Below are positions 1 through 64,000 of a stretch of 64,000 bases of DNA, in pieces. The DNA lies in contig NZ_CP018632.1 in NCBI RefSeq assembly GCF_002215215.1, positions 4,646,501-4,710,500 on the forward strand, written 5' to 3'. The notes beneath the pieces are model-generated. The model was not told the DNA's origin. It ran no database searches and saw nothing but the letters and a program-made list of their open reading frames with translations. A program made the position numbers and the translations under genes. The DNA comes from Granulosicoccus antarcticus IMCC3135. Lineage in GTDB: Bacteria > Pseudomonadota > Gammaproteobacteria > Granulosicoccales > Granulosicoccaceae. The first letter of the stretch is position 1. Each line of letters begins with the position of its first letter.

Positions 1-261
1 GCCTTCGAGCGGAATCACATGGCCTTCCAGTGAAGTACCGATGCCATAGGGCACAACCGGCGTGCGGTTGGCCGAACAGATCTGCATGATCTGCGACACC
101 TCTTGTGTATTCTCGGGGAACGCTACGGCATCAGGCAAATTTGGCGTACTGTGAGCTTCATCGTGACTATGCATCTCCAGGATGGAGCTACCTGTTGACA
201 ATCGTTCGCCCAACAGCTCACGTAATTGTTCGATGGCAACAGCAATATTCTCAGAGGGCAC
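1..261 (-). CDS. FAD-linked oxidase (D-lactate dehydrogenase/GlcD type), N-terminal part cut by window edge
   Basis: Reading from 261 downward gives 87 residues of a flavoprotein; the rest lies beyond the left edge. The segment PYGIGTSLEGHVIPL, preceded by PDAVAFPENTQEVSQIM, is the start of the FAD-binding-4 (PCMH-type) domain typical of D-lactate dehydrogenase (cytochrome) and glycolate oxidase GlcD. GTG at 261 is chosen because an in-frame TGA lies at 298-300, no ATG lies between, and AGGAA precedes the GTG at a suitable distance. The family oxidises 2-hydroxy acids and passes electrons to the respiratory chain. The substrate cannot be told from this part. It may be last in a short minus-strand run with msrA. 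Confidence 0.8.
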   Translation of the reverse strand, partial: MPSENIAVAIEQLRELLGERLSTGSSILEMHSHDEAHSTPNLPDAVAFPENTQEVSQIMQICSANRTPVVPYGIGTSLEGHVIPLEG

Positions 262-385
262 GGTTCGGGTTCCTGATGCGAAATGATGGTAGCGGATTCA
301 GACACCCATCATGAATCGCCTATCCCGTGATGGCAAGTCCCTTTGCCTTAATACGACAGGATCATCAGCAAGTCAGTTGACTGAT

Positions 386-901
386 TCAGGCAACCGTACT
401 GCGTTTCGGCAATTTCCAGCCTGGTCTGACAAAGTGACAGGTATAGCCGCTGGGAAGTCGCTCCAGATAATCCTGATGCTCGGGTTCAGCTTCCCAGAAA
501 TCAGAAACCGGTTCCAGTTCAGTCACCACTTTGGCGGGCCACAGCCCGGATGCATCCACATCGGCAATGGTGTCCAAAGCCACCTGCTTCTGCTCTTCAC
601 TGGTGTAGTAAATCGCTGAACGATATGATGGCCCTGTATCGTTACCCTGACGCATTGGTGTGCTGGGGTCATGAATCTGGAAGAAAAACTCCAGAATGGT
701 GCGGTAATCGGTCGCCGCCGGATCAAAGATAATCTCGATGCCTTCCGCATGATTGCCATGATTGCGATAGGTCGCATTCTCGACCTCTCCACCGGTATAG
801 CCGACACGCGTCGACACGATACCCGGCATACGACGTATCAGATCCTGCATGCCCCAGAAGCAGCCACCTGCCAGTACAGCTCGTTGATTGTTGGTACTCA
901 T
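386..901 (-). CDS. msrA: Peptide-methionine (S)-S-oxide reductase MsrA
   Basis: MsrA reduces the S epimer of methionine sulfoxide in proteins and free methionine, repairing oxidative damage. The 171-residue product has GGCFWG at residues 12-17, with the catalytic cysteine at C14, followed by the TRVGYTGG stretch and the [10 protein letters not shown]-like substrate loop (here [14 protein letters not shown]). Length and motif order fit the class. The ATG at 901 is preferred over an upstream start because AGGG lies about 8 bases before it and the N-terminus then matches the family. It is followed by the cut FAD oxidase and preceded by the folate cyclo-ligase on the same strand. No fused MsrB domain is seen. 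Confidence 0.95.
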
Positions 902-978
902 GAATGTGCCCTGTATTCTGTTTCGATTGGATAGACACATAAGTGGTGTCTATGATGACTTTTTCGACCCCAAGGGCC

Positions 979-1668
979 CTATTGGTTCACTGCCCAGACG
1001 ATATCCGATTCGGTAACAATGACATTCATCGGAATATCGTAGGGTTGCGGGAAAATGGTTGCTATTCGCGCTAGCGAATGACCCACGCCAATCACGATCG
1101 GTTTTACGCCCTTACCCTGCAGCTGCGCCAGAGTCCGGTCAAAGTAGCCGCCTCCATACCCCAGTCGATAGCTCTCCTTGTCAAAACCGACTAGCGGCGA
1201 GATAACGTGAGTCGGTATCAATGGCGGACCATCAACGGGCACCGGAATATTCCAGATACCGGGCTCCATCCTTGCCTCGGGCGTCCATTCACGAAAGACC
1301 AGTGGATGAGACTTGATTTCAACAACCGGCAAAGCGATGCGAACGCCTTTTCCGATAGCCCGCGCCATCCAGTCTCGCAAGTTAGGCTCACCCCGAAATG
1401 GCCAGTAGACACTGACGATGCAATTCTGTGAATCAGCCAGAATGGTATCGAGTTTTTCAGCCATACAATCGGCAGCCTTTTGACGCTCGCGAGCTGGAAC
1501 CTCCAGTCGCAAATTGATCAAATGCTGCCTTTGCGCCTTGCGCCAGCGAGCGACATCGATCGCCGTTTGTGCATCGACAACTTCATAGCCATTCTGACCC
1601 GCTTGCAACTCGTGCGCAAAGCAAGGCGATGAGGAAAAACCAGAAGGCGTCTTGTCAGAATCGCTCAT
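979..1668 (-). CDS. ygfA: 5-formyltetrahydrofolate cyclo-ligase
   Basis: The enzyme converts 5-formyl-THF to 5,10-methenyl-THF using ATP, returning a stored or inhibitory folate to one-carbon metabolism. The family signature is plain: GFDKESYRLGYGGGYFDRTL near residues 165-185, with the ATP-binding WRKAQRQ stretch near residue 45. At 229 residues it is slightly longer than the usual ~190-200 because of an N-terminal extension of about 35 residues. ATG at 1668 is used; AGGT lies about 10 bases upstream, while the alternative at 1674 would be TTG. In many gammaproteobacteria this gene follows the 6S RNA gene; that arrangement was looked for here and not found. Confidence 0.93.
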   Translation of the reverse strand: MSDSDKTPSGFSSSPCFAHELQAGQNGYEVVDAQTAIDVARWRKAQRQHLINLRLEVPARERQKAADCMAEKLDTILADSQNCIVSVYWPFRGEPNLRDWMARAIGKGVRIALPVVEIKSHPLVFREWTPEARMEPGIWNIPVPVDGPPLIPTHVISPLVGFDKESYRLGYGGGYFDRTLAQLQGKGVKPIVIGVGHSLARIATIFPQPYDIPMNVIVTESDIVWAVNQ

Positions 1669-1821
1669 ATTCAACTACCTGTGATAGTTGCAAAAATAGA
1701 ATAACTCTTGTCTCGACCGGTTGTCGGGGCAAGGCGCCTCACAACTTGCCGGACTTGCTCGCTGTGCTATCTTTCCCAGCGACTGAGTAGCCCCGATCGC
1801 CGACCTGAAAGGACCCGAACG

Positions 1822-2916
1822 ATGAAATGCGACAACCCATTCCGCACTCGACACGCTCACAGTGCAATGCAGCGCACTGTCCAGCTTCCGAGCCTGTCCG
1901 TAACTGCACTATCATTGTGCAGCCTGATCGCTCTTGGTTCAAGTGCTGCTCAGGCAGCCGATGAAAAACTGGTCATATCCGTCTACGGTTTTGCGCAGGA
2001 TGCCTTCAGCGAGATCGTCTACAAACCGTTCGAAGAACAATGCCAATGTGAACTGGTTGTAGAAACTGGCAATAGTGTCGAACGCCTGGCAAAGCTTGAA
2101 GCTCGCAAGGATGACCCGGAAATCGACATGGCGGTCATGTCGACCCACGATGCACTTTCTGCAAACCGCAAAGGTGTAACACAAGCCATTGATGTGTCAC
2201 GCCTCAGTAACTTCGACAAACTGTACGATATCGCCAAGGATCCGTTGGGTGACCACCTGGGGATCGGCTACACCTTCTATGCAACATCCATCGTCTATCG
2301 CAGTGACAAAGTCAGCATCGACAGCTGGCAGGATCTGTTCAAGGATGAATTGAAAGGCCGTGTGGCTTTTCCAAACGTGACGACCAATCAGGGACCTCCT
2401 GCGCTGTACATGCTGGGCAAGGCCATGGGTGATGATGATGCAAGCCTGGAAGCACCGATCAAACAGGTTGCAGAGCACCGGGACGATATCGTGACGTTTT
2501 ATGAACGCTCTTCGCAAGTTGCCCAGCTGATGCAGCAGGAAGAAATACTGGCAGCACCGGTGGGTCGTTTCGCCTGGGGCGCCTACACGAAAATGGATAT
2601 GCCTCTGGCATGGGCAACTCCCACTGAAGGCCAGACTGGCGGCATGAATGTGATGGTTCTCACCAAGGGCGCCAAGCATGAAGATCTGGCCTACCAGTTC
2701 ATGGACTTCTGGCTCTCAACTGGTATCCAGACCCAACTGGCTGAGGCACTGGTGGACAGTCCTGCCAATGCAGAAGTGATTGTCAGCGACGAAGTGGCTG
2801 GCAACCTGACCTACGGCGCCGAGACAGTCAGCTCATTGAAGTTGATGGCACCTGATGTGATTCTCGACAATCGTGATCAGTGGCTGGAATCGTGGAACGA
2901 CAAAGTTGCTCAATGA
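1822..2916 (+). CDS. ABC transporter periplasmic substrate-binding protein, spermidine/putrescine-like
   Basis: This 364-residue protein has a basic N-terminus, a hydrophobic signal segment ending in SSAAQA (about residue 47) and a mature part of SBP_bac_8/PotD type (VISVYGFAQDAFSEIVYKPFEEQ, then repeated FYATSIVYRSDK-like and DLFKDELKGRVAFPN segments). It should bind the imported solute in the periplasm. The ATG at 1822 has AAAGGA 8 bases upstream. It heads a tight operon with two permeases, an ATPase fused to a nucleoside hydrolase, and adenine deaminase. The neighbours suggest a purine base or nucleoside as substrate, although the fold family is best known for polyamines, thiamine and iron. 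The substrate assignment is inference. Confidence 0.85.
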   Translation: MKCDNPFRTRHAHSAMQRTVQLPSLSVTALSLCSLIALGSSAAQAADEKLVISVYGFAQDAFSEIVYKPFEEQCQCELVVETGNSVERLAKLEARKDDPEIDMAVMSTHDALSANRKGVTQAIDVSRLSNFDKLYDIAKDPLGDHLGIGYTFYATSIVYRSDKVSIDSWQDLFKDELKGRVAFPNVTTNQGPPALYMLGKAMGDDDASLEAPIKQVAEHRDDIVTFYERSSQVAQLMQQEEILAAPVGRFAWGAYTKMDMPLAWATPTEGQTGGMNVMVLTKGAKHEDLAYQFMDFWLSTGIQTQLAEALVDSPANAEVIVSDEVAGNLTYGAETVSSLKLMAPDVILDNRDQWLESWNDKVAQ

Positions 2917-2945
2917 TTCGCCATTAACCAGCAGACGGCATTCCG

Positions 2946-3773
2946 ATGTTTGAAAACAAGTTTGTAGGCATGGCGCTGGTGCTGCCAGGGGTGCTGTTTG
3001 CAGCCCTGGTTTTTCTGCTACCCGTCGGTTACCTGCTCGCCGAAGGCTTCCAGAGCGCCGATGGCTGGAGCTTTTCCCCCTATATAGAGTTCTTTTCCAG
3101 CGAGCGTAATCGAACGGTATTCCTGCGCACTCTGAAACTGGGTGCCATGGTGACAGTGGTGTCGACCATCATCGGCTACGCGGCGGCCTGGAGTATCGTC
3201 TCACTGAAGCCTACCTCTCGTGGACGCCTGATCGGCCTGGTGATTCTGCCTTTGATGATTTCACCCGTGGCTCGGACTTACGCCTGGATCGTTATTCTGG
3301 GACGCACGGGCATCGTCAATCAGGCGCTAATGACCATCGGCCTCAGTGATGAGCCCATCCGGTTTCTGTTTACCGAGACGGCCGTCTTCATCGGCTTGTT
3401 ACAGCTTTTCCTGCCTCTCATGATTCTATCGCTCTCCAGCGCCATGGAAAACATGCCTGCTGATGCCGTTGCGGCAGCCCGTGTTCTGGGTGCCAACCCG
3501 CTCCAGGTATTCTGGAAAGTGATTCTGCCCCTGACCCGGGAAGGCCTGGTGATTGGCGGCACACTCGTATTCACAGGTTCTCTGACCGCGTTCATTACAC
3601 CCGCCATTCTGGGTGGATCAAAGGTGCTGATGCTCGAGACCCTGCTTTACCAGAGAGTAACCGTTGCCAATGACATTGCCTCAGCCAGCGTTATTGCCAT
3701 GATTCTGATTGTCATGAGCTTCTGCGCCAACCAGCTGCTCAAGCGTGTCGCTACCGCCAGAGGTGCAAAGTGA
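2946..3773 (+). CDS. ABC transporter permease (PotB/PotH-like)
   Basis: A 275-residue inner-membrane protein with about six transmembrane segments. The EAA loop that docks on the ATPase is visible as AVAAARVLGANPLQVFWKVILP near residues 178-200. It should form the translocation channel together with the following permease. Its TGA stop overlaps the GTG start of the next gene by 4 bases (GTGA, 3770-3773), so the two are probably translationally coupled. It lies 29 bases after the binding-protein gene. Closest in type to the first permease of polyamine/thiamine-type importers. Confidence 0.9.
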   Translation: MFENKFVGMALVLPGVLFAALVFLLPVGYLLAEGFQSADGWSFSPYIEFFSSERNRTVFLRTLKLGAMVTVVSTIIGYAAAWSIVSLKPTSRGRLIGLVILPLMISPVARTYAWIVILGRTGIVNQALMTIGLSDEPIRFLFTETAVFIGLLQLFLPLMILSLSSAMENMPADAVAAARVLGANPLQVFWKVILPLTREGLVIGGTLVFTGSLTAFITPAILGGSKVLMLETLLYQRVTVANDIASASVIAMILIVMSFCANQLLKRVATARGAK

Positions 3774-4549
3774 TCAGTCGATTTTTGCAATGGACAGTAC
3801 TAGCGCTGACCATCGGATTCCTGATAGGACCTTTCTTCATTATCGTGGCGGCGGGCCTGTCTGCCGGAGAATCATTGGCCTTTCCACCACAGGGCCTGTC
3901 CCTGCGCTGGGTCATCAAAGTCTTCCAGATAGACAGTTTTCGCGATAGTTTCCTGCTGTCGATGGGATTGGCTATTTTTGGCACATTGGCAGCCCTGATA
4001 CTGGGCGTACCGATTGCCTATGCGCTGGCTCGCTACAAACTACCTTTTGGCGAGACGCTGCGAACCATTGTCTCGGCCCCCATTATCGTGCCCGGCATCA
4101 TAGTCGGACTGGCTTTGCTGCGCTATTTGGTGGTGCCTCTGAATGTCGAAGTTGTTGCAGCTTTGTTTGCGGCTCACACAGCGCTCATATTGCCCTACGC
4201 GGTGCGCGTTGTTTCTGCCTCTCTGAGCAATCTGAGAAGTGATATCGAAGAGGCCGCTGTACTGCTGGGCGCCTCGCGACTGGGAGCATTTTTCAGAGTC
4301 GTTCTACCCAACATCAAGAGTGGCATTCTGGCCGCCTTCATTCTGGGCTTTGTCACCAGTTTCAACCAGGTACCCGTCTCGTTGTTCCTTTCAGGTCCCG
4401 GGGTGCGCACTTTGCCCATCGACATGATCTCCTACCTGGAAACCACCTACGACCCATCGGTGGCAGCACTGTCCGCCTTACTCGCATTCCTTTCCATTGC
4501 CATTGTCTTCGTGGCTGAACGATTTCTCGGATTTTCCCGCTATGTCTGA
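3770..4549 (+). CDS. ABC transporter permease (PotC/PotI-like)
   Basis: The second 259-residue inner-membrane permease of the importer. It has six predicted hydrophobic segments and an EAA loop (DIEEAAVLLGASRLGAFFRV) near residues 156-175. It starts with GTG at 3770, overlapping the stop of the first permease. Its own stop overlaps the ATG of the ATPase gene by 8 bases (4542-4549). Such close packing argues for stoichiometric synthesis of the transporter. Nothing unusual was seen in the sequence. Confidence 0.9.
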   Translation: MISRFLQWTVLALTIGFLIGPFFIIVAAGLSAGESLAFPPQGLSLRWVIKVFQIDSFRDSFLLSMGLAIFGTLAALILGVPIAYALARYKLPFGETLRTIVSAPIIVPGIIVGLALLRYLVVPLNVEVVAALFAAHTALILPYAVRVVSASLSNLRSDIEEAAVLLGASRLGAFFRVVLPNIKSGILAAFILGFVTSFNQVPVSLFLSGPGVRTLPIDMISYLETTYDPSVAALSALLAFLSIAIVFVAERFLGFSRYV

Positions 4550-6656
4550 CTACCTACAACTCGAGTCACTGACACTGAACTACGGGAAAACAGTAGCCGT
4601 CGATTCCCTGAGCCTGTCTATTGCTCAGGGTGAACTGGTTGCTTTTCTGGGCCCCTCCGGCTGTGGCAAAAGCACTACCATGCGTGCTATCGCCGGTCTG
4701 ATGAAAACCCGATCGGGCCGAATACGTCTGGACGGCAAGGACATTACTCGCAAGTCACCCAACAAGCGCGATGTGGGTATGGTGTTTCAATCCTATGCCC
4801 TGTTCCCTCATCTGAACGTGACCGAGAACGTAGCCTTCGGCCTGCGCCTCAAAGGCCTTGCCGATCTGGATGTTGCGATGCGGGTCAACGATGGATTGTC
4901 GATGGTAGGACTGACGGAGTTTGCCCAGCGCATGCCGGCTGAACTCTCCGGTGGACAGCAACAGCGCGTGGCACTGGCTCGGGCACTGGTCATGGACCCC
5001 AAAGTATTGCTGCTCGATGAGCCCCTGTCCAACCTGGATGCACGCCTGAGGCTGGAAATGCGCAGCGAGCTGCAACGGGTTCAGAAAAAAACCGGGCTGA
5101 CCATGATCTTCGTGACGCACGATCAGGTAGAAGCACTGTCTCTGGCCGATCGTATCGTTGTCATGAACCGCGGCTGTGTCGAGCAGATCGGTACTCCCGA
5201 AGAGATCTACAACACGCCTGCAACGCGATTTGTGGCAGATTTCGTCGGCTTCGAGAATATCATTCCGATCAACAGTCCTCTGTCGTTGACAGGCTCCCTG
5301 CCAGCTGACGTTCAAGGGCTAGCCTGGCGTCCTGCCAGCGTGGTCATGGGAAGCGGCCCCTACAGCGGCAAGATCATGGGCAATGCCTTTGCAGGCACCG
5401 TGCGTGAATACCTGCTTGAGACCGCTTTTGGCCCTATACGTGCCGATGTGGCGCCCGAGCTACCCGCCTATCAATCCGGTTCTCAGATAGCCTTTGACCT
5501 GCCACTGTACATGGCGGTGCAGCTAACGAACATGAAACAGGATCCAGCCATCGAGCAAGCTATCGCTGCCTCTGATGCCGAAGCACAGACTGTGGCTGCA
5601 CCCGGAGCAACTTCGCCGGAAACATCGGCACCCATGGCCGCGATTGCGCCCACCTCAACGACAAATCCTGTGTCCACGACTTTGAACGCGACTATGTCCG
5701 AACTCACAGAACCCAAGCTCAACCTCTGGGTCGATACCGACATGGGATTCGACGACATGCATGCCTTACTGGTCCTGCGTCACCAAGGGGTCAGACCCGC
5801 AGGACAATCCCTGGTGTTTGGCTGCACGCCGTTACCGCAGGTTCTCAACAATGCAATGAGCTTTGACAGCACATTCAACTGGTATGGATCATGGCATGCT
5901 GGTGCATCCGCCTCTTACGACGGCATCATCCGAACCGCTGAGCACGTGCTGGGCTGGAGCGGAATGCTGACCCGTGGAGCGATGCTGCCGCAAGGGCCTT
6001 TGATGCCATACGCCGCAGACTCAACAGCTGCCATGATCGACTGGCTATCGACGAACCCCGAGCAGCCTGAAATACTGGCCATGGGGCCGTTGACCAATAT
6101 CGCTCAATTGGTACAGCAGGCACCTGAACTGGCCGCACGCATTACTCGCCTGACCTGGATGGGGGGTTCAACAGGCCAGGGTAACCAGACGGCCTATGGC
6201 GAGTTCAACGCCTGGGCAGATGCCAAAGCTGCCTCCATTGTGTTTGCATCAGGCATTCCCATTCAGATGGTCGATCTGGAAGTCTGCCGACAGGTTCAAC
6301 TACAACCGGACGATCTGATCCCTTTGACAGACCCGGATTTACCAATGGGCCCACTGCTCCATGACTTGCTGGGTGGCTACCTGGATATTGGCCTGTCACG
6401 GGGCCGAAGCGGCATGGCGGTGTACGATCCGGTTGCCGCTGCGGCCATCGTCGCCAGTGATGATTTCGAATCAAGGCCTGTCAACATCCTGATCGAGACT
6501 CTGGATTCTGATCGTGAAGGTCAGACGATCATCTCTGATGCGATTGCCGGCCAGAGCCTGCATACGGTGCTCACGCTCAAGAATGCAAGCCGTGTCAAAA
6601 GCATGCTGATGGAAGCCTTGCTAAGCGCTGCGAAGAATGAAGGCTGGCAAGGGTAA
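4542..6656 (+). CDS. ABC transporter ATPase fused to an inosine-uridine-type nucleoside hydrolase
   Basis: One 704-residue reading frame without interruption. Residues 1-240 are a PotA-like ATPase: Walker A GPSGCGKST at 37-45, signature LSGGQQQR at 135-142, Walker B LLLDEP at 156-161, switch H193. Residues 240-333 hold a TOBE-like regulatory part. An Ala/Thr/Pro-rich linker (about 334-390) leads to a nucleoside hydrolase domain beginning with LWVDTDMGFDD; D398, D400, D404 and D405 match the calcium-binding DxDxxxDD of the IunH family, and LAMGPLTNIA, typical of the family, follows. An in-frame ATG at 5694 lacks a ribosome site, so a separate hydrolase gene is unlikely. The fusion puts ribosyl-bond hydrolysis on the cytoplasmic face of an importer and suggests nucleoside uptake. 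Activity of either half is not proven. Confidence 0.88.
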   Translation: MSDYLQLESLTLNYGKTVAVDSLSLSIAQGELVAFLGPSGCGKSTTMRAIAGLMKTRSGRIRLDGKDITRKSPNKRDVGMVFQSYALFPHLNVTENVAFGLRLKGLADLDVAMRVNDGLSMVGLTEFAQRMPAELSGGQQQRVALARALVMDPKVLLLDEPLSNLDARLRLEMRSELQRVQKKTGLTMIFVTHDQVEALSLADRIVVMNRGCVEQIGTPEEIYNTPATRFVADFVGFENIIPINSPLSLTGSLPADVQGLAWRPASVVMGSGPYSGKIMGNAFAGTVREYLLETAFGPIRADVAPELPAYQSGSQIAFDLPLYMAVQLTNMKQDPAIEQAIAASDAEAQTVAAPGATSPETSAPMAAIAPTSTTNPVSTTLNATMSELTEPKLNLWVDTDMGFDDMHALLVLRHQGVRPAGQSLVFGCTPLPQVLNNAMSFDSTFNWYGSWHAGASASYDGIIRTAEHVLGWSGMLTRGAMLPQGPLMPYAADSTAAMIDWLSTNPEQPEILAMGPLTNIAQLVQQAPELAARITRLTWMGGSTGQGNQTAYGEFNAWADAKAASIVFASGIPIQMVDLEVCRQVQLQPDDLIPLTDPDLPMGPLLHDLLGGYLDIGLSRGRSGMAVYDPVAAAAIVASDDFESRPVNILIETLDSDREGQTIISDAIAGQSLHTVLTLKNASRVKSMLMEALLSAAKNEGWQG

Positions 6657-6662
6657 TCTGAC

Positions 6663-8432
6663 ATGAGAGCCACGGAACCGCAGGACTTGAACGAGCGTGC
6701 CTTGCGAGATCGCGCGGTTGCGGCGGCTCGTGGCGATGAACCATTCGATCTGCTGATTCGTGATGGCAGCCTGTTTGATGCCATCACCGGAGAAACACGT
6801 AAAGCGGATATTGGCCTGATCGGTCCATTGATTGCCAGCGTTCATGCAACAGGTCTGCATCAGGCAGCCAGCCAGAGCATTAATGCCAGTTGTCAGATTG
6901 CCATACCCGGGCTGATTGACACCCATATGCATGTGGAAAGCTCGATGATCACGCCTGCCAGTTATGCGCAGGCGGTGCTGCCACGTGGTGTCACCAGCAT
7001 TGTCTGGGACCCGCATGAGTTAGGCAATGTCCACGGCATGGCAGGCGTCAACTGGGCGATTGAAGCAAGCTCCGAACTCGACCTGCGGGTCGTACTGCTG
7101 GCACCTTCCTGCGTGCCTTCAGCGCCGGGCTTAGAGCTTGCGGGTGCTGATTTCGCCGCCGATACCTTGCAAAGCATTCTGGCCATGCCGCAGGTTGGTG
7201 GCGTGGCGGAAGTCATGAACATGCGCGGCGTCATCGAACGCGAAGAGCGTATGACAAGCCTGGTACAGGCAGGACTGGACAGTGGCAAACCGGTTTTTGG
7301 TCACGCACGCAGTCTCAGCGGTCCCGACCTGGCAGCCTTCATGGCCGCTGGTGTGGTTACCGATCACGAGATTACCTCGGCCGAGGATCTGATGCACAAA
7401 CTGCGAGCGGGTCTGGGTATCGAATTGCGTGGTTCACACGACCACCTGCTGCCCGAATGTGTGGCGGCCTTGAACGAACTGGGCTTTCTACCCAGCAACC
7501 TGACGCTGTGTACTGATGATGTCTTTCCAGACGACTTATACGAACGTGGCGGCCTTGATGATGTGGTGCGCCGCCTGATCAGCTACGGCATGCCGGCTAG
7601 CTGGGCACTGCGAGCAGCCAGCTACAATGCAGCCCTGCGCCTGTCACGCCCCGACCTTGGTTTGCTGGCAGCAGGACGCCGTGCCGACTTGGCCCTGGTT
7701 GATTCGCTCGACAATCTGCACTGTCATCGCGTCATCACCAATGGCAAGACTGTCGCAGTCGAGGGCAAGTGCCTGACGACTCCGATCGCCTGCGATACCA
7801 CCCCCTTGATCTCATCTGTGAAAGTTGACAGCTTGGATGCCGGTGATTTCCATCTGCATGCCAAAGGTGATTCAGTCAAGATCAGAGCGATTCACAAACC
7901 CCGTTTTACCGAGCACGCCACGCTTGAGGCCCGTGTCGTTGATGGCATTGTCATACCTCCTGCAGAAGTCACCCTGATGGCGATCACACACCGCCACGGA
8001 CGGGCCGCGGCCAAACCCAAAGTCGCTTTCCTCACAGGCTGGGGACAATGGCAAGGCGCCTTTGCCACAACCGTCTCTCACGACAGTCATAATCTGACAG
8101 CCTTTGGCGGCCATGAGCGCGACCTGGCTGCAGCCTGTAATGCCGTCATCCAGATGCAGGGCGGTATGGCGGTTGCCATCGACGGTAAAGTGATTGCCAC
8201 CCTGCCCCTGCCCTTATCCGGGCTTATCTCCGACAGACCTCTCAGCGAGATCTCCGAACAGTTCAAGAACTTGCGAGACGCCATGGATCAGGTCATACAG
8301 TGGCAACCACCCTATCTGATATTCAAGGCCTGCTTCGGTGCCAGCCTGGCTTGCAATGCCGGTCCTCATCTGACCGATATGGGCATTGCGGATCACGCCA
8401 TCAGCCCGACACCGCTTTCATCGATAATGTGA
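6663..8432 (+). CDS. ade: Adenine deaminase
   Basis: The 589-residue product matches the length of Escherichia coli Ade (588). It has the amidohydrolase metal site PGLIDTHMHVESSM (H88 and H90), the GHARSLSG and DHEITS segments, and the late CTDDVFPDDL motif. The enzyme deaminates adenine to hypoxanthine and releases ammonia in the cytoplasm. It begins 6 bases after the transporter-hydrolase fusion, with AAGGG upstream, so it is probably last in the import operon. Together they suggest adenosine or adenine uptake, cleavage to the base and deamination toward urate, whose catabolic genes lie 3 kb downstream. Confidence 0.93.
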   Translation: MRATEPQDLNERALRDRAVAAARGDEPFDLLIRDGSLFDAITGETRKADIGLIGPLIASVHATGLHQAASQSINASCQIAIPGLIDTHMHVESSMITPASYAQAVLPRGVTSIVWDPHELGNVHGMAGVNWAIEASSELDLRVVLLAPSCVPSAPGLELAGADFAADTLQSILAMPQVGGVAEVMNMRGVIEREERMTSLVQAGLDSGKPVFGHARSLSGPDLAAFMAAGVVTDHEITSAEDLMHKLRAGLGIELRGSHDHLLPECVAALNELGFLPSNLTLCTDDVFPDDLYERGGLDDVVRRLISYGMPASWALRAASYNAALRLSRPDLGLLAAGRRADLALVDSLDNLHCHRVITNGKTVAVEGKCLTTPIACDTTPLISSVKVDSLDAGDFHLHAKGDSVKIRAIHKPRFTEHATLEARVVDGIVIPPAEVTLMAITHRHGRAAAKPKVAFLTGWGQWQGAFATTVSHDSHNLTAFGGHERDLAAACNAVIQMQGGMAVAIDGKVIATLPLPLSGLISDRPLSEISEQFKNLRDAMDQVIQWQPPYLIFKACFGASLACNAGPHLTDMGIADHAISPTPLSSIM

Positions 8433-8460
8433 TGCCAGGGCACCTGTCTCGAACAGCTTC

Positions 8461-9627
8461 CTAGGTAGGCAACACCTGCTCTGCCAGAGTCACCCAATAA
8501 TTCATACCGGTTCGAATAGCACCGTCGTTGAAGTCGTAAGAGGTGTTGTGATGCAAGGCGCCATCCACCGCCGGACCATTACCAAGCCAGACATAGCAGC
8601 CGGGTATATCCTGACTGAAGAAGGAAAAATCATCGCCTGCGGTAGAGCGTGGAAAATCCGTCCTTACTGCTGCCCCGCATACCGTTTTTGCTGCCTGCAG
8701 CGCCAATGCGGTCGCGGCGGCATTATTGACCACGGGCGGTATACGGCGAATGTATTCGTAATGCGCACGAATACCAAAAGTGTCCGCTATTCCCTGTGCC
8801 AGCTGCCCGATACTCTGCTCAAGCTGATCACGTACCTGCGGCGTATAGGCACGCGCAGTTCCACCGATATGGACTTTGTCAGGAATGACGTTAAGTGCTT
8901 CGGGGTCACCTGCCTGAACCGAACAGGCACTCACCACCGCAGGTTCCAATGGATCAACCACGCGACCCGGAATGGTCTGCAGCGCACTCAGAAAATGCCC
9001 GGATGCGGTGATGGCATCTCGCCCCAGATGCGGCTTGGCACCATGCGTACCCACACCCTCAAAGACTACCCGCCACGAATCGGAGCTCGCCAACTGCGGC
9101 CCGACAACCACCGCCATCTCGTCAACCGCCAGTCCCGGCATATTGTGCAAACCAAACACCAGATCGCAGGGGAATTGTTTGAAAAGCCCTTCCTCCACCA
9201 TGCGCCGGGCTCCACCTCGCCCTTCTTCTGCTGGTTGAAAAATACAATGCACGGTACCGGAAAAACGGCGACTTCGGGCAAGCTCCAGCGCCGCTCCCAA
9301 CAGCATCACGGTATGCCCGTCGTGACCGCAGGCATGCATCTTTCCGGCAACCTTGGACTGGTAGGGGCGCTCGGCGACTTCGGTCATGGCAAGTGCATCC
9401 ATATCCGCTCGCAAACCGATACTGCCTTTACCATCGCCAGCCGTGATGCTGGCCACCAGACCGGTACCGGCCAGGCCCGTATTAACCGTTATGCCTGCCG
9501 CCTCAAGATACTCCAGCACGCGGGCACTCGTACGTACCTCTTCGAAACCCAACTCTGGATGCGCATGCAGCTCATGGCGCAATTCGGTCAGAAATTCCAG
9601 GTCGGCGTTGGCGGTAGACTCTTTCAT
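8461..9627 (-). CDS. M20 family (M20D) metallo-amidohydrolase
   Basis: A 388-residue cytoplasmic hydrolase of the aminoacylase/hippurate-hydrolase group. The metal-binding motifs are visible: RADMDAL near 75, HACGHDGHT near 95, and FQPAEEGRGGA with the catalytic glutamate near 130, followed by the family's lid domain. The family cleaves N-acyl amino acids or related amides. It is not of the AllC (allantoate amidohydrolase) branch as far as motifs show, although its position between purine genes makes that tempting. ATG at 9627 is chosen, with AAGAG upstream; a TTG at 9654 is the alternative. It is convergent with ade and divergent from the phosphoribosyltransferase gene. Confidence 0.85.
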   Translation of the reverse strand: MKESTANADLEFLTELRHELHAHPELGFEEVRTSARVLEYLEAAGITVNTGLAGTGLVASITAGDGKGSIGLRADMDALAMTEVAERPYQSKVAGKMHACGHDGHTVMLLGAALELARSRRFSGTVHCIFQPAEEGRGGARRMVEEGLFKQFPCDLVFGLHNMPGLAVDEMAVVVGPQLASSDSWRVVFEGVGTHGAKPHLGRDAITASGHFLSALQTIPGRVVDPLEPAVVSACSVQAGDPEALNVIPDKVHIGGTARAYTPQVRDQLEQSIGQLAQGIADTFGIRAHYEYIRRIPPVVNNAAATALALQAAKTVCGAAVRTDFPRSTAGDDFSFFSQDIPGCYVWLGNGPAVDGALHHNTSYDFNDGAIRTGMNYWVTLAEQVLPT

Positions 9628-9708
9628 GACAGGGACTCTTGCTGACAGCTTCAAATAGTTTCCGGCACTATTCTACTCTTGGTACAGTAGTCGCGCAGAA
9701 CAACTCCC

Positions 9709-10428
9709 ATGGCAAATACGATGCAAACAACCAGCAACGATCCGGCCCTGCAATTTTGGCAGCAGATAGACCCTGCAGGCACCCACCCATTCAACCCGGA
9801 CACCGGCTACCTTGATGGCTACCCGGCAACACTGAGTGACGGCAGTGAACTACTGCTACCCATCCGTGAGCGTGACAATGGCCAGTTTGCGCTGGCCTCA
9901 CTCATCATCAATCAGGCAAGTTTTACGGTCGTCGATGCATTGGCCAGCGAACTGGCAGAGCAGCTAAGCACTTACCAACCGGACTTGATCGTAGGTGTAC
10001 CGACACTAGGCCTGACACTGGCAGAGGCCACCGCACGCAAACTGGGCCACGCAGGCTATCTTCCTTTGGGCACATCACGCAAATTCTGGTATCAGGACTC
10101 GTTGTCCGTCCCCATGAGCTCAATCACAAGCCCCGGCGCCCAGAAGCGTCTCTATATTGACCCACGCCTGCTGCCCTTGCTTGAAGGTAAACGGATCTGT
10201 GTCATTGACGATGCCATCAGCACCGGCTCATCCATTGTCGCGGCTCTGAGCTTGTTGTCACAACTGGACATTACGCCGGTGTGCCTCGGCTTTGCCATGC
10301 GCCAGTCCAACGTCTGGAAACAGACATTGAAAGATACCCATCCAGGCATGGAAAACCTTGTGTGTTCAGCATTCCACTCTCCGAAACTGATACCGATAAC
10401 CGGTGGTGGCTGGACTATAGAATCTTGA
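9709..10428 (+). CDS. Phosphoribosyltransferase-domain protein, probably purine salvage
   Basis: The 239-residue protein has a type I PRTase core: DLIVGVPTLGLTLAEATARKLG (about 92-113) and the PRPP-binding loop RICVIDDAISTGSSI (about 164-178), the counterpart of the DDxxxTGxT motif. Such enzymes join a base to PRPP to make a nucleotide. The N-terminal 60 residues are not typical of Apt or Hpt, so the base is uncertain. It lies divergently from the M20 hydrolase and near adenine deaminase, which favours a purine. An in-frame ATG at 9721 is an alternative start. Confidence 0.8.
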   Translation: MANTMQTTSNDPALQFWQQIDPAGTHPFNPDTGYLDGYPATLSDGSELLLPIRERDNGQFALASLIINQASFTVVDALASELAEQLSTYQPDLIVGVPTLGLTLAEATARKLGHAGYLPLGTSRKFWYQDSLSVPMSSITSPGAQKRLYIDPRLLPLLEGKRICVIDDAISTGSSIVAALSLLSQLDITPVCLGFAMRQSNVWKQTLKDTHPGMENLVCSAFHSPKLIPITGGGWTIES

Positions 10429-10465
10429 TCTTATAACTGTATTCGGCCAGAACATCAGCCTGGCC

Positions 10466-10810
10466 ATGGAGTGTATCGAAGGCACCTCGGAACCTGTTGA
10501 AGGCAAAGCCATCCCGCTGGATGAAGCCTCTATCCGCCAGCGTCTAAAGGCGCTTTCGCAAGAGATCACATCCAATCACGCTGATCTTCTGGAACTCCTG
10601 GTCCGGTTCGATGATCTTGAGGGCTGGAAAACCAGCGGCGCCCGTTACTGTGCCGCCTGGATGAATCTTGAAATCGGTATTGGCATACAGTCGGGTTGGG
10701 AATACCTGCGCGTTGGCCGCAAGCTACGCACCTTACCAACCCACATGGGGTACGAACGGATATACACGTGTATATTGCGGCGAGCCTGTCCAGGACAGTT
10801 ATTTCGATAA
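10466..10810 (+). pseudogene. Truncated DUF222/HNH-endonuclease-type protein (N-terminal remnant)
   Basis: The frame encodes 114 residues. Residues about 25-92 (for example RFDDLEGWKTSGARYCAAWMN and WEYLRVGRKLRTLPT) resemble the conserved N-terminal part of DUF222 proteins that normally carry a C-terminal HNH nuclease domain and run to 350-500 residues. After residue 92 the resemblance stops abruptly and no HNH motif follows, so the gene seems to be a remnant. Such genes are often multicopy and mobile, so loss of the 3' part by recombination is plausible. There is no clear ribosome site. It could still be a short expressed protein. Confidence 0.6.
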
Positions 10811-10937
10811 CTCAAGGGACATGCCTGCACTTTAATTCATTACTGAAACACCTGCCAGCTACGCAAGCATTGCCCGACTGCGGGAAAATAGTTCAGTTCA
10901 CTGAACTTTCAGACTCGCTAACCTGGCTATCTACCTT
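10811..10937. other. Intergenic stretch with short inverted repeat
   Basis: No gene is seen. The arms GTTCAGT and ACTGAAC (10891-10906, 2-base spacer) form a short inverted repeat just before the 3' end of the convergent GntR gene. It may be a weak hairpin or a protein site; there is no T-tract to make a good terminator. Confidence 0.35.
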
Positions 10938-11717
10938 TCAGTCCGCAGTTGTTCTCACATGTGCAAATGCCGCATATAGATCCCCCGGTGAGCGCTCATT
11001 ATCCAGGTCGAGTTTGTCTTCCAGATGCTGCAGGTGAGCACTCATCGACGCCACTGCCGCCTGAGCATCGCCGCTGGCCATGACGTCGAGAATATCGAAA
11101 TGCTCCTGATGTGAGCACAGGTCGTGATGGGGTATCTGATACATGGCAATAATCAGGGAGGTCTGCGGCACCAGCTCCTTCAGATAGCTCATCAGGGTTG
11201 TATTTTCCGACAGGGCAGATAACTGGATGTGAAAATCGCCCGACAATCTCAGACCGGCACCCTGTTGCTGTCTGCGCACATGATCCCGCTCATCCTCCAC
11301 GCAGCGTCGCAGCATATTCAGTGACTCTGGTGTCGCATTGAGCGTTGCTTCGCGCACCACTTCTGCTTCGATCAACTTGCGGACACCCAGAATCTCACGG
11401 GCCTTGCGAACATCCGGACGGATGATGGTGGCACCGCGATTGGGCTGCATGTCAACGATTCGATCATGCGACAAACGCAGCAGTGCACGGCGCACAACGG
11501 TGCGACTGACCGAGAATATATCCGCCAGCTCATCTTCCTTGAGCTTCACACCGGGGCTCAGGCGATGATCGAGGATGGCATCCAGTATTTCATTGTAAAG
11601 CCGCTCATCCTGCGTCTGACCGCCCTGCACCGGAGCCGCCGGGCTCAGCATGCCTTCAAGCACACCACCCGACTTCCGGTTTTTTTCTGCTTTAGCCACT
11701 GTCGTCACTATTGCCAT
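10938..11717 (-). CDS. GntR-family (FCD/FadR-type) transcriptional regulator of the urate operon
   Basis: 259 residues. An N-terminal winged helix (YNEILDAILDHRLSPGVKLKEDELADIFSVS is its core, about residues 41-71) is followed by an all-helical FCD ligand-binding domain with the metal/ligand residues of LRLSGDFHIQLSAL and HLQHLEDKL. It should bind DNA as a dimer and respond to a small acid of the pathway. It is last on the minus strand after hiuH, puuD and the ureidoglycine aminohydrolase gene. The motif TTGTACACA lies just upstream of it (11735-11743) and again in the hiuH/puuE divergent promoter, which suggests it controls both itself and the pathway. The ligand is unknown. Confidence 0.9.
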   Translation of the reverse strand: MAIVTTVAKAEKNRKSGGVLEGMLSPAAPVQGGQTQDERLYNEILDAILDHRLSPGVKLKEDELADIFSVSRTVVRRALLRLSHDRIVDMQPNRGATIIRPDVRKAREILGVRKLIEAEVVREATLNATPESLNMLRRCVEDERDHVRRQQQGAGLRLSGDFHIQLSALSENTTLMSYLKELVPQTSLIIAMYQIPHHDLCSHQEHFDILDVMASGDAQAAVASMSAHLQHLEDKLDLDNERSPGDLYAAFAHVRTTAD

Positions 11718-11734
11718 TAAAACGAGAACAATGA

Positions 11735-11743
11735 TTGTACACA
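11735..11743 (+). promoter_or_regulatory. Candidate GntR operator upstream of gntR
   Basis: TTGTACACA, in the context GATTGTACACAGTTG, lies 18 bases upstream of the gntR start. The same 9 bases occur in the opposite orientation at 14278-14286, in the divergent promoter of the urate genes. Assignment to the neighbouring GntR protein is inference from position and repetition. Confidence 0.5.
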
Positions 11744-11760
11744 GTTGATGTATGCAACCG

Positions 11761-12582
11761 TTACAACAGAACCGCGTGGCGATTCACATCCTTGTAGAGC
11801 AGGTAACGAAACTTGGCAGGACCACCGGCATAACAGGCTTGCGGACAGAAGGCGCGCAACCACATGAAATCACCCGCTTCAACTTCCACCCAGTCCTGGT
11901 TCAGTCTGTAAACACCCTTGCCTTCCAGCACATACAGGCCGTGCTCCATGACATGAGTTTCCAGAAACGGGATGACAGCGCCGGGCTCCAGCGTGACAAT
12001 CGTTACATGCATGTCGTGACGCAGATCGGCTGGATCAACGAATCGAGTCGTGGCCCAACGCCCTTCAGTATCAGGCATCACAGTTGGTGCAACATTTTGC
12101 TCATTGGTTACGAACGCTTCAGGCACCTCGACACCCTCGACGAATTCGTATTTCTTGCGAATCCAGTGAAATCGTGCCGCCTCGTCTGCTTGGTTATTCA
12201 CCGTCCAGTTGCAACCGGGCGGTAAAAAAGCATAGCCACCCGGGCTCAGCTCATGCTGCTGCCCATCGATGCTCAGATTCAGGGTCCCTTCCATGACAAA
12301 CAGAACGCTTTCAACCTTGGGATCTGGCTCGGGCTTGTCACTGCCGCCACCGCTCGAGACTTCCATGATGTACTGAGAAAAAGTCGTTGCAAAACCGGCG
12401 ATTGGTCGTGCGATGATCCAGGCGCGTGTCTTGTTCCAGAACGGGAACGAGCTGGTCACGATGTCACGCAGAACACCTTTGGGTATGACGGTATAGGCCT
12501 CAGTGACCATCGCTCTGTCGGTCAGCAGATCGGTCTGCGGTGGCAGGCCACCATGCGGTGCGTGATAGACAGGCTTATTCAT
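11761..12582 (-). CDS. allE: (S)-ureidoglycine aminohydrolase (bicupin)
   Basis: 273 residues with two cupin halves: FVMEGTLNLSIDGQQHELSPGGYAFLPPG in the first, and FLETHVMEHGLYVLEGKGVYRLN with the manganese-binding E/H residues in the second. Length and the YHAPHGGLPPQ N-terminus match ureidoglycine aminohydrolase, which releases ammonia from (S)-ureidoglycine to give (S)-ureidoglycolate after allantoate breakdown. ATG at 12582 overlaps the puuD stop (ATGA, 12579-12582). Its presence implies the cell goes beyond allantoin, although no allantoate amidohydrolase is recognised in this window. Confidence 0.88.
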   Translation of the reverse strand: MNKPVYHAPHGGLPPQTDLLTDRAMVTEAYTVIPKGVLRDIVTSSFPFWNKTRAWIIARPIAGFATTFSQYIMEVSSGGGSDKPEPDPKVESVLFVMEGTLNLSIDGQQHELSPGGYAFLPPGCNWTVNNQADEAARFHWIRKKYEFVEGVEVPEAFVTNEQNVAPTVMPDTEGRWATTRFVDPADLRHDMHVTIVTLEPGAVIPFLETHVMEHGLYVLEGKGVYRLNQDWVEVEAGDFMWLRAFCPQACYAGGPAKFRYLLYKDVNRHAVLL

Positions 12583-13787
12583 TCGGCTTTTGCTCCAGCC
12601 TGGTACCACTGATCAATAAGGGCTCGTTCTTCATCCGTCATTTGTGTCAGATTGCCAATAGGCATGGCTTTGGTGACAACAGTCTGCTGATGAACTGCGA
12701 GAGCTTGCCGCACGATATCGTCAGTCGTCTCCAGCACAATACCCTTGGGTGGTGCACTGAAACCTGGCTGTGAAGGCGAGTTGGCATGACAGACGGCACA
12801 GCGCTCTTGCATCACCGCTTCAACATTGGCAAACAGCTGCGCCGGACTTGCACTGGCGTTCTCGGCCGATGGCACACTGGGCTTGGGCACGATGGCTGCG
12901 GCTACACCCATGATCAGTACCGCTGCAATTACCAGTGGAACCGGCGTTGCCTTGTCATTGTGACGTTGTACGAAATAGACACGAATCAGAGCACCAGCGA
13001 TCGACAATACAATCAGGATCAACCAGTTGTAGGCATGACCCCAGGTCATGGCGTAGTGGTTACTGATCATCACGAACAACACCGGCAGGGTAAAGAAGGT
13101 GTTGTGTACCGAACGCTGCTTGGCACGAATTCCATGGCTCGGATCCGGGGCGCGCCCTTCCTTCTTGGCCGCAACCAGATCTCGCTGACCAGGCATGATC
13201 ACAAAGAAGACATTGGCAACCATGATGGTGCCCAACATGGCACCGTAGTGCAGATAGGCTCCACGTCCGCTGAAGATCTGACACAAGACAAACGCTGCAA
13301 TGGAGACGAAGATCAGCATGGCAATACTGAGCTTGGTTTCATTCTTGCCGATTGCAGATTTACACAGCTGATCGTAGACAATCCAACCCACGGCAATGGT
13401 CAGCATGCCCAATATGACAGCGACCGGCTTGCTCAGATCCATGATTCGGGGATCGATCAGATAGATCTCGGCCTGATACCAGTACATAAGGCACAACAGG
13501 AACATGCCGGTTATCCAGGTGGTATAAGCCTCCCATTTGAACCAATGCAGTGTCTGCGGCAGCTCAGGGGGTGCAATCTTGTATTTTTGCGCATGGTAGA
13601 ACCCACCACCGTGGACAGACCAGATCTCCCCTCCGACGCCCTGCTCGATGTCTTCAGCCATTTTTGGCTCTCGCAGGCTGTTATCCAGCCAGACGAAATA
13701 GAAAGAAGCACCGATCCACGCAATGCCAGTCACCAGATGTACCCAGCGGCCCAACAAATTGAGCCATTCAAGAATATAGCCTTCCAT
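12579..13787 (-). CDS. puuD: Membrane urate oxidase PuuD with C-terminal cytochrome c domain
   Basis: 402 residues. About eight hydrophobic segments span residues 10-310 (start MEGYILEWLNLLGRWVHLV; then GIAWIGASFYFVWLD). A periplasm-facing c-type cytochrome domain follows, with CAVCH at 330-334 and a likely axial methionine near M375 in TKAMPIGN. PuuD oxidises urate to 5-hydroxyisourate and passes electrons to the respiratory chain, so it makes no hydrogen peroxide, unlike soluble uricase. It lies 10 bases after hiuH, whose product acts next, and its stop overlaps the next gene. Both the fused cytochrome and the order fit known PuuD operons. Confidence 0.95.
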   Translation of the reverse strand: MEGYILEWLNLLGRWVHLVTGIAWIGASFYFVWLDNSLREPKMAEDIEQGVGGEIWSVHGGGFYHAQKYKIAPPELPQTLHWFKWEAYTTWITGMFLLCLMYWYQAEIYLIDPRIMDLSKPVAVILGMLTIAVGWIVYDQLCKSAIGKNETKLSIAMLIFVSIAAFVLCQIFSGRGAYLHYGAMLGTIMVANVFFVIMPGQRDLVAAKKEGRAPDPSHGIRAKQRSVHNTFFTLPVLFVMISNHYAMTWGHAYNWLILIVLSIAGALIRVYFVQRHNDKATPVPLVIAAVLIMGVAAAIVPKPSVPSAENASASPAQLFANVEAVMQERCAVCHANSPSQPGFSAPPKGIVLETTDDIVRQALAVHQQTVVTKAMPIGNLTQMTDEERALIDQWYQAGAKAE

Positions 13788-13797
13788 CGCTTAGCCC

Positions 13798-14160
13798 TCA
13801 GCTGCCTCGGTAAGTGGAATAACTGTACGGCGTAATCAGCAACGGCACATGGTAATGCTCATCGGCTGCTGCCACCCCGAACCGGATGACGACATCATCC
13901 AGAAATCGTGGCTCGCTCTTTTTGTCTGTACCACCATCAAGTGCGTTGAAATAGTCACCGACTGAAAACACCAGTTCATAGACCCCTTGCTGAAACTCAT
14001 CCCCTTCCAGCAAGGCTTCATCACAGCGACCATCGCTGTTGGTCAGCACCTGATTGATTAGTGAACGCTGCTCATTGGATATGCGATACAGCGCTACAGG
14101 GATACCATCACCGGGCTTGCCCCGAGTAGTATCCAGTACATGCGTTGTGAGTCTGCCCAT
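13798..14160 (-). CDS. hiuH: 5-hydroxyisourate hydrolase (transthyretin-related)
   Basis: 120 residues with the two family marks: LTTHVLDT near the N-terminus and the terminal tetrapeptide YRGS. The central RCDEALLEGDEF and the HYHVPLLITPYSYSTY stretch complete the active-site residues. It hydrolyses 5-hydroxyisourate to OHCU (2-oxo-4-hydroxy-4-carboxy-5-ureidoimidazoline). There is no signal peptide, so it is cytoplasmic. It is first in the minus-strand urate operon and divergent from the OHCU decarboxylase-allantoinase gene, with which it shares a 157-base promoter region. Confidence 0.97.
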   Translation of the reverse strand: MGRLTTHVLDTTRGKPGDGIPVALYRISNEQRSLINQVLTNSDGRCDEALLEGDEFQQGVYELVFSVGDYFNALDGGTDKKSEPRFLDDVVIRFGVAAADEHYHVPLLITPYSYSTYRGS

Positions 14161-14277
14161 AACATTAGCCTCTTCCCCTGCCGATCAGACAGGTCATTGT
14201 GAGTTTGGCGATGGATGGACCATAGTTTGTTGACTTCATCATGTCAACATATTTGTACTTGATATTGTATCCATTTT

Positions 14278-14286
14278 TGTGTACAA
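14278..14286 (-). promoter_or_regulatory. Candidate GntR operator in the hiuH / puuE divergent promoter
   Basis: TGTGTACAA on the plus strand is the reverse complement of the TTGTACACA found ahead of gntR. A partial copy, TTTGTACTTG, lies at 14252-14261. The AT-rich 14190-14317 region separates two divergent starts, so one bound dimer could control both transcripts. Confidence 0.5.
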
Positions 14287-14317
14287 ATAATTCATACATT
14301 ATTTCAGAGTTTGCACC

Positions 14318-15760
14318 ATGACTGATTCGCAGGCAAATACGATGTTCAAAGAATCGCCGGCCGAACTGAGCCAGAGCGCTTTTGTGCAGCGATTTGGTGA
14401 CATCTACGAGCATTCAGCCTGGGTTGCCGAGCGCAGCTGGGCGCAAGGCGTTAATGCCTCCCATAACCAGGTATCGGCACTGGCCGCACTGATGGCTGAT
14501 GTATTGAGCCAGGCCAGCGAACAAGAGCAGATGCAATTGATTCGGGCCCATCCGGATCTTGCCGGCAAGGCCGCTTTGCAAGGTGAGCTGACAGACGACT
14601 CCACCGATGAACAGTCAAGTGCCGGTCTGGACCAATGCACAGCTGAGGAGCTTGCGCATTTCCAGCAGCTTAATGACGCCTACAAAGCCCGCTTCGACAT
14701 ACCTTTCATCATGGCTGTACGACACAGCAACCGTCATCAAATACTCGCAGGCTTTGAAGAACGCCTGCAAAATGAGCCTGCCGCTGAATTCGCACGAGCC
14801 CTGGCAGAGATCAATCGTATTGCCCTGTTCCGACTGCAAACTCAGGCAGAGCCGCTCTATCCGCGCGACATGATCGGTTACGGCAATCAGCCACCCAAAG
14901 TCACTTGGCCCGGCAAAGCCCGCATTGCCGTGCAATTTGTCATCAATTATGAAGAAGGCGCAGAGAACTGCGTGCTGCATGGCGACAAGGCATCCGAGGC
15001 ATTCCTGTCGGAGATTGTCGGTGCACAGGCTCTGCCGGGCGTGCGCCATATGAATATGGAATCCATTTACGAATACGGCTCCAGGGTCGGCTTCTGGCGT
15101 CTGCACAAACTGTTTACCGAGCGCAAGTTACCGGTCACCGTCTTCGGCGTCGCCATGGCACTGGAGCGCAACCCTGAAGCGGTTGCTGCCATGCTCAGTG
15201 CTGACTGGGAAATAGCCAGTCATGGCTATCGCTGGATCGACTATCAGTATATGGATGAGGCCGAAGAAAAAGCCCATATGCTCAAGGCCATCGAGATACA
15301 TACTCGCGTTACAGGCCAACGGCCTACGGGCTGGTATCTGGGCCGCTGTAGCCCCAACACGCATCGACTGGTTGCAGAAGAAGGCGGATTCGCCTACAAC
15401 GCCGACAGCTATGCGGATGATGTGCCCTATTGGGATGCCGATTTTGGTGACAAACCTCAGCTTATCGTGCCCTACACCCTGGATGCGAACGACATGCGCT
15501 TTGCCTCGCCACAAGGATTCAATGCGGGTGACCAGTTCTTCAATTATCTGAAGGACAGCTTTGATACCCTGCACACCGAAGGGCTCGACACACCCCGCAT
15601 GATGTCTATCGGACTGCATTGTCGCCTGGTGGGTCGCCCCGGACGTATCGCAGCACTGGCCCGATTTCTTGACTATGTCCAGTCATTCGATGATGCCTGG
15701 GTGGCACGCCGAATCGATATTGCCGAGCACTGGCAGTTACATCACCCAGCCGGAAATTGA
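14318..15760 (+). CDS. puuE: Bifunctional OHCU decarboxylase - allantoinase PuuE
   Basis: 480 residues in two domains. Residues ~15-175 are OHCU decarboxylase (YEHSAWVAERSW near 31, the catalytic-histidine region IRAHPDLAGKAAL near 75, FDIPFIMAVRH near 125). Residues ~185-475 are the polysaccharide-deacetylase-type allantoinase PuuE (YPRDMIGYGNQPPKVTWPGKA, NYEEGAENCVLHGD, ASHGYRW). The first half makes (S)-allantoin, the second hydrolyses it to allantoate, so the fusion joins consecutive steps. It is divergent from hiuH and shares the putative operator. The start could also be the ATG at 14342, which has the better ribosome site (CAGG). PuuE is usually a separate ~300-residue protein. Confidence 0.92.
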   Translation: MTDSQANTMFKESPAELSQSAFVQRFGDIYEHSAWVAERSWAQGVNASHNQVSALAALMADVLSQASEQEQMQLIRAHPDLAGKAALQGELTDDSTDEQSSAGLDQCTAEELAHFQQLNDAYKARFDIPFIMAVRHSNRHQILAGFEERLQNEPAAEFARALAEINRIALFRLQTQAEPLYPRDMIGYGNQPPKVTWPGKARIAVQFVINYEEGAENCVLHGDKASEAFLSEIVGAQALPGVRHMNMESIYEYGSRVGFWRLHKLFTERKLPVTVFGVAMALERNPEAVAAMLSADWEIASHGYRWIDYQYMDEAEEKAHMLKAIEIHTRVTGQRPTGWYLGRCSPNTHRLVAEEGGFAYNADSYADDVPYWDADFGDKPQLIVPYTLDANDMRFASPQGFNAGDQFFNYLKDSFDTLHTEGLDTPRMMSIGLHCRLVGRPGRIAALARFLDYVQSFDDAWVARRIDIAEHWQLHHPAGN

Positions 15761-15766
15761 CAACTA

Positions 15767-15794
15767 AAGCGAGGCAAACGATGATGCCTCGCTT
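15767..15794 (+). terminator. Stem-loop after puuE
   Basis: Perfect 10-bp arms AAGCGAGGCA and TGCCTCGCTT with an 8-base loop begin 6 bases after the puuE stop. Only two T residues follow the stem, so it is a moderate intrinsic terminator, but the position between puuE and marC is right. Confidence 0.7.
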
Positions 15795-15818
15795 AACCCA
15801 GCGCTTCGAGTAAAACCA

Positions 15819-16463
15819 ATGCCTTCACTGGAAAGTGTGATCAATGCGTTCATCACGCTATTTGTCACTGTCGACCCCATCGGCAACGTACCGCTGTTCC
15901 TGGGTCTGACGGCAGGCATGACGGCGCTGGTCCGTCGATCCATCGCCATTCGTGGTTGCACGATTGCACTGGGCATACTGCTCCTGTTTGCATTGACCGG
16001 CACCGGCATTCTCGATTCCATTGGCATAACCATTGATGCCTTTCGCATCGCAGGCGGCATATTGCTGTTCGTTACCGCCTTCGAAATGATCTACGGGCAT
16101 CGGCAAGAGCGACGCGAAGAGGCCTCCAATACAGTTGCCATGGAGCGTGCGGCCAACCTGGCCGTTTTTCCACTGGCACTGCCACTACTGGCGGGTCCTG
16201 GCACCATTGCAGCCACCATTCTGATCGCCTCTGAAATGTCCTCTGAACCCGGCGTCAGTGTATGGGCGGGTAAAGCGACAATAATCGCGATACTGACGGT
16301 CATGATGCTATTGACAGCCGGTGTACTGATTGCGGCACACTCTCTGGACAAGTATCTGGGCAGCACCGGCAAACTGGTACTCACTCGACTGCTGGGTGTA
16401 CTGCTGGCAGCCTTGTCGGTTCAGTACATCGCTGATGGAATCCTGGCTTTCGCACGCCACTGA
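15819..16463 (+). CDS. marC: MarC-family integral membrane protein
   Basis: 214 residues with six hydrophobic segments and the family's two internally related halves: FVTVDPIGNVPLFLGLT near the N-terminus and AVFPLALPLLAGPGTIAATI in the middle. MarC proteins sit in the inner membrane and their function is unknown; the old link to multiple antibiotic resistance in E. coli has been withdrawn. It follows the puuE terminator and is 9 bases before the small DUF3565 gene, with which it may be co-transcribed. Confidence 0.93.
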   Translation: MPSLESVINAFITLFVTVDPIGNVPLFLGLTAGMTALVRRSIAIRGCTIALGILLLFALTGTGILDSIGITIDAFRIAGGILLFVTAFEMIYGHRQERREEASNTVAMERAANLAVFPLALPLLAGPGTIAATILIASEMSSEPGVSVWAGKATIIAILTVMMLLTAGVLIAAHSLDKYLGSTGKLVLTRLLGVLLAALSVQYIADGILAFARH

Positions 16464-16472
16464 CAGCACCGC

Positions 16473-16682
16473 ATGAAACAGAAGATCACAGGATTCCACA
16501 AGGATGAACTGGATGACTGGGTCGCTGAACTGGAATGCCGCCACACACAACATGTCCGGCACAACCCGCCCTGGACTAACCGGCCATGGGTTAGCTCAGA
16601 GCAGGGTCGGACCTGCAAGCTGGGTCTGGAGCTGGAATGCCTGAAGTGTGATCGGGACGAGCCAGTGGATTTTTTTTACTAA
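16473..16682 (+). CDS. DUF3565 small protein
   Basis: 69 residues. The pattern ITGFHKDELDDWVAELEC, HTQHVRHNPPW and RPWV, ending in a CLKC pair, is that of DUF3565, a small conserved family of unknown function with possible metal-binding His and Cys. It follows marC closely and converges on the TRAP transporter operon. The ribosome site is weak. Confidence 0.85.
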   Translation: MKQKITGFHKDELDDWVAELECRHTQHVRHNPPWTNRPWVSSEQGRTCKLGLELECLKCDRDEPVDFFY

Positions 16683-16704
16683 GAGAAGTAGCCTGACCGA
16701 CCCA

Positions 16705-18015
16705 CTAGATCAGCAATGCCAGCGATACCCAGGGCAATAGCAGTAACAAGGCAAGTCTGAGCATGTCAGCCAGCCAGAACGGTATCACGCCTTTGAAAAT
16801 CGTCGCCAGTGACACATCGTTCAGCACTGAGCGCAGCACGAATACATTCATCCCGACCGGAGGCGTGATCAGACTGATTTCGGTCACCACCACCACCACA
16901 ATGGCAAACCAGATACTGACCATTTCAGGGTCAGACAGCAGCCCGGTACCAAAATCGAGCTGAATGATTACCGGATAGAACACCGGAACCGTCAGCAGGA
17001 TCATCGACAGACTCTCGAACACACAACCTAGCAGCAGATAGATGCCAACCATGATCAGGATGACGCCCCAGGCACTGAAACCCGAGTTGTAAACCATATC
17101 GACCAAGGCATCCGGCAGGCCTGCGAAGTTGACGAAGGCCGAGAAAATCTCAGCACCAATGATGATGGTGAATATCATGCCCGAAGACAGAATGGTCTCC
17201 CGACAGGCATCGACAAAATTTTCCCATGTCAGCCCACGAATCGCCAACGCCAACACCAGAGAGAAAAAAGCGCCCATGCCGGCAGCTTCAATCGGCGTGA
17301 ATATCCCACCATAGATCCCGCCCATGATGAAGCTGAACAAAGCCAGCGTGCCAAATACACCTATCTTGTCGCGCCGCGTCATCGGCACCGGCTCACTGAC
17401 CGGTGGAGCTCGTTCAGGGAATAGACGCACCGTGATCATGACGGCCACCAGATACAGAATGATGCCCAGCAATCCTGGCAACAGACCGGCAATAAAGAGC
17501 TTTGCAATATCGGTTTCAGTCAGAAGACCATAAATGATGAGTATGACTGACGGCGGGATCAGAATGCCCAGCGTGCCGCCAGCGGCAATCGCCCCTGCTG
17601 CCAGACCATCTGAGTAGCCAAAACGTCGCATCGGTGGCATGGCAACACGTGACATGGTGGCAGCGGTGGCCAGCGAGGATCCGGACACGGCAGAGAAACA
17701 ACCGCAACTCAGAACCGTAGCCAGAGCCAAGCCGCCACGCATGCGTCCGAACAGGTGATCAGCACCGGCAAACAAGCCTTGTGCGATACCCGCCTTCGCC
17801 ATGATATTGCCCATGAAGATGAACAACGGCACAACCGACAAGGAATAACTCAGTCCGGTTTCAAAAACCGCATTGCCTATCATGGAACCTGCCGGCGACA
17901 TACCTCGCATCACGGCAAAACCTACACCACCGACCAATGCCATGGCAAAGGCTATGGGTACCCGCAGAAAGATCAGAGCCAGCAGTATCGCAATACCGAT
18001 CAGTGAAATAGTCAT
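16705..18015 (-). CDS. dctM: TRAP transporter large permease (DctM)
   Basis: 436 residues, highly hydrophobic, with the DctM pattern (MSRVAMPPMRRFGYSDGLAAG, GTLGILIPPSVILIIYG, TPIEAAGMGAF). It is the ion-coupled transport subunit in the inner membrane. ATG at 18015 overlaps the stop of the small permease gene (ATGA, 18012-18015). The complex should import an organic acid using a sodium or proton gradient. A palindrome shared with the homogentisate operon sits upstream of the first gene of this set, so an aromatic acid is the most likely solute (inference). Confidence 0.93.
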   Translation of the reverse strand: MTISLIGIAILLALIFLRVPIAFAMALVGGVGFAVMRGMSPAGSMIGNAVFETGLSYSLSVVPLFIFMGNIMAKAGIAQGLFAGADHLFGRMRGGLALATVLSCGCFSAVSGSSLATAATMSRVAMPPMRRFGYSDGLAAGAIAAGGTLGILIPPSVILIIYGLLTETDIAKLFIAGLLPGLLGIILYLVAVMITVRLFPERAPPVSEPVPMTRRDKIGVFGTLALFSFIMGGIYGGIFTPIEAAGMGAFFSLVLALAIRGLTWENFVDACRETILSSGMIFTIIIGAEIFSAFVNFAGLPDALVDMVYNSGFSAWGVILIMVGIYLLLGCVFESLSMILLTVPVFYPVIIQLDFGTGLLSDPEMVSIWFAIVVVVVTEISLITPPVGMNVFVLRSVLNDVSLATIFKGVIPFWLADMLRLALLLLLPWVSLALLI

Positions 18016-18464
18016 CGACGGTAGGCCTCGATCAAACCGAAAATTGCCGCAAGCACACACGACAAAGCACCAAACCAGGCAAATGCGGCAAACGGTACAT
18101 TCAGAGACTCTGAGTGTGCACCATCGATGAACTGCTTGTTTCCCAGCACCCACAGCCGCAAGGCAAAAAACAACAATACAGCTGCGGACAGCAGACCGAT
18201 CAACACGGCCAGGGCACGCTGGACACCAGCAGGCAGGCACCCTGTCAACATATCAACATCGACATGAGCGCCCGCCCGGCTCACTAGCGGCAAGGAGGCA
18301 AAGACCAGCGCCCCGAGCAACATTTCTGTCAACTCGAAGGCACCGGTCAACGGCTTGTTGAGCAAGTAACGGCCGATCACATCAACGCCGGTCACCAACA
18401 TCAGACTCACCAGCAAAGCGCCTGAAACAAACTCCAGCGCATTCTTGGCAAACTTCTCGATCAT
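18012..18464 (-). CDS. dctQ: TRAP transporter small permease (DctQ)
   Basis: 150 residues with four hydrophobic segments and the DctQ core VIGRYLLNKPLTGAFELTEM followed by GAHVDVDML. It is the four-helix partner of the large permease. Both ends overlap neighbours by 4 bases (18461-18464 with dctP, 18012-18015 with dctM), so the three TRAP genes form one coupled operon in the order P-Q-M. Confidence 0.92.
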   Translation of the reverse strand: MIEKFAKNALEFVSGALLVSLMLVTGVDVIGRYLLNKPLTGAFELTEMLLGALVFASLPLVSRAGAHVDVDMLTGCLPAGVQRALAVLIGLLSAAVLLFFALRLWVLGNKQFIDGAHSESLNVPFAAFAWFGALSCVLAAIFGLIEAYRR

Positions 18465-19516
18465 TGAGCAACGCCACTCAAGGTACGCAAACGCTCAATC
18501 GCAGCAGCGCCATCATAGCCTTCAGGCAAGCCTGCTGCCCAGTCCGACTCCAGCGTGGCAGCTGTGGATTGCACAGCACTCAGTACTGCTTCAGGTGCTG
18601 CGTACAGTTCGATCCCGGCTGCTTCGATTTCTGTCTGTGCAGCCTTGTCGGCATCGTTCCATGCCTGGCCAACACGCTCTGAAAATGCAAGCCCGGAAAT
18701 ACCTTCGATAGCGGCCTGATCCTCGGCACTGATGGAATCCCATTTGGCTTGATTCATGACCATGAACCAGGTCGTATTATAAACTCCGCCTGGTACCGTC
18801 ATCGAGTACTTCAGATCCTTGGTCAGGTTGAAAGCGGTCAGCGCCTCGTAGGTAAAGGTCACCCCATCAATCACGCCGCGCGACAGCTTTTCATAGACTT
18901 CTGTCGAGGACATGAAAAGAGGCGTGGCACCCAGACCTTCCATCAGACCCGCCACGTAACCGCCGGGCACACGAATCTTCAGACCCGCGAAATCCTCAGG
19001 CGTATTGATCTTGCGTTGATTGTTGTGAAACAGCCCCGGACCATGTGTAAACAGCCCTAGAATTTTGGTACCTTCATGGTCCTTTTCTGCATCAAGATCT
19101 TCCATATAGACCTGATAAAAGGCCTTGGATGCCTCGATGGCATCATCGCCGATAAATGAGAACTGGCCAACCTCAGCTTTGGTAAATCGATCATCCTGGC
19201 TGAAGCTATGCAGACCGTAGGTAATGTCAGCCACATCATCCTTCGCCATGTCGAAATGCGCCGGTGGGCTACCGAGTGGCTTGCCCAGCACGCGGACCGT
19301 AACACGACCTTCGGTGACGGCCTCGACTTCCTTGGCCCAGGGCTTGATGGCATTGAGCGCAACCGGGTGCCGTGGTGGCAACCAGCTGGACATCACCAAG
19401 TCAGTTTGTGCCAAGGCGGGTGTTGCCAGCGTTGCGGCAAACAGACCGGCTAGCAAGGTAGCGCTGGTCGAGCCTAACAAGGCTCCCGCTATGGTCCGAG
19501 TCTTTAAACGATTCAT
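18461..19516 (-). CDS. dctP: TRAP transporter periplasmic solute-binding protein (DctP)
   Basis: 351 residues with a signal peptide ending in ATPALA about residue 36. The mature part follows the DctP fold: SSWLPPRHPVALNAI, FDMAKDDVADITYGLHSF, then LKIRVPGGYVAGLMEGLGATP around the conserved solute-carboxylate arginine. GGAG lies 8 bases before the ATG. The gene heads the TRAP operon, and GTTGCGCATGCAAC lies at 19577-19590, about 60 bases upstream; this is the reverse complement of a site at the hmgA promoter. The solute may therefore be a hydroxyphenylacetate-type acid or another precursor of homogentisate. Confidence 0.92.
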   Translation of the reverse strand: MNRLKTRTIAGALLGSTSATLLAGLFAATLATPALAQTDLVMSSWLPPRHPVALNAIKPWAKEVEAVTEGRVTVRVLGKPLGSPPAHFDMAKDDVADITYGLHSFSQDDRFTKAEVGQFSFIGDDAIEASKAFYQVYMEDLDAEKDHEGTKILGLFTHGPGLFHNNQRKINTPEDFAGLKIRVPGGYVAGLMEGLGATPLFMSSTEVYEKLSRGVIDGVTFTYEALTAFNLTKDLKYSMTVPGGVYNTTWFMVMNQAKWDSISAEDQAAIEGISGLAFSERVGQAWNDADKAAQTEIEAAGIELYAAPEAVLSAVQSTAATLESDWAAGLPEGYDGAAAIERLRTLSGVAQ

Positions 19517-19576
19517 TTACATCTCCAGTGGTAGCCCATTCTCGAAATGGAAGGGTGCTGGCTGGCGACAGTATCC

Positions 19577-19590
19577 GTTGCGCATGCAAC
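19577..19590 (-). promoter_or_regulatory. MarR-type operator upstream of the TRAP operon
   Basis: On the minus strand this reads GTTGCATGCGCAAC, a full palindrome identical to the copy at 20115-20128 and one base from 20139-20152. It lies ahead of dctP and just past the 3' end of the MarR gene. Confidence 0.75.
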
Positions 19591-19621
19591 TGTCAATGAA
19601 AAGACAGGGCTTTATGCAGAA

Positions 19622-20092
19622 CTATTCGTGCTCAACCCCATCCTCACGGCGCACCAGATCCAGCGACAACTCGAGCTTGTTCATTGCATTGACAAAGGCG
19701 CTGTACTCATCCCCATTCAGGCATTGCATGATCTTGCGCTCCTGCTCCAACACCAGGGGGATCAACTTCTTGTGCAGGGTACGGCCTTTGGCTGTCAGGC
19801 GCAGACGTGCCATACGTCGATCTCCTTTGGCTTCCGTACGGGCGATCAGCTGCACCTCGATCATGCGACTGACACCCCGACTGACTCGCGACTTGTGTGT
19901 CCGGGTGCAATTGACAATATATTGCGCCGTGCACGCCTCATGCGCCGCCAGGGTCACCAGGATGCGCCACTCCACAATATCGATACCAAACCGGTCAGCA
20001 TAGACCTCTGCCAGTTTGGTGCTCACTTCAGCAGCCAGCCGATTAAGTCGGAACGGGACAAAGTCAAGCAGTTGCAGATCAGTTTTGTGCAT
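19622..20092 (-). CDS. MarR-family transcriptional regulator
   Basis: 156 residues with the winged-helix core: VEWRILVTLAAHEACTAQYIV, the recognition helix around HKSRVSRGVSRMIE, and the wing TEAKGDRRMARLRLTAKG. MarR proteins bind palindromes as dimers and release on binding phenolic or aromatic ligands. The gene is divergent from hmgA; two 14-base palindromes fill the promoter between them, and a third precedes the TRAP operon downstream. It is therefore the likely controller of both units and of itself. The effector may be homogentisate or its precursor. Confidence 0.92.
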   Translation of the reverse strand: MHKTDLQLLDFVPFRLNRLAAEVSTKLAEVYADRFGIDIVEWRILVTLAAHEACTAQYIVNCTRTHKSRVSRGVSRMIEVQLIARTEAKGDRRMARLRLTAKGRTLHKKLIPLVLEQERKIMQCLNGDEYSAFVNAMNKLELSLDLVRREDGVEHE

Positions 20093-20114
20093 ATGATTCA
20101 GTAATCTTTTATTT

Positions 20115-20128
20115 GTTGCATGCGCAAC
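20115..20128 (+). promoter_or_regulatory. MarR-type operator 1, marR-hmgA promoter
   Basis: GTTGCATGCGCAAC, a near-perfect palindrome 23 bases upstream of the marR start. It is identical, in reverse complement, to the site at 19577-19590. Confidence 0.78.
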
Positions 20129-20138
20129 TTTGTTGACA

Positions 20139-20152
20139 GTTGCATGTGCAAC
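20139..20152 (+). promoter_or_regulatory. MarR-type operator 2, marR-hmgA promoter
   Basis: GTTGCATGTGCAAC, one base different from operator 1 and centred 24 bases from it. It lies 47 bases before the chosen hmgA start, where bound protein could block transcription. Confidence 0.78.
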
Positions 20153-20199
20153 GGTTAGATTCTACACCACGCGATAACGATGCACCCATGAGAACCCGC

Positions 20200-21525
20200 A
20201 TGAGCAAGACACTCGGCACTCAAAACGCCTATATGCCAGGCTTTGGCAATGATTTCGAAACCGAAGCTCTGCCAGACGCCCTGCCGCAGGGCCGTAACAG
20301 CCCTCAGCGCTGCAACTATGGCCTGTATGGCGAACAGCTCAGCGGTACCGCCTTCACCGCACCCAGCCATCAGAATGAGCGCACCTGGTGCTATCGCATC
20401 CGCCCCTCTGTCAAGCATTCAGCTCGTTACCAGAAAATCGATTTGCCCTATTGGCAATCGGCTCCCAGAATCAATCCTGATGTCATCAGCCTGGGTCAAT
20501 ATCGATGGGATCCCATCCCCCACAGTGGCGAGTCATTAACCTGGCTGACGGGTATGCGCACCATGACCACGGCCGGTGATGTCAATACACAGGTGGGTAT
20601 GGCTACTCATATCTATCTGGTGACAACATCCATGGTCGATGAATACTTCTACTCAGCCGATAGCGAGATGCTGATCGTGCCGCAGGAAGGCGAGTTGCGA
20701 ATCTGCACCGAACTGGGCGTGATTGATCTGGCCCCCAAGGAGATTGCCATTATCCCTCGTGGTCTGGTCTATCGCGTGGAAGTGATGTCCGGGCCTGCGC
20801 GCGGCTTTGTCTGTGAAAACTACGGACAAAAATTCGAACTTCCAGGACGCGGCCCTATTGGTGCCAACTGCATGGCCAATCGGCGCGATTTCAAGTCACC
20901 GGTGGCAGCCTTTGAAGATAAAGAGGTGCCATCGACGGTCACGATCAAATGGTGCGGACAGTTTCACCAGACGCATATCGGTCATAGTCCACTGGATGTG
21001 GTCGCCTGGCATGGCAACTACGCACCCGTCAAATATGATTTACGTACCTACTGTCCGGTGGGCTCCATTCTGTTCGATCATCCGGACCCTTCCATCTTCA
21101 CTGTGCTGACCGCCCCTTCGGGAGTTCCCGGCACGGCCAATATCGACTTCGTGCTGTTCCGTGAACGCTGGATGACCATGGAAGATACCTTTCGTCCGCC
21201 CTGGTATCACAAGAACATCATGTCCGAGATGATGGGCAATATCTACGGCGCCTACGATGCCAAGCCGCAAGGTTTCGTACCCGGCGGCATGAGCCTGCAC
21301 AATATGATGTTGCCACACGGCCCGGATCAGCAAGCCTTCGATCGTGCCTCCAATTCCGAACTCAAGCCTGAGAAACTCGACAACACCATGTCGTTCATGT
21401 TCGAGACTCGATTCCCGCAGCATCTGACAGAATTTGCAGCCCATGAAGCACCTCTTCAAGATGAATACATAGACTGCTGGGATAGTATCGAGAAGAAATT
21501 CGATGGCACGCCGGGCCTTAAATAA
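20200..21525 (+). CDS. hmgA: Homogentisate 1,2-dioxygenase
   Basis: The iron(II) enzyme opens the homogentisate ring to maleylacetoacetate. The ~441-residue product starts with [15 protein letters not shown] and [24 protein letters not shown] (read as two segments), and carries the iron-binding region [14 protein letters not shown] with His and Glu ligands and the later MLPHGPD histidine. The ATG at 20200 gives an N-terminus like known HmgA and has GAGAA upstream; ATG at 20188 is an alternative. It is first of six co-directional genes and has two MarR-type palindromes upstream. Confidence 0.96.
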
Positions 21526-21567
21526 GATACCCGACCAATCAAGGTCAACTTGACCACAGGAAACCTG

Positions 21568-22824
21568 ATGACTCTTTTGAAAAGCTGGGTAGACAGCGCC
21601 AACAGCGCTACTACTGATTTCCCACTGAACAACCTACCCTACGGCGTTTTTTCCATTGCCGGTGGCGCACCCCGTTGCGGAGTCGCCATCGGTGATCAGG
21701 TACTTGACGTTACTGCACTGGAGAACGACAAACTGCTGGTGATCGCAGATTCTGCAGTACTGCAGCAAGCCGTCTGGAACCCGTTGATGGAATTGCCGGC
21801 AGATAGCTGGAGCTCGTTTCGCACTCAGTTGATTGCACTGCTTGAAGACGGCGCTGCCGATCAGGACAAGCTCACACCACACCTCTACGCTTTGGCCGAT
21901 GTACAGCTGCACATGCCCATGCGCGTCAGTGAATTTACTGACTTCTACGCCGGGCGTTATCACGCAACCAACGTCGGCACCATGTTTCGTGGTGCAGAAA
22001 ATGCCTTGCCACCCAACTGGCTGCACATCCCCATTGGCTATAACGGTCGTGCCTCCTCGGTTGTCGTATCCGGCACACCGGTACAACGTCCCTGGGGACA
22101 GTTGAAAGGCCCGGATCAGGAATTGCCCGCTTTCATGCCTTCACGCCGTTTCGACCTGGAACTGGAAATGGGCGCCATTGTCGGCAACGCATCGCAAGGC
22201 CCTGTCAGCGTCGATGAAGCCGATGCCATGATCTTCGGCTACGTCTTGCTGAACGACTGGTCGGCACGTGACATCCAGGCTTGGGAATATCAGCCTCTGG
22301 GACCGTTTCAGGCCAAGGCGACAGCCACAACCATCAGCCCCTGGATTGTCACAGCAGCGGCGCTGGATAGTTTTCGCGTCAGCACACCAGAACGCGAATT
22401 TGAACTACTGCCGCACTTGCAGGATACCGGCCCCATGCTCTATGACATCGAGCTGAGCGTCACCCTGGCACCGGACCAAAAAGCGGCAACCACCATTGCG
22501 CAAACCAACTATAGCGAGATGTATTACTCGGCAGCACAACAACTGGCTCATCACACAACATCCGGTTGTCCGATGCGCACCGGCGATCTGCTGGGTTCGG
22601 GCACCATCTCCGGCCCTGAAAAAAGCATGCGCGGGTCCCTGCTTGAAATCAGCTGGGGCGGCAAGGAACCGCTGACTCTGGATACCGGCGAGACACGTAC
22701 TTTCCTCGAAGATGGCGACACGCTGACTCTGCAGGGCCATGCACAAGGTGATGGCTATCGCATCGGATTCGGTGATTGTTCCGGCACGCTGGTGCCGGCA
22801 CTTGAAAAGCCCTATTCCCGCTAA
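21568..22824 (+). CDS. fahA: Fumarylacetoacetase
   Basis: 418 residues matching the full-length two-domain FAH family: an N-terminal beta domain (YGVFSIAGGAPRCGVAIGDQV) and the catalytic part with VSEFTDFYAGRYHATNVG, metal-binding glutamates in RFDLELEMGAIVG and DDAMIFGYVLLNDWSARDIQ-like residues. It hydrolyses fumarylacetoacetate to fumarate and acetoacetate, the last step of the pathway. ATG at 21568 has AGGAAA 8 bases upstream; TTG at 21550 is unlikely. It lies 42 bases after hmgA. Confidence 0.96.
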   Translation: MTLLKSWVDSANSATTDFPLNNLPYGVFSIAGGAPRCGVAIGDQVLDVTALENDKLLVIADSAVLQQAVWNPLMELPADSWSSFRTQLIALLEDGAADQDKLTPHLYALADVQLHMPMRVSEFTDFYAGRYHATNVGTMFRGAENALPPNWLHIPIGYNGRASSVVVSGTPVQRPWGQLKGPDQELPAFMPSRRFDLELEMGAIVGNASQGPVSVDEADAMIFGYVLLNDWSARDIQAWEYQPLGPFQAKATATTISPWIVTAAALDSFRVSTPEREFELLPHLQDTGPMLYDIELSVTLAPDQKAATTIAQTNYSEMYYSAAQQLAHHTTSGCPMRTGDLLGSGTISGPEKSMRGSLLEISWGGKEPLTLDTGETRTFLEDGDTLTLQGHAQGDGYRIGFGDCSGTLVPALEKPYSR

Positions 22825-22853
22825 CTTAACTCCCAACATTCAGGACAACCATC

Positions 22854-23804
22854 ATGGCCAAAGCATTTGCCTCACAAGGCGACATGACTGAAAAAGAAAT
22901 CAGTTTTACCGAAGTCGGCAACGGCCTCTGGGCTTTCACAGCAGAAGGCGACCCCAACTCCGGCGTCATCATTGGCGACGAAAGCGTCATGATCGTCGAA
23001 GCTCAGGCCACACCTCGCCTGGCAGGTAAAGTGATCGAAAAAGTCCGTGAAGTGACGGACAAGCCGATCTCTCACGTCGTGCTGACTCACTACCATGCTG
23101 TACGCGTATTGGGTGCCAGTGCCTTCAATGCCGACCAGATCATCATGTCAGATGCTGCGCGCGCCATGGTGGTCGAACGCGGACAGGAAGACTGGGATAG
23201 TGAATTCGGTCGTTTCCCGCGTCTGTTCCAGGGCCATGAAAGCATTCCCGGTCTGACCTGGCCCACGCAGACGTTCAGCGGTCGCATGTCCGTGTATCTG
23301 GGCAATCGTCGTGTCGATCTGATGCAAATGGGACGTGCTCATACTGCTGGCGATATCGTCATTCATGTACCGGATGAGAATGTCATGTTCACCGGTGACA
23401 TCGTTGAATATCACTCAGCCTGCTATTGCGGTGACGGCCACTTTGGTGACTGGGGCAAGACCCTGGACAATATTGCAGCCTTTGACGTCGATGCGATTGC
23501 ACCGGGTCGTGGCGGTGCACTGGTCGGTCGTGAACAGGTCAATGCAGGCATCGACAGCACACGCGACTTTCTGGAAAGCACCTGGCGTCCTGCCGCGCGA
23601 GTTGCCGCACGTGGTGGTTCACTCAAGCAAGCCTGGGATGCCGTACGAGAAGCCTGTGATGCCAAGTTCTCCGACTACGCCATCTACGAGCACTGCCTGC
23701 CGTTCAACGTGGCACGAGCCTATGACGAAGCCCGTGGCATCGACACGCCTCGTATCTGGACCGCCCAGCGCGACCAGGATATGTGGGAAGCGTTACAAGA
23801 CTAG
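22854..23804 (+). CDS. MBL-fold metallo-hydrolase-like protein with altered metal motif
   Basis: 316 residues with the metallo-beta-lactamase fold. The first motif reads LTHYHAVRVLG, so the canonical HxHxDH has become HxHxVR and two ligands of the second metal are lost. Later GRAHTAGDIV and MFTGDIVEYH keep a histidine and the bridging aspartate. A Cys-rich SACYCGDGHFGDW follows. The protein may bind a single metal or have another role. The role in homogentisate breakdown is unknown, but it lies inside the operon between fahA and the monooxygenase gene. I believe similar proteins occur beside aromatic hydroxylases elsewhere, but could not check. Confidence 0.85.
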   Translation: MAKAFASQGDMTEKEISFTEVGNGLWAFTAEGDPNSGVIIGDESVMIVEAQATPRLAGKVIEKVREVTDKPISHVVLTHYHAVRVLGASAFNADQIIMSDAARAMVVERGQEDWDSEFGRFPRLFQGHESIPGLTWPTQTFSGRMSVYLGNRRVDLMQMGRAHTAGDIVIHVPDENVMFTGDIVEYHSACYCGDGHFGDWGKTLDNIAAFDVDAIAPGRGGALVGREQVNAGIDSTRDFLESTWRPAARVAARGGSLKQAWDAVREACDAKFSDYAIYEHCLPFNVARAYDEARGIDTPRIWTAQRDQDMWEALQD

Positions 23805-23831
23805 CCTTTAACTCTACAGACGGGAAGCAGC

Positions 23832-25454
23832 ATGGTTGACGTGCGTTACACAACAGCATTCGAACTCTACCCCTACGCCAGGGCCTCTGATCAGGATGAA
23901 GCTGCTCCTCAGCGTCATCCCGTCGTCATTGTCGGCGGGGGGCCTGTCGGCATGGCCATGGCACTGGACCTGGGGCGCAAGGGCACGCCGGTTCTGGTAC
24001 TGGATGATCATGCCGGTGTCGGTCAGGGTTCGCGGGCCATCTGTTTTGCCAGACGGACACTGGAAATCACAGACCGTCTGGGTTGTGAACAACGCATGCT
24101 CGACAAGGGTGTTGTGTGGAACGTAGGTCGTGTTTTTCATGGTGAGGAAGAGGTGTTCAACTTCAACCTCTCACCGGCGACCGGCCTGCGTAATCCCGCC
24201 TTCGTCAATCTGCAGCAACCCTATTTTGAAAAGTTTCTGGTTGAACAGATACGCAAGGAACAGGAACGCGGTGCACCTATTCAGATTCGTGGCTGCAATC
24301 AGCTCACCGGGCTCAGCGACCTGGGTGAGCATGTCTTGCTGGATATCGATACGCCTGAAGGCCCCTACCAGCTGGAAGCCGATTGGCTGGTTGCCTGTGA
24401 TGGAGCTCGCTCAAAGGTCAGGGACCTGTTGGGACTCGATTTTGAAGGTCGGGTATTCGAAGACAACTTCCTGATTGCCGATGTCAAGATGAGTGCGCCA
24501 TTTCCTACCGAACGATGGTTCTGGTTCGAGCCACCATTCAAGAATTCCGGGCAATCAGCCTTGCTGCACAAGCAGCCCGACGATATCTGGCGCATTGATT
24601 TCCAGCTCGGCTGGGAGATTGATCGACAGAAAGAGCTGGAGCCTGAACGCATTCGAGCACGAGTCGATGCCATGCTGGGTGACGGCGTTGACTACGAACT
24701 GGAATGGACCAGCATCTATACCTTCCAGTGTCGTCGCATGGAAAAGTTTCGCCATGGCGCTGTCATGTTTGCAGGCGACAGCGCTCACCAGGTATCCCCC
24801 TTCGGAGCTCGTGGTGCCAACTCGGGCATTCAGGATACTGACAATCTGGCCTGGAAACTGGACCTGGTCATCAAGGGCCTGGCCCCGGAGAGTTTGCTCG
24901 ACAGTTATTCAGAGGAACGCGTACACGGCGCCAACGAGAACATTCTCAATTCGACCCGGGCCACCGATTTTCTGACGCCCAAGTCTGCCATCAGCAAGCG
25001 CTTCCGCAATGCCGTATTACAGCTGGCGCAAAAGCATGAGTTTGCCCGTCCACTGGTCAATTCGGGTCGTCTGTCCCTGCCCTGCGTCTATGACAATCTG
25101 TCCCTGAACGGTCCCGACTTGCTTGATGGTCCGTTACAGACACGTGTCGGAGCGTGCTGTATAGATGCAACCCTGAAACAAGGCTTCCTGCTGGACCAAC
25201 TAGGTAACCGTTTTACTCTGATGGGCATCGATGCCGAACTGCCAGACTCACTGCAGCTTGAAGGTCTGGATATTCACTGCCTGTCCCTGAGTTGTGACGA
25301 TGACTCTAGCGACGGCCTGCGTCAGCGCTATCTCGGTGATCAGGCATCCGGCGTCTATCTGGTTCGACCTGATCAACACGTCGTGGCTCGCTGGAAGCAC
25401 TACGACCCTGCACTAACTAGTGCCGCTTTGCGCATTGCCATTGGCAAGGGATAA
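23832..25454 (+). CDS. FAD-dependent aromatic monooxygenase (MhpA/PheA-like group A)
   Basis: 540 residues. FAD-binding GGGPVGMAMALDLGRKG (about 35-51), the DG motif VACDGARSKVR (about 187-197) and the GD motif MFAGDSAHQVSPFGARG (about 313-329) mark a group A flavin hydroxylase; the C-terminal thioredoxin-like domain makes it MhpA/TfdB-like. Such enzymes hydroxylate phenolic rings with NAD(P)H and oxygen. Its place in the homogentisate operon suggests it makes homogentisate or gentisate-like products from a hydroxyphenylacetate, but the substrate is not shown. It is 27 bases after the MBL gene and 6 before DUF2783. Confidence 0.9.
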   Translation: MVDVRYTTAFELYPYARASDQDEAAPQRHPVVIVGGGPVGMAMALDLGRKGTPVLVLDDHAGVGQGSRAICFARRTLEITDRLGCEQRMLDKGVVWNVGRVFHGEEEVFNFNLSPATGLRNPAFVNLQQPYFEKFLVEQIRKEQERGAPIQIRGCNQLTGLSDLGEHVLLDIDTPEGPYQLEADWLVACDGARSKVRDLLGLDFEGRVFEDNFLIADVKMSAPFPTERWFWFEPPFKNSGQSALLHKQPDDIWRIDFQLGWEIDRQKELEPERIRARVDAMLGDGVDYELEWTSIYTFQCRRMEKFRHGAVMFAGDSAHQVSPFGARGANSGIQDTDNLAWKLDLVIKGLAPESLLDSYSEERVHGANENILNSTRATDFLTPKSAISKRFRNAVLQLAQKHEFARPLVNSGRLSLPCVYDNLSLNGPDLLDGPLQTRVGACCIDATLKQGFLLDQLGNRFTLMGIDAELPDSLQLEGLDIHCLSLSCDDDSSDGLRQRYLGDQASGVYLVRPDQHVVARWKHYDPALTSAALRIAIGKG

Positions 25455-25460
25455 ACCATC

Positions 25461-25667
25461 ATGACTCAGGAATCACCTACACTGAACCTTACTCCCAACA
25501 TTGCCGATGCTGATGGTTTCTATGACGAGTTGCTACGAGCTCACGAATCACTGACAGACGAGCAAAGCGATGCGTTTAATGCACGTCTGGTACTGATCTT
25601 GTGCAACCATATTGGCAATCGCAGCCTGATCACCCAGGCGTTGGCCGCAGCGAGACTCGAATCATGA
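25461..25667 (+). CDS. DUF2783 small protein
   Basis: 68 residues of the DUF2783 family (NIADADGFYDELLRAHESL, FNARLVLILCNHIGN), a small conserved partner often beside group A flavin hydroxylase genes. Function is unknown; an accessory or regulatory role for the hydroxylase is plausible. It starts 6 bases after the monooxygenase and its TGA overlaps the maiA ATG (25664-25667), so it is part of the operon. Confidence 0.85.
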   Translation: MTQESPTLNLTPNIADADGFYDELLRAHESLTDEQSDAFNARLVLILCNHIGNRSLITQALAAARLES

Positions 25668-26302
25668 GTGAGACCATTCTCTACGACTATTGGCGATCAA
25701 CGGCAAGCTATCGCGTTCGTATCGCTCTGAATTTAGCGAATATCCCTTACCAATCCGTATCGGTAGATCTGGTTGCGGGCGATCATCGCAAACCCGAACA
25801 TCTGATCCTCAACCCTCAGGGACTGGTTCCGGTACTTGAGATTGATGGTGAACGATTTACACAATCACTGGCCATTATCGATTATCTGGATGCCACCAGA
25901 AACCTGGGCTTGTTGCCACAGAACCCGATCCTGCGCACTAAAGTACAAGCCCTGGCACAAGCCATCGCAGTCGATCTGCATCCGGTCTGTAATCTGGGCG
26001 TGGTCAAACATGCAACCAACGGTGAAGAGCCTGCTCGAACCGAGTGGATGCAGCATTTCATCACGCCGGGACTAAAAGCCTTTGACACTCTGCTGAAAGA
26101 CTTCGAGCAGATTCCTTTTTGTACCGGCAGCACACCCAGCCTGGCCGACATCTGCCTTATTCCCCAGTTGTACAACGCGCAACGCTGGGGAGCTGACTAT
26201 GCAGGATGCTCACGCATCATTCAGGCGGCTGATGCCTGTGCTGAACACCCTGCTTTTATTGCCGCACATCCTGATGCGGTTGCAAACGCGGTTAAATCCT
26301 GA
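25664..26302 (+). CDS. maiA: Maleylacetoacetate isomerase
   Basis: 212 residues, a zeta-class glutathione transferase. The glutathione-binding N-terminus reads YDYWRSTASYRVRIALNLA with the SSCSxR-like STASYR, followed by NPQGLVPVLEIDG and the C-terminal TPSLADICLIPQLYNAQRW. It isomerises maleylacetoacetate to fumarylacetoacetate using glutathione, bridging HmgA and FahA. Its start overlaps DUF2783. The stop at 26302 lies only 7 bases from the convergent cytochrome gene. Confidence 0.95.
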   Translation: MSETILYDYWRSTASYRVRIALNLANIPYQSVSVDLVAGDHRKPEHLILNPQGLVPVLEIDGERFTQSLAIIDYLDATRNLGLLPQNPILRTKVQALAQAIAVDLHPVCNLGVVKHATNGEEPARTEWMQHFITPGLKAFDTLLKDFEQIPFCTGSTPSLADICLIPQLYNAQRWGADYAGCSRIIQAADACAEHPAFIAAHPDAVANAVKS

Positions 26303-26309
26303 TTTACAA

Positions 26310-26726
26310 CTACTCGACGGGACGGATTTCCAGTGCAGGCAGGTGATTGATACCCTGCACCGGACTCAAGGGCGCCAGACTTGAACCTGACGTTGGATCC
26401 ATCGCGGCAGTGCTATTTTCAATGCCGAAATTGCTTGTCAGATAGCCCAATACCAAAGACCGATTGTCGCCTGATAGAGGCGGCATATTCTGTTTCGCCG
26501 ACATCCAGTCCAGCAATACATCCCAGCCTTCATGAGTCAGGCCTTGCTGCTTGACCAGGTTCAGCGAATGACAGCCACCACACCAGGCGCCTGTCAATGC
26601 TCGTCCCTCACCTTCAGGCCAGCCGGCTCCGAACGGATCATCCTGTGCCTGCACACTGGCGAATGGCACAACAAGCCATGCCGCCAGCAGCCCTGTTGCA
26701 ATACCTTGCAAGCCGTATTTACGCAT
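26310..26726 (-). CDS. Periplasmic c-type cytochrome, likely partner of the sulfite dehydrogenase-like enzyme
   Basis: 138 residues with a signal peptide ending near SVQA (residue 27) and one haem site, WCGGCHSLNLVKQQGLT, near residue 48. The conserved methionine ligand is probably in the SAKQNMPPLSG stretch. It resembles the SorB/SoxD-type cytochrome subunit that takes electrons from a sulfite-oxidising molybdoenzyme. It lies 10 bases after the molybdoenzyme gene on the same strand. Confidence 0.85.
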   Translation of the reverse strand: MRKYGLQGIATGLLAAWLVVPFASVQAQDDPFGAGWPEGEGRALTGAWCGGCHSLNLVKQQGLTHEGWDVLLDWMSAKQNMPPLSGDNRSLVLGYLTSNFGIENSTAAMDPTSGSSLAPLSPVQGINHLPALEIRPVE

Positions 26727-26736
26727 GATGTGCCCC

Positions 26737-28050
26737 TTAAGCCTGAGGAACCATCACCGCGATACGGTGCATGGCATTATTCAGGTAGCCCTTGGGGTTC
26801 CAGGCGACACTGAACGGCTGCACCTTGCCCTGGTCATCCGTGGCACGCGCCCAGATTTCATAGTAGCCATGAGTTGGAAAACTGACTTCACCTTCCCAAG
26901 TGGCCCATGAGAAGGGGTTCATCAACGGTGCCAATGGCGCCTCGACCCAGGAGTTTCCAAAGTCGTTGGACAGCTCTACCTTGGTCACGGTTGAATCACC
27001 TGCCCAGGCATGTCCGCGCAGACGCAATGATTTTTGCCCCGGCGACAAGGTCTCTCCGGTCTGCGGACTGGTGATCAGGGATTTGACCGGCATTGATTCG
27101 AAAGTCACAAAATCCTTGTCTTCCACGACAGCTCCAGGCTGTACCGGGAAGGCCGGTACCGAGTAGGACGGGGGTGCCATTTTCGTACCAGTCCACTTTT
27201 CAGGTGAGAGCACAATTCCGGTCAGCCACTTCTGCGAACAGGAGCCAGGCCAGCCCGGTGTCACAAGACGCAGAGGTGCGCCGTTCATGGGATGAATGTC
27301 TTCACCATTCTGCTGGAAAGCAATGATGTTATGCGGATCCAGTGCTTTGGCGATAGGTACACCACGTGACATGGGGGCCTTGCTGGCATCACCGGACAGA
27401 TGCGTATCCGCACCCAGGTTTCCGGTATAGACAGCTGTTGACTTGACACCGGCTTTTTCCAGTACATCTTTCAGGCGAACACCCTTCCACATGGAATTAC
27501 CGATGGCACCGGTTGACCATTGATTGCCTTTGGCCGGTGGATTGAATCCAGCACGGCCATTGCCGCCACATTCGATCTGCAGGGCGAGCTCGACGACTTC
27601 AAATTGTTCTTTCAGCTCAGCGATCGTGAACGTCATCGGTGTCTCCACCTCACCACTGATCGTAAGCGTCCACTCATCAACATTCACCTCTTTGGGTGGA
27701 ACGCCATTGTTACGCACGAAATGCCGATTGATCGGGGTGATATCCGCATCCAGCAAGTGTGCCGGTGTCTCGGCATTGATCGGGCGATCGTTGAGTACGC
27801 GTAAGCCATCCTTGCCTGCAATATCCAGCTCGATGGTGCCATCTGCAATCGCTGCAGGTATGAGTCCTGCCGGCATGAAACGATGGAAGGGAATGAATCC
27901 GCCCAGAGCGGCTGCCATGGCTGTCAGGCCTGCGCCTTTGAGAAAACCGCGCCTGTCCGGGTAACTGACCCGTCCGAAAATCTGTCGATCGGCCTCTTCC
28001 GCATTTTGCTGATAGAGCTCGAATAGATTACGTTTGCTTTGGTCGACCAT
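26737..28050 (-). CDS. Sulfite dehydrogenase-like molybdopterin oxidoreductase (SoxC/SorA type)
   Basis: 437 residues. A Tat signal, DRRGFLKGAGLTAMAAALGGF, lies near residues 33-53, so it is exported folded. The molybdenum-binding cysteine is in LQIECGGNGRAGF, followed by GNQWSTGAIGNSMWKGVRL and a C-terminal Ig-like dimerisation domain (VKSLITSPQTGETL). It probably oxidises sulfite to sulfate, or acts as a thiosulfate-pathway SoxC, and donates electrons to the next gene's cytochrome. Other sox genes are absent from the window. ATG at 28059 is an alternative start. Confidence 0.9.
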   Translation of the reverse strand: MVDQSKRNLFELYQQNAEEADRQIFGRVSYPDRRGFLKGAGLTAMAAALGGFIPFHRFMPAGLIPAAIADGTIELDIAGKDGLRVLNDRPINAETPAHLLDADITPINRHFVRNNGVPPKEVNVDEWTLTISGEVETPMTFTIAELKEQFEVVELALQIECGGNGRAGFNPPAKGNQWSTGAIGNSMWKGVRLKDVLEKAGVKSTAVYTGNLGADTHLSGDASKAPMSRGVPIAKALDPHNIIAFQQNGEDIHPMNGAPLRLVTPGWPGSCSQKWLTGIVLSPEKWTGTKMAPPSYSVPAFPVQPGAVVEDKDFVTFESMPVKSLITSPQTGETLSPGQKSLRLRGHAWAGDSTVTKVELSNDFGNSWVEAPLAPLMNPFSWATWEGEVSFPTHGYYEIWARATDDQGKVQPFSVAWNPKGYLNNAMHRIAVMVPQA

Positions 28051-28200
28051 ACATTTCATCCAGAAAAGCGGACCCCATTATTAAGCTTTTGTTCCCGGCG
28101 ATCTTCAGCCAGATGGACAGCGCTGACTGGACCAGCTTGAGAAGCCAGATTCAATGCCCACTTTATCTCGCATTGCCTGAAGTATCAAAGGAACCCCTAT

Positions 28201-29193
28201 ATGACTACCCTCTCCCTGCTCGATCTGGTCCACGTCCGTCAAGGAAAAACACCCGCTGATGCACTGGCCGATGCCTTGCTGGTCGCACAACGTGCCGAAC
28301 AACTTGACTACCGTCGCTTCTGGGTCGCAGAACACCACAACATGATCGGTATTTCCAGTGCCGCCACCTCCGTGGTCATTGGTCATCTTGCTGCCGGCAC
28401 ATCAAAAATTCGTGTCGGTTCTGGCGGCATCATGCTGCCTAATCATTCGCCTTTACAGATTGCTGAACAGTTTGGCACACTTGAATCCCTGTTCCCGGGT
28501 CGCATCGATCTGGGTCTGGGACGCGCCCCTGGTACCGATCAGGTGACTGCCCGTGCCATGCGGCGCGACCTGCATGCCGCTGCCGAGAGTTTCCCGCAAG
28601 ATGTACAAGAATTGCAACGGTTGCTGGATGAGCCCGTGCCCAACCAGACCATTATCGCCGTTCCCGGTGCAGGCCTGAAGGTGCCTTTGTGGATGCTCGG
28701 CTCCAGCCTGTTTGGTGCGCAACTGGCAGCACAACTAGGACTGCCCTACGCCTTTGCCTCGCATTTTGCACCCGATGCTCTGGATGCAGCACTGGCCAAC
28801 TATCGCGCACGCTTCCAGCCTTCCAAGCAGCTTGCAACACCTTATGCCGTTCCCTGTGTCAACGTCATAGTGGCTGACACCGACGAGGAAGCTCGACATC
28901 TGTACACCACCTTGCAACAGATGTTTGTGGGCATGCTACGAGGCACTCGTGGCCTGATGCCAGCCCCGATCGAGAACATCGAGAACTTCTGGTCACCGGC
29001 AGAAAAAGCGCAGGTCTCGCATATGCTCTCCTGCGCCTTTGTCGGTTCACCAGCGACCGTGCAGGAAGGACTCGAACAATTCGTGGCTCGCACACAAGCC
29101 GATGAGCTGATGGTCAGCGCACCGATATTCGACCATCAGAAACGATTACGCTCTATCGAGTTGCTGGCGGAGATTGGCCCTCGTCTGGGATAA
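28201..29193 (+). CDS. LLM-class flavin-dependent oxidoreductase
   Basis: 330 residues of the luciferase-like monooxygenase fold, type 1 subfamily: RFWVAEHHNMIGISSAATSV (as two segments), GTSKIRVGSGGIMLPNHSPL and FPGRIDLGLGRAPGTD. Such proteins use FMNH2 or F420-type cofactors; the substrate cannot be predicted. AAAGGA precedes the ATG. Its TAA overlaps the ATG of the following membrane protein by one base (TAATG). Confidence 0.9.
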   Translation: MTTLSLLDLVHVRQGKTPADALADALLVAQRAEQLDYRRFWVAEHHNMIGISSAATSVVIGHLAAGTSKIRVGSGGIMLPNHSPLQIAEQFGTLESLFPGRIDLGLGRAPGTDQVTARAMRRDLHAAAESFPQDVQELQRLLDEPVPNQTIIAVPGAGLKVPLWMLGSSLFGAQLAAQLGLPYAFASHFAPDALDAALANYRARFQPSKQLATPYAVPCVNVIVADTDEEARHLYTTLQQMFVGMLRGTRGLMPAPIENIENFWSPAEKAQVSHMLSCAFVGSPATVQEGLEQFVARTQADELMVSAPIFDHQKRLRSIELLAEIGPRLG

Positions 29194-29798
29194 TGGCAGG
29201 TATCCAAATAATCAACATTTTGCTATACGCTTTGCTGTGGGTATCCTTTGGATACCTGCACTCGGTGTTGACCCGGCCTTCGATAAAGAACCGGCTACCG
29301 GCCCATGTCAGGCATGGCTACCGGCTTGCCTACAATATTGTTTCGGCTATCCACTTTCTGCTTGTATACCTGATCGGCCGTGCACTGCTTGATCAGAGTC
29401 GCTTCGATCTGTCCTTGTCAAATCCTGCCGCCTTCCTCTATAGCTTACTCAGCATTGGCGGCGTTATTGTCATTCTGTTGGCACTGAGACAATATGATCT
29501 CGGCCTGTTTTCAGGCATAAGCCAGCTGTTGAAAAAGAACAATCCGGATGGTGATGTCATTGAGCCTCTCAACACCGCAGGCCTTAACCGATGGATCAGA
29601 CACCCTCTCTACACAGGCGCTTTCATGTACCTATGGGGTGGTGCAAACTCGCAGTTCGGTTTATGGACCGCGATATTTGCCAGTGCCTATCTGTTAATCG
29701 GTGTTCACTACGAAGAGAGGAAATTGATAGCCGTTTATGGCGATGCCTATATCAATTACAAAGCGTCTGTTTCCAAATTCCTGCCATTGAAATTCTGA
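29193..29798 (+). CDS. NnrU/isoprenylcysteine methyltransferase-like membrane protein
   Basis: 201 residues with about five hydrophobic segments. The C-terminal half has RHPLYTGAFMYLWG and HYEERKLIAVYGDAYINYKA, the pattern of membrane methyltransferases of the PEMT/ICMT group; the N-terminus (LWVSFGYLHSVLTRPSIKNRL) recalls NnrU proteins. The methyl acceptor is unknown. It is coupled to the LLM gene by a 1-base overlap and abuts the convergent small membrane gene directly. Confidence 0.75.
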   Translation: MAGIQIINILLYALLWVSFGYLHSVLTRPSIKNRLPAHVRHGYRLAYNIVSAIHFLLVYLIGRALLDQSRFDLSLSNPAAFLYSLLSIGGVIVILLALRQYDLGLFSGISQLLKKNNPDGDVIEPLNTAGLNRWIRHPLYTGAFMYLWGGANSQFGLWTAIFASAYLLIGVHYEERKLIAVYGDAYINYKASVSKFLPLKF

Positions 29799-30083
29799 CT
29801 AGGTTGTCGTGCGGCCAGAGCCCCTGGCATTCAACGCACCTACGACGCTGCCAAGCACGGTGCCACACAGCAAACCCCATTGAAACGAATTGACAGGTGA
29901 CGAGACGACCATATCCATTCCTGCCAGCCCCAGAAAAGCCAAGGTGATCATTGCCAGCTGTGAGCCAATGGCTGCGCCGAGCAAGATCTGGTTGAACAGT
30001 GCACGTTCAGCTGTTTCAACTCCACGTCTCTGTTCGCCCTCCTGATCATTGCCAAGATCGAATCTCGAAGCTTTTATCACCAT
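29799..30083 (-). CDS. Small membrane protein of unknown function
   Basis: 94 residues with a polar N-terminus (NDQEGEQRRGVETAERALFN) and two hydrophobic segments separated by VVSSPVNSFQW. I do not recognise the family. The ATG at 30083 is chosen because GAGAGGG lies upstream; a longer frame to 30230 exists but its N-terminus shows no conserved character. It is convergent with the methyltransferase-like gene, with no gap. Confidence 0.55.
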   Translation of the reverse strand: MVIKASRFDLGNDQEGEQRRGVETAERALFNQILLGAAIGSQLAMITLAFLGLAGMDMVVSSPVNSFQWGLLCGTVLGSVVGALNARGSGRTTT

Positions 30084-30436
30084 GAAACTGCACCCTCTCA
30101 GAAGTGGCACGATTGCCTGAGGTTCGCAGCAGATTGTCACGGGGGCAGTCGACGATTGCAGATTTGAAAATCTTTCCAGGTAATATGCAAACCTGGCGGG
30201 TCGATCGGGATGGTACCAGAACACAACCAACGCCCTGTTCAGCCGCGATTCAGTAGAGCCCGCTTATTCTTGATCCACACCTGAGCAAGGTCTGCCAGCC
30301 CGACAAACGGGCAGTCTCAAGATCTTACACAGATGTAAACCAACTGCAATCAGCTGGAATACCCGGACACTGATACTAGTGTCATGAACGGGGATACAGC
30401 CCTTGCCAGAAAGCTTACATATCAAGGAATACTACG
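30084..30436. other. Intergenic region upstream of the His-rich gene
   Basis: About 350 bases without a supported gene. It presumably holds divergent promoters for the small membrane gene and the His-rich gene. A small inverted repeat, TTACA-CAGA-TGTAA, lies at 30325-30338. CAAGGA just before 30437 is the ribosome site of the next gene. No RNA gene or repeat was recognised. Confidence 0.5.
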
Positions 30437-30910
30437 ATGAAGACTCTTGAAAACGCAAAACGAACCATGCGTCGCACAATGGGCCGCGTCATAGCTGTAG
30501 CCACTTTCAGCGCAATGGCCATTGCAGCAGCCCCGGCACAAGCCACTACCGCGAATGCAACCGACGCCTTTTACAGAACAGCTGCGGTGCCAACCAGCAA
30601 TCAGAATGCAGCTCGTATAATCCCCGCAGAACTGACTATCGGAATTGAGCTTGCTCACGGTTATGGTCACAACAGGGGTAATGACCGTCACCGCAATGAG
30701 GGTCACAATTCCCGCCGCAATGATCGCGGACGCTCCGATTCTCGTCGAGGCGATAGCCGACATCACGATCGTCAAAGAAGACACTACGGCGCATCTGAAG
30801 GCCATTATGGCCGAGGCCACAATAAGCACGGCTCTTCACGCCGCGACCGTTCTCATGGTCACGGTGGACATCGACGTTTTTTACAACGTTTTCATCAACG
30901 TCACCATTGA
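30437..30910 (+). CDS. Secreted His/Arg/Gly-rich protein
   Basis: 157 residues. A basic N-terminus and hydrophobic stretch end in APAQA (about residue 36), a typical signal peptidase I site. The mature C-terminal half (about 73-157) is very rich in His, Arg, Gly, Asp and Ser (for example HGYGHNRGNDRHRNEGHN) and ends in HQRHH. Such composition suggests disorder with possible metal or polyanion binding. I do not recognise a family. It has a good ribosome site (AAGGA) and a strong terminator after it, which supports a real gene. Confidence 0.65.
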   Translation: MKTLENAKRTMRRTMGRVIAVATFSAMAIAAAPAQATTANATDAFYRTAAVPTSNQNAARIIPAELTIGIELAHGYGHNRGNDRHRNEGHNSRRNDRGRSDSRRGDSRHHDRQRRHYGASEGHYGRGHNKHGSSRRDRSHGHGGHRRFLQRFHQRHH

Positions 30911-30931
30911 TCAGTAATTCGCCATCGCTGA

Positions 30932-30966
30932 CTCACCGGGCACAGGCCTTATACATGCCCGGTGAG
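30932..30966. terminator. Bidirectional stem-loop terminator
   Basis: Perfect 11-bp arms CTCACCGGGCA and TGCCCGGTGAG with a 13-base loop, placed between the convergent His-rich gene and the DHWC cupin gene. T-rich tracts are weak on both sides. Confidence 0.75.
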
Positions 30967-30975
30967 ACAAATCAC

Positions 30976-31326
30976 TTATTGCTTCAGAAAATCCCCATCG
31001 ATGATCAACAGATGAGCACCACTCTCAGTCGTCACCGAGCGATGAGAGCTGAGACCATCTGAAACAACATAGGACATCCCCTCCGTCAACAAAGAACGAG
31101 TGCCGTCCTTGAGCTCGTTTATTACCTCGCCCTTCAGGCAATAGACGATATGGCCTTTCTCGCACCAGTGATCGGCCAGGTAGTTTTCAGAGTATTCAAC
31201 GTACCGGATGCGCAGACCACCAAATTGCATGGTCTGCCAATAGGCCATACCGGTAACACCCGCATGTTCTGTAGGAGAAACTGCCGACCAGTCGATTGTC
31301 TGAAATGGAATATTGAGGCTTGTCAT
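30976..31326 (-). CDS. DHCW/DHWC-motif cupin-fold protein
   Basis: 116 residues of a small single-domain cupin. The segment ADHWCEKGHIVYCLKGE near residues 50-66 carries the Asp-His-Trp-Cys and following Gly-His motif of the family named for it. Function is unknown; cupins commonly bind a metal through such His residues. It begins directly after the stop of the histone-deacetylase-like gene (TAAATG), so it is last in that operon. Confidence 0.85.
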   Translation of the reverse strand: MTSLNIPFQTIDWSAVSPTEHAGVTGMAYWQTMQFGGLRIRYVEYSENYLADHWCEKGHIVYCLKGEVINELKDGTRSLLTEGMSYVVSDGLSSHRSVTTESGAHLLIIDGDFLKQ

Positions 31327-32358
31327 TTACTGATTACCTTGTTCCTGCGCGCCATTCAGAAAACTGGTCAGATTGCCTCCCAGCTCCGGCTGCAGATAGC
31401 CACCTTCCTGAACAAATAACACCGGCAAGCCGGCGGCGGCAATGGCAGCTCCGATCTGGGCAAAACCACCGCTCGTCACCTTGAGTGCCTGGAAAGGGTC
31501 GGCTTCATGGGCATCGAGCCCGAGGGCAACCACAATGATATCGGCACCAAAGGCCTTGATACGTTGTAGCGCGGTTGTCAGTGCGTCCAGAAAGACCGCA
31601 TCGCTACTACCCATGGGCAATGGAAGGTTAAGGTTATAGCCTCGGCCACGGCCTTCTCCTCGCTCATGTGCATGCCCCCAATAAAACGGATAGAAACCGG
31701 AAGGGTCTCCATGTATGGATACGGTCAGCACATCATCACGCTCATAGAAGATGCCCTGGGTGCCATTGCCATGATGCACATCAACATCCAGAATGGCAGG
31801 TTTCAAGCCCTTGCCCAGTAGATAATCAGCGGCAATGGCGGAGTTATTCAGAAAGCAGAACCCTCCCGCCAGATCACTAAATGCATGATGGCCCGGCGGA
31901 CGACACAGAGCGTAGGCCTGATGTTCGCCCTCCAGAACCAGGTCCGCCGCGCTCAGTGCTGTTTGTGCAGACCAGTAGGCCGATTCCCAGGTATGGCTGT
32001 TGATGGGACAGGACATGTCTGTCTGATGGTAGCCCGCCAGTCCCAATGCGGAGCTGGGATAGGAGGCGGTACGCCGATCGGGGCGAACACTGGACAGGAT
32101 CTCATCGGGCGCATCCGGATTCTGCTTCCATAGCTTGTGAATGGTTTCCAGAAACACCAGATATTCAGGTGAATGCACACCGGCAATCGGCTGCATGCCA
32201 TGATCACTGGGCGTGTCGAAGGTACAACCCGCCGCCATCGCACCCGCATACAAGGCATCAGCCCGTGCGGGCTGCTCCGGGCATGTTGACGCCACCCCGT
32301 TCGATATGTACTTCTGGGGGCTGTGCGCTAGCTGTCGTTCATCAAATATTGCTTTCAC
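31327..32358 (-). CDS. Histone deacetylase family protein, acetylpolyamine amidohydrolase-like
   Basis: 343 residues with the zinc-dependent deacetylase motifs: RPPGHHAFSDLAGGFCFLNN, the metal-binding DVDVHHGNGTQ, IHGDPSGFYPFYWG and the second metal aspartate in ALGLDAHEADPF. The N-terminal YISNGVASTCPEQPARADAL and the early loop resemble bacterial acetylpolyamine amidohydrolases, which hydrolyse N-acetylputrescine and related acyl-amines. It overlaps the start region of the dual ABC ATPase by 17 bases and follows an oligopeptide-type importer, which may carry its substrate. The substrate remains inference. Confidence 0.9.
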   Translation of the reverse strand: MKAIFDERQLAHSPQKYISNGVASTCPEQPARADALYAGAMAAGCTFDTPSDHGMQPIAGVHSPEYLVFLETIHKLWKQNPDAPDEILSSVRPDRRTASYPSSALGLAGYHQTDMSCPINSHTWESAYWSAQTALSAADLVLEGEHQAYALCRPPGHHAFSDLAGGFCFLNNSAIAADYLLGKGLKPAILDVDVHHGNGTQGIFYERDDVLTVSIHGDPSGFYPFYWGHAHERGEGRGRGYNLNLPLPMGSSDAVFLDALTTALQRIKAFGADIIVVALGLDAHEADPFQALKVTSGGFAQIGAAIAAAGLPVLFVQEGGYLQPELGGNLTSFLNGAQEQGNQ

Positions 32359-34012
32359 GAATATTCCTGTTTTGCTTCATATCGTGCAGCGCCTGCTCAT
32401 AGAGCTGGCCCGGAATGGCATCCAGCAGGCTGCGTGTGTAGGGTGAAACAGGCGCATGCAGCACCTCACTTGCCAATCCAGTCTCGACGATTGTGCCATT
32501 TTGCATCACCACGACTCGATCGCAGATCTGCGCGGCTACCCGCAGATCGTGGGTTATGAAAATCATGGACAGATTGAGACGTTTTTTCAGATCCCCGAGC
32601 AACTCCAGCACCTGCGCCTGAACCGAGACATCCAGAGCGGATACCGCCTCATCGGCAATCACAATATCAGGCTCAAACGCCAGAGCTCGTGCGATACCGA
32701 TACGTTGACGCTGCCCACCCGAGAACTCATGTGGAAAACGATTGAGCGCAGATTCATCCAGCCCGACCAGATTCAGCAATTGCTTTGCCTTGGCAATCGC
32801 CGTTGCGCGCGGCGTGCCATAGGCCAGCAAGCCTTCAGTGAGAATTCTGTCAACCCTGGCACGCGGATTAAGCGACGAGTATGGATCCTGAAAAATCATC
32901 TGCATACGTCGTCTGCTGGCCCTGAGCGCCTCCCCTGACAGGCTGGCTATATCAACACCGTTCAACAGCACGCTGCCCGATGTAGGATCCAGCAGCCGGA
33001 CCAGACATCGCCCTACTGAGGACTTGCCTGAACCACTTTCGCCAACGATACCGATAGTCTCCCCTGCATACAGGGAGAACTCGACATCTTGTACAGCCTT
33101 GACGATGCGCTTCTTTCCAAAAATGCCACCGCTGGATGAGCTGAACGTCTTGCACAGCTGCCTGACTTCCAGGATCGGTTCTCTCTTCATCTGTTCTGTT
33201 TCAGCAGACTCGGTACCGGACACCGCAGATGCCATTCTGGGAACCGCGGCAATCAACGCCTGGGTATAAGGATGTTGCGGATGCAGCAGTACTTCATCCC
33301 TCTCACCACTTTCGACAATCTTGCCGGCCTGCATCACGATGACCCGATCGGCAATATCGGCCACCACACCGATATCATGGGTGATGAATATCACGCCCAT
33401 CTTGTGCTTCTGTCGCAAGTCTTCAATCAATTGCAGAATCTGCGCTTGAGTGGTGACATCCAGCGCCGTGGTCGGTTCATCGGCAATCAGTATCTTGGGC
33501 TCCAGAGCCAGTGCCATGGCAATCATGACTCGTTGACGCTGACCGCCTGATAGTTGAAACGGATAGGCACGCGAGGTCATCAGTGGTTCGGGTATACCGA
33601 CATCACTCAACAGTTCGATGGCCCTTGCGGTGCGTTGGGCACGGCTCAAGACGCCATGAGCCTCGAAGACTTCCTCTATCTGAGCACCCACCCGCATCAG
33701 AGGGTTCAGGGCACTGAGAGGTTCCTGAAAAATCATGGAAATCGACTTGCCTCTGATCTTGAGCAAGGCTGTCTCATCAAGGCTGAGCAGATCCACACCA
33801 TCAAACTGGGCTGTACCTGCAACTGGTAAAACCCCTTCGGGCAACAAGCCCATGATGGCATTGACGGACATGGACTTGCCCGAACCACTCTCACCCACAA
33901 TGCACAGAATCTCACCGGCATCCAGCGTGAAAGAGACATCCTCAATCGCGTGTTTGCGATCAGCATTCACCGGCAATGCCAAGGTCAGGTTGTTGATGCT
34001 GAGAATGCTCAT
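32342..34012 (-). CDS. ABC transporter ATPase with two nucleotide-binding domains (DppD-DppF fused)
   Basis: 556 residues with two complete ATPases. Each has GESGSGKS (about residues 38-45 and 320-327), LSGGQRQR or FSGGQRQR and a D-E-A/P Walker B (IADEPTTALD; IADEAVSALD). This is the fused form of the oligopeptide importer's two ATPases. It starts 4 bases into the stop of the permease gene (ATGA, 34009-34012) and its 3' end overlaps the amidohydrolase gene. It powers import of a peptide-like or polyamine-like solute. Confidence 0.95.
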   Translation of the reverse strand: MSILSINNLTLALPVNADRKHAIEDVSFTLDAGEILCIVGESGSGKSMSVNAIMGLLPEGVLPVAGTAQFDGVDLLSLDETALLKIRGKSISMIFQEPLSALNPLMRVGAQIEEVFEAHGVLSRAQRTARAIELLSDVGIPEPLMTSRAYPFQLSGGQRQRVMIAMALALEPKILIADEPTTALDVTTQAQILQLIEDLRQKHKMGVIFITHDIGVVADIADRVIVMQAGKIVESGERDEVLLHPQHPYTQALIAAVPRMASAVSGTESAETEQMKREPILEVRQLCKTFSSSSGGIFGKKRIVKAVQDVEFSLYAGETIGIVGESGSGKSSVGRCLVRLLDPTSGSVLLNGVDIASLSGEALRASRRRMQMIFQDPYSSLNPRARVDRILTEGLLAYGTPRATAIAKAKQLLNLVGLDESALNRFPHEFSGGQRQRIGIARALAFEPDIVIADEAVSALDVSVQAQVLELLGDLKKRLNLSMIFITHDLRVAAQICDRVVVMQNGTIVETGLASEVLHAPVSPYTRSLLDAIPGQLYEQALHDMKQNRNIRESNI

Positions 34013-34848
34013 TGGCCTCTTCTCGTCAAACGCGGGTTCAAGGCATCATTAAGCCCTTCACCAATCAGGTTGAGCGACAGCACGGTCAACAGGATCGCCA
34101 CACCGGGTATAAAGGACAACCACCAGGCGGTACGCATGACCGTTCGTGCTGCACCAATCATGAAACCCCATGACATGACATTGGGATCGCCCAGGCCCAG
34201 AAAGGACAGGGAGCTTTCCAGCAGAATGGCCGTGGCGACCATCAGGGAGGCCAGAACAATGATCGGCGGCAAAGCGTTGGGCAGGATATGGCGCAGAATT
34301 ATAGAGGTGTGACTCAGGCCGGAAAGCGTTGCCGCTTCAACAAATTCACGTGTTCTCAGGCTCAAGACTTCACCGCGTACCAGTCTGGCCACCGGTGGCC
34401 AGCTCACGATGGCAATGGCCAGGATGATGAACAGCAAGCTGGGTTGAAAGATGACCAGCAAGACGATTGCCAATGCAAAACTGGGAATCGATTGAAAGAA
34501 CTCGGTAAAACGCATCATCAGATCATCTACCCGACCTCCGAAATAGCCTGCAATGGCTCCCATCGGAATACCGATGGCGAGCGCCGCAATCGTTGAGACC
34601 AGACCTACTATCAGCGACACATAGGCACCATGTGCAAGTCCTGCCAGCACATTGCGCCCCAGCGCATCGGTACCCAAGGGCAGACCATCGGTGCTGAACG
34701 GCGCCAGAAACGGTCTTTGCACCATCTTCCACGGACTCTGTGGAAACAGGAATGGAGCGCTGATGGCGATAATGACAATGAACAGCAGAATGAACAGACC
34801 GATAACGGCTCCGCGATTCTGTGAATAACGCATCCAGAAATCTTTCAT
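34009..34848 (-). CDS. ABC transporter permease (DppC/OppC-like)
   Basis: 279 residues, six hydrophobic segments. It has the DppC features LGTDALGRNVLAGLAHGAYVSL and the EAA region EFVEAATLSGLSHTSIILRHILPN. ATG at 34848 is used since the N-terminus KDFWMRYSQNRGAVIGLFILL fits the family; upstream the frame runs into the insertion element. Before the element arrived this gene would have followed the DppB-like gene directly. Its present upstream sequence is about 12 bases of host DNA and then the element. Confidence 0.93.
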   Translation of the reverse strand: MKDFWMRYSQNRGAVIGLFILLFIVIIAISAPFLFPQSPWKMVQRPFLAPFSTDGLPLGTDALGRNVLAGLAHGAYVSLIVGLVSTIAALAIGIPMGAIAGYFGGRVDDLMMRFTEFFQSIPSFALAIVLLVIFQPSLLFIILAIAIVSWPPVARLVRGEVLSLRTREFVEAATLSGLSHTSIILRHILPNALPPIIVLASLMVATAILLESSLSFLGLGDPNVMSWGFMIGAARTVMRTAWWLSFIPGVAILLTVLSLNLIGEGLNDALNPRLTRRGQ

Positions 34849-34859
34849 CCCTTCAATTC

Positions 34860-36054
34860 CAAGGATACCCCGTCGTTCAGGGCGGGGAAATATTGGAATG
34901 CTGTATAAATTGCCAGTAGTTGTTGACCCTTCTGGGTGAATGGGGGCGGAACGGTTATACAATCGAGCTGTGAAATCAACATGCATCAAGGTTCTCAAAG
35001 TCAGGGTAAAAGATCGCCACGCGCCGCTTTTGCGCAGCATGGCGACTGAAGTCAATCAGGTATGGAACTACTGCAACGAGCTGTCTGATCGTATGATTCG
35101 GGAGCGTGGTCGATGGATGTCCGGATTTGACTTCTCTGCTTACACGGTTGGTGCGTCGAAGCAGTTCGAGCACATTGGCAGCAGTACGATTCAGGAAACG
35201 GCCGAACACTACGCCAGCAAACGCTACTCGGCAAAGCGTCGCAAGCTGAGGTGGCGCAAGAGTTTTGGCGATAAACGCTCGTTGGGGTGGGTGCCCTTCA
35301 AGGCTCGGGCAGCTCACTGGAAGCACGGGCAGGTCTTCTTTGCAGGTTCTCACTTCAAGGTATGGGACAGCTTCGGTCTTGCCAATTACAAATTCAGGGC
35401 AGGTTGTTTCACTGAGGATGCTCGCGGTCGATGGTATTTTTGCATCTGTGTCTCGGTTGATCGCACGTGTCCCAAGGGGCAAGACAGTATAGGTATCGAT
35501 CTTGGTTTGAAAACCGTTGCCACCTGCAGCGATGGCACCGTGCTGGAGGGACGTTGGTATCGCCACCTGGAAGGCAAGCTTGCCAAGGCCCAACGGGCAA
35601 GACGCAAGCGGCGCACCCGGGCGATTCACGCAAAAATCAGGAATCGCAGAGCAGATGCCCTGCATAAATTCAGCCGCAACCTGGTTAATCGATGCGGTGA
35701 GATCTACGTGGGAGATGTCAGTAGCTCGAAGCTGACAAAAACCACGATGGCCAAGTCTGCGCTTGACGCTAGCTGGGCCAGCTTCAAGACAATGCTCGAC
35801 TACAAGAGCCAGCAGGCCGGTATTGTCTATCGAGAAATCAATGAAGCCTATACCACGCGAGCGTGCTCCGAATGCGGAAGCCTGTGCGGGCCGCAGGGAA
35901 TAAGAGCTCTTTCGGTAAGAGACTGGCAATGTGTTGAATGTGGTGTTCAGCATGATCGTGACGTTAACGCGGCTCGAAATATTCTCCGTCTCGGCGCAGG
36001 ACATTGCGCTCCTTAGTGGGAATCCTCTTTCTTCAGGGAGAGGAGGATGTCAAG
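34860..36054 (+). mobile_element. IS200/IS605-superfamily tnpB-only (IS1341-like) element inserted in the importer operon
   Basis: The element separates the two permease genes and carries only tnpB; no tnpA (Y1 transposase) is seen. The left end has an inverted repeat, CCCCG (34868-34872) and CGGGG (34883-34887), with CGTTCAGG between. The right end has a hairpin with arms ATCCTC (36022-36027) and GAGGAT (36043-36048), followed by GTCAA, a sequence typical of right ends of this group. No target duplication is expected. Exact ends are uncertain by a few bases. The stop codon of the DppB-like gene (36050-36052) lies within the terminal GTCAA. Confidence 0.8.
34940..36016 (+). CDS. tnpB: TnpB-family RNA-guided nuclease
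   Basis: 358 residues: helical N-terminal domain, RuvC-I motif SIGIDLGLKTVAT with D187, zinc ribbon C309/C312 and C331/C334, RuvC-III aspartate D341 in HDRDVNAARNI. At the usual RuvC-II position, where TnpB has Glu in a VVxED pattern, this protein has IYVGDV with glycine 258; a Glu at 302 in NEAYTT is a possible replacement, as in the rearranged sites described for Fanzor-related proteins. GTG at 34970 is a reasonable alternative start (KSTCIKVLKVRVK). TnpB proteins cut DNA with a guide RNA from the element's right end, which helps the element persist. Activity here is not certain. Confidence 0.9.
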   Translation: MGAERLYNRAVKSTCIKVLKVRVKDRHAPLLRSMATEVNQVWNYCNELSDRMIRERGRWMSGFDFSAYTVGASKQFEHIGSSTIQETAEHYASKRYSAKRRKLRWRKSFGDKRSLGWVPFKARAAHWKHGQVFFAGSHFKVWDSFGLANYKFRAGCFTEDARGRWYFCICVSVDRTCPKGQDSIGIDLGLKTVATCSDGTVLEGRWYRHLEGKLAKAQRARRKRRTRAIHAKIRNRRADALHKFSRNLVNRCGEIYVGDVSSSKLTKTTMAKSALDASWASFKTMLDYKSQQAGIVYREINEAYTTRACSECGSLCGPQGIRALSVRDWQCVECGVQHDRDVNAARNILRLGAGHCAP

Positions 36055-37021
36055 AAATCACACTGATTCTGGGATCAACCAGACCATAGAGGATGTCGGT
36101 AATCAGATTGAACAGCAGCACCATGGCGGCACACACGAAGAAGACGCCAAGAATCACATTGTAGTCACGCTGATTGATGGCCTCGAACATCAGTCGGCCG
36201 ATACCCGGCCATGCAAAGACCGTTTCTGTCAGAACCGCACCACCCACCACCTGACCGGCTTGCAGTCCGGCCAGCGTGATGACGGGCAGAAGAGCGTTGC
36301 GCAATATGTGCCGCCGTTGAATCAGCTTCATGGCCAAGCCCTTGGCTCGTGCTGTTTTCACAAAATCCAGCCTTGATACCTCCAGCATTGAAGCCCGCGT
36401 CATACGCATATAGACAGCGGTGAAAAACAGACCCAAGGTGCTGGCAGGTAGAATCAGGTGCGTGCCTATATCCAGAGCCCGGCGCAGACCGGTATAACCT
36501 GCACCGATGGTCTCATAACCGAATCCCGGCAACCATCCCAACCCCACAGAGAACAGCAAGGAGGCCATCAGGGCAACCCAGAACAGCGGCGTTGCATAAA
36601 ACAATAACGCAACTGTGGAGATAATGGTATCGACCCAGGTTCCCTGCCTTGCTGATGCCTTGACACCTGCCAGCACGCCCAGAACAATGGACAGACTGAA
36701 CGCCGATAGCGTCAACAGCAAGGTGGCTGGCAGTCGGCTCCAGATCAATTCCGAGACAGGCATCTGCTGACGATAGGAGAATCCCAGGTCCAGGTGCATG
36801 GCACCCCAGACATAGGTTCCCAGTTGCACCATCAGCGGCTTGTCAAGACCGAACTGCTCGCGCAGATCTGTCAGAAATTTCTCATCTGCAGCGCCCGCCT
36901 CTCCCGCCATGATCGCCGCCGGATCACCCGGTGCTGCATGTATCAGGAAAAAGTTGAGCACCAGAATGGCAAACAATATGATCACCGACTTGAATAGCCG
37001 GCCCGCTATGAATCTGAACAT
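36050..37021 (-). CDS. ABC transporter permease (DppB/OppB-like)
   Basis: 323 residues with six hydrophobic segments, GDPAAIMAGE near residue 33, PATLLLTLSAFSLSIVLGV, and the EAA-type loop FVKTARAKGLAMKLIQRRHILRN. It ends in LYGLVDPRISVIS; relatives usually end a few residues after the DPRI motif. The TGA stop falls in the terminal GTCAA of the insertion element, so the last residues may have been altered by the insertion. It follows the binding-protein gene on the same strand with a 95-base gap. Confidence 0.93.
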   Translation of the reverse strand: MFRFIAGRLFKSVIILFAILVLNFFLIHAAPGDPAAIMAGEAGAADEKFLTDLREQFGLDKPLMVQLGTYVWGAMHLDLGFSYRQQMPVSELIWSRLPATLLLTLSAFSLSIVLGVLAGVKASARQGTWVDTIISTVALLFYATPLFWVALMASLLFSVGLGWLPGFGYETIGAGYTGLRRALDIGTHLILPASTLGLFFTAVYMRMTRASMLEVSRLDFVKTARAKGLAMKLIQRRHILRNALLPVITLAGLQAGQVVGGAVLTETVFAWPGIGRLMFEAINQRDYNVILGVFFVCAAMVLLFNLITDILYGLVDPRISVIS

Positions 37022-37116
37022 TCCATCTTCTCATTAACAAGCAACAGACCATGGAAGTGGCAGGCCATGCAGACCCGCCACCCGCTCCCTGAAAACAAGG
37101 GCGTCGACACCAGCTA

Positions 37117-38676
37117 CTACTGTTTGATCCAGGCGTCACGCATACCGTCATTCACACCCGTTGCGGTATTGATCGGGTTCTGGACAGAGCAGCGGTAGAT
37201 GGTTGGAAAGCTGAGCTCCAGCAACCAGGCAACAGGGGCCTCTTCTACCAGTTTTGCCTGCACTTTGGAGTACAGCTCTTGACGCTGTTCGGCATCACCC
37301 GCTGCCGAGGCTTCTGCAAACAAGGCATCAACTTCCTCGTTGATATAACCCGAGACATTGTTCCACGGAGAGCCGGGCTCTGCATTGGTAGAAATATAGG
37401 TTCGTGATACACCCAGATCAGGGTCACCGTACTGGTACAGATAGGTGAAGGCCAGATCATAATCACGCTCTGCCAGTTTCTGGTTCCAGCCGCCCGCATC
37501 GGTCGCTATCAGTTCGACATTGATACCGACTTCACTCAGATTCTGTTTGACAGCCTCGGCCCAACGCTGCCAGGTTTCTCCATAGGGCAATGGCAACAAA
37601 CGTAGTGTCTCACCGTCATAACCGGCATCTTTCAGTAACTGACGCGCCTTGTCGGGATCATAAGCCAACTCTGGCAGGTTTGAATCATAAAAGCGTGTGG
37701 ATGAGGATACCGGACCACTGGCTACTTTGCCGACACCATTCCACAATGCGTTCAGTGCAAACTCACGATCAATGGCAAGCGAGACAGCCTGGCGGATTCG
37801 TACATCTGCCAGAGGGCCACTCGCATTGTTCATCCACAACCAGGACAAGGGACCAAAGAACTCCCAGCCCTTGTCAGAACTACAGGTATTGTCCATCGCC
37901 AGCAGGCGCTCTACATCAAAATTCTCGATTGAGCCACCGGGCAATAAATCAACCTTGCCCGTCTCATAGGCGATGGAACGCGAGGCGGCATCGGGAATGA
38001 TGTGGTAGTAGATATCATCCAGATAAGGCTTGCCTTCAAGATAGTATTCTTCGTTCTTGACCAGGTGGATGTAGCTACCCTTCTCCCACTTATCGAATTT
38101 GAAAGGCCCGGTTCCTATGGGCGTATTGTTGGCGGGATTGTTCTTGAAGTCAGTGCCTTCGTAGATGTGTTTCGGAATGATGGGAGCTGAACCTGCTTCA
38201 AAGACCCCTAGAAAAGGCCCGAAGGGTGCCGACAATTTGAATACGACGGTGTTGTCATCCGGTGCGGTTATGCTCTCCAGACGCTGCATATTGTTACGCA
38301 GACGTGTATTGGTTTCAGGTAGAAAAACATCAATCGAAAAGACAACATCGGCTGATGTAAACGGTTCTCCATCATGCCACTTGACGCCTTCTTCCAAGTG
38401 AAAAGTATAGGTTAGCCCATCATCAGAGATGGACCACTCCTTTGCCAGGCTAGGCATCGCATCGAGGTTTTCGTCGTAACGCAAAAGTCCTTCGTATATC
38501 TGACCCGCCACGTTCTGCGTGGGCCCATTTTGCAAAATGCCCAGCATCAGGCCCGGCGGCTCAGGCTGTACGACGGCATTCAGGGTTCCGCCACTTTGCG
38601 GGGTCTCGGCTATGCTGGCACCGCTACACAAGAGGCCAAGACTGAGCAAGACTGTTTTACCAATGGAATATTTCAC
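37117..38676 (-). CDS. ABC transporter substrate-binding protein, family 5 (oligopeptide type)
   Basis: 519 residues. A signal peptide (KYSIGKTVLLSLGLLCSGASIAE) ends near residue 25. The family-5 core follows: GGTLNAVVQPEPPGL, WSISDDGLTYTFHLEEGVKWHDGEPF (in two segments) and GTGPFKFDKWEKG. GTG at 38676 is used, with GGAG about 11 bases upstream. The binding protein heads the importer operon and is divergent from the LysR gene. Family 5 proteins carry peptides, nickel, or amino compounds; the adjacent acetylpolyamine amidohydrolase-like enzyme suggests acylated amines. Confidence 0.92.
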   Translation of the reverse strand: MKYSIGKTVLLSLGLLCSGASIAETPQSGGTLNAVVQPEPPGLMLGILQNGPTQNVAGQIYEGLLRYDENLDAMPSLAKEWSISDDGLTYTFHLEEGVKWHDGEPFTSADVVFSIDVFLPETNTRLRNNMQRLESITAPDDNTVVFKLSAPFGPFLGVFEAGSAPIIPKHIYEGTDFKNNPANNTPIGTGPFKFDKWEKGSYIHLVKNEEYYLEGKPYLDDIYYHIIPDAASRSIAYETGKVDLLPGGSIENFDVERLLAMDNTCSSDKGWEFFGPLSWLWMNNASGPLADVRIRQAVSLAIDREFALNALWNGVGKVASGPVSSSTRFYDSNLPELAYDPDKARQLLKDAGYDGETLRLLPLPYGETWQRWAEAVKQNLSEVGINVELIATDAGGWNQKLAERDYDLAFTYLYQYGDPDLGVSRTYISTNAEPGSPWNNVSGYINEEVDALFAEASAAGDAEQRQELYSKVQAKLVEEAPVAWLLELSFPTIYRCSVQNPINTATGVNDGMRDAWIKQ

Positions 38677-38801
38677 TAACGTTTTTCTCCGATTGACAAT
38701 GACGACTCCCACCACGAGGGTTGAGTCGCAGACAAGTCCGAACACCATGGAATCTAACTTGACACTTTGAATAAATCAAATAGATAATAAAAATTGTCTA
38801 T

Positions 38802-38816
38802 ATAGATTAAATCTAT
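38802..38816. promoter_or_regulatory. Palindrome at the LysR gene start
   Basis: ATAGATTAAATCTAT is a perfect inverted repeat (6-bp arms, 3-base spacer) in AT-rich DNA that overlaps the first bases of the LysR gene. A related TAGATAATAAAAATTGTCTA stretch lies at 38781-38800. Likely an autoregulatory LysR site shared with the divergent importer promoter (inference). Confidence 0.5.
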
Positions 38817-39786
38817 GATGAAGGAAGTTGATCCCGAGATAGCCAGCCGCTTCGTACGGGAACTGGACTGGAACCTGTTGCGAACCTTTGTGGTCATTGC
38901 CGAATCGGACAACATTACCCATGCGGCGCAGACGCTGAACTTGCGCCAACCTTCCGTATCCGCGGCCTTGAAAAGGCTCGAACAGGTTGTCGGCAAGCAG
39001 CTGGTGGTCAGAAACCCCAATGAATTCCGACTCACCGATACCGGCCAGCTCCTGTATCGAGAAGCGCTGGATATTCGTGGCTCCATTCTGCGACTGGGCA
39101 CGATTTTGCGAGATGTGGAAGACAAGATTCGCGGGCATGTCACGCTTGCCATGGCCAGCCATGTCATCTCACCTATCATCAATGAGGTGCTTACTGAGTT
39201 CTATGAGATGTGCCCAGAGGCCTCAATCAGTATCGACATCATGGCCAGCAAACTGGTGCAGGCCAAGGTCTATGAGCAAAGTGTTTCGTTCGGTGTCTGC
39301 CTGGTCAGAAACCAGAATCCGAAGATGAAATATCAGCGTTTGTTCAGAGAGTATTTTGGTCTGTTCTGTGGGCAGACTCATCCGTTATTCGGCAAGCAGA
39401 ACCTGACCAAAGGCGATCTTCGTGGCTACACCAGCGTCAGCTTTGTTACTGACCAGATGAACGATGCCCTGCGCCCGGTAACGCTGATGCGCGCCGAGGC
39501 CGAACTCTCTGATCGTGTGTTCGGCACATCAGCCCACCTGGAAGAGATCAGGCGCATGATCGTCAGTGGCCTGGGCGTCGGGCCCCTGCCCTTGCATGTG
39601 GCACGTGCCGATGTGGACTCGGGCATTCTGTGGCGACTACCGCCCTATGATGATCCACCGGCAATTGACGTAACACTCGCCTGGAATCCGAATGCCAGAA
39701 AAAACCGGGCCGAGATGATCGTTCATGAACTATTCCTGAAGAAGGTAGCATCCATGCCATTTTCTGAACGGGATTATTTTGTCTAG
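38815..39786 (+). CDS. LysR-family transcriptional regulator
   Basis: 323 residues with the N-terminal winged helix (WNLLRTFVVIAESDNITHAAQTL, then LRQPSVSAALKRLEQVVGKQL) and a C-terminal effector domain. It is divergent from the importer operon and thus its likely controller. The ATG at 38815 or the next ATG at 38818 may be used; an AT-rich palindrome covers the start. The effector could be the imported solute or its deacylated product. Confidence 0.92.
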   Translation: MMKEVDPEIASRFVRELDWNLLRTFVVIAESDNITHAAQTLNLRQPSVSAALKRLEQVVGKQLVVRNPNEFRLTDTGQLLYREALDIRGSILRLGTILRDVEDKIRGHVTLAMASHVISPIINEVLTEFYEMCPEASISIDIMASKLVQAKVYEQSVSFGVCLVRNQNPKMKYQRLFREYFGLFCGQTHPLFGKQNLTKGDLRGYTSVSFVTDQMNDALRPVTLMRAEAELSDRVFGTSAHLEEIRRMIVSGLGVGPLPLHVARADVDSGILWRLPPYDDPPAIDVTLAWNPNARKNRAEMIVHELFLKKVASMPFSERDYFV

Positions 39787-39794
39787 CGTAAAGC

Positions 39795-40310
39795 CTATTT
39801 CAACACCCCATCGAGCAATAGATACCCTGGCAACCAGCCAGTTAACACACCCACTGACGTGGCAACAGTTCCTGTGAGTTTCACGATCGGTTTTTGCAAA
39901 GCCAACAGCAGAAAGAATAAAAACCACAAGAATGACCAGGCCACCCAGGATAGACCAAACCAGACTTGCCAGATGCTCGATGCATTCATCAAAGTGTCAA
40001 GGGCAACAGGCACAGCAGTGATCGCGACAAACAGGCTGAACCAGCCAAGCCCCTTGCCATCCGACTTGTTGAAGCGATTGATGGCTATCCAGAAATAGGT
40101 AAAGCCGAAGAGAAATGTCAGCGCAGCAGCCTTGATAGATTCGGCATCGGCATCGACGCCAAAGGCAAGTTTGAAGGACACCATGCAGGCAATAATTCCC
40201 GAGAATACATTGATGACCCAGATTTCATTGTCAGCAATACGACCGTGAAGCCAGATACCGTTGAGAACCAGCACGGCACCGACGTAAAATAGTGAAAGTC
40301 CCAGCAGCAT
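39795..40310 (-). CDS. amiS: AmiS/UreI-family amide or urea channel
   Basis: 171 residues, six hydrophobic segments, beginning LLGLSLFYVGAVLVLNGIWLHG, with FGFTYFWIAINRF in the middle; these mark the AmiS/UreI family of passive amide or urea pores. It should admit formamide or urea across the inner membrane. It lies 140 bases after the FmdB gene and converges on the LysR gene with an 8-base gap. Confidence 0.9.
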   Translation of the reverse strand: MLLGLSLFYVGAVLVLNGIWLHGRIADNEIWVINVFSGIIACMVSFKLAFGVDADAESIKAAALTFLFGFTYFWIAINRFNKSDGKGLGWFSLFVAITAVPVALDTLMNASSIWQVWFGLSWVAWSFLWFLFFLLLALQKPIVKLTGTVATSVGVLTGWLPGYLLLDGVLK

Positions 40311-40419
40311 CAGAAGTCTCCATAGTCAGATTGAACAAGAATCCAGGCAAGGCTGTATCGCGTTCAGGCTGGGCACACTTGCCAGTCTGAGCAATCAATA
40401 ACCGTTTTAAACAAGCAGT

Positions 40420-40442
40420 GCAGCGTCAATACATGACGCTGC
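40420..40442 (-). terminator. Stem-loop between fmdB and amiS
   Basis: Perfect 9-bp arms GCAGCGTCA and TGACGCTGC with a 5-base loop, just after the fmdB stop in the direction of transcription. No T-tract follows immediately, so it may weaken rather than end transcription into amiS. Confidence 0.5.
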
Positions 40443-40450
40443 GCACACCT

Positions 40451-40804
40451 CTAGTGGCTGATCATCCACGGCCGTTTGCCAGGGAATGACTTGGCCCCAT
40501 TGGCTGCTGTCACTGTCGCCTTCGACTTGGATTTTCCTGATCCACAACAACCGCAACTGGCTGGATGCGGCATCTGACGCGGATCTTGATCGCGCGACAT
40601 TTTCGGTACATTCGATGAAAGCTCATTGACATCCATGGCATGTCGCGTATGTGCTGATGTGACGCTCTGACGTGGCGCTGTCAACCAGGCCCGACTCAGC
40701 GGTGACTGACATTGACTGCATTCCATTGCCTTGTCTCTGTCTTCGTAGTCGCGACGGAACTCATGAGGACCGCAGTTATTACACACATAGTCGTAGACTG
40801 GCAT
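40451..40804 (-). CDS. fmdB: FmdB-family zinc ribbon protein
   Basis: 117 residues. The N-terminal FmdB zinc ribbon PVYDYVCNNCGPHEFRR with a second pair CSQCQS is followed by a longer tail with a CGCCGSG cysteine cluster. FmdB proteins accompany formamidase and may regulate or help it; their role is not firmly known. ATG at 40804 lies 10 bases after the fmdA stop, so the two are one operon. Confidence 0.9.
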   Translation of the reverse strand: MPVYDYVCNNCGPHEFRRDYEDRDKAMECSQCQSPLSRAWLTAPRQSVTSAHTRHAMDVNELSSNVPKMSRDQDPRQMPHPASCGCCGSGKSKSKATVTAANGAKSFPGKRPWMISH

Positions 40805-40814
40805 TGGTATGCCC

Positions 40815-42047
40815 TCAGCTTTTGTCAAGTGACAGAGGCATGGACACGCCACCAAAGTCCTGAACCACCGGCCCCGCAGCACTGGGGTTGATATCGAAAT
40901 CAAAGATCTCCGTAGGCAACCACAAGGTTGCGCAAGAATTGGGAATATCCACGACCCCACTGATATGCCCTTGCACAGGTGCGGTACCCAGTATTGAGTA
41001 GGCCTGAGCGCCGCTGTAGCCGAACTTCTTCATGTACTCAATCGCATTCAGACACGCCTGCCGGTAGGCAACATTTACATCCAGATAGTGCTGCTTGCCT
41101 GATTCGTCAACTGAAATTCCTTCAAATATTATGTAATCCTGATAATTGGGAGTAATCGGACTGGGTTTAAAAAGTGGGTTCTTGACACCATAAGTCTTCA
41201 TGCCACCCTTGAGTACTGATACTTTCATGTGTACCCATCCTGCCATCTCGATCGCACCGCAGAAGGTAATTTCGCCATCGCCCTGACTGAAATGCAAATC
41301 CCCAACCGACAGCCCACCGCCTTCAACATAGACAGGAAAATAGATCTTTGAGCCACGTGAAAGATCCTTGATATCACAGTTGCCACCATGCTCCCTGGGG
41401 GGCACGGTACGGGCCCCCTCAGCCGCCGCTTTCGCCTTGGCATCCCCGGTAAGTTTTCCCATATGAGCTGTTTGTGCATACGGCGGGTTGGCCAGCGGTG
41501 GTACTCGATCGGGGTCCGTTGCAATCAGTCCCAGCTCACGCTCGTTCCATGTGGACAACAATGACGGATCAGGCAAACAGCCAATCAGTCCGGGGTGAAT
41601 CAGACCCGCGTATCGAACGCCGGGTACATGACGAGACTTGGTAAACATGCCTTCAAAATCCCAGATGGATTTTTGCGCTGAAGGAAAATGATCAGTCAGA
41701 AAGCCACCCCCATTGGTCTTTGAAAAGAAGCCATTGAAGCCCCACATGCTTTCCTCTTTTGCACCGATATCCAGTAATTCCACAACCAGAAGATCACCCG
41801 GCTCCGCCCCCTTGACACCAATCGGACCGCTCAGAAAGTGAACCGTACTCAAATCAACGTCGCGTACGTCATCAGCACTGTCGTTGTTCTGGATATACCC
41901 GCCAGTCCAGTCATAGGTTTCCAGTATGAAATCATCGCCTGGCTTGACCCAGGTGGCCATCGGAATGTCCGGGTGCCAGCGATTGTGAACATTCTCGTTT
42001 TCATAGGGAGAACTGTTCAAGTCGACCTTGATAAGAGTGTCAGTCAT
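40815..42047 (-). CDS. fmdA: Formamidase
   Basis: 410 residues, the usual length of FmdA of the acetamidase/formamidase family. It has the family's features: FLSGPIGVKGAEPGDLLVVELLDIG, a stretch with FLTDHFP, PGVRYAGLIHPGLIG and EHGGNCDIKDLSRGSKIYFPV (two segments). It hydrolyses formamide to formate and ammonia in the cytoplasm, giving nitrogen. It is followed by fmdB and amiS and is divergent from the transporter-kinase gene, which probably senses a related compound. Confidence 0.95.
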   Translation of the reverse strand: MTDTLIKVDLNSSPYENENVHNRWHPDIPMATWVKPGDDFILETYDWTGGYIQNNDSADDVRDVDLSTVHFLSGPIGVKGAEPGDLLVVELLDIGAKEESMWGFNGFFSKTNGGGFLTDHFPSAQKSIWDFEGMFTKSRHVPGVRYAGLIHPGLIGCLPDPSLLSTWNERELGLIATDPDRVPPLANPPYAQTAHMGKLTGDAKAKAAAEGARTVPPREHGGNCDIKDLSRGSKIYFPVYVEGGGLSVGDLHFSQGDGEITFCGAIEMAGWVHMKVSVLKGGMKTYGVKNPLFKPSPITPNYQDYIIFEGISVDESGKQHYLDVNVAYRQACLNAIEYMKKFGYSGAQAYSILGTAPVQGHISGVVDIPNSCATLWLPTEIFDFDINPSAAGPVVQDFGGVSMPLSLDKS

Positions 42048-42336
42048 GGCATACCTCGTTTTGTTAGATTGTGGTAACAGAGGAAATTATCTACAGCGAA
42101 TAGCAACAACGGGTTTGTCCGTTCTTTGCGGAGCTAGTTATGCTTGCGCTTCACCGTTCACTTCGGCAATCAGTATTGCCAAGACCATGGCGATGACACA
42201 ATACGTCAATCGACGTACACTCGATACGCAGTACCTTTCGCGAGTCGCTTGTAGACGAGATTCAGATGCCCTTCAGGAACGTATCGTCAACGAACATCCA
42301 GCAGACTCCGAAATTCAACCCACAGCGACTACTGAC
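42048..42336. other. Intergenic region between fmdA and the sensor gene
   Basis: 289 bases. It likely holds divergent promoters. An inverted repeat TACGTC-AATC-GACGTA lies at 42202-42217. The plus-strand frame stays open through it, with ATGs at 42187 and 42193, but the translated text has no recognisable domain, so it is read as leader. Confidence 0.45.
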
Positions 42337-45300
42337 ATGAGCGCGCAAAGGGCTCCGCAAAAGATTTTCCCGATCCGCCGCAAGTACAACAGCTGGGTCG
42401 CCAATGAATCCATGGAAGACTATGCCCTGCGCTACACGGCACGCAGCGTACGCAAGTTTTCCATCTGGCGTGTTGGCAACACCGCCTTCGGTGCTGCATC
42501 CTTTCTTGCCCTGGAAGCCATTGGTGCGGCCATGGTCCTGAACTACGGTTTCATGAACACGCTGTGGGCCATCATCGCCGTCGCCGCCATAACCTTTATG
42601 GCGGGATTGCCCATCAGTTATTATGCAGCTCGATACGGTGTCGACATGGACTTGCTCACACGCGGTGCAGGCTTTGGCTATCTGGGTTCCACCATCAGCT
42701 CGCTGGTGTATGCCTCGTTCACCATCATCTTCTTCGCTTTCGAAACAGCCATTCTTGCCGTCGCTTTGCAGATGTGGATCCCACTACCACTGTGGGCCTG
42801 GTATGTCATCTGTTCCTTGCTCATCGTACCTTTGGTGGCACGCGGCATCACACTCATCTCGCGCATACAGCTTTGGTCCCAGATACCCTGGTTAGCACTG
42901 CTGATAGCGCCATACATCGCAATTGCCTGGAAAAACCCGCAGGCCTATGTGACTTTCAGTCAGTTTGCTGGCTCAGTTTCCGGCAGCGCAGACTTCGATC
43001 CGATTCTGTTCGCATCGGCAGCAACCATTGCGTTTGCACTGTGTGTGCAGATTGGTGAACAGGTGGATTTTCTGCGGTTTCTACCAGAACGCACGCCGCA
43101 GAACCGATTTCTCTGGTGGTCAGCTGTAATATTGGCAGGGCCCGGTTGGATTCTGACAGGCGCGATGAAGATGCTGGGTGGCGCCTTCCTCGCCTTCCTC
43201 TTGCTGGAAGCTGGCAATACTGCCTCGCAGGCCATGGAGCCAACGCGTATGTACCTGCTGGGCTTCGAGCACGTCTTTGATAATCCGCGCCTGGTGCTGT
43301 TTGCAACCCTGGTGTTTGTTGTAATATCCCAAGTCAAGATCAACATAGTCAATGCCTACGCAGGATCATTGGCCTGGTCGAATTTCTTTGCCCGACTGAC
43401 CTATAGCCATCCCGGCCGTGTGGTCTGGCTGATTTTCAATTGCCTGATCGCCATTCTGGTCATAACGCTTGGTGTTTTCGAGTCACTGGAGCATGTTCTT
43501 GGACTGTACAGTACGGTGGCTGTTGCCTGGGTCGGCACCCTGGTCGCTGACCTGGTTATCAATAAGCCCTTGGGACTCAGCCCGAAAGGTATCGAGTTCA
43601 AACGCGCTCATTTGCATGACTTCAACCCGGTAGGACTGGGCTCAATGGCCCTTTCCGCCGCTATCGGGATGACAGCTCAGCTGGGCGTATGGGGAGCGAT
43701 AACAGCAGCTTTCGCACCGTTCCTCGCTCTGGGCTGTACCTTCATCTTCACGCCCTTGTTGGCCATCCTGACACGCAGTCGATACTACCTTGCAAGGACA
43801 CCGTCTATTCCCGGCAACAATGGCAAGGTATTGCGCTGCACCGTCTGTGAAAACCTGTTCGAAACCGATGACATGGCGCAATGCCCTGCCTATGGTGCGC
43901 CTATTTGTTCACTGTGCTGCACTCTGGAATCTCGCTGTCATGATTTGTGTAAAGACCCCGCGCCCATCATGCAGCACACGCACAGAGTACTCTCGGCTAT
44001 TCTGCCCAACAGTGCCGCTCACCTGGTAAACAGGCGTGTTGGCAGCTACCTGTTCGTACTGCTTGCACAAAGCATCGTGCTGGGCTCTATCATCGGCCTT
44101 GTCTACCTGCAATCACTAGCAACGATGGGCACTGACAGTAACCGTGAGCAACTGGATAGCCTGTTCTTCGAGATCGCCGTTATTCTATTGATCCTGGTCA
44201 CTATTTCGAGCTGGTGGACTGTACTGGGCAAGGAAGGTCGACGAATGGCTCAGGATGAACTCAACCGTCAGAACGAACTGCTGATTCAGGAAAGTGAGGC
44301 TCATCGCCTGACAGATTCTGCCTTGCAGAAAGCAAAGGAGTTGGCCGAGCAAGCCAATCAGGCCAAGTCCAGTTATGTTGCCGGCATGTCGCACGAGTTA
44401 CGCTCACCACTGAACGGAATTCTTGGCTACTCACAGATTCTCTTGCATGACGAGAGCCTGAGTGACAAACAGCGCAGCGCTGTACAGATAATTCATCGTA
44501 GTGGCGAACATCAGCTCGACCTGATAAACGAACTGCTTGATCTTGCTCGTATCGAAGCCGATCGTGTTCGACTGGAACCTGCACCGTTGCCATTGGACGA
44601 ATTCTTCAAGGAAGTGTTGCAGATGATTCGTCCACTGGCTGAGGCGAAGGATTTGCAACTGAATCATGCTTGCCAGGGAATCATGCCGGACTTCGTGCAC
44701 GCCGATGCCAAGCGAATGCGTCAGATACTGATAAACCTGTTGAGCAATGCCGTGCGATTCACCGATGCAGGACGCATTACACTGGCCGTAGCATTCACAG
44801 ATAACGAGCTTGTTATCAGCGTTCAAGATACCGGCATTGGCATTTCGTTGCACGACAAAGTGCGGATTTTCGAGCCCTTCGAACGGGGTTCTGCTGGCCG
44901 ACAACGGGGTGAACCAGGCGCTGGATTAGGATTGACAATCACGGAGAAATTAGTCTCCCTGATGAAAGGTCGTCTGACGTTGCACAGTGAACCAAATCAG
45001 GGCAGTACGTTCAAGGTGTTCCTGCCTTTAATACATGCCAAGCCACCATCTCCAAATGAAGCCCCCGAACGTGAGGTCATAGGTCACAGCGGCTCTCCGC
45101 GCAGATTACTGGTGGTGGACGATCAGGCAGTACAGCGTCATATGCTGATTGGCATGCTTACCCCCTTGGGATTCAGCGTACGAGAAGCTGCAAGCGGTAC
45201 CGAGTGTCTGGAACAACTCGATACTTACAGGCCAGACGCCATTTTGCTCGATCTGAGCATGGCCGGACTGGACGGATGGCAGACCGCAAGAAAAATACGC

Positions 45301-45729
45301 GCTCGAGGCATCATCAACCTCCCAATCATCATTGTTTCAGCAGATGTACTGGGTAATCACGCACAAAAAATGTCGGCTTCGCAATGCCAGGCTTTCGTGG
45401 CCAAACCCGTGCTGGAGTCTGAGCTTCGTGCCGCACTCAAGACCGAGCTTGATCTTGCCTGGATCTATAAATCCAGAGTTGTCATATTGAATAGTCAGCT
45501 TGAAACATCAAGAGCACCTCAATTGTCCTTCAACAACCAGGACCGGGATGCACTGCTGCGACTGGTTCGTATTGGCCACGCAAATGGCCTGCATGAGCTG
45601 CTTGATGAACTACTGCGCAGGGATGAGAGCCTGACTGCATCCTGCACCACTGCACGCGACTGGCTTGACAGGTTCGAACTGGACCATCTGGAAGAATTAC
45701 TACTGGAGATCGACAATGCCCACCTTTGA
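42337..45729 (+). CDS. NCS1-type transporter fused to a hybrid histidine kinase with receiver domain
   Basis: 1130 residues. Residues ~20-480 resemble an NCS1 purine/cytosine permease (YNSWVANESMEDYALRYTARS, NTAFGAASFLALEAIG, then ~12 hydrophobic segments). A Cys-rich stretch (C501, C504, C516, C524, C527, C528, C534, C538) suggests a zinc site. Two more membrane segments precede the kinase: HisKA with H686 in MSHELRSPLNG, HATPase with DTGIGIS and GAGLGL, and a receiver with phospho-acceptor D972. A ~95-residue tail follows. The transporter part probably senses, and perhaps also imports, a small nitrogen compound such as an amide or purine. The start is uncertain: 42187 or 42193 are possible, as no clear ribosome site precedes 42337. 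It overlaps the next regulator by 14 bases. Confidence 0.9.
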   Translation: MSAQRAPQKIFPIRRKYNSWVANESMEDYALRYTARSVRKFSIWRVGNTAFGAASFLALEAIGAAMVLNYGFMNTLWAIIAVAAITFMAGLPISYYAARYGVDMDLLTRGAGFGYLGSTISSLVYASFTIIFFAFETAILAVALQMWIPLPLWAWYVICSLLIVPLVARGITLISRIQLWSQIPWLALLIAPYIAIAWKNPQAYVTFSQFAGSVSGSADFDPILFASAATIAFALCVQIGEQVDFLRFLPERTPQNRFLWWSAVILAGPGWILTGAMKMLGGAFLAFLLLEAGNTASQAMEPTRMYLLGFEHVFDNPRLVLFATLVFVVISQVKINIVNAYAGSLAWSNFFARLTYSHPGRVVWLIFNCLIAILVITLGVFESLEHVLGLYSTVAVAWVGTLVADLVINKPLGLSPKGIEFKRAHLHDFNPVGLGSMALSAAIGMTAQLGVWGAITAAFAPFLALGCTFIFTPLLAILTRSRYYLARTPSIPGNNGKVLRCTVCENLFETDDMAQCPAYGAPICSLCCTLESRCHDLCKDPAPIMQHTHRVLSAILPNSAAHLVNRRVGSYLFVLLAQSIVLGSIIGLVYLQSLATMGTDSNREQLDSLFFEIAVILLILVTISSWWTVLGKEGRRMAQDELNRQNELLIQESEAHRLTDSALQKAKELAEQANQAKSSYVAGMSHELRSPLNGILGYSQILLHDESLSDKQRSAVQIIHRSGEHQLDLINELLDLARIEADRVRLEPAPLPLDEFFKEVLQMIRPLAEAKDLQLNHACQGIMPDFVHADAKRMRQILINLLSNAVRFTDAGRITLAVAFTDNELVISVQDTGIGISLHDKVRIFEPFERGSAGRQRGEPGAGLGLTITEKLVSLMKGRLTLHSEPNQGSTFKVFLPLIHAKPPSPNEAPEREVIGHSGSPRRLLVVDDQAVQRHMLIGMLTPLGFSVREAASGTECLEQLDTYRPDAILLDLSMAGLDGWQTARKIRARGIINLPIIIVSADVLGNHAQKMSASQCQAFVAKPVLESELRAALKTELDLAWIYKSRVVILNSQLETSRAPQLSFNNQDRDALLRLVRIGHANGLHELLDELLRRDESLTASCTTARDWLDRFELDHLEELLLEIDNAHL

Positions 45730-46600
45730 GTTGGACGGACTCGCAACAAAACCCGTTGTACTCGTTGTTGATGATGAGCCGGGCAGCCTGAAACTGCTGT
45801 GTGACACACTCGGCACGACTGGTTATACGGTTCTGGTGGCAAGGGACGGTGAATCCGCAATGAAGCGATTGTCACGAATCATCCCGGATGCCATTCTAAT
45901 GGATGCACTGATGCCAGGGCTTTCTGGGTTCGATACATGCCGTCAGATCAAATCTCACCCAGAGTGGATGCATATCCCCATCATTTTCATGACTGGTTTA
46001 TCCGAGACAACCCATGTTCTGGAAGGTTTTGACAGCGGTGGCGTGGACTACGTCGTCAAACCGTTACGCATTGCAGAAGTAATCGCCCGACTACGCACTC
46101 ATATTCACACTGCTCGTGAGGTCAGACTTGCTCATACAGCCATCGACCGAGCCGGCCTGTCTATCGTGCGAGTGGATGAAAAATTGCAGCGCGCCTGGTG
46201 CTCACCACATGCAATGAAGGTGATCGAAAAGCTGGGCATAGACACAAGCGCTGCATTGCTGGCTGGGTTCTGGCTTGACACCGCTCAGTCCGAACAGTGG
46301 TCAGAAATGCTGGATATCAGGGATCTGGGGGAAACTGTCAAGGGTGAAATACTACTGCTGATTTCCTGCCGAAACACCATTTCCAAAGCTGTTGCAAGAA
46401 TCGCTAACGCTGCCCTCACTCCCAGAGAAACGGAGGTACTTTCCTGGATAGCCAAAGGCAAGACAGATCGGGAGATAGGTGACATTCTCGGTATCAGCCC
46501 CCGCACCGTCAACAAGCACCTTGAGCATACCTTTACCAAACTCGGCGTGGAAACAAGGGCCGCCGCCGCCGCACTGGCAAGCCAGCAAGTCAGTGCCTGA
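45716..46600 (+). CDS. Response regulator, receiver plus LuxR-type DNA-binding domain
   Basis: 294 residues. The N-terminal receiver has the acid pair in LVVDDEPG (D19, D20) and phospho-acceptor D63 in ILMDALMPG; residues about 230-285 form a LuxR-type helix-turn-helix (LTPRETEVLSWIAKGKTDREIG, then ISPRTVNKHLEHTFTKLG). The middle ~100 residues are an unclassified linker domain. TGGAG lies 9 bases before ATG 45716, which overlaps the 3' end of the hybrid kinase gene; they are a coupled two-component pair. The likely target is the divergent fmdA promoter. Confidence 0.93.
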   Translation: MPTFELDGLATKPVVLVVDDEPGSLKLLCDTLGTTGYTVLVARDGESAMKRLSRIIPDAILMDALMPGLSGFDTCRQIKSHPEWMHIPIIFMTGLSETTHVLEGFDSGGVDYVVKPLRIAEVIARLRTHIHTAREVRLAHTAIDRAGLSIVRVDEKLQRAWCSPHAMKVIEKLGIDTSAALLAGFWLDTAQSEQWSEMLDIRDLGETVKGEILLLISCRNTISKAVARIANAALTPRETEVLSWIAKGKTDREIGDILGISPRTVNKHLEHTFTKLGVETRAAAAALASQQVSA

Positions 46601-47157
46601 CTTCACACTAACCACCCCACGGTGAGCCCCTTGGCAAGCCGTTACATCGTCACACCAGAAAACCTGATAATGCACCCGCGCAAACACTCCAACAGCAAGG
46701 TTTTCAACTCTTTTTAAAGCCATTTTTTCGCCCCATGACGGTGCGTCGAACTCGTGTGTGCAACCTTCTGGTGCATGCAAAAATTACTGTTGCCATAGGA
46801 ACCAAGACGTTCTACGCTACAGTCAGGAGACGGTAATTTACAGACTAGAACTGCACGGCTTCGACTGAAAACGGTGAATGATTCCTTGCAAAAAACCATG
46901 TTGGTTCCAGTCTGAAATACCGCCTCAAGCTCAGCCTGTCAAGTATAAAACCTACAGAAATACAAGCATGGCTCATTATTTGTAACCCGTATGAACTTGA
47001 CAACACCTCAAGGATTGGAATAACACACAACTGATATCAACTCGGACGGGCAAGCGAAATCACAGAGCAGACGACAAACTGCCAACCCGCAAGCACACCA
47101 CACTAGAGACAACTTTCACAGACTTTCAGACAAACACGTATATACCGGAGATAAGCA
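46601..47157. other. Intergenic region, no gene recognised
   Basis: 557 bases, more AT-rich than the genes around it. It includes a T-rich stretch (TCTTTTTAAAGCC around 46710) that could end the regulator transcript, and the leader of the next gene with GGAG at its end. No tRNA, repeat or convincing small frame was found. The length would allow a small RNA, but no evidence is seen. Confidence 0.5.
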
Positions 47158-48051
47158 ATGGCATTTGGTACTTTGCTGGCAGGAAATGCTGTACTTCTGG
47201 ACACTGACATACGGCATGGTGGTTTTAGAGTCAGAAATCGTGGTGGCAACAATTACGCGGCACCAGGTGCACGCGACAACGCAGTAAAGACACCGGTTGA
47301 GCTGTCTGACACATACGGACTCTGGCATCGCTCATGGTTGCAAACTCCGTCTGTTTACGATAATTCAACGCATGTCATGTGGATGCAAGCCGCTGAACTA
47401 CATGTGGACATGCGTTTGCCCGAAGGCGTTAGAGAAATGGAATCTGCAAGCTCTCTTGCGGCTCTGAACTCGTCACAATTACGATTGCTTGCCGCAGCAG
47501 ATGGCTTTGCCGGCAAAACCTCAGTCACTGACAGCATCTGTACATGGTCCCGGCGTATCAACTTCCAGGGCCCCTTGAAAGGCATGGATGTGGGAGAGCT
47601 TAAACAGACGACTGAAGGCCTGCTGGAAACCGGTCTGTATGCCAACTACAATGAACTCTGGCAACATGTGGACAATGAAAAACCGCAGGAACGCCTTCTG
47701 TCAGACAACCATGGCAGAACCATCGTGATCTTGTGGACAGAGACACAATTTGCACTGGGTCGAGGCTGGTCCGGTAGAATCGACCACAATCGTTCTCTGC
47801 GTGAACATGTAGATTTTGCCTTGGGTCGTCAGGATCAGGCGGCCCTGGCACGTGCTTTTGATCAGGAATTCTGCTTCGGTCAAATTGAAGACGGACGCGG
47901 TATTGTCGAGCATTCAACTCAACCCATGCGACGTGGCACTTCTGTATTTGATGCTACAGAGTTGTTTTCTGGTGCTGCGAGTATCGAATTCAGCCTGGTA
48001 GATTTTTTTGGAGAATCAACAAAGGTGAAATTCAAGTCGTCGAGGCGTTAA
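47158..48051 (+). CDS. Conserved-looking protein of unknown function (possibly HRI1-like)
   Basis: 297 residues, soluble, no signal peptide. Motif-like stretches include YGLWHRSWLQTPSVYD, MQAAELHVDMRLPEG, CTWSRRINFQGPLKGMDVG and LLETGLYANYNELWQ. The WxR/DxR and CxWxRxIxFQ pattern faintly recalls the HRI1-like family seen in fungi and some bacteria, but I could not confirm this. GGAG lies 8 bases upstream. It stands alone after a long intergenic region and converges with the RraA-like gene. Confidence 0.7.
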   Translation: MAFGTLLAGNAVLLDTDIRHGGFRVRNRGGNNYAAPGARDNAVKTPVELSDTYGLWHRSWLQTPSVYDNSTHVMWMQAAELHVDMRLPEGVREMESASSLAALNSSQLRLLAAADGFAGKTSVTDSICTWSRRINFQGPLKGMDVGELKQTTEGLLETGLYANYNELWQHVDNEKPQERLLSDNHGRTIVILWTETQFALGRGWSGRIDHNRSLREHVDFALGRQDQAALARAFDQEFCFGQIEDGRGIVEHSTQPMRRGTSVFDATELFSGAASIEFSLVDFFGESTKVKFKSSRR

Positions 48052-48073
48052 CAGTCCATCGTTATCGCTGATT

Positions 48074-48784
48074 TCAGGTACGTGATGCCTCAAATTCGCG
48101 CCAGGCCTTCTCAAGCTTTTCAATATTGAATCCTGGCTCACGCGCAGGCCCCAGAATCAGATGCTCACTACCCTGCATCTTGAGGATGGCGGCTTCCAGC
48201 TCCGCAATGACCTCAGTTGGTATGACCAAGGCGCCGTGACGATCTGCATGCACCAGATCACCGGTGGCAACCGTGATACCCATTACTTGCACAGGAATAC
48301 CAATTTCTCGCACATGCACAAAGGCGTGACTTGGACCAATGGAACCTGCCACCACCGGGAAGCCTGCTTGCAGATCACCCAGATCCCGCATGACCCCATT
48401 GGTTAAAGCACCATTGAGACCCAGCCCCTTGTGCACGGTGGTATGCACCTCTCCCCACCAGGCACTGACACAATGTGGGTAATCCATATCCTCGATCACG
48501 GCGATGGCAGGCCGTGGTCCGTCTGCCATATGCCGGAAGTAATTCAGCCGTCGTTCGCGAATCACCTCTTTGGACTCGACAGGTGCCTCGAGCCCTGCGA
48601 TTCTGGCGGTGCGCGCAAAGCCGACCATGGCTGGCGCTAGCGGGTCTGAGGCCTGCATCGTCCCCTTGGTGTATTGATTAAAGCCTCGCTTGCCCTGCGC
48701 TACCTCTATGGCATTGCAGACAGTGGGCGTATCAACTTTTTGCAATAACGCCAGTAAGCTGGGCGACAAGCTGTGTTCTGACAT
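48074..48784 (-). CDS. RraA-family protein (aldolase/decarboxylase-like)
   Basis: 236 residues with the RraA fold: TPTVCNAIEVAQGKRG, GEVHTTVHKGLGLNGALTNGVMRD (in two segments), and VATGDLVHADRHGALVIP. Related proteins include 4-hydroxy-4-methyl-2-oxoglutarate aldolases (with GxGGxxxDxxRD and a metal) and RNase E regulators; the NGALTNGVMRDLGDL segment keeps the metal-binding R-D pair. Its place at the end of a catabolic operon favours an enzyme that cleaves or decarboxylates a 2-oxo acid. Start ATG 48784, 33 bases after the hydrolase gene. Confidence 0.82.
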   Translation of the reverse strand: MSEHSLSPSLLALLQKVDTPTVCNAIEVAQGKRGFNQYTKGTMQASDPLAPAMVGFARTARIAGLEAPVESKEVIRERRLNYFRHMADGPRPAIAVIEDMDYPHCVSAWWGEVHTTVHKGLGLNGALTNGVMRDLGDLQAGFPVVAGSIGPSHAFVHVREIGIPVQVMGITVATGDLVHADRHGALVIPTEVIAELEAAILKMQGSEHLILGPAREPGFNIEKLEKAWREFEASRT

Positions 48785-48817
48785 GACTTGAATCCGGGTT
48801 AGGTTGGTTGATAGAGG

Positions 48818-49525
48818 TTAATGTTGATAGTCACAGGCCTGCAACCAGGCTTGCAGATGGGCATTGGTTTCAGCCGGTTGCTCCAGCACGGGCAAGTGCC
48901 CTGCGTCAGCAACAATGGCAAGGGAGGAGTGGGACACCAGCTCGTGCATCAGGCGGTGTCTTTCAGGTGGGCACAGCCGGTCCTGATCACCACACAGTAT
49001 CAAGGTGGGAACCCTGACCGATCGTAGCGTTGCACTCTGATCAGGCCGCTCCCGCAGCGCCAGGGATTGCCGGATGAAGACATCACTCCCCAGCTCCTGC
49101 GCCATCTGCGCACACAGATCCAGAATCTCTGCCTTGTTGTGATTATCGGCCAGATAGTTAGGCTTCATCTCGTCACGCATCACCTCCAGCAACCGACCCT
49201 GCCTGACCTTTTCCATCTGCGGAGTACGTACCTGCTTGACCTGATCCAGCTCTGCCAACGGGTTGGTGTCCAGCAGTGCCAGCCCGCGCACCCGCAGCGG
49301 TGCCTGGCGCTGCACTTCCATGGCCACAATGCCGCCCATGCTAAGACCGCATAGTGCAAACTCGGAAGGTGCGTGCCGCAAAACCTGTTCTGCCAGGCTC
49401 TGCACATCTGAGTGCTCGCTCAAGGGACTGAACTGGACGGCACGTTCGTTTGAGAATTGCGCTATCTGATGGTGGTACATCCGGGCATTGCACATCATGC
49501 CCGGCAATAGCAGCAGAGGAATCAA
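48818..49525 (-). CDS. Alpha/beta hydrolase
   Basis: 235 residues. The nucleophile elbow is GLSMGG near residue 60, with the acid in DQDRLCPPERH and the histidine in ADAGHLPVLEQP. The oxyanion region is LLLLPGMMCNARMY. It is probably an esterase, lactonase or C-C hydrolase of the pathway. It starts with TTG at 49525, overlapping the MetE-like gene's stop by 4 bases (TTGA). The substrate is not predictable from sequence. Confidence 0.85.
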   Translation of the reverse strand: MIPLLLLPGMMCNARMYHHQIAQFSNERAVQFSPLSEHSDVQSLAEQVLRHAPSEFALCGLSMGGIVAMEVQRQAPLRVRGLALLDTNPLAELDQVKQVRTPQMEKVRQGRLLEVMRDEMKPNYLADNHNKAEILDLCAQMAQELGSDVFIRQSLALRERPDQSATLRSVRVPTLILCGDQDRLCPPERHRLMHELVSHSSLAIVADAGHLPVLEQPAETNAHLQAWLQACDYQH

Positions 49526-50655
49526 ACAGCTGATCTCGCCAGCGCTGCGCCTTCTGCCAGAGAGGCCAGTTTGGCGTAGGCAATATCCGTATCAACCGCA
49601 CCAAAACCTGCAAAGGTACCAAAGCCGCAATCTGAGCCTGCCTGTACCCGCTCAGCACCCACGATATTGACAAACCGTGTCAGCCGTTCGGCAACCAGTT
49701 GCGGATGCTCAACGAAGTTGGTGGTGGTATCAACCACCCCGGGAATCAGAATCTTGTCATCCGGAATTTCGCGGCTTCTATCGCGAAACACGGTCCACTC
49801 ATGTGCATGCCGGGGGTTCGAAGTTTCGAATAACAGATGCTGGGCGCGCGTTTTCATCAGAACGGGAAAGACCGTTGCCATATCCACATCGCACACATGC
49901 GGGCCTTCGTAATTGCCCCAACAGATATGTACACGTACCCTGGCAGGATCAATATCGCTCAGCGCATGGTTGAGTGCCTCGACGTGTTGATGGGCAATCT
50001 TGACGAATTCTGCATCACTCAGATCACTGAACAACATATGCCGCGACAAGGCCAGATCCGGACAATCCAGCTGCAATATCAGCCCAGCATCAACAATGGT
50101 CTCGTATTCGGCCTTCATGGCGTCGGCCAGCACTCCCAGGTATCGCTCACGGCTGGGGTAGAAACTGTTCTGCAAAAACAAAGAGATGACGCCCGGCGAT
50201 GCCGCGTTCATGAAACCAGCCTCGGCGCCATGCTCTGCCATACCCGCCTTGAGGTTGGCAATATCCTTTTCCAGCTCTCCCTGGCCTTTGGATACCACTT
50301 CACCGGTACACATGGGCCGGGCATATTGCGGGGTGCCTCCTTCATTGGCCAGTCGCTCCAGAAAACCTGGGAACAGCTTCAGATCAGCCGGTGCATTGCG
50401 TTCGCTATCGCCAGAAAAGCCGGTGTAGCGATCCTTGACGTAGGTGGCGTAGCTGATCTTGCTGGTCTCACCATCAGAGACGATATCCACCCCGGCGTCT
50501 ACTTGCCGTTTAACCGTTGCCGATACCGCACGCGTCATGCAGTCGTCAAATCCGGCCTGGTCAAATTCTTCCTCACGCTCGCGCGCGAATATATAATCCA
50601 CAACACTCTGCCGGCGTGGCAAGGAGCCTACGTGCGTGACCGGTATCTTTTTCAT
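49522..50655 (-). CDS. MetE C-terminal-domain-like zinc protein
   Basis: 377 residues of the cobalamin-independent methionine synthase II fold, without the N-terminal half of MetE. THVGSLPR at residues 7-14 and zinc-ligand positions H243 and C245 (VHICWGN), E277 (LLFETSN) and C343 (GSDCGFGT) are kept. Family members do thiol-methyl transfer or, in epoxyalkane:CoM transferase, thiol attack on an epoxide. In this operon it probably acts on a catabolic intermediate, not in methionine synthesis. Its ATG overlaps the cupin gene's stop (ATGA, 50652-50655). Confidence 0.85.
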   Translation of the reverse strand: MKKIPVTHVGSLPRRQSVVDYIFAREREEEFDQAGFDDCMTRAVSATVKRQVDAGVDIVSDGETSKISYATYVKDRYTGFSGDSERNAPADLKLFPGFLERLANEGGTPQYARPMCTGEVVSKGQGELEKDIANLKAGMAEHGAEAGFMNAASPGVISLFLQNSFYPSRERYLGVLADAMKAEYETIVDAGLILQLDCPDLALSRHMLFSDLSDAEFVKIAHQHVEALNHALSDIDPARVRVHICWGNYEGPHVCDVDMATVFPVLMKTRAQHLLFETSNPRHAHEWTVFRDRSREIPDDKILIPGVVDTTTNFVEHPQLVAERLTRFVNIVGAERVQAGSDCGFGTFAGFGAVDTDIAYAKLASLAEGAALARSAV

Positions 50656-51620
50656 GAGAAGTCCTTTGTCAGCCCGGCCTGATCATCGGTATTGCGGACG
50701 CGATACAGGCTCGCCTCACCGCTCATGCTGGGCTCCAGCGCATGCAACAGGCCCGGTGGCACTGCACAGGTATCACCCGGATTGAGCACACAGCTACCAC
50801 CTTCCCAGCCCAGGCGCCAATGGCCTCGCATCACCATCAGTATCTCGTGACGCTCACTGCTGTAAAGACCCGTATCCAGAGAATTGCGACTGATAAAATC
50901 CACCTCGAAGCCCGGACGATCCTTGATCAAAGCCTGGTCGCCAATGACATTGCAAGGAGCCTTGGCCGACAACGCCATCATGTCGTGATAGCGGGCGACG
51001 TAGTGGCTGACCACTTCTTGCACCGTCGGCTCCTTGATCTGCGCCAACTGCTCATCATTCAACACTGGCATGGCCTGCACGCCTTCAGGCAATAACTGAC
51101 CCTGCTTGCTGTCATACAGCACACCGTTGTCACCCAGAATCAGGCCATGGGCACTGGCCTCCTGGATCACCTGCGGTGCCCAGACCACACCACCACCGGC
51201 ATCGTCACCGCCCAGCACCGCCATGATCATGCCGTAGTCGGTGCCCACGTTTTCAAAGCCGCGAAAAATACCGGTCGGGATATTGAAGATATCGCCTTCT
51301 TGCAGAATCACCTCACCGGCGGTGCCACTACGTCCCCAGAAAAAACGCCAGCGGCCCTTGAGTACAAAAAACACCTCGGCGGTGCGGTGCGTATGCAAGG
51401 AGTTGCGGCATTTGGGCGGCTGTCCGGCAGCACCAATGTTGAAGCCGGGCGTCTCCTTGATGTGTACATGCTGATCGGCACTCTCGGAGACACCGCCACC
51501 GATGATGGTGAAGTTCTCTTTCTGATCCGAGCCTGGTGTGTGGGCATCGATGAATGCGGTACGGCAGGGTTGCAGATCCCCGTAACGAACAATTCGCGCT
51601 TCCATTTGTGCAGGTGTCAT
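50652..51620 (-). CDS. Cupin-domain protein with two cupin modules
   Basis: 322 residues. The first cupin (CRNSLHTHRTAEVFFVLKGRWRFFWG in segments) has a His-rich metal motif, HTHRTAEVFF, and GDIFNIPTGIFRGFENVG; the second (SSERHEILMVMRGHWRLGW, LNPGDTCAVPPGLLHALEP) repeats it. It may be a dioxygenase, isomerase or binding protein of the pathway. ATG at 51620 is preferred to TTG at 51626. It sits 6 bases after a SnoaL-like gene and overlaps the MetE-like gene. Confidence 0.82.
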   Translation of the reverse strand: MTPAQMEARIVRYGDLQPCRTAFIDAHTPGSDQKENFTIIGGGVSESADQHVHIKETPGFNIGAAGQPPKCRNSLHTHRTAEVFFVLKGRWRFFWGRSGTAGEVILQEGDIFNIPTGIFRGFENVGTDYGMIMAVLGGDDAGGGVVWAPQVIQEASAHGLILGDNGVLYDSKQGQLLPEGVQAMPVLNDEQLAQIKEPTVQEVVSHYVARYHDMMALSAKAPCNVIGDQALIKDRPGFEVDFISRNSLDTGLYSSERHEILMVMRGHWRLGWEGGSCVLNPGDTCAVPPGLLHALEPSMSGEASLYRVRNTDDQAGLTKDFS

Positions 51621-51626
51621 AGTCAA

Positions 51627-52595
51627 TTATCCCGTTTTCAACGCAATTTGCTTCCAGATGGCGGTCTCGTCGAACAGCACGAACTCTCGACGCAAGCCCC
51701 AGGGGCCGAATTCAGCATGGCAAATTCCCATGATGTAGACATCGGCACCACTGGGTGCGCCATACGCGCCCCACCCGTCATGCTTGCCTTGCAGGCTCCA
51801 GCGTATCGCTGCCCGCGGTGGCATCAGCGGATCGTCGCGCCCGATCTGATGTTCGATACGAAACTGTGCATTGGGGAAGCTGGCCCGTAATCCCGTCCAG
51901 AAACGATCAACATCACCATGCGAATGACCCGTCATGCCACCCGGGTACTCCAGTTGACAGGCGCGATCATATTCGACAGGAATAGCCGCCAGATCTGCAT
52001 TCATCAGGCGTTCAAGCAGCTCTGCGTAACGTTGGCCCCATTCATTATCATTACCCTTGCCCTTGTAGGGGCCAGGCTTGTCAATCGCCGGAGAGAACAG
52101 CGGCGCACACTGTTCCGGCCCGCCTTCCCGGGCGATCTGATCCCGGGCAAAGTCGGCAGGATCCCATCCCAGCTGGCGCACAACAGCGCCCTGGTCGCGA
52201 ATCAACCACTCATCATTGATCTGGTTGTTGATGGCATGACAGTCGGCAATGGCGCGATAACCCAGCCGCTTGCCGGTAGCGCGACCATAGACACCATCAC
52301 CGCTATGGGTCGCCGTCGAGTAGAGCCGATGCGAGGACAGCATGCCCTCCTCCGGACTACCGCTCCAGATCACATCCTCAGCCAACAGGGTACGATCGGG
52401 AAACTCTGCCAGCGTCGACAGGGTTGCCGCAATCACGCCCTGATTGCCGACCACGACGCCGGCTGTAGAACGCACAACAATATCCGTCGAATAGTACTGA
52501 TTCAGCGTGGCGATACCACGATCTTCCCAGATCTCTTTGGTGATACTGATGATGTAATCGGGGAAATCTCTGAACCGGGGGTCAAAGCCGTGCAT
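51627..52595 (-). CDS. SnoaL/NTF2-like protein, two repeated domains (copy 1 of 4)
   Basis: 322 residues with two NTF2-like halves (about 8-150 and 190-315). Repeated features are EIWEDRGIATLNQYYSTDIVVR, then in the second half YAELLERLMNADLAAIPVEYDRACQLEYPGG (in segments), each followed by a WSxxG or WSLQGKHDGWG strand. Members of this fold include polyketide cyclases, epoxide hydrolases and ester cyclases. Three other SnoaL-like genes occur in this gene cluster. It lies 15 bases after the LacI gene. Confidence 0.75.
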   Translation of the reverse strand: MHGFDPRFRDFPDYIISITKEIWEDRGIATLNQYYSTDIVVRSTAGVVVGNQGVIAATLSTLAEFPDRTLLAEDVIWSGSPEEGMLSSHRLYSTATHSGDGVYGRATGKRLGYRAIADCHAINNQINDEWLIRDQGAVVRQLGWDPADFARDQIAREGGPEQCAPLFSPAIDKPGPYKGKGNDNEWGQRYAELLERLMNADLAAIPVEYDRACQLEYPGGMTGHSHGDVDRFWTGLRASFPNAQFRIEHQIGRDDPLMPPRAAIRWSLQGKHDGWGAYGAPSGADVYIMGICHAEFGPWGLRREFVLFDETAIWKQIALKTG

Positions 52596-52610
52596 ACCTA
52601 GTCTCTCTTG

Positions 52611-53618
52611 TCAGGGTTTGATACTGGAACTGCGCACCACCAAGGGTGCGTCTAACGACAAGCGCCGTGGCGGCGCGTCTTCCTGGGTAATCTGGGTCAT
52701 CAGCATGTTGACGGTTTCCTGCACCATACGATTGGCAGGCTGGCGTACCGTTGTCAGTTTGTAGGCACCCCAGGCGGCGGCCGGCACATCGTCATAACCC
52801 ACCACTCCGACATCTTCGGGGATTCGCAGACCTAATTCGTCGCGTATGACATCCATTACCGCAAAGGCCATATGGTCATTACAGATGAACACCGCATCCG
52901 GCCGCTCCTCCACCGAGAACATGCGCCGTGCAGCAACCTTGGCCTGTTCGAAGTTGAAGTCCCCCTCTTCGCGAGCGAAGAGTTTCATCCCTACCGAGGC
53001 CAGCCCCTCCCGAAACCCTGCTTCACGATCACGCTGGGTGGAGGCACCATTCCAGCCCGCTATATAGGCAATGCGCTGGTATCCGCTCTGCGCCAGATGC
53101 ACCGCCGCCTTGCGTCCGCCGGCAAAATTGTCCGATGTCACAGAGGATAGAGAATCGTTATCCTGAGTTCGATTGAACAGCACCACCGGTACACCCGCGG
53201 CATGACAGCGCAACGCCAGTTCCGAGGACATGGCTACCGAGGCCAATACAATGCCATCAACCTGATAGTCGAGTAGCTCGCCCAGTACGGCATCCATATT
53301 ATTCGATGTCTGCGCCGCCATGAACACCAGGACGTGATAGCCCTCTGCCTGCAATCCATTGGACAGCTTTTCCAGTACCTCTGGATAGAACTGGTTATTC
53401 AGATAGGCGACAACCAGGCCGATGATGCGTGACTTGCCGGTGATAAGGGAGCGTGCAAGCACATTGGGTCGGTAACCGAGCTGATCAGCGGCGCGACGAA
53501 CTTTATCGGCAGTTTTGGGTGAGACGCTGGCGCCTGGTGTGAAAACCCGTGATACCGCCGACTGACTGACACCTGCCAGCTTGGCAACTTGTGACGAGGT
53601 GATTTTTTCGATCGCCAT
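52611..53618 (-). CDS. LacI-family transcriptional regulator
   Basis: 335 residues. N-terminal helix-turn-helix and hinge ITSSQVAKLAGVSQSAVSRVF, TPGASVSPKTADKVRRAADQLGYRPN (segments), followed by a periplasmic-binding-protein-like ligand domain (IGLVVAYLNNQFYPEVLEKL). It is embedded in the operon it probably controls. Its ATG at 53618 overlaps the SDR stop by one base; TTG at 53621 is an alternative. Two palindromes with the central CG of LacI operators lie at 61797-61816 and 61851-61870. Confidence 0.93.
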   Translation of the reverse strand: MAIEKITSSQVAKLAGVSQSAVSRVFTPGASVSPKTADKVRRAADQLGYRPNVLARSLITGKSRIIGLVVAYLNNQFYPEVLEKLSNGLQAEGYHVLVFMAAQTSNNMDAVLGELLDYQVDGIVLASVAMSSELALRCHAAGVPVVLFNRTQDNDSLSSVTSDNFAGGRKAAVHLAQSGYQRIAYIAGWNGASTQRDREAGFREGLASVGMKLFAREEGDFNFEQAKVAARRMFSVEERPDAVFICNDHMAFAVMDVIRDELGLRIPEDVGVVGYDDVPAAAWGAYKLTTVRQPANRMVQETVNMLMTQITQEDAPPRRLSLDAPLVVRSSSIKP

Positions 53619-54385
53619 CAATCTGCAGTCCAGCCACCGTCAACCATCAGTGCCGTACCGGTAACCAGAGCTGCCGCATCGGATGCCAGATACAATACTG
53701 ACCCCATGATATCCTCGACCACACCGGTACGGCCCATCTTGATTTTCTCTTCAATCCAGCGGACCCGTTCAGGCTGATCGAACGTCTGCTCGGTCAGCGG
53801 GGTTCGTATAAACGTAGGGCACACGGTATTGACGCGAATGCCTGCGCGACCCCATTCGATTGCCATGGCTTTCGTGAACCCTTCCACCGCAAACTTGGAG
53901 GCACAATAGACCGAACGATCAACGCCGCCCACATGTGCCATTTGTGATGAAATATTGATCAGCGAACCCGGCTTGCCTGCCTCAATCAAGCCCTTTGCAA
54001 CTGCTTGTGTCAGAAAGTAGGCACCGCGAAGATTGACATTCATCACCGTGTCAAAATCCTCCAACTGAGTATCAAGCGCCGCAGCATGACGGGCCAGACC
54101 TGCACTGTTGACCAAGATATCGAATGGCCCTTGCTGGCTGACAGCCTTCTGTACTGCAGCCACATCAGCGATATCCAGCGCCAGCGCCTCACAACTGTAG
54201 CCTTGTTCGTGCATGCTCTGGATAGTCTGGTCAAGCCGCTGCAGACCGCGTGCTGCCAGAACGACATGCGCGCCCGCTTCAGCCAGTGCCACGGCGCAGC
54301 CCTGTCCGATTCCTGAAGAGGCTCCCGTGACCAAAGCACGGCGGCCCTCAAGTCTGAAGCTAGGTGTTTTGGGCAATGGCATCAT
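53618..54385 (-). CDS. Short-chain dehydrogenase/reductase
   Basis: 255 residues with the cofactor motif TGASSGIG (about 20-27), NSAGLA, and the catalytic serine and YCASK tyrosine-lysine (about 158-162). It should oxidise or reduce an alcohol/ketone group with NAD(P). The ATG at 54385 overlaps the stop of the preceding SnoaL-like gene by 4 bases. Beside a HisD-like dehydrogenase, it suggests a polyhydroxylated substrate or a hydroxyl epimerisation by oxidation and reduction. Confidence 0.92.
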   Translation of the reverse strand: MMPLPKTPSFRLEGRRALVTGASSGIGQGCAVALAEAGAHVVLAARGLQRLDQTIQSMHEQGYSCEALALDIADVAAVQKAVSQQGPFDILVNSAGLARHAAALDTQLEDFDTVMNVNLRGAYFLTQAVAKGLIEAGKPGSLINISSQMAHVGGVDRSVYCASKFAVEGFTKAMAIEWGRAGIRVNTVCPTFIRTPLTEQTFDQPERVRWIEEKIKMGRTGVVEDIMGSVLYLASDAAALVTGTALMVDGGWTAD

Positions 54386-55473
54386 GAGGCTGTTTTTCTA
54401 TCACTGTTGGAAGAGCGCTCATTGTCAGCCATCAATGCGTCTCTTTTATCTCTCAGCTCCAACATGCGTGCAAAAAGATCGATGCCCATCTGGCCGAACA
54501 GATCAATCATGTCGACAAAGACCCAGTTTTCAGTGAATTGCTCATCGGAACGCAGCCAGAAGTCGATACCTGAGACAGTGAGCCTGACCCCCGAGGCCGA
54601 CTCCCCCAGATACGGCCCTGTGTGAGTCGCCTGGACACCGGCCACCCCGGAGGAGGCCAGCAGACGCCCTTCTGCAAATAAAGACTCCAGGGCGAGCACT
54701 TTACGGTCGGGAAAAGCGACCAGCCAGGGTTGCTGGTGCAGCTGCTCGAACTCGGAAAAAGACAGACAGGCACCGATTCCGCCCGGCCCGTACCATTTCA
54801 GATTGGGATGAAAGAAATCGGCCATACCCATGCTGGACAGATCATTCTGGTCAAATCCATTCAAGCCACCGTAGAGTAGCTTGTGACCCAAGCTCAAGGT
54901 CTGCGCAGTTTCCTCAGAGCTCTGTGCCTCATCAAGCACCCCATCGAAGCCTGTCGCCGCAGGATAAACATGAGAGGCACCACGGGGTGCTGGCAACACC
55001 GGCAAACCGATCTGCTCGAACCAATCAACAAAGTCGATAATGACCTGTGACTCGACCATCACATCGCCCTTGAAGCGAATAAACTCGCTCCAGCGAATGC
55101 GCAAGGGACGACTCGTGGCAGGGATACCCAGAAAGCTGTCGCGGGCCATACCCGTCAGGTAGCCGGTGCCGGCGACCCAATAGGCGTCTTTAGCTTCATC
55201 GCCGACATGATCGATCGATTGCCCACCCATGAACAGATGCACTTGCCGAGTCAGATCTGCAAACGCCTGTTTGAGCGGTATCAACACCTCCTGGGCCAGG
55301 GCGTAGGGTCCCGTTATTTCACCCAGTGGTGCAGGACCTTTCCAGCAGAAATGCTCTGACAGGTAGGAAGCTGCAACGGCGGGCATATCCTCGCAGCTGG
55401 CTGAATCGATGGTCGCCCAGTATTCACGCACACGTGCCTTGTTGGCTTGGTTGAGTTCCAGATTGAGTTCCAA
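54382..55473 (-). CDS. SnoaL/NTF2-like protein, two repeated domains (copy 2 of 4)
   Basis: 363 residues in two halves: about 10-170 and 195-340. The second half includes MADFFHPNLKWYGPGGIGA and LHQQPWLVAFPDR, a pattern (HPNLxWYGPxGIG) also seen in the copy at 61962. It starts with TTG at 55473, with AAGAG upstream; no in-frame ATG occurs before residue 30. It is 6 bases after the HisD-like gene. The catalytic role is unknown; cyclase- or hydratase-like chemistry fits the fold. Confidence 0.75.
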   Translation of the reverse strand: MELNLELNQANKARVREYWATIDSASCEDMPAVAASYLSEHFCWKGPAPLGEITGPYALAQEVLIPLKQAFADLTRQVHLFMGGQSIDHVGDEAKDAYWVAGTGYLTGMARDSFLGIPATSRPLRIRWSEFIRFKGDVMVESQVIIDFVDWFEQIGLPVLPAPRGASHVYPAATGFDGVLDEAQSSEETAQTLSLGHKLLYGGLNGFDQNDLSSMGMADFFHPNLKWYGPGGIGACLSFSEFEQLHQQPWLVAFPDRKVLALESLFAEGRLLASSGVAGVQATHTGPYLGESASGVRLTVSGIDFWLRSDEQFTENWVFVDMIDLFGQMGIDLFARMLELRDKRDALMADNERSSNSDRKTAS

Positions 55474-55479
55474 GGCGAT

Positions 55480-56808
55480 TTACTCTTGCGAATTAGTGTG
55501 AGGTGCGGCTTCGCCATAAGGCACATTGATGCCGCCATAACGTCGCACCCTTACATTGGCTTGCTCGGCGTGACCGACAAACCCTTCGAGCAGGCACAGG
55601 CGTGAGCAGTAAGCGCCGATTTCTGCCGCAGCCGCATCGGTAGTCACCCGCTGATAGCTGTGAGTCTTCAGAAACTTGCCGACCCACAGCCCACCGGTAT
55701 AGCGTCCGGCCTTGTTGGTGGGCAGCGTATGGTTGGTGCCGATCACCTTGTCGCCGTTGGCCACATTGGTGCGCGGCCCCAGAAACAAAGCGCCATAACA
55801 AGTCATGTTTTCCAGAAACCAGTCATCCCGATCAGTCATCACCTGCACGTGCTCACTGGCGATATCATCCGCAACCGCCAGCATTTCATCGTAACTATCG
55901 CAGACAATCACTTCGCCGTAATCGCGCCAGCTGGCACCCGCTGTTTCAGCCGTTGGCAGTACCTGCAAGAGGCGCTCGATTTCAGCCAGTGTCTCCTCGG
56001 CCAGAGCGCGAGAATTGGTCAACAGCACTGCAGGAGAGTTGTAGCCATGCTCGGCCTGGCCCAGCAAATCGGTGGCGCACAGTTCGGCATCAACCGTCTC
56101 ATCGGCAATCACCATGGTCTCGGTCGGGCCTGCAAACAGATCGATGCCCACGCGGCCAAACAACTGTCGCTTGGCTTCTGCGACAAAGGCATTACCGGGT
56201 CCCACAAGCATGTGCACAGGCTCGATTGTCTCGGTACCCAGTGCCAGCGCGCCGACGCCCTGCATGCCACCCAGTACATAGATTTCGTGTGCACCGGCCA
56301 TATGCATGGCCGCTATAACGGCCGGATTAGGCTGTCCTTTAAACGGTGCTGTCGTGGCGGCAATACGTGGCACGCCGGCCACCGAGGCTGTCAGCACGGA
56401 CATATGAGCCGAGGCGACCATGGGAAATTTGCCTGCCGGCACATAACAACCCACCGACTGCACCGGTATGTTCTTGTGCCCCAGAATCACCCCCGGCAGA
56501 GTCTCCACTTCAATATCGGTCATGGAGGCACGTTGAGCCTCGGCAAAGCGTCGAACCTGTGCCTGGGCGAATTTGATGTCTTGGATATCACTGGGCGCAA
56601 CCGCGGCGATCAACGTCTGTATTTCATCCTCGCTGAGGCGGTAGCTATCACGCGAATCCTTGTCGAATTTCTCCGCCAGCTCACGTACTGCAACATCACC
56701 ACGTGCTTCGATATCGGCTAACGTCGTCTCAACGACCTGCCGCACTTTGGCGTCATCCTCAGCACGCTGCTCAAGAGATTTGCCGCGCTTCAAGTACTCA
56801 ATCGTCAT
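55480..56808 (-). CDS. HisD-family dehydrogenase (sulfopropanediol/histidinol dehydrogenase-like)
   Basis: 442 residues with the full family fold: [34 protein letters not shown], the zinc ligands in [13 protein letters not shown], the catalytic E-H pair in [11 protein letters not shown] and [18 protein letters not shown]. HisD performs a four-electron oxidation of an alcohol to an acid. No his genes are nearby, and the N-terminus ([18 protein letters not shown]) is like the HpsN branch, which oxidises sulfopropanediol. The true substrate here is unknown. It lies 73 bases after a SnoaL-like gene. Confidence 0.88.
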
Positions 56809-56881
56809 AACGTTTTCCCGGCTCAGGCCCTGTCAGGGCAGTTTGATCTTGTGAATAATGTCTTGGTTGTAAAACGGCCTT

Positions 56882-57412
56882 CTATTGGCCGGGCTTAGGC
56901 GCCACACGTTCTCCGCGATCAAAGGCCTCCCAGCCTTCGCCACCGAATACATCCTTGCCAAGCTGTGCCAATACATGGGGAAAATCCACCATGACCCAGT
57001 TGTCGACAATTTTGCCGTCAACCACTTTCCAGAAATCCATATAACGAATCTCGACCTTCTTGCCGCTAGCCACCACCCCCATGAAGTCGCCGCTATGTGT
57101 GGCCTCTTGTCGGCCAAAGGCTGCCGCCCATTCACCCATATACAAACGCGCCTCATCGATACAAACCTTGTCAGAAAAAGCGGCCTGGAAAGGCTGTTGC
57201 CAGTTGCTCTGAAACTCTCGCAGGCCAGTCTTGGAACCACAGCCCGCATTACCCATCCAGCGAAAAGACTCGGCGAAAAATTCCCCGATATCGCCTATTC
57301 GATGATCATTCAAACCATCGACCATGCTCTCGATCACCTCACGGGTCTGATCCGTCTTGCTCATATCCGTGTCACGGCTCAAGGCCGCTTGTTCGGGTCT
57401 GGTTCCCTTCAT
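56882..57412 (-). CDS. SnoaL-like single-domain protein (copy 3 of 4)
   Basis: 176 residues with one SnoaL/NTF2 domain from about residue 20: VIESMVDGLNDHRIGDIGEFFAES, then FRWMGNAGCGSKTGLREFQ and DFWKVVDGKIVDNWVMVD, the typical ending of the polyketide-cyclase SnoaL family. ATG at 57412 or 57364 may be used. It lies between the permease genes and the HisD-like gene in the operon. Role unknown. Confidence 0.85.
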   Translation of the reverse strand: MKGTRPEQAALSRDTDMSKTDQTREVIESMVDGLNDHRIGDIGEFFAESFRWMGNAGCGSKTGLREFQSNWQQPFQAAFSDKVCIDEARLYMGEWAAAFGRQEATHSGDFMGVVASGKKVEIRYMDFWKVVDGKIVDNWVMVDFPHVLAQLGKDVFGGEGWEAFDRGERVAPKPGQ

Positions 57413-57420
57413 GACTATTA

Positions 57421-58302
57421 CTACCCTTTTACTGCGCCGGCAGTCAGGCCGGACACGATTTGACGTTGAAAAACCATGATCATGACAAATAACGGTGCGG
57501 TAATTGAGACCACCGCCGCCACTGCAAACATCACATTACCCTTGGTCTGGGTGGTTCCCAGAAAACTGGCAATCTTGGGCACCATGGTCTGATTCTCCTT
57601 GGACAGGATCATCGCTGTGACCGCAAAATCGTTGTACGCCAGCAAGAATGAAAACAGTCCGGTGGTAATCACCCCAGGCCACATAACCGGCACGATCACA
57701 TGGCGGAAAGCCTGGAACCGGTTACAGCCATCAACCATGGCGCTCTCGTCCAGATCCTTGGGAATGTTCTTGAAAAACGAGTGCAGCATCCACAGCGTGA
57801 AAGGCTGATTGATGGCAACCAGGACAACGACAGCCGTCGACAGATTGCCCCACAGATTCCACTTGAAAAACACCGGCAGATAACCAGACACCAGCGTGAT
57901 CGGTGGCATGGCACGAAAGATCAGCGCAATGATCAGGAACCAGAAGGCGTAGCGGTAGGTTGAGCGCGATAGAGCGTATCCACCCAGGGTGCCGAATGTG
58001 AGCGAGATGGTCACAACGAACAGACAGACAATCGCGGTATTGATCGCCGCCAGACCAAACGCTTCCTTGATCCAGGCACCATAATAGCCATCACCGGTCA
58101 GTGCACTACCCGTCTCCTCTATCGTCAATGGGCCGGTGAGTGAGTTGACCCAGTCGGCCTTGGAGAAAAAATCCCCTTCCACCTTGAATGAGCCCCATAG
58201 GGTCCACAAGAACGGGAAAGCAGCCAATATCATCCATATCACCAACACACTGATCAACAACACGTTGAGAGCGGCGGACCTTCTTTGCGTTTGCGCAGCC
58301 AT
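57421..58302 (-). CDS. CUT1-type sugar ABC transporter permease (MalG/UgpE-like)
   Basis: 293 residues with six hydrophobic segments. The EAA loop reads DESAMVDGCNRFQAFRHVIVP, as in the MalG/UgpE group, and the N-terminus has PFLWTLWGSFK. It forms the importer channel with the other permease. It lies 11 bases after the first permease gene and 8 bases before the SnoaL-like gene. Confidence 0.93.
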   Translation of the reverse strand: MAAQTQRRSAALNVLLISVLVIWMILAAFPFLWTLWGSFKVEGDFFSKADWVNSLTGPLTIEETGSALTGDGYYGAWIKEAFGLAAINTAIVCLFVVTISLTFGTLGGYALSRSTYRYAFWFLIIALIFRAMPPITLVSGYLPVFFKWNLWGNLSTAVVVLVAINQPFTLWMLHSFFKNIPKDLDESAMVDGCNRFQAFRHVIVPVMWPGVITTGLFSFLLAYNDFAVTAMILSKENQTMVPKIASFLGTTQTKGNVMFAVAAVVSITAPLFVMIMVFQRQIVSGLTAGAVKG

Positions 58303-58313
58303 TAGACGGACCC

Positions 58314-59336
58314 CTACTTGCGTGTAAAGTCGCGCCAGGTGCGAACCAGCACCGGCATCAACAGGATTGCAATACCCAGAATTGTCAGCACAGACGTTGC
58401 GGCTGCCGAACTCAACTGTCGCGTCTCGCCACCCAGATCGTTGTAGATAGCCCAGGAAAGTGAGGTGGCATGTGCCGAGGCGGAGAAACTGACGATAGGC
58501 TCGAATACCCGGAAGTTATCCATCAGCTGCATGAGCGCTATAAAGGTTGTCAGCGGCAACAGATGCGGGATGATCACGTAGCGAATCTGCTCCCAACGAC
58601 TGGCCCCATCGATCATGGCCGACTCCAGAGTGTCGTTATTGACGGTCTGCAAACCGGCGTAGTAGACGATGAAAGCGAAAGGCGCTGAATGCCAGACTCC
58701 GTACACCATCAACATGACCCAGGTCAGCGGCGTGGATGCCTTGACCGACAGGTTCGGATCACCTGCTATATATTGCAAGGCCGCCCCCACAACACCGCGA
58801 GCGTCCACCATCCAGAAAATAATCAATGAGCCCACCAGAGGCGTCACCATCATGGGCAGCAGGGAGAAGAAGATCAGTGGTCCGCGCAGCTTTTTGGTTG
58901 CGCTGTTAACAGCCACCGCGATGATGAAACCGACGATAATCACCAACGGCGTGACAATGAAGGTATAGGCCAGCGTAAAGCTCATGGCCTTGTAGAATGG
59001 CAGATTGACCAGCTTATCGTAAAACTCACCGAGTCCTGCCGAACTACGCCAGGCGGCACCAACCTCTTTGACAGCCAGATGACTGCGATCCAGATAGGTA
59101 GTCAGACCTGCAAAACGGCCCAGTGGGCTTGCCTTCTGTATGGCCTGTGTGGCTTCCTGATCAACGGCTGTCGTGGTAGTACACCCGAAAGGACCACAGT
59201 TCTCGACTTGCTTGATGACTTGCGCATGATCGACATAGACCGACTGCACCGCCACCGAGATTATCGGCACGAAGATAAACAGCAGCATCGCCAGTGACGA
59301 GGGAAGCACGAACCAGAAAAACGTCTTGTGTTTCAT
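58314..59336 (-). CDS. CUT1-type sugar ABC transporter permease (MalF/UgpA-like)
   Basis: 340 residues with about seven hydrophobic segments. A large periplasmic loop (residues ~35-100, with CGPFGCTTTTAV near the start) follows the first membrane helix, as in MalF. The EAA loop reads LESAMIDGASRWEQIRYVIIPHL. It is upstream of the MalG-like partner. The two cysteines in the loop may form a disulfide. Confidence 0.93.
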   Translation of the reverse strand: MKHKTFFWFVLPSSLAMLLFIFVPIISVAVQSVYVDHAQVIKQVENCGPFGCTTTTAVDQEATQAIQKASPLGRFAGLTTYLDRSHLAVKEVGAAWRSSAGLGEFYDKLVNLPFYKAMSFTLAYTFIVTPLVIIVGFIIAVAVNSATKKLRGPLIFFSLLPMMVTPLVGSLIIFWMVDARGVVGAALQYIAGDPNLSVKASTPLTWVMLMVYGVWHSAPFAFIVYYAGLQTVNNDTLESAMIDGASRWEQIRYVIIPHLLPLTTFIALMQLMDNFRVFEPIVSFSASAHATSLSWAIYNDLGGETRQLSSAAATSVLTILGIAILLMPVLVRTWRDFTRK

Positions 59337-59373
59337 CAGTTCCTATCCGGAGGGAGGCAGAAAAACATCAATG

Positions 59374-59393
59374 GGGGCGATTCTCACCGCCCC
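59374..59393 (-). terminator. Stem-loop between the binding-protein and permease genes
   Basis: Arms GGGGCG and CGCCCC with an 8-base loop lie 13 bases after the binding-protein stop, in the transcribed direction followed by a T-rich stretch. Such partial terminators often keep binding-protein mRNA in excess over the permeases. Confidence 0.55.
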
Positions 59394-59406
59394 GCTGTCG
59401 ATGGGC

Positions 59407-60642
59407 CTAGTTCAGAAAACCTTTCTCTTTAGCTGCCGTGGTGTACGTAGCCTCGATATCTGACAGAGCCGCTTCGGCGCTTTCCTTGTCTTGCAGATAA
59501 TCCGACAGGTTGTCACCCAGTGCTGTTTGCAGCAGACCCATATAGGGCAGCATGGGATACGGCTTCGCACTCGCCTGAATGGCAGCAAAAACCCCCTTGT
59601 TCACAGGCGCTGGCTCGTAACCTTCGAGCATCCAGACTGCCTGAGCCATGGTTTCATCGTTGAGGATGTCAGGACTGGTGCCCGTCATCATCGACACAAA
59701 TGTGGCTTCGGCATCTTCATCGCTAATGTTCTTGGCAACGGTCCAACCATCCCACCACAGGGTCGTGGCAGGCACCGTGCCGCCAGCGACTGTCATGGGG
59801 CCAGCGACAGCCACATTGCTGTACACCACTTCTTCAGCACCGTCTTCGTCCATCAGCACGCCGACTCGTGAGCCCCACATATTCATCAGAGCCACATTGC
59901 CTGCTTCCACTTCGGCACCCGTGGCGTTTGAATCATGAGTCAGAAAATCAGGGTTCATGTATTCGGTCAGTGCTTTCATCATTTCCAGAGCAGCCACGCC
60001 CTGAGCATTGTTGATGGCCACTTCAGCCGTTCCGGGCTTGAAGAAATCACCGCCAGCTCCGATGTACATATTGACGAATTCGGTAGCCAGATTCCAGCCC
60101 GACTGATAGGCACCTCCAACCGGATTTTCCATGATGCCTTTTTCACGGATCAACTTCGCCGCTTCCAGCAAGGCCTCATAGGTTTTGGGGGGTTCGACGC
60201 CAATCTGTTCAAGCACATCCTTGCGATAGGTCAGGTGCTGTGCATTGGCCATGAAGGCGACGGCCATGACCTTGCCATCAATGGTTATCAGGTTGCTCTT
60301 GGGAATGTCCTGACCATATTTTTCGATCAGATCGTCCAGTGGACGAAGCACATCGGCATTAATCAGCGCCACGATTGAGGAGTTGGCGATGATGGCTGAG
60401 GTGTACTCAGCCGGATTTCCCTGCAAGCCTGCCAGATTGATTTTCTGATGATCAGCGGTCAGATTGGCAGTAATGGTGACACCATCTCCAGCACAGGCTT
60501 CTGCGGCTTTGACCACGGTATGAATGGCAGGAAATTCGTTACCAACTATATTGACTCGTCCGGATTCAATACCACAGCCGGCGTAAACTGCATTCGCAGA
60601 CATCGCCAGTGAGGTGGCGAGTATCAGTTTTTTCAAGAGCAT
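59407..60642 (-). CDS. ABC transporter substrate-binding protein (CUT1, extracellular solute-binding family 1)
   Basis: 411 residues with a signal peptide (LLKKLILATSLAMSANAVYA), cleaved near residue 21. The mature protein is family-1: IIANSSIVALINADVLRPLDDLIEKYG, YRKDVLEQIGVEPPKTYEALLEAAK and a C-terminal WWDGWTVAKNISDED. ATG at 60642 has GGGAG upstream. It should capture a sugar-like or polyol-like solute in the periplasm. The gene lies 59 bases after the ATPase gene and is followed by a stem-loop. Confidence 0.92.
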   Translation of the reverse strand: MLLKKLILATSLAMSANAVYAGCGIESGRVNIVGNEFPAIHTVVKAAEACAGDGVTITANLTADHQKINLAGLQGNPAEYTSAIIANSSIVALINADVLRPLDDLIEKYGQDIPKSNLITIDGKVMAVAFMANAQHLTYRKDVLEQIGVEPPKTYEALLEAAKLIREKGIMENPVGGAYQSGWNLATEFVNMYIGAGGDFFKPGTAEVAINNAQGVAALEMMKALTEYMNPDFLTHDSNATGAEVEAGNVALMNMWGSRVGVLMDEDGAEEVVYSNVAVAGPMTVAGGTVPATTLWWDGWTVAKNISDEDAEATFVSMMTGTSPDILNDETMAQAVWMLEGYEPAPVNKGVFAAIQASAKPYPMLPYMGLLQTALGDNLSDYLQDKESAEAALSDIEATYTTAAKEKGFLN

Positions 60643-60701
60643 GGTTTGTCTCCCAGGTTGAAATACGGGGTGCGGCCGCAACGATTGCGCCGGCCGTTGG
60701 T

Positions 60702-61760
60702 TCACAACTTGCGCGAAACGCGCGCGCCTGTCTCGGCATCAAAGAGATGACAAAACTGCGGTTCTATGGCGATCGATACCGAGTCTCCGATATTCGTCCG
60801 GAAATTCTTGTCAGCTTTGACCGACACCAGCACACCATCAATTCTTACCGAAATCATGGTGGCGTCACCCAACAGCTCCAGCGTGTATACGGGGGCATTG
60901 ATTTGCCCGTTTGCCCCCTCGGCAAGCCTTGCATCCTCTGCTCGAAAACCCAGAGTGACAGGCCCCTCTTGCGCCTCCAGCACAGGTACCGACATATGTT
61001 TCGCCTTGAACACCCCATTCTCGATTACGCCGTCAACCAGATTCATGGCCGGGGAACCGATAAAGCTGGCTACAAAGGCATTACTGGGATTATCGTAGAT
61101 CTCGGTAGGTGTTCCTACCTGCTGTACCAGCCCGGATTTCATCACCACAACCCGGTCAGCCAGAGTCATGGCCTCGATCTGATCATGAGTGACGTAAACG
61201 GTGGTCACCGCCAGCTCGTGGCACAGGTTCTTGATCTGGGCACGGGTAGAAACGCGTAATTTGGCATCCAGGTTGGACAGTGGCTCGTCCATCAGAAAGG
61301 CATTTGGCTCACGTACAACCGCACGTGCCAGAGCGACCCGTTGTCGCTGACCACCCGACAGTTCGGCAGGTTTACGATGCAGAAATTCATCCAGCTCAAC
61401 CATAGCCGAGGCACGCTTGACACGTTCGTCGTGACTGGCAGGATCAATCTTGCGCACCTTCAGGGGAAAACGGATATTTTCGTAGACGTTCATGTTCGGG
61501 TAGAGCGCATAGGACTGAAACACCATGGCCACATCCCGATCCTTGGGCTCCAGATCATTGATTACCTTGCCATCAATGCGGATCTCGCCGGAACTGACAT
61601 CCTCCAGGCCTGCAATCATTCGCATGGTGGTGGTCTTGCCGCAACCGGAAGGTCCCAGCAACACCAGGAATTCACGATCGGCAATGGTCAAGTTGAAGTC
61701 ATTGACACCAACAAAACTGCCCCACCTCTTGCACAGATTGCGTAGTTCGATTTCAGCCAT
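60702..61760 (-). CDS. ugpC: CUT1-type ABC transporter ATPase (UgpC/MalK-like)
   Basis: 352 residues: Walker A GPSGCGKTTT near 36-45, signature LSGGQRQR, Walker B LMDEPLSNLD, switch VTHDQIEAM, and a C-terminal TOBE-type domain (VTLGFRAEDARL). It energises the sugar-type importer. It is first of the long minus-strand operon, with two LacI-type palindromes upstream, at 61797 and 61851. Symbol is for family type only. Confidence 0.95.
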   Translation of the reverse strand: MAEIELRNLCKRWGSFVGVNDFNLTIADREFLVLLGPSGCGKTTTMRMIAGLEDVSSGEIRIDGKVINDLEPKDRDVAMVFQSYALYPNMNVYENIRFPLKVRKIDPASHDERVKRASAMVELDEFLHRKPAELSGGQRQRVALARAVVREPNAFLMDEPLSNLDAKLRVSTRAQIKNLCHELAVTTVYVTHDQIEAMTLADRVVVMKSGLVQQVGTPTEIYDNPSNAFVASFIGSPAMNLVDGVIENGVFKAKHMSVPVLEAQEGPVTLGFRAEDARLAEGANGQINAPVYTLELLGDATMISVRIDGVLVSVKADKNFRTNIGDSVSIAIEPQFCHLFDAETGARVSRKL

Positions 61761-61796
61761 GGTGAGTCCCTGTCCTCTAATGCACTAAAACAAGAT

Positions 61797-61816
61797 TTTT
61801 GCATTCGTTTGCAAAA
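61797..61816. promoter_or_regulatory. LacI-type operator 1
   Basis: TTTTGCATTCGTTTGCAAAA: inverted repeat TTTTGCA/TGCAAAA around a central CG, the usual form of LacI-family sites. It lies about 37 bases upstream of the ATPase start. Confidence 0.78.
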
Positions 61817-61850
61817 CAATACGCCCAACCACATCTGCAACGCAAGTTAT

Positions 61851-61870
61851 TTTTGCATTCGTATGCAAAT
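61851..61870. promoter_or_regulatory. LacI-type operator 2
   Basis: TTTTGCATTCGTATGCAAAT differs from operator 1 at the thirteenth and last bases only. The two are centred 54 bases apart, between the divergent operons, so one regulator could control both and might loop the DNA. Confidence 0.78.
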
Positions 61871-61961
61871 TAATTTTTCACACGGTTTACACTAAGCTCT
61901 GACAGGTATTGCCCAAGCTTTTCCAGCCCTCTTTGTTCGCAGCATCTCTTTCGAGGTTGTC

Positions 61962-62972
61962 ATGAGTCGTTTCCAATCCGCCAAAAAACTATTGCGTCGC
62001 TATATGCAGGCAATGGAAGAGGCCTCAGCATCCACCGCTACCCAAGTGCTCGCCGAGTACACCAGCGCAGACTATTCGTGGCGTGGAGTCTTTCCCTTTC
62101 GCGAACAGGACAGTGGTGAATCGGCAGCTCGGGTTTTCTGGCAACCACTGATGCATTCTTTCACTCGCCTGCAACGCCGCGAGGACATCTTCATGGCCGG
62201 AGAGAATGTCTATGATGGTGAGACATGGGTCATGAGCTCGGGCAACTTCATGGGCCTGTTTGATAACGACTTTCTGGGCATACCGGCAACCCGGCGCATT
62301 GCCAATCTTCGCTATGCAGAATTCAGCTGTGTGCGAGATGGCAAGATCTGCCAGACAGGCTTGTTTGTAGACCTGATTGGCCTCATGGTCCAAGCTGGGG
62401 TCAACCCCCTACCCCCTTCCACCGGGGTTTATTACAACTACCCAGGTCCGCGCTACCATGACGGGCTGCTGCATGACGAGGCGGATCCGGCAGATAGTGA
62501 AATCACCTTGTCCCTGGTGAATACCATGGTGCAGGATCTGAGTGATCTTAATACCAGTGGCGCAATGGGATGCCCACCGGAGGTGCTGGCCAGGACATGG
62601 CATGAGGACATGCTCTGGTATGGCCCTGCGGGAATCGGGGCCAGCTACACCATTCCTCGCTACCAGGAGCAGCACCAGCTACCTTTTCGAAATCAACTGG
62701 GCGACAAACAATTCCAGGGACATGTCTGCCGCTTTGCTGAAGGTAATTACGCCTGTTTTTTCGGCTGGCCAAACCTGAGCAACAGCCCCCTGGGTGGCTG
62801 GCTCGGTTTACCGGGAGGCAGTCAGCACTCGAAAATGCAAGTGGTCGATATCTACCGACGCGAAGGCGATAAACTGGTAGAGAACTGGATTTTGATCGAT
62901 CTGCCATGGTGGCTGACACAACAAGGCCTGGATGTACTCCAGCGCAATCGCGAGCTACGTGGAGTTATGTAG
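61962..62972 (+). CDS. SnoaL/NTF2-like protein, two repeated domains (copy 4 of 4)
   Basis: 336 residues in two halves (about 5-150 and 175-330). The second half has ARTWHEDMLWYGPAGIGA and a C-terminal KLVENWILIDLPWWLTQQG, very like the copy at 54382. An early ADYSWRGVFPF corresponds to FCWKGPAP in that protein. This copy is divergent from the main operon and behind the two operators. It is 39 bases ahead of the esterase gene. Function unknown. Confidence 0.78.
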   Translation: MSRFQSAKKLLRRYMQAMEEASASTATQVLAEYTSADYSWRGVFPFREQDSGESAARVFWQPLMHSFTRLQRREDIFMAGENVYDGETWVMSSGNFMGLFDNDFLGIPATRRIANLRYAEFSCVRDGKICQTGLFVDLIGLMVQAGVNPLPPSTGVYYNYPGPRYHDGLLHDEADPADSEITLSLVNTMVQDLSDLNTSGAMGCPPEVLARTWHEDMLWYGPAGIGASYTIPRYQEQHQLPFRNQLGDKQFQGHVCRFAEGNYACFFGWPNLSNSPLGGWLGLPGGSQHSKMQVVDIYRREGDKLVENWILIDLPWWLTQQGLDVLQRNRELRGVM

Positions 62973-63011
62973 AGTCGCCAGAACCTGTAATTTTGAGGCA
63001 CTATAGCCTTC

Positions 63012-63965
63012 ATGAAAAACTCCCCACAAGCAGACTACGCATCATTGATTGATGCGCAGACTCATGACTTCATTCGTCGCACAGAGCTCTGGTATCCACC
63101 CGGCACTACGGGGCAGAGTATCGAGGCGCAGCGTCGCACCTATGATGCGTTGTGTCGGGAGTTTCATCGCGATTACCCGCCCGAAGTGACGGCCTCAGAC
63201 GATACCACTGGTATATCCACACGACATTATGTGCGTGCCTCTGCTGACAGCACAACGGCTGCAGCCCAGGTCGTGTATTTTCACGGTGGTGGTTTTGTGG
63301 TTGGTGGACTGGAGAGTCATGATGATGTCTGCGCCGAAATCTGTCAGGCCAGTGGATTTCCCGTTACTGCTATCGACTACCGCCTCTGTCCTGAACACAC
63401 ACATCCAGCCGCTTTCGAAGATGCCGTGGCCGGCGTAGAAAAAGCCTGGCAGGCCAGTCAGATGCCTATCGTTTTAGTTGGCGACAGTGCCGGTGGCAAT
63501 CTGGCCGCAGCGGTTGCCCATCAACTGCGTTCAAGCTCAATCAAGCTGGCAGGCCAGGTACTGATTTATCCTGGCCTGGGTGGCGACATGAGCAAAGGCT
63601 CCTATCTGCAGCATGCCAATGCGCCCATGCTCAGCACCGAGGAGGTCGAATACTATGCCACCCTCAGAGCCTCTGCCTCACATGACAAGAGTGACCCTAC
63701 TTTGTCACCACTGAGTGATTCCGACTTTTCAGCACTACCCCCCACCCTGGTCTTCGGTGCAGAGTGTGATCCTTTATCTGATGATGGCAAGCATTACCGC
63801 GACAGAATTCTGCAGGCAGGTGGCAAGGCTGCCTGGTTCAATGAAGCCGGACTGGTACACGGGTACCTCAGAGCACGTAGTACCGTTGAACGAGCCGAGT
63901 CCAGCTTCAAGCGTATCGTTGAAGGCATCCACCTGCTGGGCACCGGTCAGTGGCTCAACACCTGA
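63012..63965 (+). CDS. Alpha/beta hydrolase, hormone-sensitive-lipase-type esterase
   Basis: 317 residues with the oxyanion motif YFHGGGFVVGG (about 91-101), nucleophile motif GDSAGGNLAAA (about 158-168), acid in GAECDPLSDDG and histidine in GLVHGYLRA. It is a family IV carboxylesterase. It may remove an acyl group from the imported or modified substrate of the LacI regulon. It lies in the divergent unit after the fourth SnoaL-like gene, and ends 35 bases before the window edge. Confidence 0.92.
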   Translation: MKNSPQADYASLIDAQTHDFIRRTELWYPPGTTGQSIEAQRRTYDALCREFHRDYPPEVTASDDTTGISTRHYVRASADSTTAAAQVVYFHGGGFVVGGLESHDDVCAEICQASGFPVTAIDYRLCPEHTHPAAFEDAVAGVEKAWQASQMPIVLVGDSAGGNLAAAVAHQLRSSSIKLAGQVLIYPGLGGDMSKGSYLQHANAPMLSTEEVEYYATLRASASHDKSDPTLSPLSDSDFSALPPTLVFGAECDPLSDDGKHYRDRILQAGGKAAWFNEAGLVHGYLRARSTVERAESSFKRIVEGIHLLGTGQWLNT

Positions 63966-64000
63966 ATACGCACAGCTTTACTGCCCCTATACAAACTCGC

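Follow-up and report, generated by a model that had tools for sequence, protein, structure and literature searches.

The SLC5/STAC kinases CbrA, CrbS and RpuS are described as fusions of a carrier-type membrane domain to a histidine kinase, with partner regulators that control nutrient use, as we propose below for a permease-kinase (PMC13022988, PMC5715377, PMC9100948). CbrA is presented as a rare transceptor, and how the carrier substrate drives the kinase is posed as an open question (PMC13022988). CrbR, the partner of CrbS, is described as a LuxR-type regulator with an inverted repeat, like the operator predicted here (PMC5715377). The ammonium sensor kinase of Kuenenia also fuses a nitrogen-source carrier to a kinase, in its case an Amt domain (PMC5764959).

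The fmd cluster of Methylophilus methylotrophus, which we compared by its description, contains a putative positive regulator, and that description mentions no sensor kinase. In Ectopseudomonas guguanensis, the urtABCDE operon III has a LuxR regulator and a hybrid kinase as neighbors (PMC13296017), and Pseudomonas veronii carries amiE, fmdA, fmdB and urtABCDE together (PMC13209695). The gene neighborhood is the same as in the loci analyzed here, and these descriptions refer neither to fusion with a permease nor to an operator or a cysteine segment. A search of the open-access literature found no description of an amide-linked permease-kinase. GrtK/GrtR of Burkholderia glumae was considered as a relative and dropped, because its membrane domain is described as PilS-like and its regulator as Fis-type (PMC12918730).

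Here we describe such a permease-kinase in the window, the whole 64,000-nucleotide stretch of the Granulosicoccus antarcticus IMCC3135 genome that was analyzed (Table 1). We regard it as a new form of the transporter-kinase "transceptors" and the palindrome shared by many of its loci as new here. Judging from sequence, the protein very probably acts as the missing controller of the adjacent genes for formamide and urea use.

A permease-kinase encoded divergently from amide-use genes

The kinase gene lies in a reading frame that is open from position 42028. We set its start at the ATG at 42337 because of the homologues and because the palindrome lies in the upstream part of the open frame; the stop codon ends at 45729. 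The protein has the HisKA (3.4e-19), HATPase_c (2.3e-27) and Response_reg (2.9e-20) domains of hybrid histidine kinases (Pfam) and retains the phosphorylatable His and Asp. A sequence-only reading had proposed a 1130-residue fusion of permease, kinase and receiver with an eight-cysteine segment, and the frame, the Pfam domains and the start taken from the homologue set confirm it. The same reading had a LuxR-type regulator overlapping the kinase. The regulator gene indeed begins at an ATG at 45716, within the end of the kinase gene, with which it shares 14 bases, and codes for the receiver (9.6e-24) and GerE (4.3e-18) domains (Pfam) of LuxR/NarL-type regulators. In 78 of the 86 loci compared, a homologue of the regulator comes after the permease-kinase.

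Transcribed divergently from these two genes are fmdA, fmdB and amiS. FmdA passes the cut-off of the NCBIfam equivalog for formamidase. The FmdB-type protein is the weakest assignment: it scores over the cut-off of TIGR02605 (34.1 bits; cut-off, 31.3) but under those of Zn_ribbon_8 (31.7 bits; 34.4) and NF053663 (113.9 bits; 120).

Table 1. Features of the permease-kinase locus, in window positions.
Feature	Position	Strand	Basis
amiS, amide/urea channel (AmiS_UreI)	39795..40310	-	PF02293, 6.1e-55
fmdB, zinc-ribbon protein, start MPVYDYVC read from the ORF	40451..40804	-	TIGR02605
fmdA, formamidase	40815..42047	-	NF045496, 762.8 bits, cut-off 500
Predicted operator ATACGTCAATCGACGTAC, divergent intergenic region	42201..42218	.	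Common palindrome of kinase/target regions
Transporter-histidine kinase hybrid (kinase gene), 1130 aa	42337..45729	+	Open frame, homologue-set start, HisKA + HATPase_c + Response_reg
Permease module, 12 hydrophobic segments, NCS1-related through intermediate sequences	42337..43776	+	Hydropathy; L083/L142 match PF02133
Eight-cysteine segment, residues 501-538, possible binuclear zinc finger	43837..43950	+	Alignment of 78 kinases
Hairpin of two membrane helices (residues 571-589; 606-624), separating cysteine segment and kinase	44047..44208	+	Hydropathy
HisKA domain, phospho-acceptor His686	44365..44559	+	Pfam; H invariant in 78/78 kinases
HATPase_c domain	44704..45030	+	Pfam
Receiver domain, Asp972	45109..45438	+	Pfam; D invariant in 78/78 kinases
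Response regulator, receiver + LuxR-type (GerE) DNA-binding domain, 294 aa	45716..46600	+	Pfam

The N-terminal part of the kinase protein, with its 12 hydrophobic segments ahead of the cysteine segment, had been read as an NCS1-like permease. That reading finds support via intermediate sequences and none by direct comparison. No Pfam permease model, PF02133 included, matched the permease part of the window protein, also in a whole-genome search; a PDB sequence search with this part (phmmer to E 1, profile to E 10) gave no usable match; and profile comparison with CodB and AllW alone reached a non-significant 1.6%. A direct NCS1 assignment was dropped on these grounds. Two stand-alone proteins, the homologue L083 (43% identical to the window permease) and the relative L142, do match PF02133, with 32.0 and 36.4 bits, respectively (cut-off, 23.5). 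A further stand-alone permease, L072, does not match the model. With L142 in the set, the profile comparison with CodB/AllW gave 98.6%. Structure prediction of the permease part with AF2 gave a poor model (10 sequences, pLDDT 51.9), whose top fold match was CodB (E 7.1e-3), with none at 0.001. The sequence comparisons support a permease module that is related to NCS1 carriers via intermediate sequences only.

In contrast to CbrA, CrbS and RpuS, whose carrier is of the SLC5 type, the window kinase has an NCS1-related one, and the eight-cysteine segment and two-helix hairpin occupy the place of STAC. The Pfam matches listed at E 1 for the window protein and for 14 members of the family included no SLC5 (SSS-type) carrier domain. 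The Amt domain described for the Kuenenia fusion is likewise another kind of carrier, with another ligand (PMC5764959).

Distribution and gene neighborhoods

A profile of the permease-cysteine part matched 53 of 398 sampled Pseudomonadota genomes. In this phylum sample, it was present in 39 of 40 genomes with fmdA and in 14 of the 358 remaining genomes (Fisher p 5e-41, for genomes that are related and counts that are not independent). The rule that this suggests, that fmdA goes with the permease-kinase, was rejected on the class sample, where co-occurrence was much weaker and only 6 of 20 fmdA genomes had the profile; fmdA is therefore often regulated otherwise.

Because the gene caller chose antisense frames in GC-rich loci, we based the neighborhood counts on tblastn matches to reference proteins taken from the window and the loci, at identity thresholds that we set. 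Genes for formamidase, urea/amide transporters, urease or amidase were found in 75 of the 86 neighborhoods (the loci are related and the counts not independent), fmdA itself in 49. The recurrent neighbors (fmdA, urt, ure, amiS, amiE and fmdC) set these kinases apart from CbrA, CrbS and RpuS. No amide/urea gene was found in 11 loci. Four of these end near the kinase (L009, L010, L109 and L141), one (L142) encodes the distant permease without a kinase, and six (L069, L071, L075, L079, L080 and L081) have several kilobases on at least one side.

The permease module could alternatively be mainly an amide/urea importer, with kinase signaling as a by-product of transport flux (a true transceptor). 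Stand-alone homologues do occupy transporter-like places, with L072 encoded in front of fmdA and amiE and L083 adjoining urease genes, and the SLC5-kinase CbrA is described as transporting histidine (PMC13022988). However, in 66 of the 86 loci there are genes for uptake by Urt proteins or AmiS as well, and import by the kinase would therefore be redundant there. We consider this alternative rather unlikely from the gene content of the loci.

We give still less credence to a sensor of another NCS1-typical nitrogen compound (cytosine, allantoin or hydantoin), for which the amide genes would be part of a wider nitrogen response. The distant NCS1 relatives CodB, AllW and Mhp1 carry, as annotated, nucleobases, allantoin or hydantoin, but the recurrent neighbors listed above are amide and urea genes, no homologue of E. 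coli CodA, CodB, AllB, AllW or YbbY was found at E 1e-5 in any of the 86 loci, and the strict form of the operator occurs once in the G. antarcticus genome, by fmdA.

The eight-cysteine segment

The cysteines are spaced C-x2-C-x11-C-x7-C-x2-CC-x5-C-x3-C. We aligned 78 full-length kinases, the window's included (open frames below 1050 residues and L080/L081 were excluded), and C501, C504, C516, C524, C527, C528, C534 and C538 were present in all of them. The full motif occurs in 85 of 87 open frames, the stand-alone permease L072 among them; it is absent from L142 and from L083, which has a partial motif. The cluster had been suggested as a possible relay or gate of the signal between transporter and kinase, a role that is not supported for it as a kinase-specific part. 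Because L072 keeps the full motif beside fmdA and amiE, we assign the segment to the permease, and the further hairpin that separates it from the kinase also disfavors a relay. It may still act as a gate. A short model of the segment gave mostly RING/PHD/FYVE-type fold matches, all weak and none better than E 0.2, and Prok-RING_1 matched at E 0.7, under its cut-off. We prefer to read the segment as perhaps a structural, RING-like zinc finger on the permease tail, which these weak matches would fit. Its strict conservation in the kinases could also suit a metal or redox sensor that is itself the input and gates the kinase, but this is improbable given that a permease without a kinase keeps the motif and that the model looks, though weakly, like structural zinc fingers.

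A predicted operator that tracks the kinase

The divergent kinase/target regions have a common palindrome, ATACGTCA-NN-TGACGTAT. To train an operator profile, we took the best site from each of 57 such regions and left out the lowest score quarter at the rebuild; in-sample, 54 of the 57 scored above the shuffled 95% level and 51 above the 99.9% level. Thresholds of 14 (loci scan) and 12 (named replicons and kinase-less fmdA clusters) were set by us after this in-sample scoring. The loci scan (1.57 Mb) returned 70 sites with scores of at least 14, versus none in one Markov control. Eighteen of the sites lay outside the training regions: eight before fmdA, five before urtA1, four before a kinase and one without assignment. 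Loci with fmdA had a site in 43 of 49 cases and those without fmdA in 14 of 37. No site reached 14 in 29 of the 86 loci, and 24 of these had none at 12. The fmdA loci lacking a score-14 site were L013, L078, L085, L123, L135 and L139; the Methylococcaceae loci L010-L012 and several urease-type loci had no site.

In 7 of 10 genomes scanned, the strict pattern was found, always by a kinase and target or, in G737, before fmdA, and the reversed pattern had no match in the same 10 genomes. One of the ten, G070, has neither a profile match nor a site. Among named replicons not used for training, 10 of 11 carried a site; Thioclava had none. On psymB of Sinorhizobium meliloti USDA1106, which encodes the kinase and the LuxR regulator, a site lies about 90 bases upstream of urtA. 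Fourteen fmdA clusters were taken from genomes that lack the profile, two of the stretches being cut by contig ends near fmdA; none reached a score of 12, and the best (L181, between fmdA and urtA) fell just below it at 11.4. The operator tracks the presence of the kinase, not that of fmdA.

In form, the site is an inverted repeat of generic appearance, as would also be expected if another nitrogen regulator bound it and the kinase were merely a neighbor. The failure of the kinase-less clusters to reach the threshold argues against this, as do the restricted occurrence of the site within genomes that have the profile and the use of inverted repeats by LuxR-type regulators, as described for CrbR (PMC5715377); we therefore find it very doubtful. 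The choice of fmdA-fmdB-amiS as the likely target, made from the window alone, is well supported by the conserved divergent linkage, genome co-occurrence in the phylum sample and an operator that tracks the kinase. On this evidence, it is very likely that the use of amides and urea is controlled by the permease-kinase and the LuxR protein via the predicted operator.

Proposed signaling mechanism

We propose that a small amide or urea is bound, and perhaps transported, by the NCS1-type permease module, whose cytoplasmic tail may bind zinc. The resulting conformational change would pass via the added two-helix hairpin and a coiled coil to the kinase, which would autophosphorylate on His686. The phosphate would then reach the LuxR-type regulator, directly or through the built-in receiver (Asp972), and the regulator would bind the palindrome between the divergent genes to switch on fmdA-fmdB-amiS. 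As a whole, we consider it probable that this is a two-component regulator dedicated to the use of short-chain amides.

The permease-kinases would provide a second example of a transceptor, NCS1-related in this case, which can be compared with a permease that stands alone. With the predicted operator and formamide as an inexpensive candidate inducer, the coupling could be tested with reporters. More tentatively, at chances that we place just short of even, a wide family of NCS1 amide/urea transceptors with a zinc-finger tail and several kinase cores may be the formamide/urea regulator across Pseudomonadota, its urease-linked paralogues kept apart by a changed operator (ATACGCC-N4-GGCGTAT). The permease-kinase is a candidate regulator for the fmd/urt clusters, which we saw in numerous genomes of Pseudomonadota and also on plasmids. 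On pBVIE02, an independent annotation shows the same gene layout.

Architecture of the kinase locus

The open frame of the kinase (42028–45729, forward strand) spans 1233 codons. We took the ATG at 42337 as its start, for a predicted protein of 1130 amino acids, because homologues begin near the equivalent position and a palindrome sits upstream of this ATG. The good Pfam matches in the protein are HisKA, HATPase_c and Response_reg, and hydropathy analysis identifies 12 hydrophobic segments through residue 478 and two more at residues 571–589 and 606–624. Between the 12-segment part and the last two segments lie eight cysteines (residues 501–538) that, like His686 and Asp972, are invariant in an alignment of 78 full-length kinases including the window's own. 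Residues 1060–1130, C-terminal of the receiver (window 45514–45726), matched no Pfam family, and no histidine of this stretch is conserved across the aligned kinases. The LuxR-type regulator gene starts (ATG 45716) within the 3' end of the kinase gene. The sequence-only observation of a permease-cysteine-kinase-receiver protein with an overlapping LuxR regulator and a divergent fmdA-fmdB-amiS operon is upheld. Elsewhere in the window, an ORF (34940–36016, forward strand) with CxxC motifs near its end presumably encodes a TnpB-type transposon protein.

Positions of the predicted operator and the reverse-facing operon in the window
Feature	Position	Strand	Remark
Predicted operator	42201–42218		Distance from centre: about 162 bases to the fmdA start, 127 to the kinase start
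fmdA	40815–42047	opposite to kinase	
fmdB	40451–40804	opposite to kinase	
amiS	39795–40310	opposite to kinase	

Permease part and cysteine segment

The window's permease part had no useful match to Pfam permease models or PDB sequences, and PF02133 matched nothing in the organism's own genome at E 0.001. By transitivity, we take it to be a far branch of NCS1. The stand-alone permease L083 is 43% identical to it, and both L083 and the distant stand-alone relative L142 match PF02133 over the cut-off. The TIGR00800 match of L142 is far under its cut-off, and a third stand-alone permease (L072) matches neither model. Permease profile comparison gave 98.6% with L142 in the set and 1.6% when CodB and AllW were its only members. 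A fold search with a poor permease model (pLDDT 51.9) returned CodB at the top (E 7.1e-3), directly followed by carriers that we take to be LeuT-type. Outside Pseudomonadota, an Arthrobacter plasmid (L160:5881–7608) encodes a 575-aa stand-alone protein, annotated hypothetical, with about 40% identity to the permease part.

The full eight-cysteine motif is present in 85 of 87 ORFs. Among these 85 is L072, a 559-aa protein encoded before fmdA and amiE and divergent from its own kinase, which ends shortly past the motif. The cysteine segment therefore belongs to the permease, which weakens the earlier suggestion that it relays the signal. Four of the motif cysteines are kept in L083 and none in L142. 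A 66-residue model of the segment reached a pLDDT of about 80 across the core, and its first 20 fold matches were mostly RING, PHD, FYVE or LIM domains, all at E 0.2 or higher. We infer a structural two-zinc finger with putative zinc ligation.

Distribution and gene neighbourhoods

A single-protein search matched 4 of 57 near relatives, and the permease-cysteine profile matched 18 of 369 class genomes and 53 of 398 phylum genomes. Each count includes the own genome, and among the matches are a genome with a stand-alone permease only (G312) and a few fragments. In the phylum sample, the profile matched 39 of the 40 genomes with the NF045496 formamidase versus 14 of 358 others (Fisher p 5e-41, genomes not independent); in the class sample, the figures were 6 of 20 versus 12 of 349 (p 1.4e-4, again for non-independent genomes). 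The kinase is a common but not an obligatory companion of fmdA.

We compared 86 neighbourhoods, comprising 77 fetched loci and nine others (L007–L015; L006 was excluded as a duplicate of L084) and including L083, L142 (both without fused kinase) and fragments where contigs end. With tblastn, one or more of fmdA, urt, ure, fmdC, amiS, amiE, amiB and atzF/biuH were detected in 75 loci and none in 11; fmdA is in 49, together with urt in 41. A search of the loci for nucleobase and allantoin genes found none. The most frequent arrangement is urtABCDE-fmdA-fmdB(-amiE) divergent from kinase-LuxR. The compact fmdA-fmdB-amiS form occurs in the window, two congeners (L084, L086), an Oxalobacteraceae MAG (L007), Paucibacter (L014) and Roseateles (L015). 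Neighbourhood labels clustered on a quickly built tree whose outgroup branches are long (17 changes versus a shuffled mean of 32.4); urease-type neighbourhoods recurred at several positions on it, and the stand-alone permeases fell outside the kinases.

Five loci (L069, L080, L081, L135 and L139) join the permease-cysteine part, in ORFs of 879–1272 aa, to other kinase cores, which resemble the kinase part of the window's protein weakly or only in part. It therefore seems that the module was recruited or re-fitted repeatedly. One genome carries two permease-kinases in tandem (L067:5941–19800), about 9.5 kb apart and each paired with a LuxR regulator, the second truncated where the stretch ends. 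In a MAG (L013:8602–11747), the kinase frame is interrupted after about 626 aa and resumes in another frame, perhaps through sequencing error.

A predicted operator that follows the kinase

The dyad TACGT-N6-ACGTA occurs in 25 of 57 intergenic regions between the kinase and a divergent amide or urea gene, the window's included, whereas in 20 rounds of shuffling every five-base dyad occurred in at most 3 of the 57. The symmetric profile has the consensus ATACGTCA-NN-TGACGTAT; 54 regions score over the shuffled 95% level and 51 over the 99.9% level, in-sample and against single-base shuffles. The predicted operator is the window's only zero-mismatch site to TACGTCN4GACGTA, a pattern that matches at chance level once three mismatches are allowed. 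No other position in the genome matches TACGTMNNNNKACGTA, for which the reversed control also matched once per strand, or the stricter ATACGTCANNYRACGTA, with no control match. Of 10 genomes scanned, 7 contain the stricter pattern: in six it lies between kinase and target, in G737 79 bases before fmdA. The other three have deviating sites (G012, G019) or no profile match (G070).

The 86 loci (1.57 Mb) contain 70 sites scoring at least 14, versus 0 in a Markov control. Eighteen of these lie outside the trained regions: before fmdA (8), urtA1 (5, the farthest about 9.6 kb away from the kinase), a kinase (4) or no assigned target (L008:122). A site is present in 57 loci (43 of 49 with fmdA, 14 of 37 without) and absent from 29. 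Eleven named replicons outside the training set, picked across genera from 532 plasmid records, some from organisms that may be close kin of training genomes, all carry the kinase and LuxR genes. Ten of them, all but the Thioclava replicon, have a site scoring at least 12 (control: 5 hits in 1.37 Mb); on psymB of S. meliloti, urtA begins about 90 bases past the site, which is 1.7 kb from the kinase. In class genomes that lack the profile, none of 14 fmdA clusters reaches 12 (best 11.4, between fmdA and urtA in L181); several of the 14 include urtABCDE and two (L177, L180) are cut by contig ends. The site therefore tracks the kinase-regulator pair rather than fmdA.

Regulatory reading

Besides the architecture, we observed the linkage, a predicted operator and its co-occurrence with the kinase, which much strengthen the earlier proposal that fmdA-fmdB-amiS is the likely target. 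Shared neighbours suggest formamide, another short-chain amide or urea as the kinase ligand. The LuxR protein would bind the operator at the end of a putative phosphate route, with activation as the probable regulatory sign. Among the literature matches listed, mostly open-access papers, none describes an NCS1-kinase fusion or a kinase controlling fmdA. Passages of two genome papers (PMC13296017, PMC13209695) mention the neighbourhood and do not analyse the kinase. Among the matches listed, the nearest described systems are the SLC5/STAC kinases CbrA, CrbS and RpuS.

Urease-linked paralogues and plasmids

The standard site is missing from most Burkholderiaceae-type loci that carry urease genes. 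Several urease-linked kinases have a variant palindrome nearby, ATACGCC-N4-GGCGTAT, matched with 0 to 2 deviations (L117:18133, L114:14573, L116:11693, L140:11692); it precedes urtA1 in L117 and L114 and occurs as weaker sites near the kinase in L116 and L140. L082 and L124 have no ATACGCC-type site. These few sites at urease-linked loci suggest that paralogues within one genome use altered operators. In the window's own genome, a UrtC homologue (66% identical) and a urease alpha subunit (G000:C1:6128772 and G000:C1:2725815) lie far from the locus and from each other, and the strict operator pattern is absent at both.

Among 72,556 plasmid records, 532 match the permease-cysteine part, including 342 from Klebsiella. 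In K. pneumoniae pOXA1_040009 (L159), urtABCDE and a short formamidase frame (1008 bases), with an IS1 transposase gene adjacent, adjoin the kinase and LuxR genes. Annotation of the kinase varies among ATP-binding protein, ArcB and PotE.
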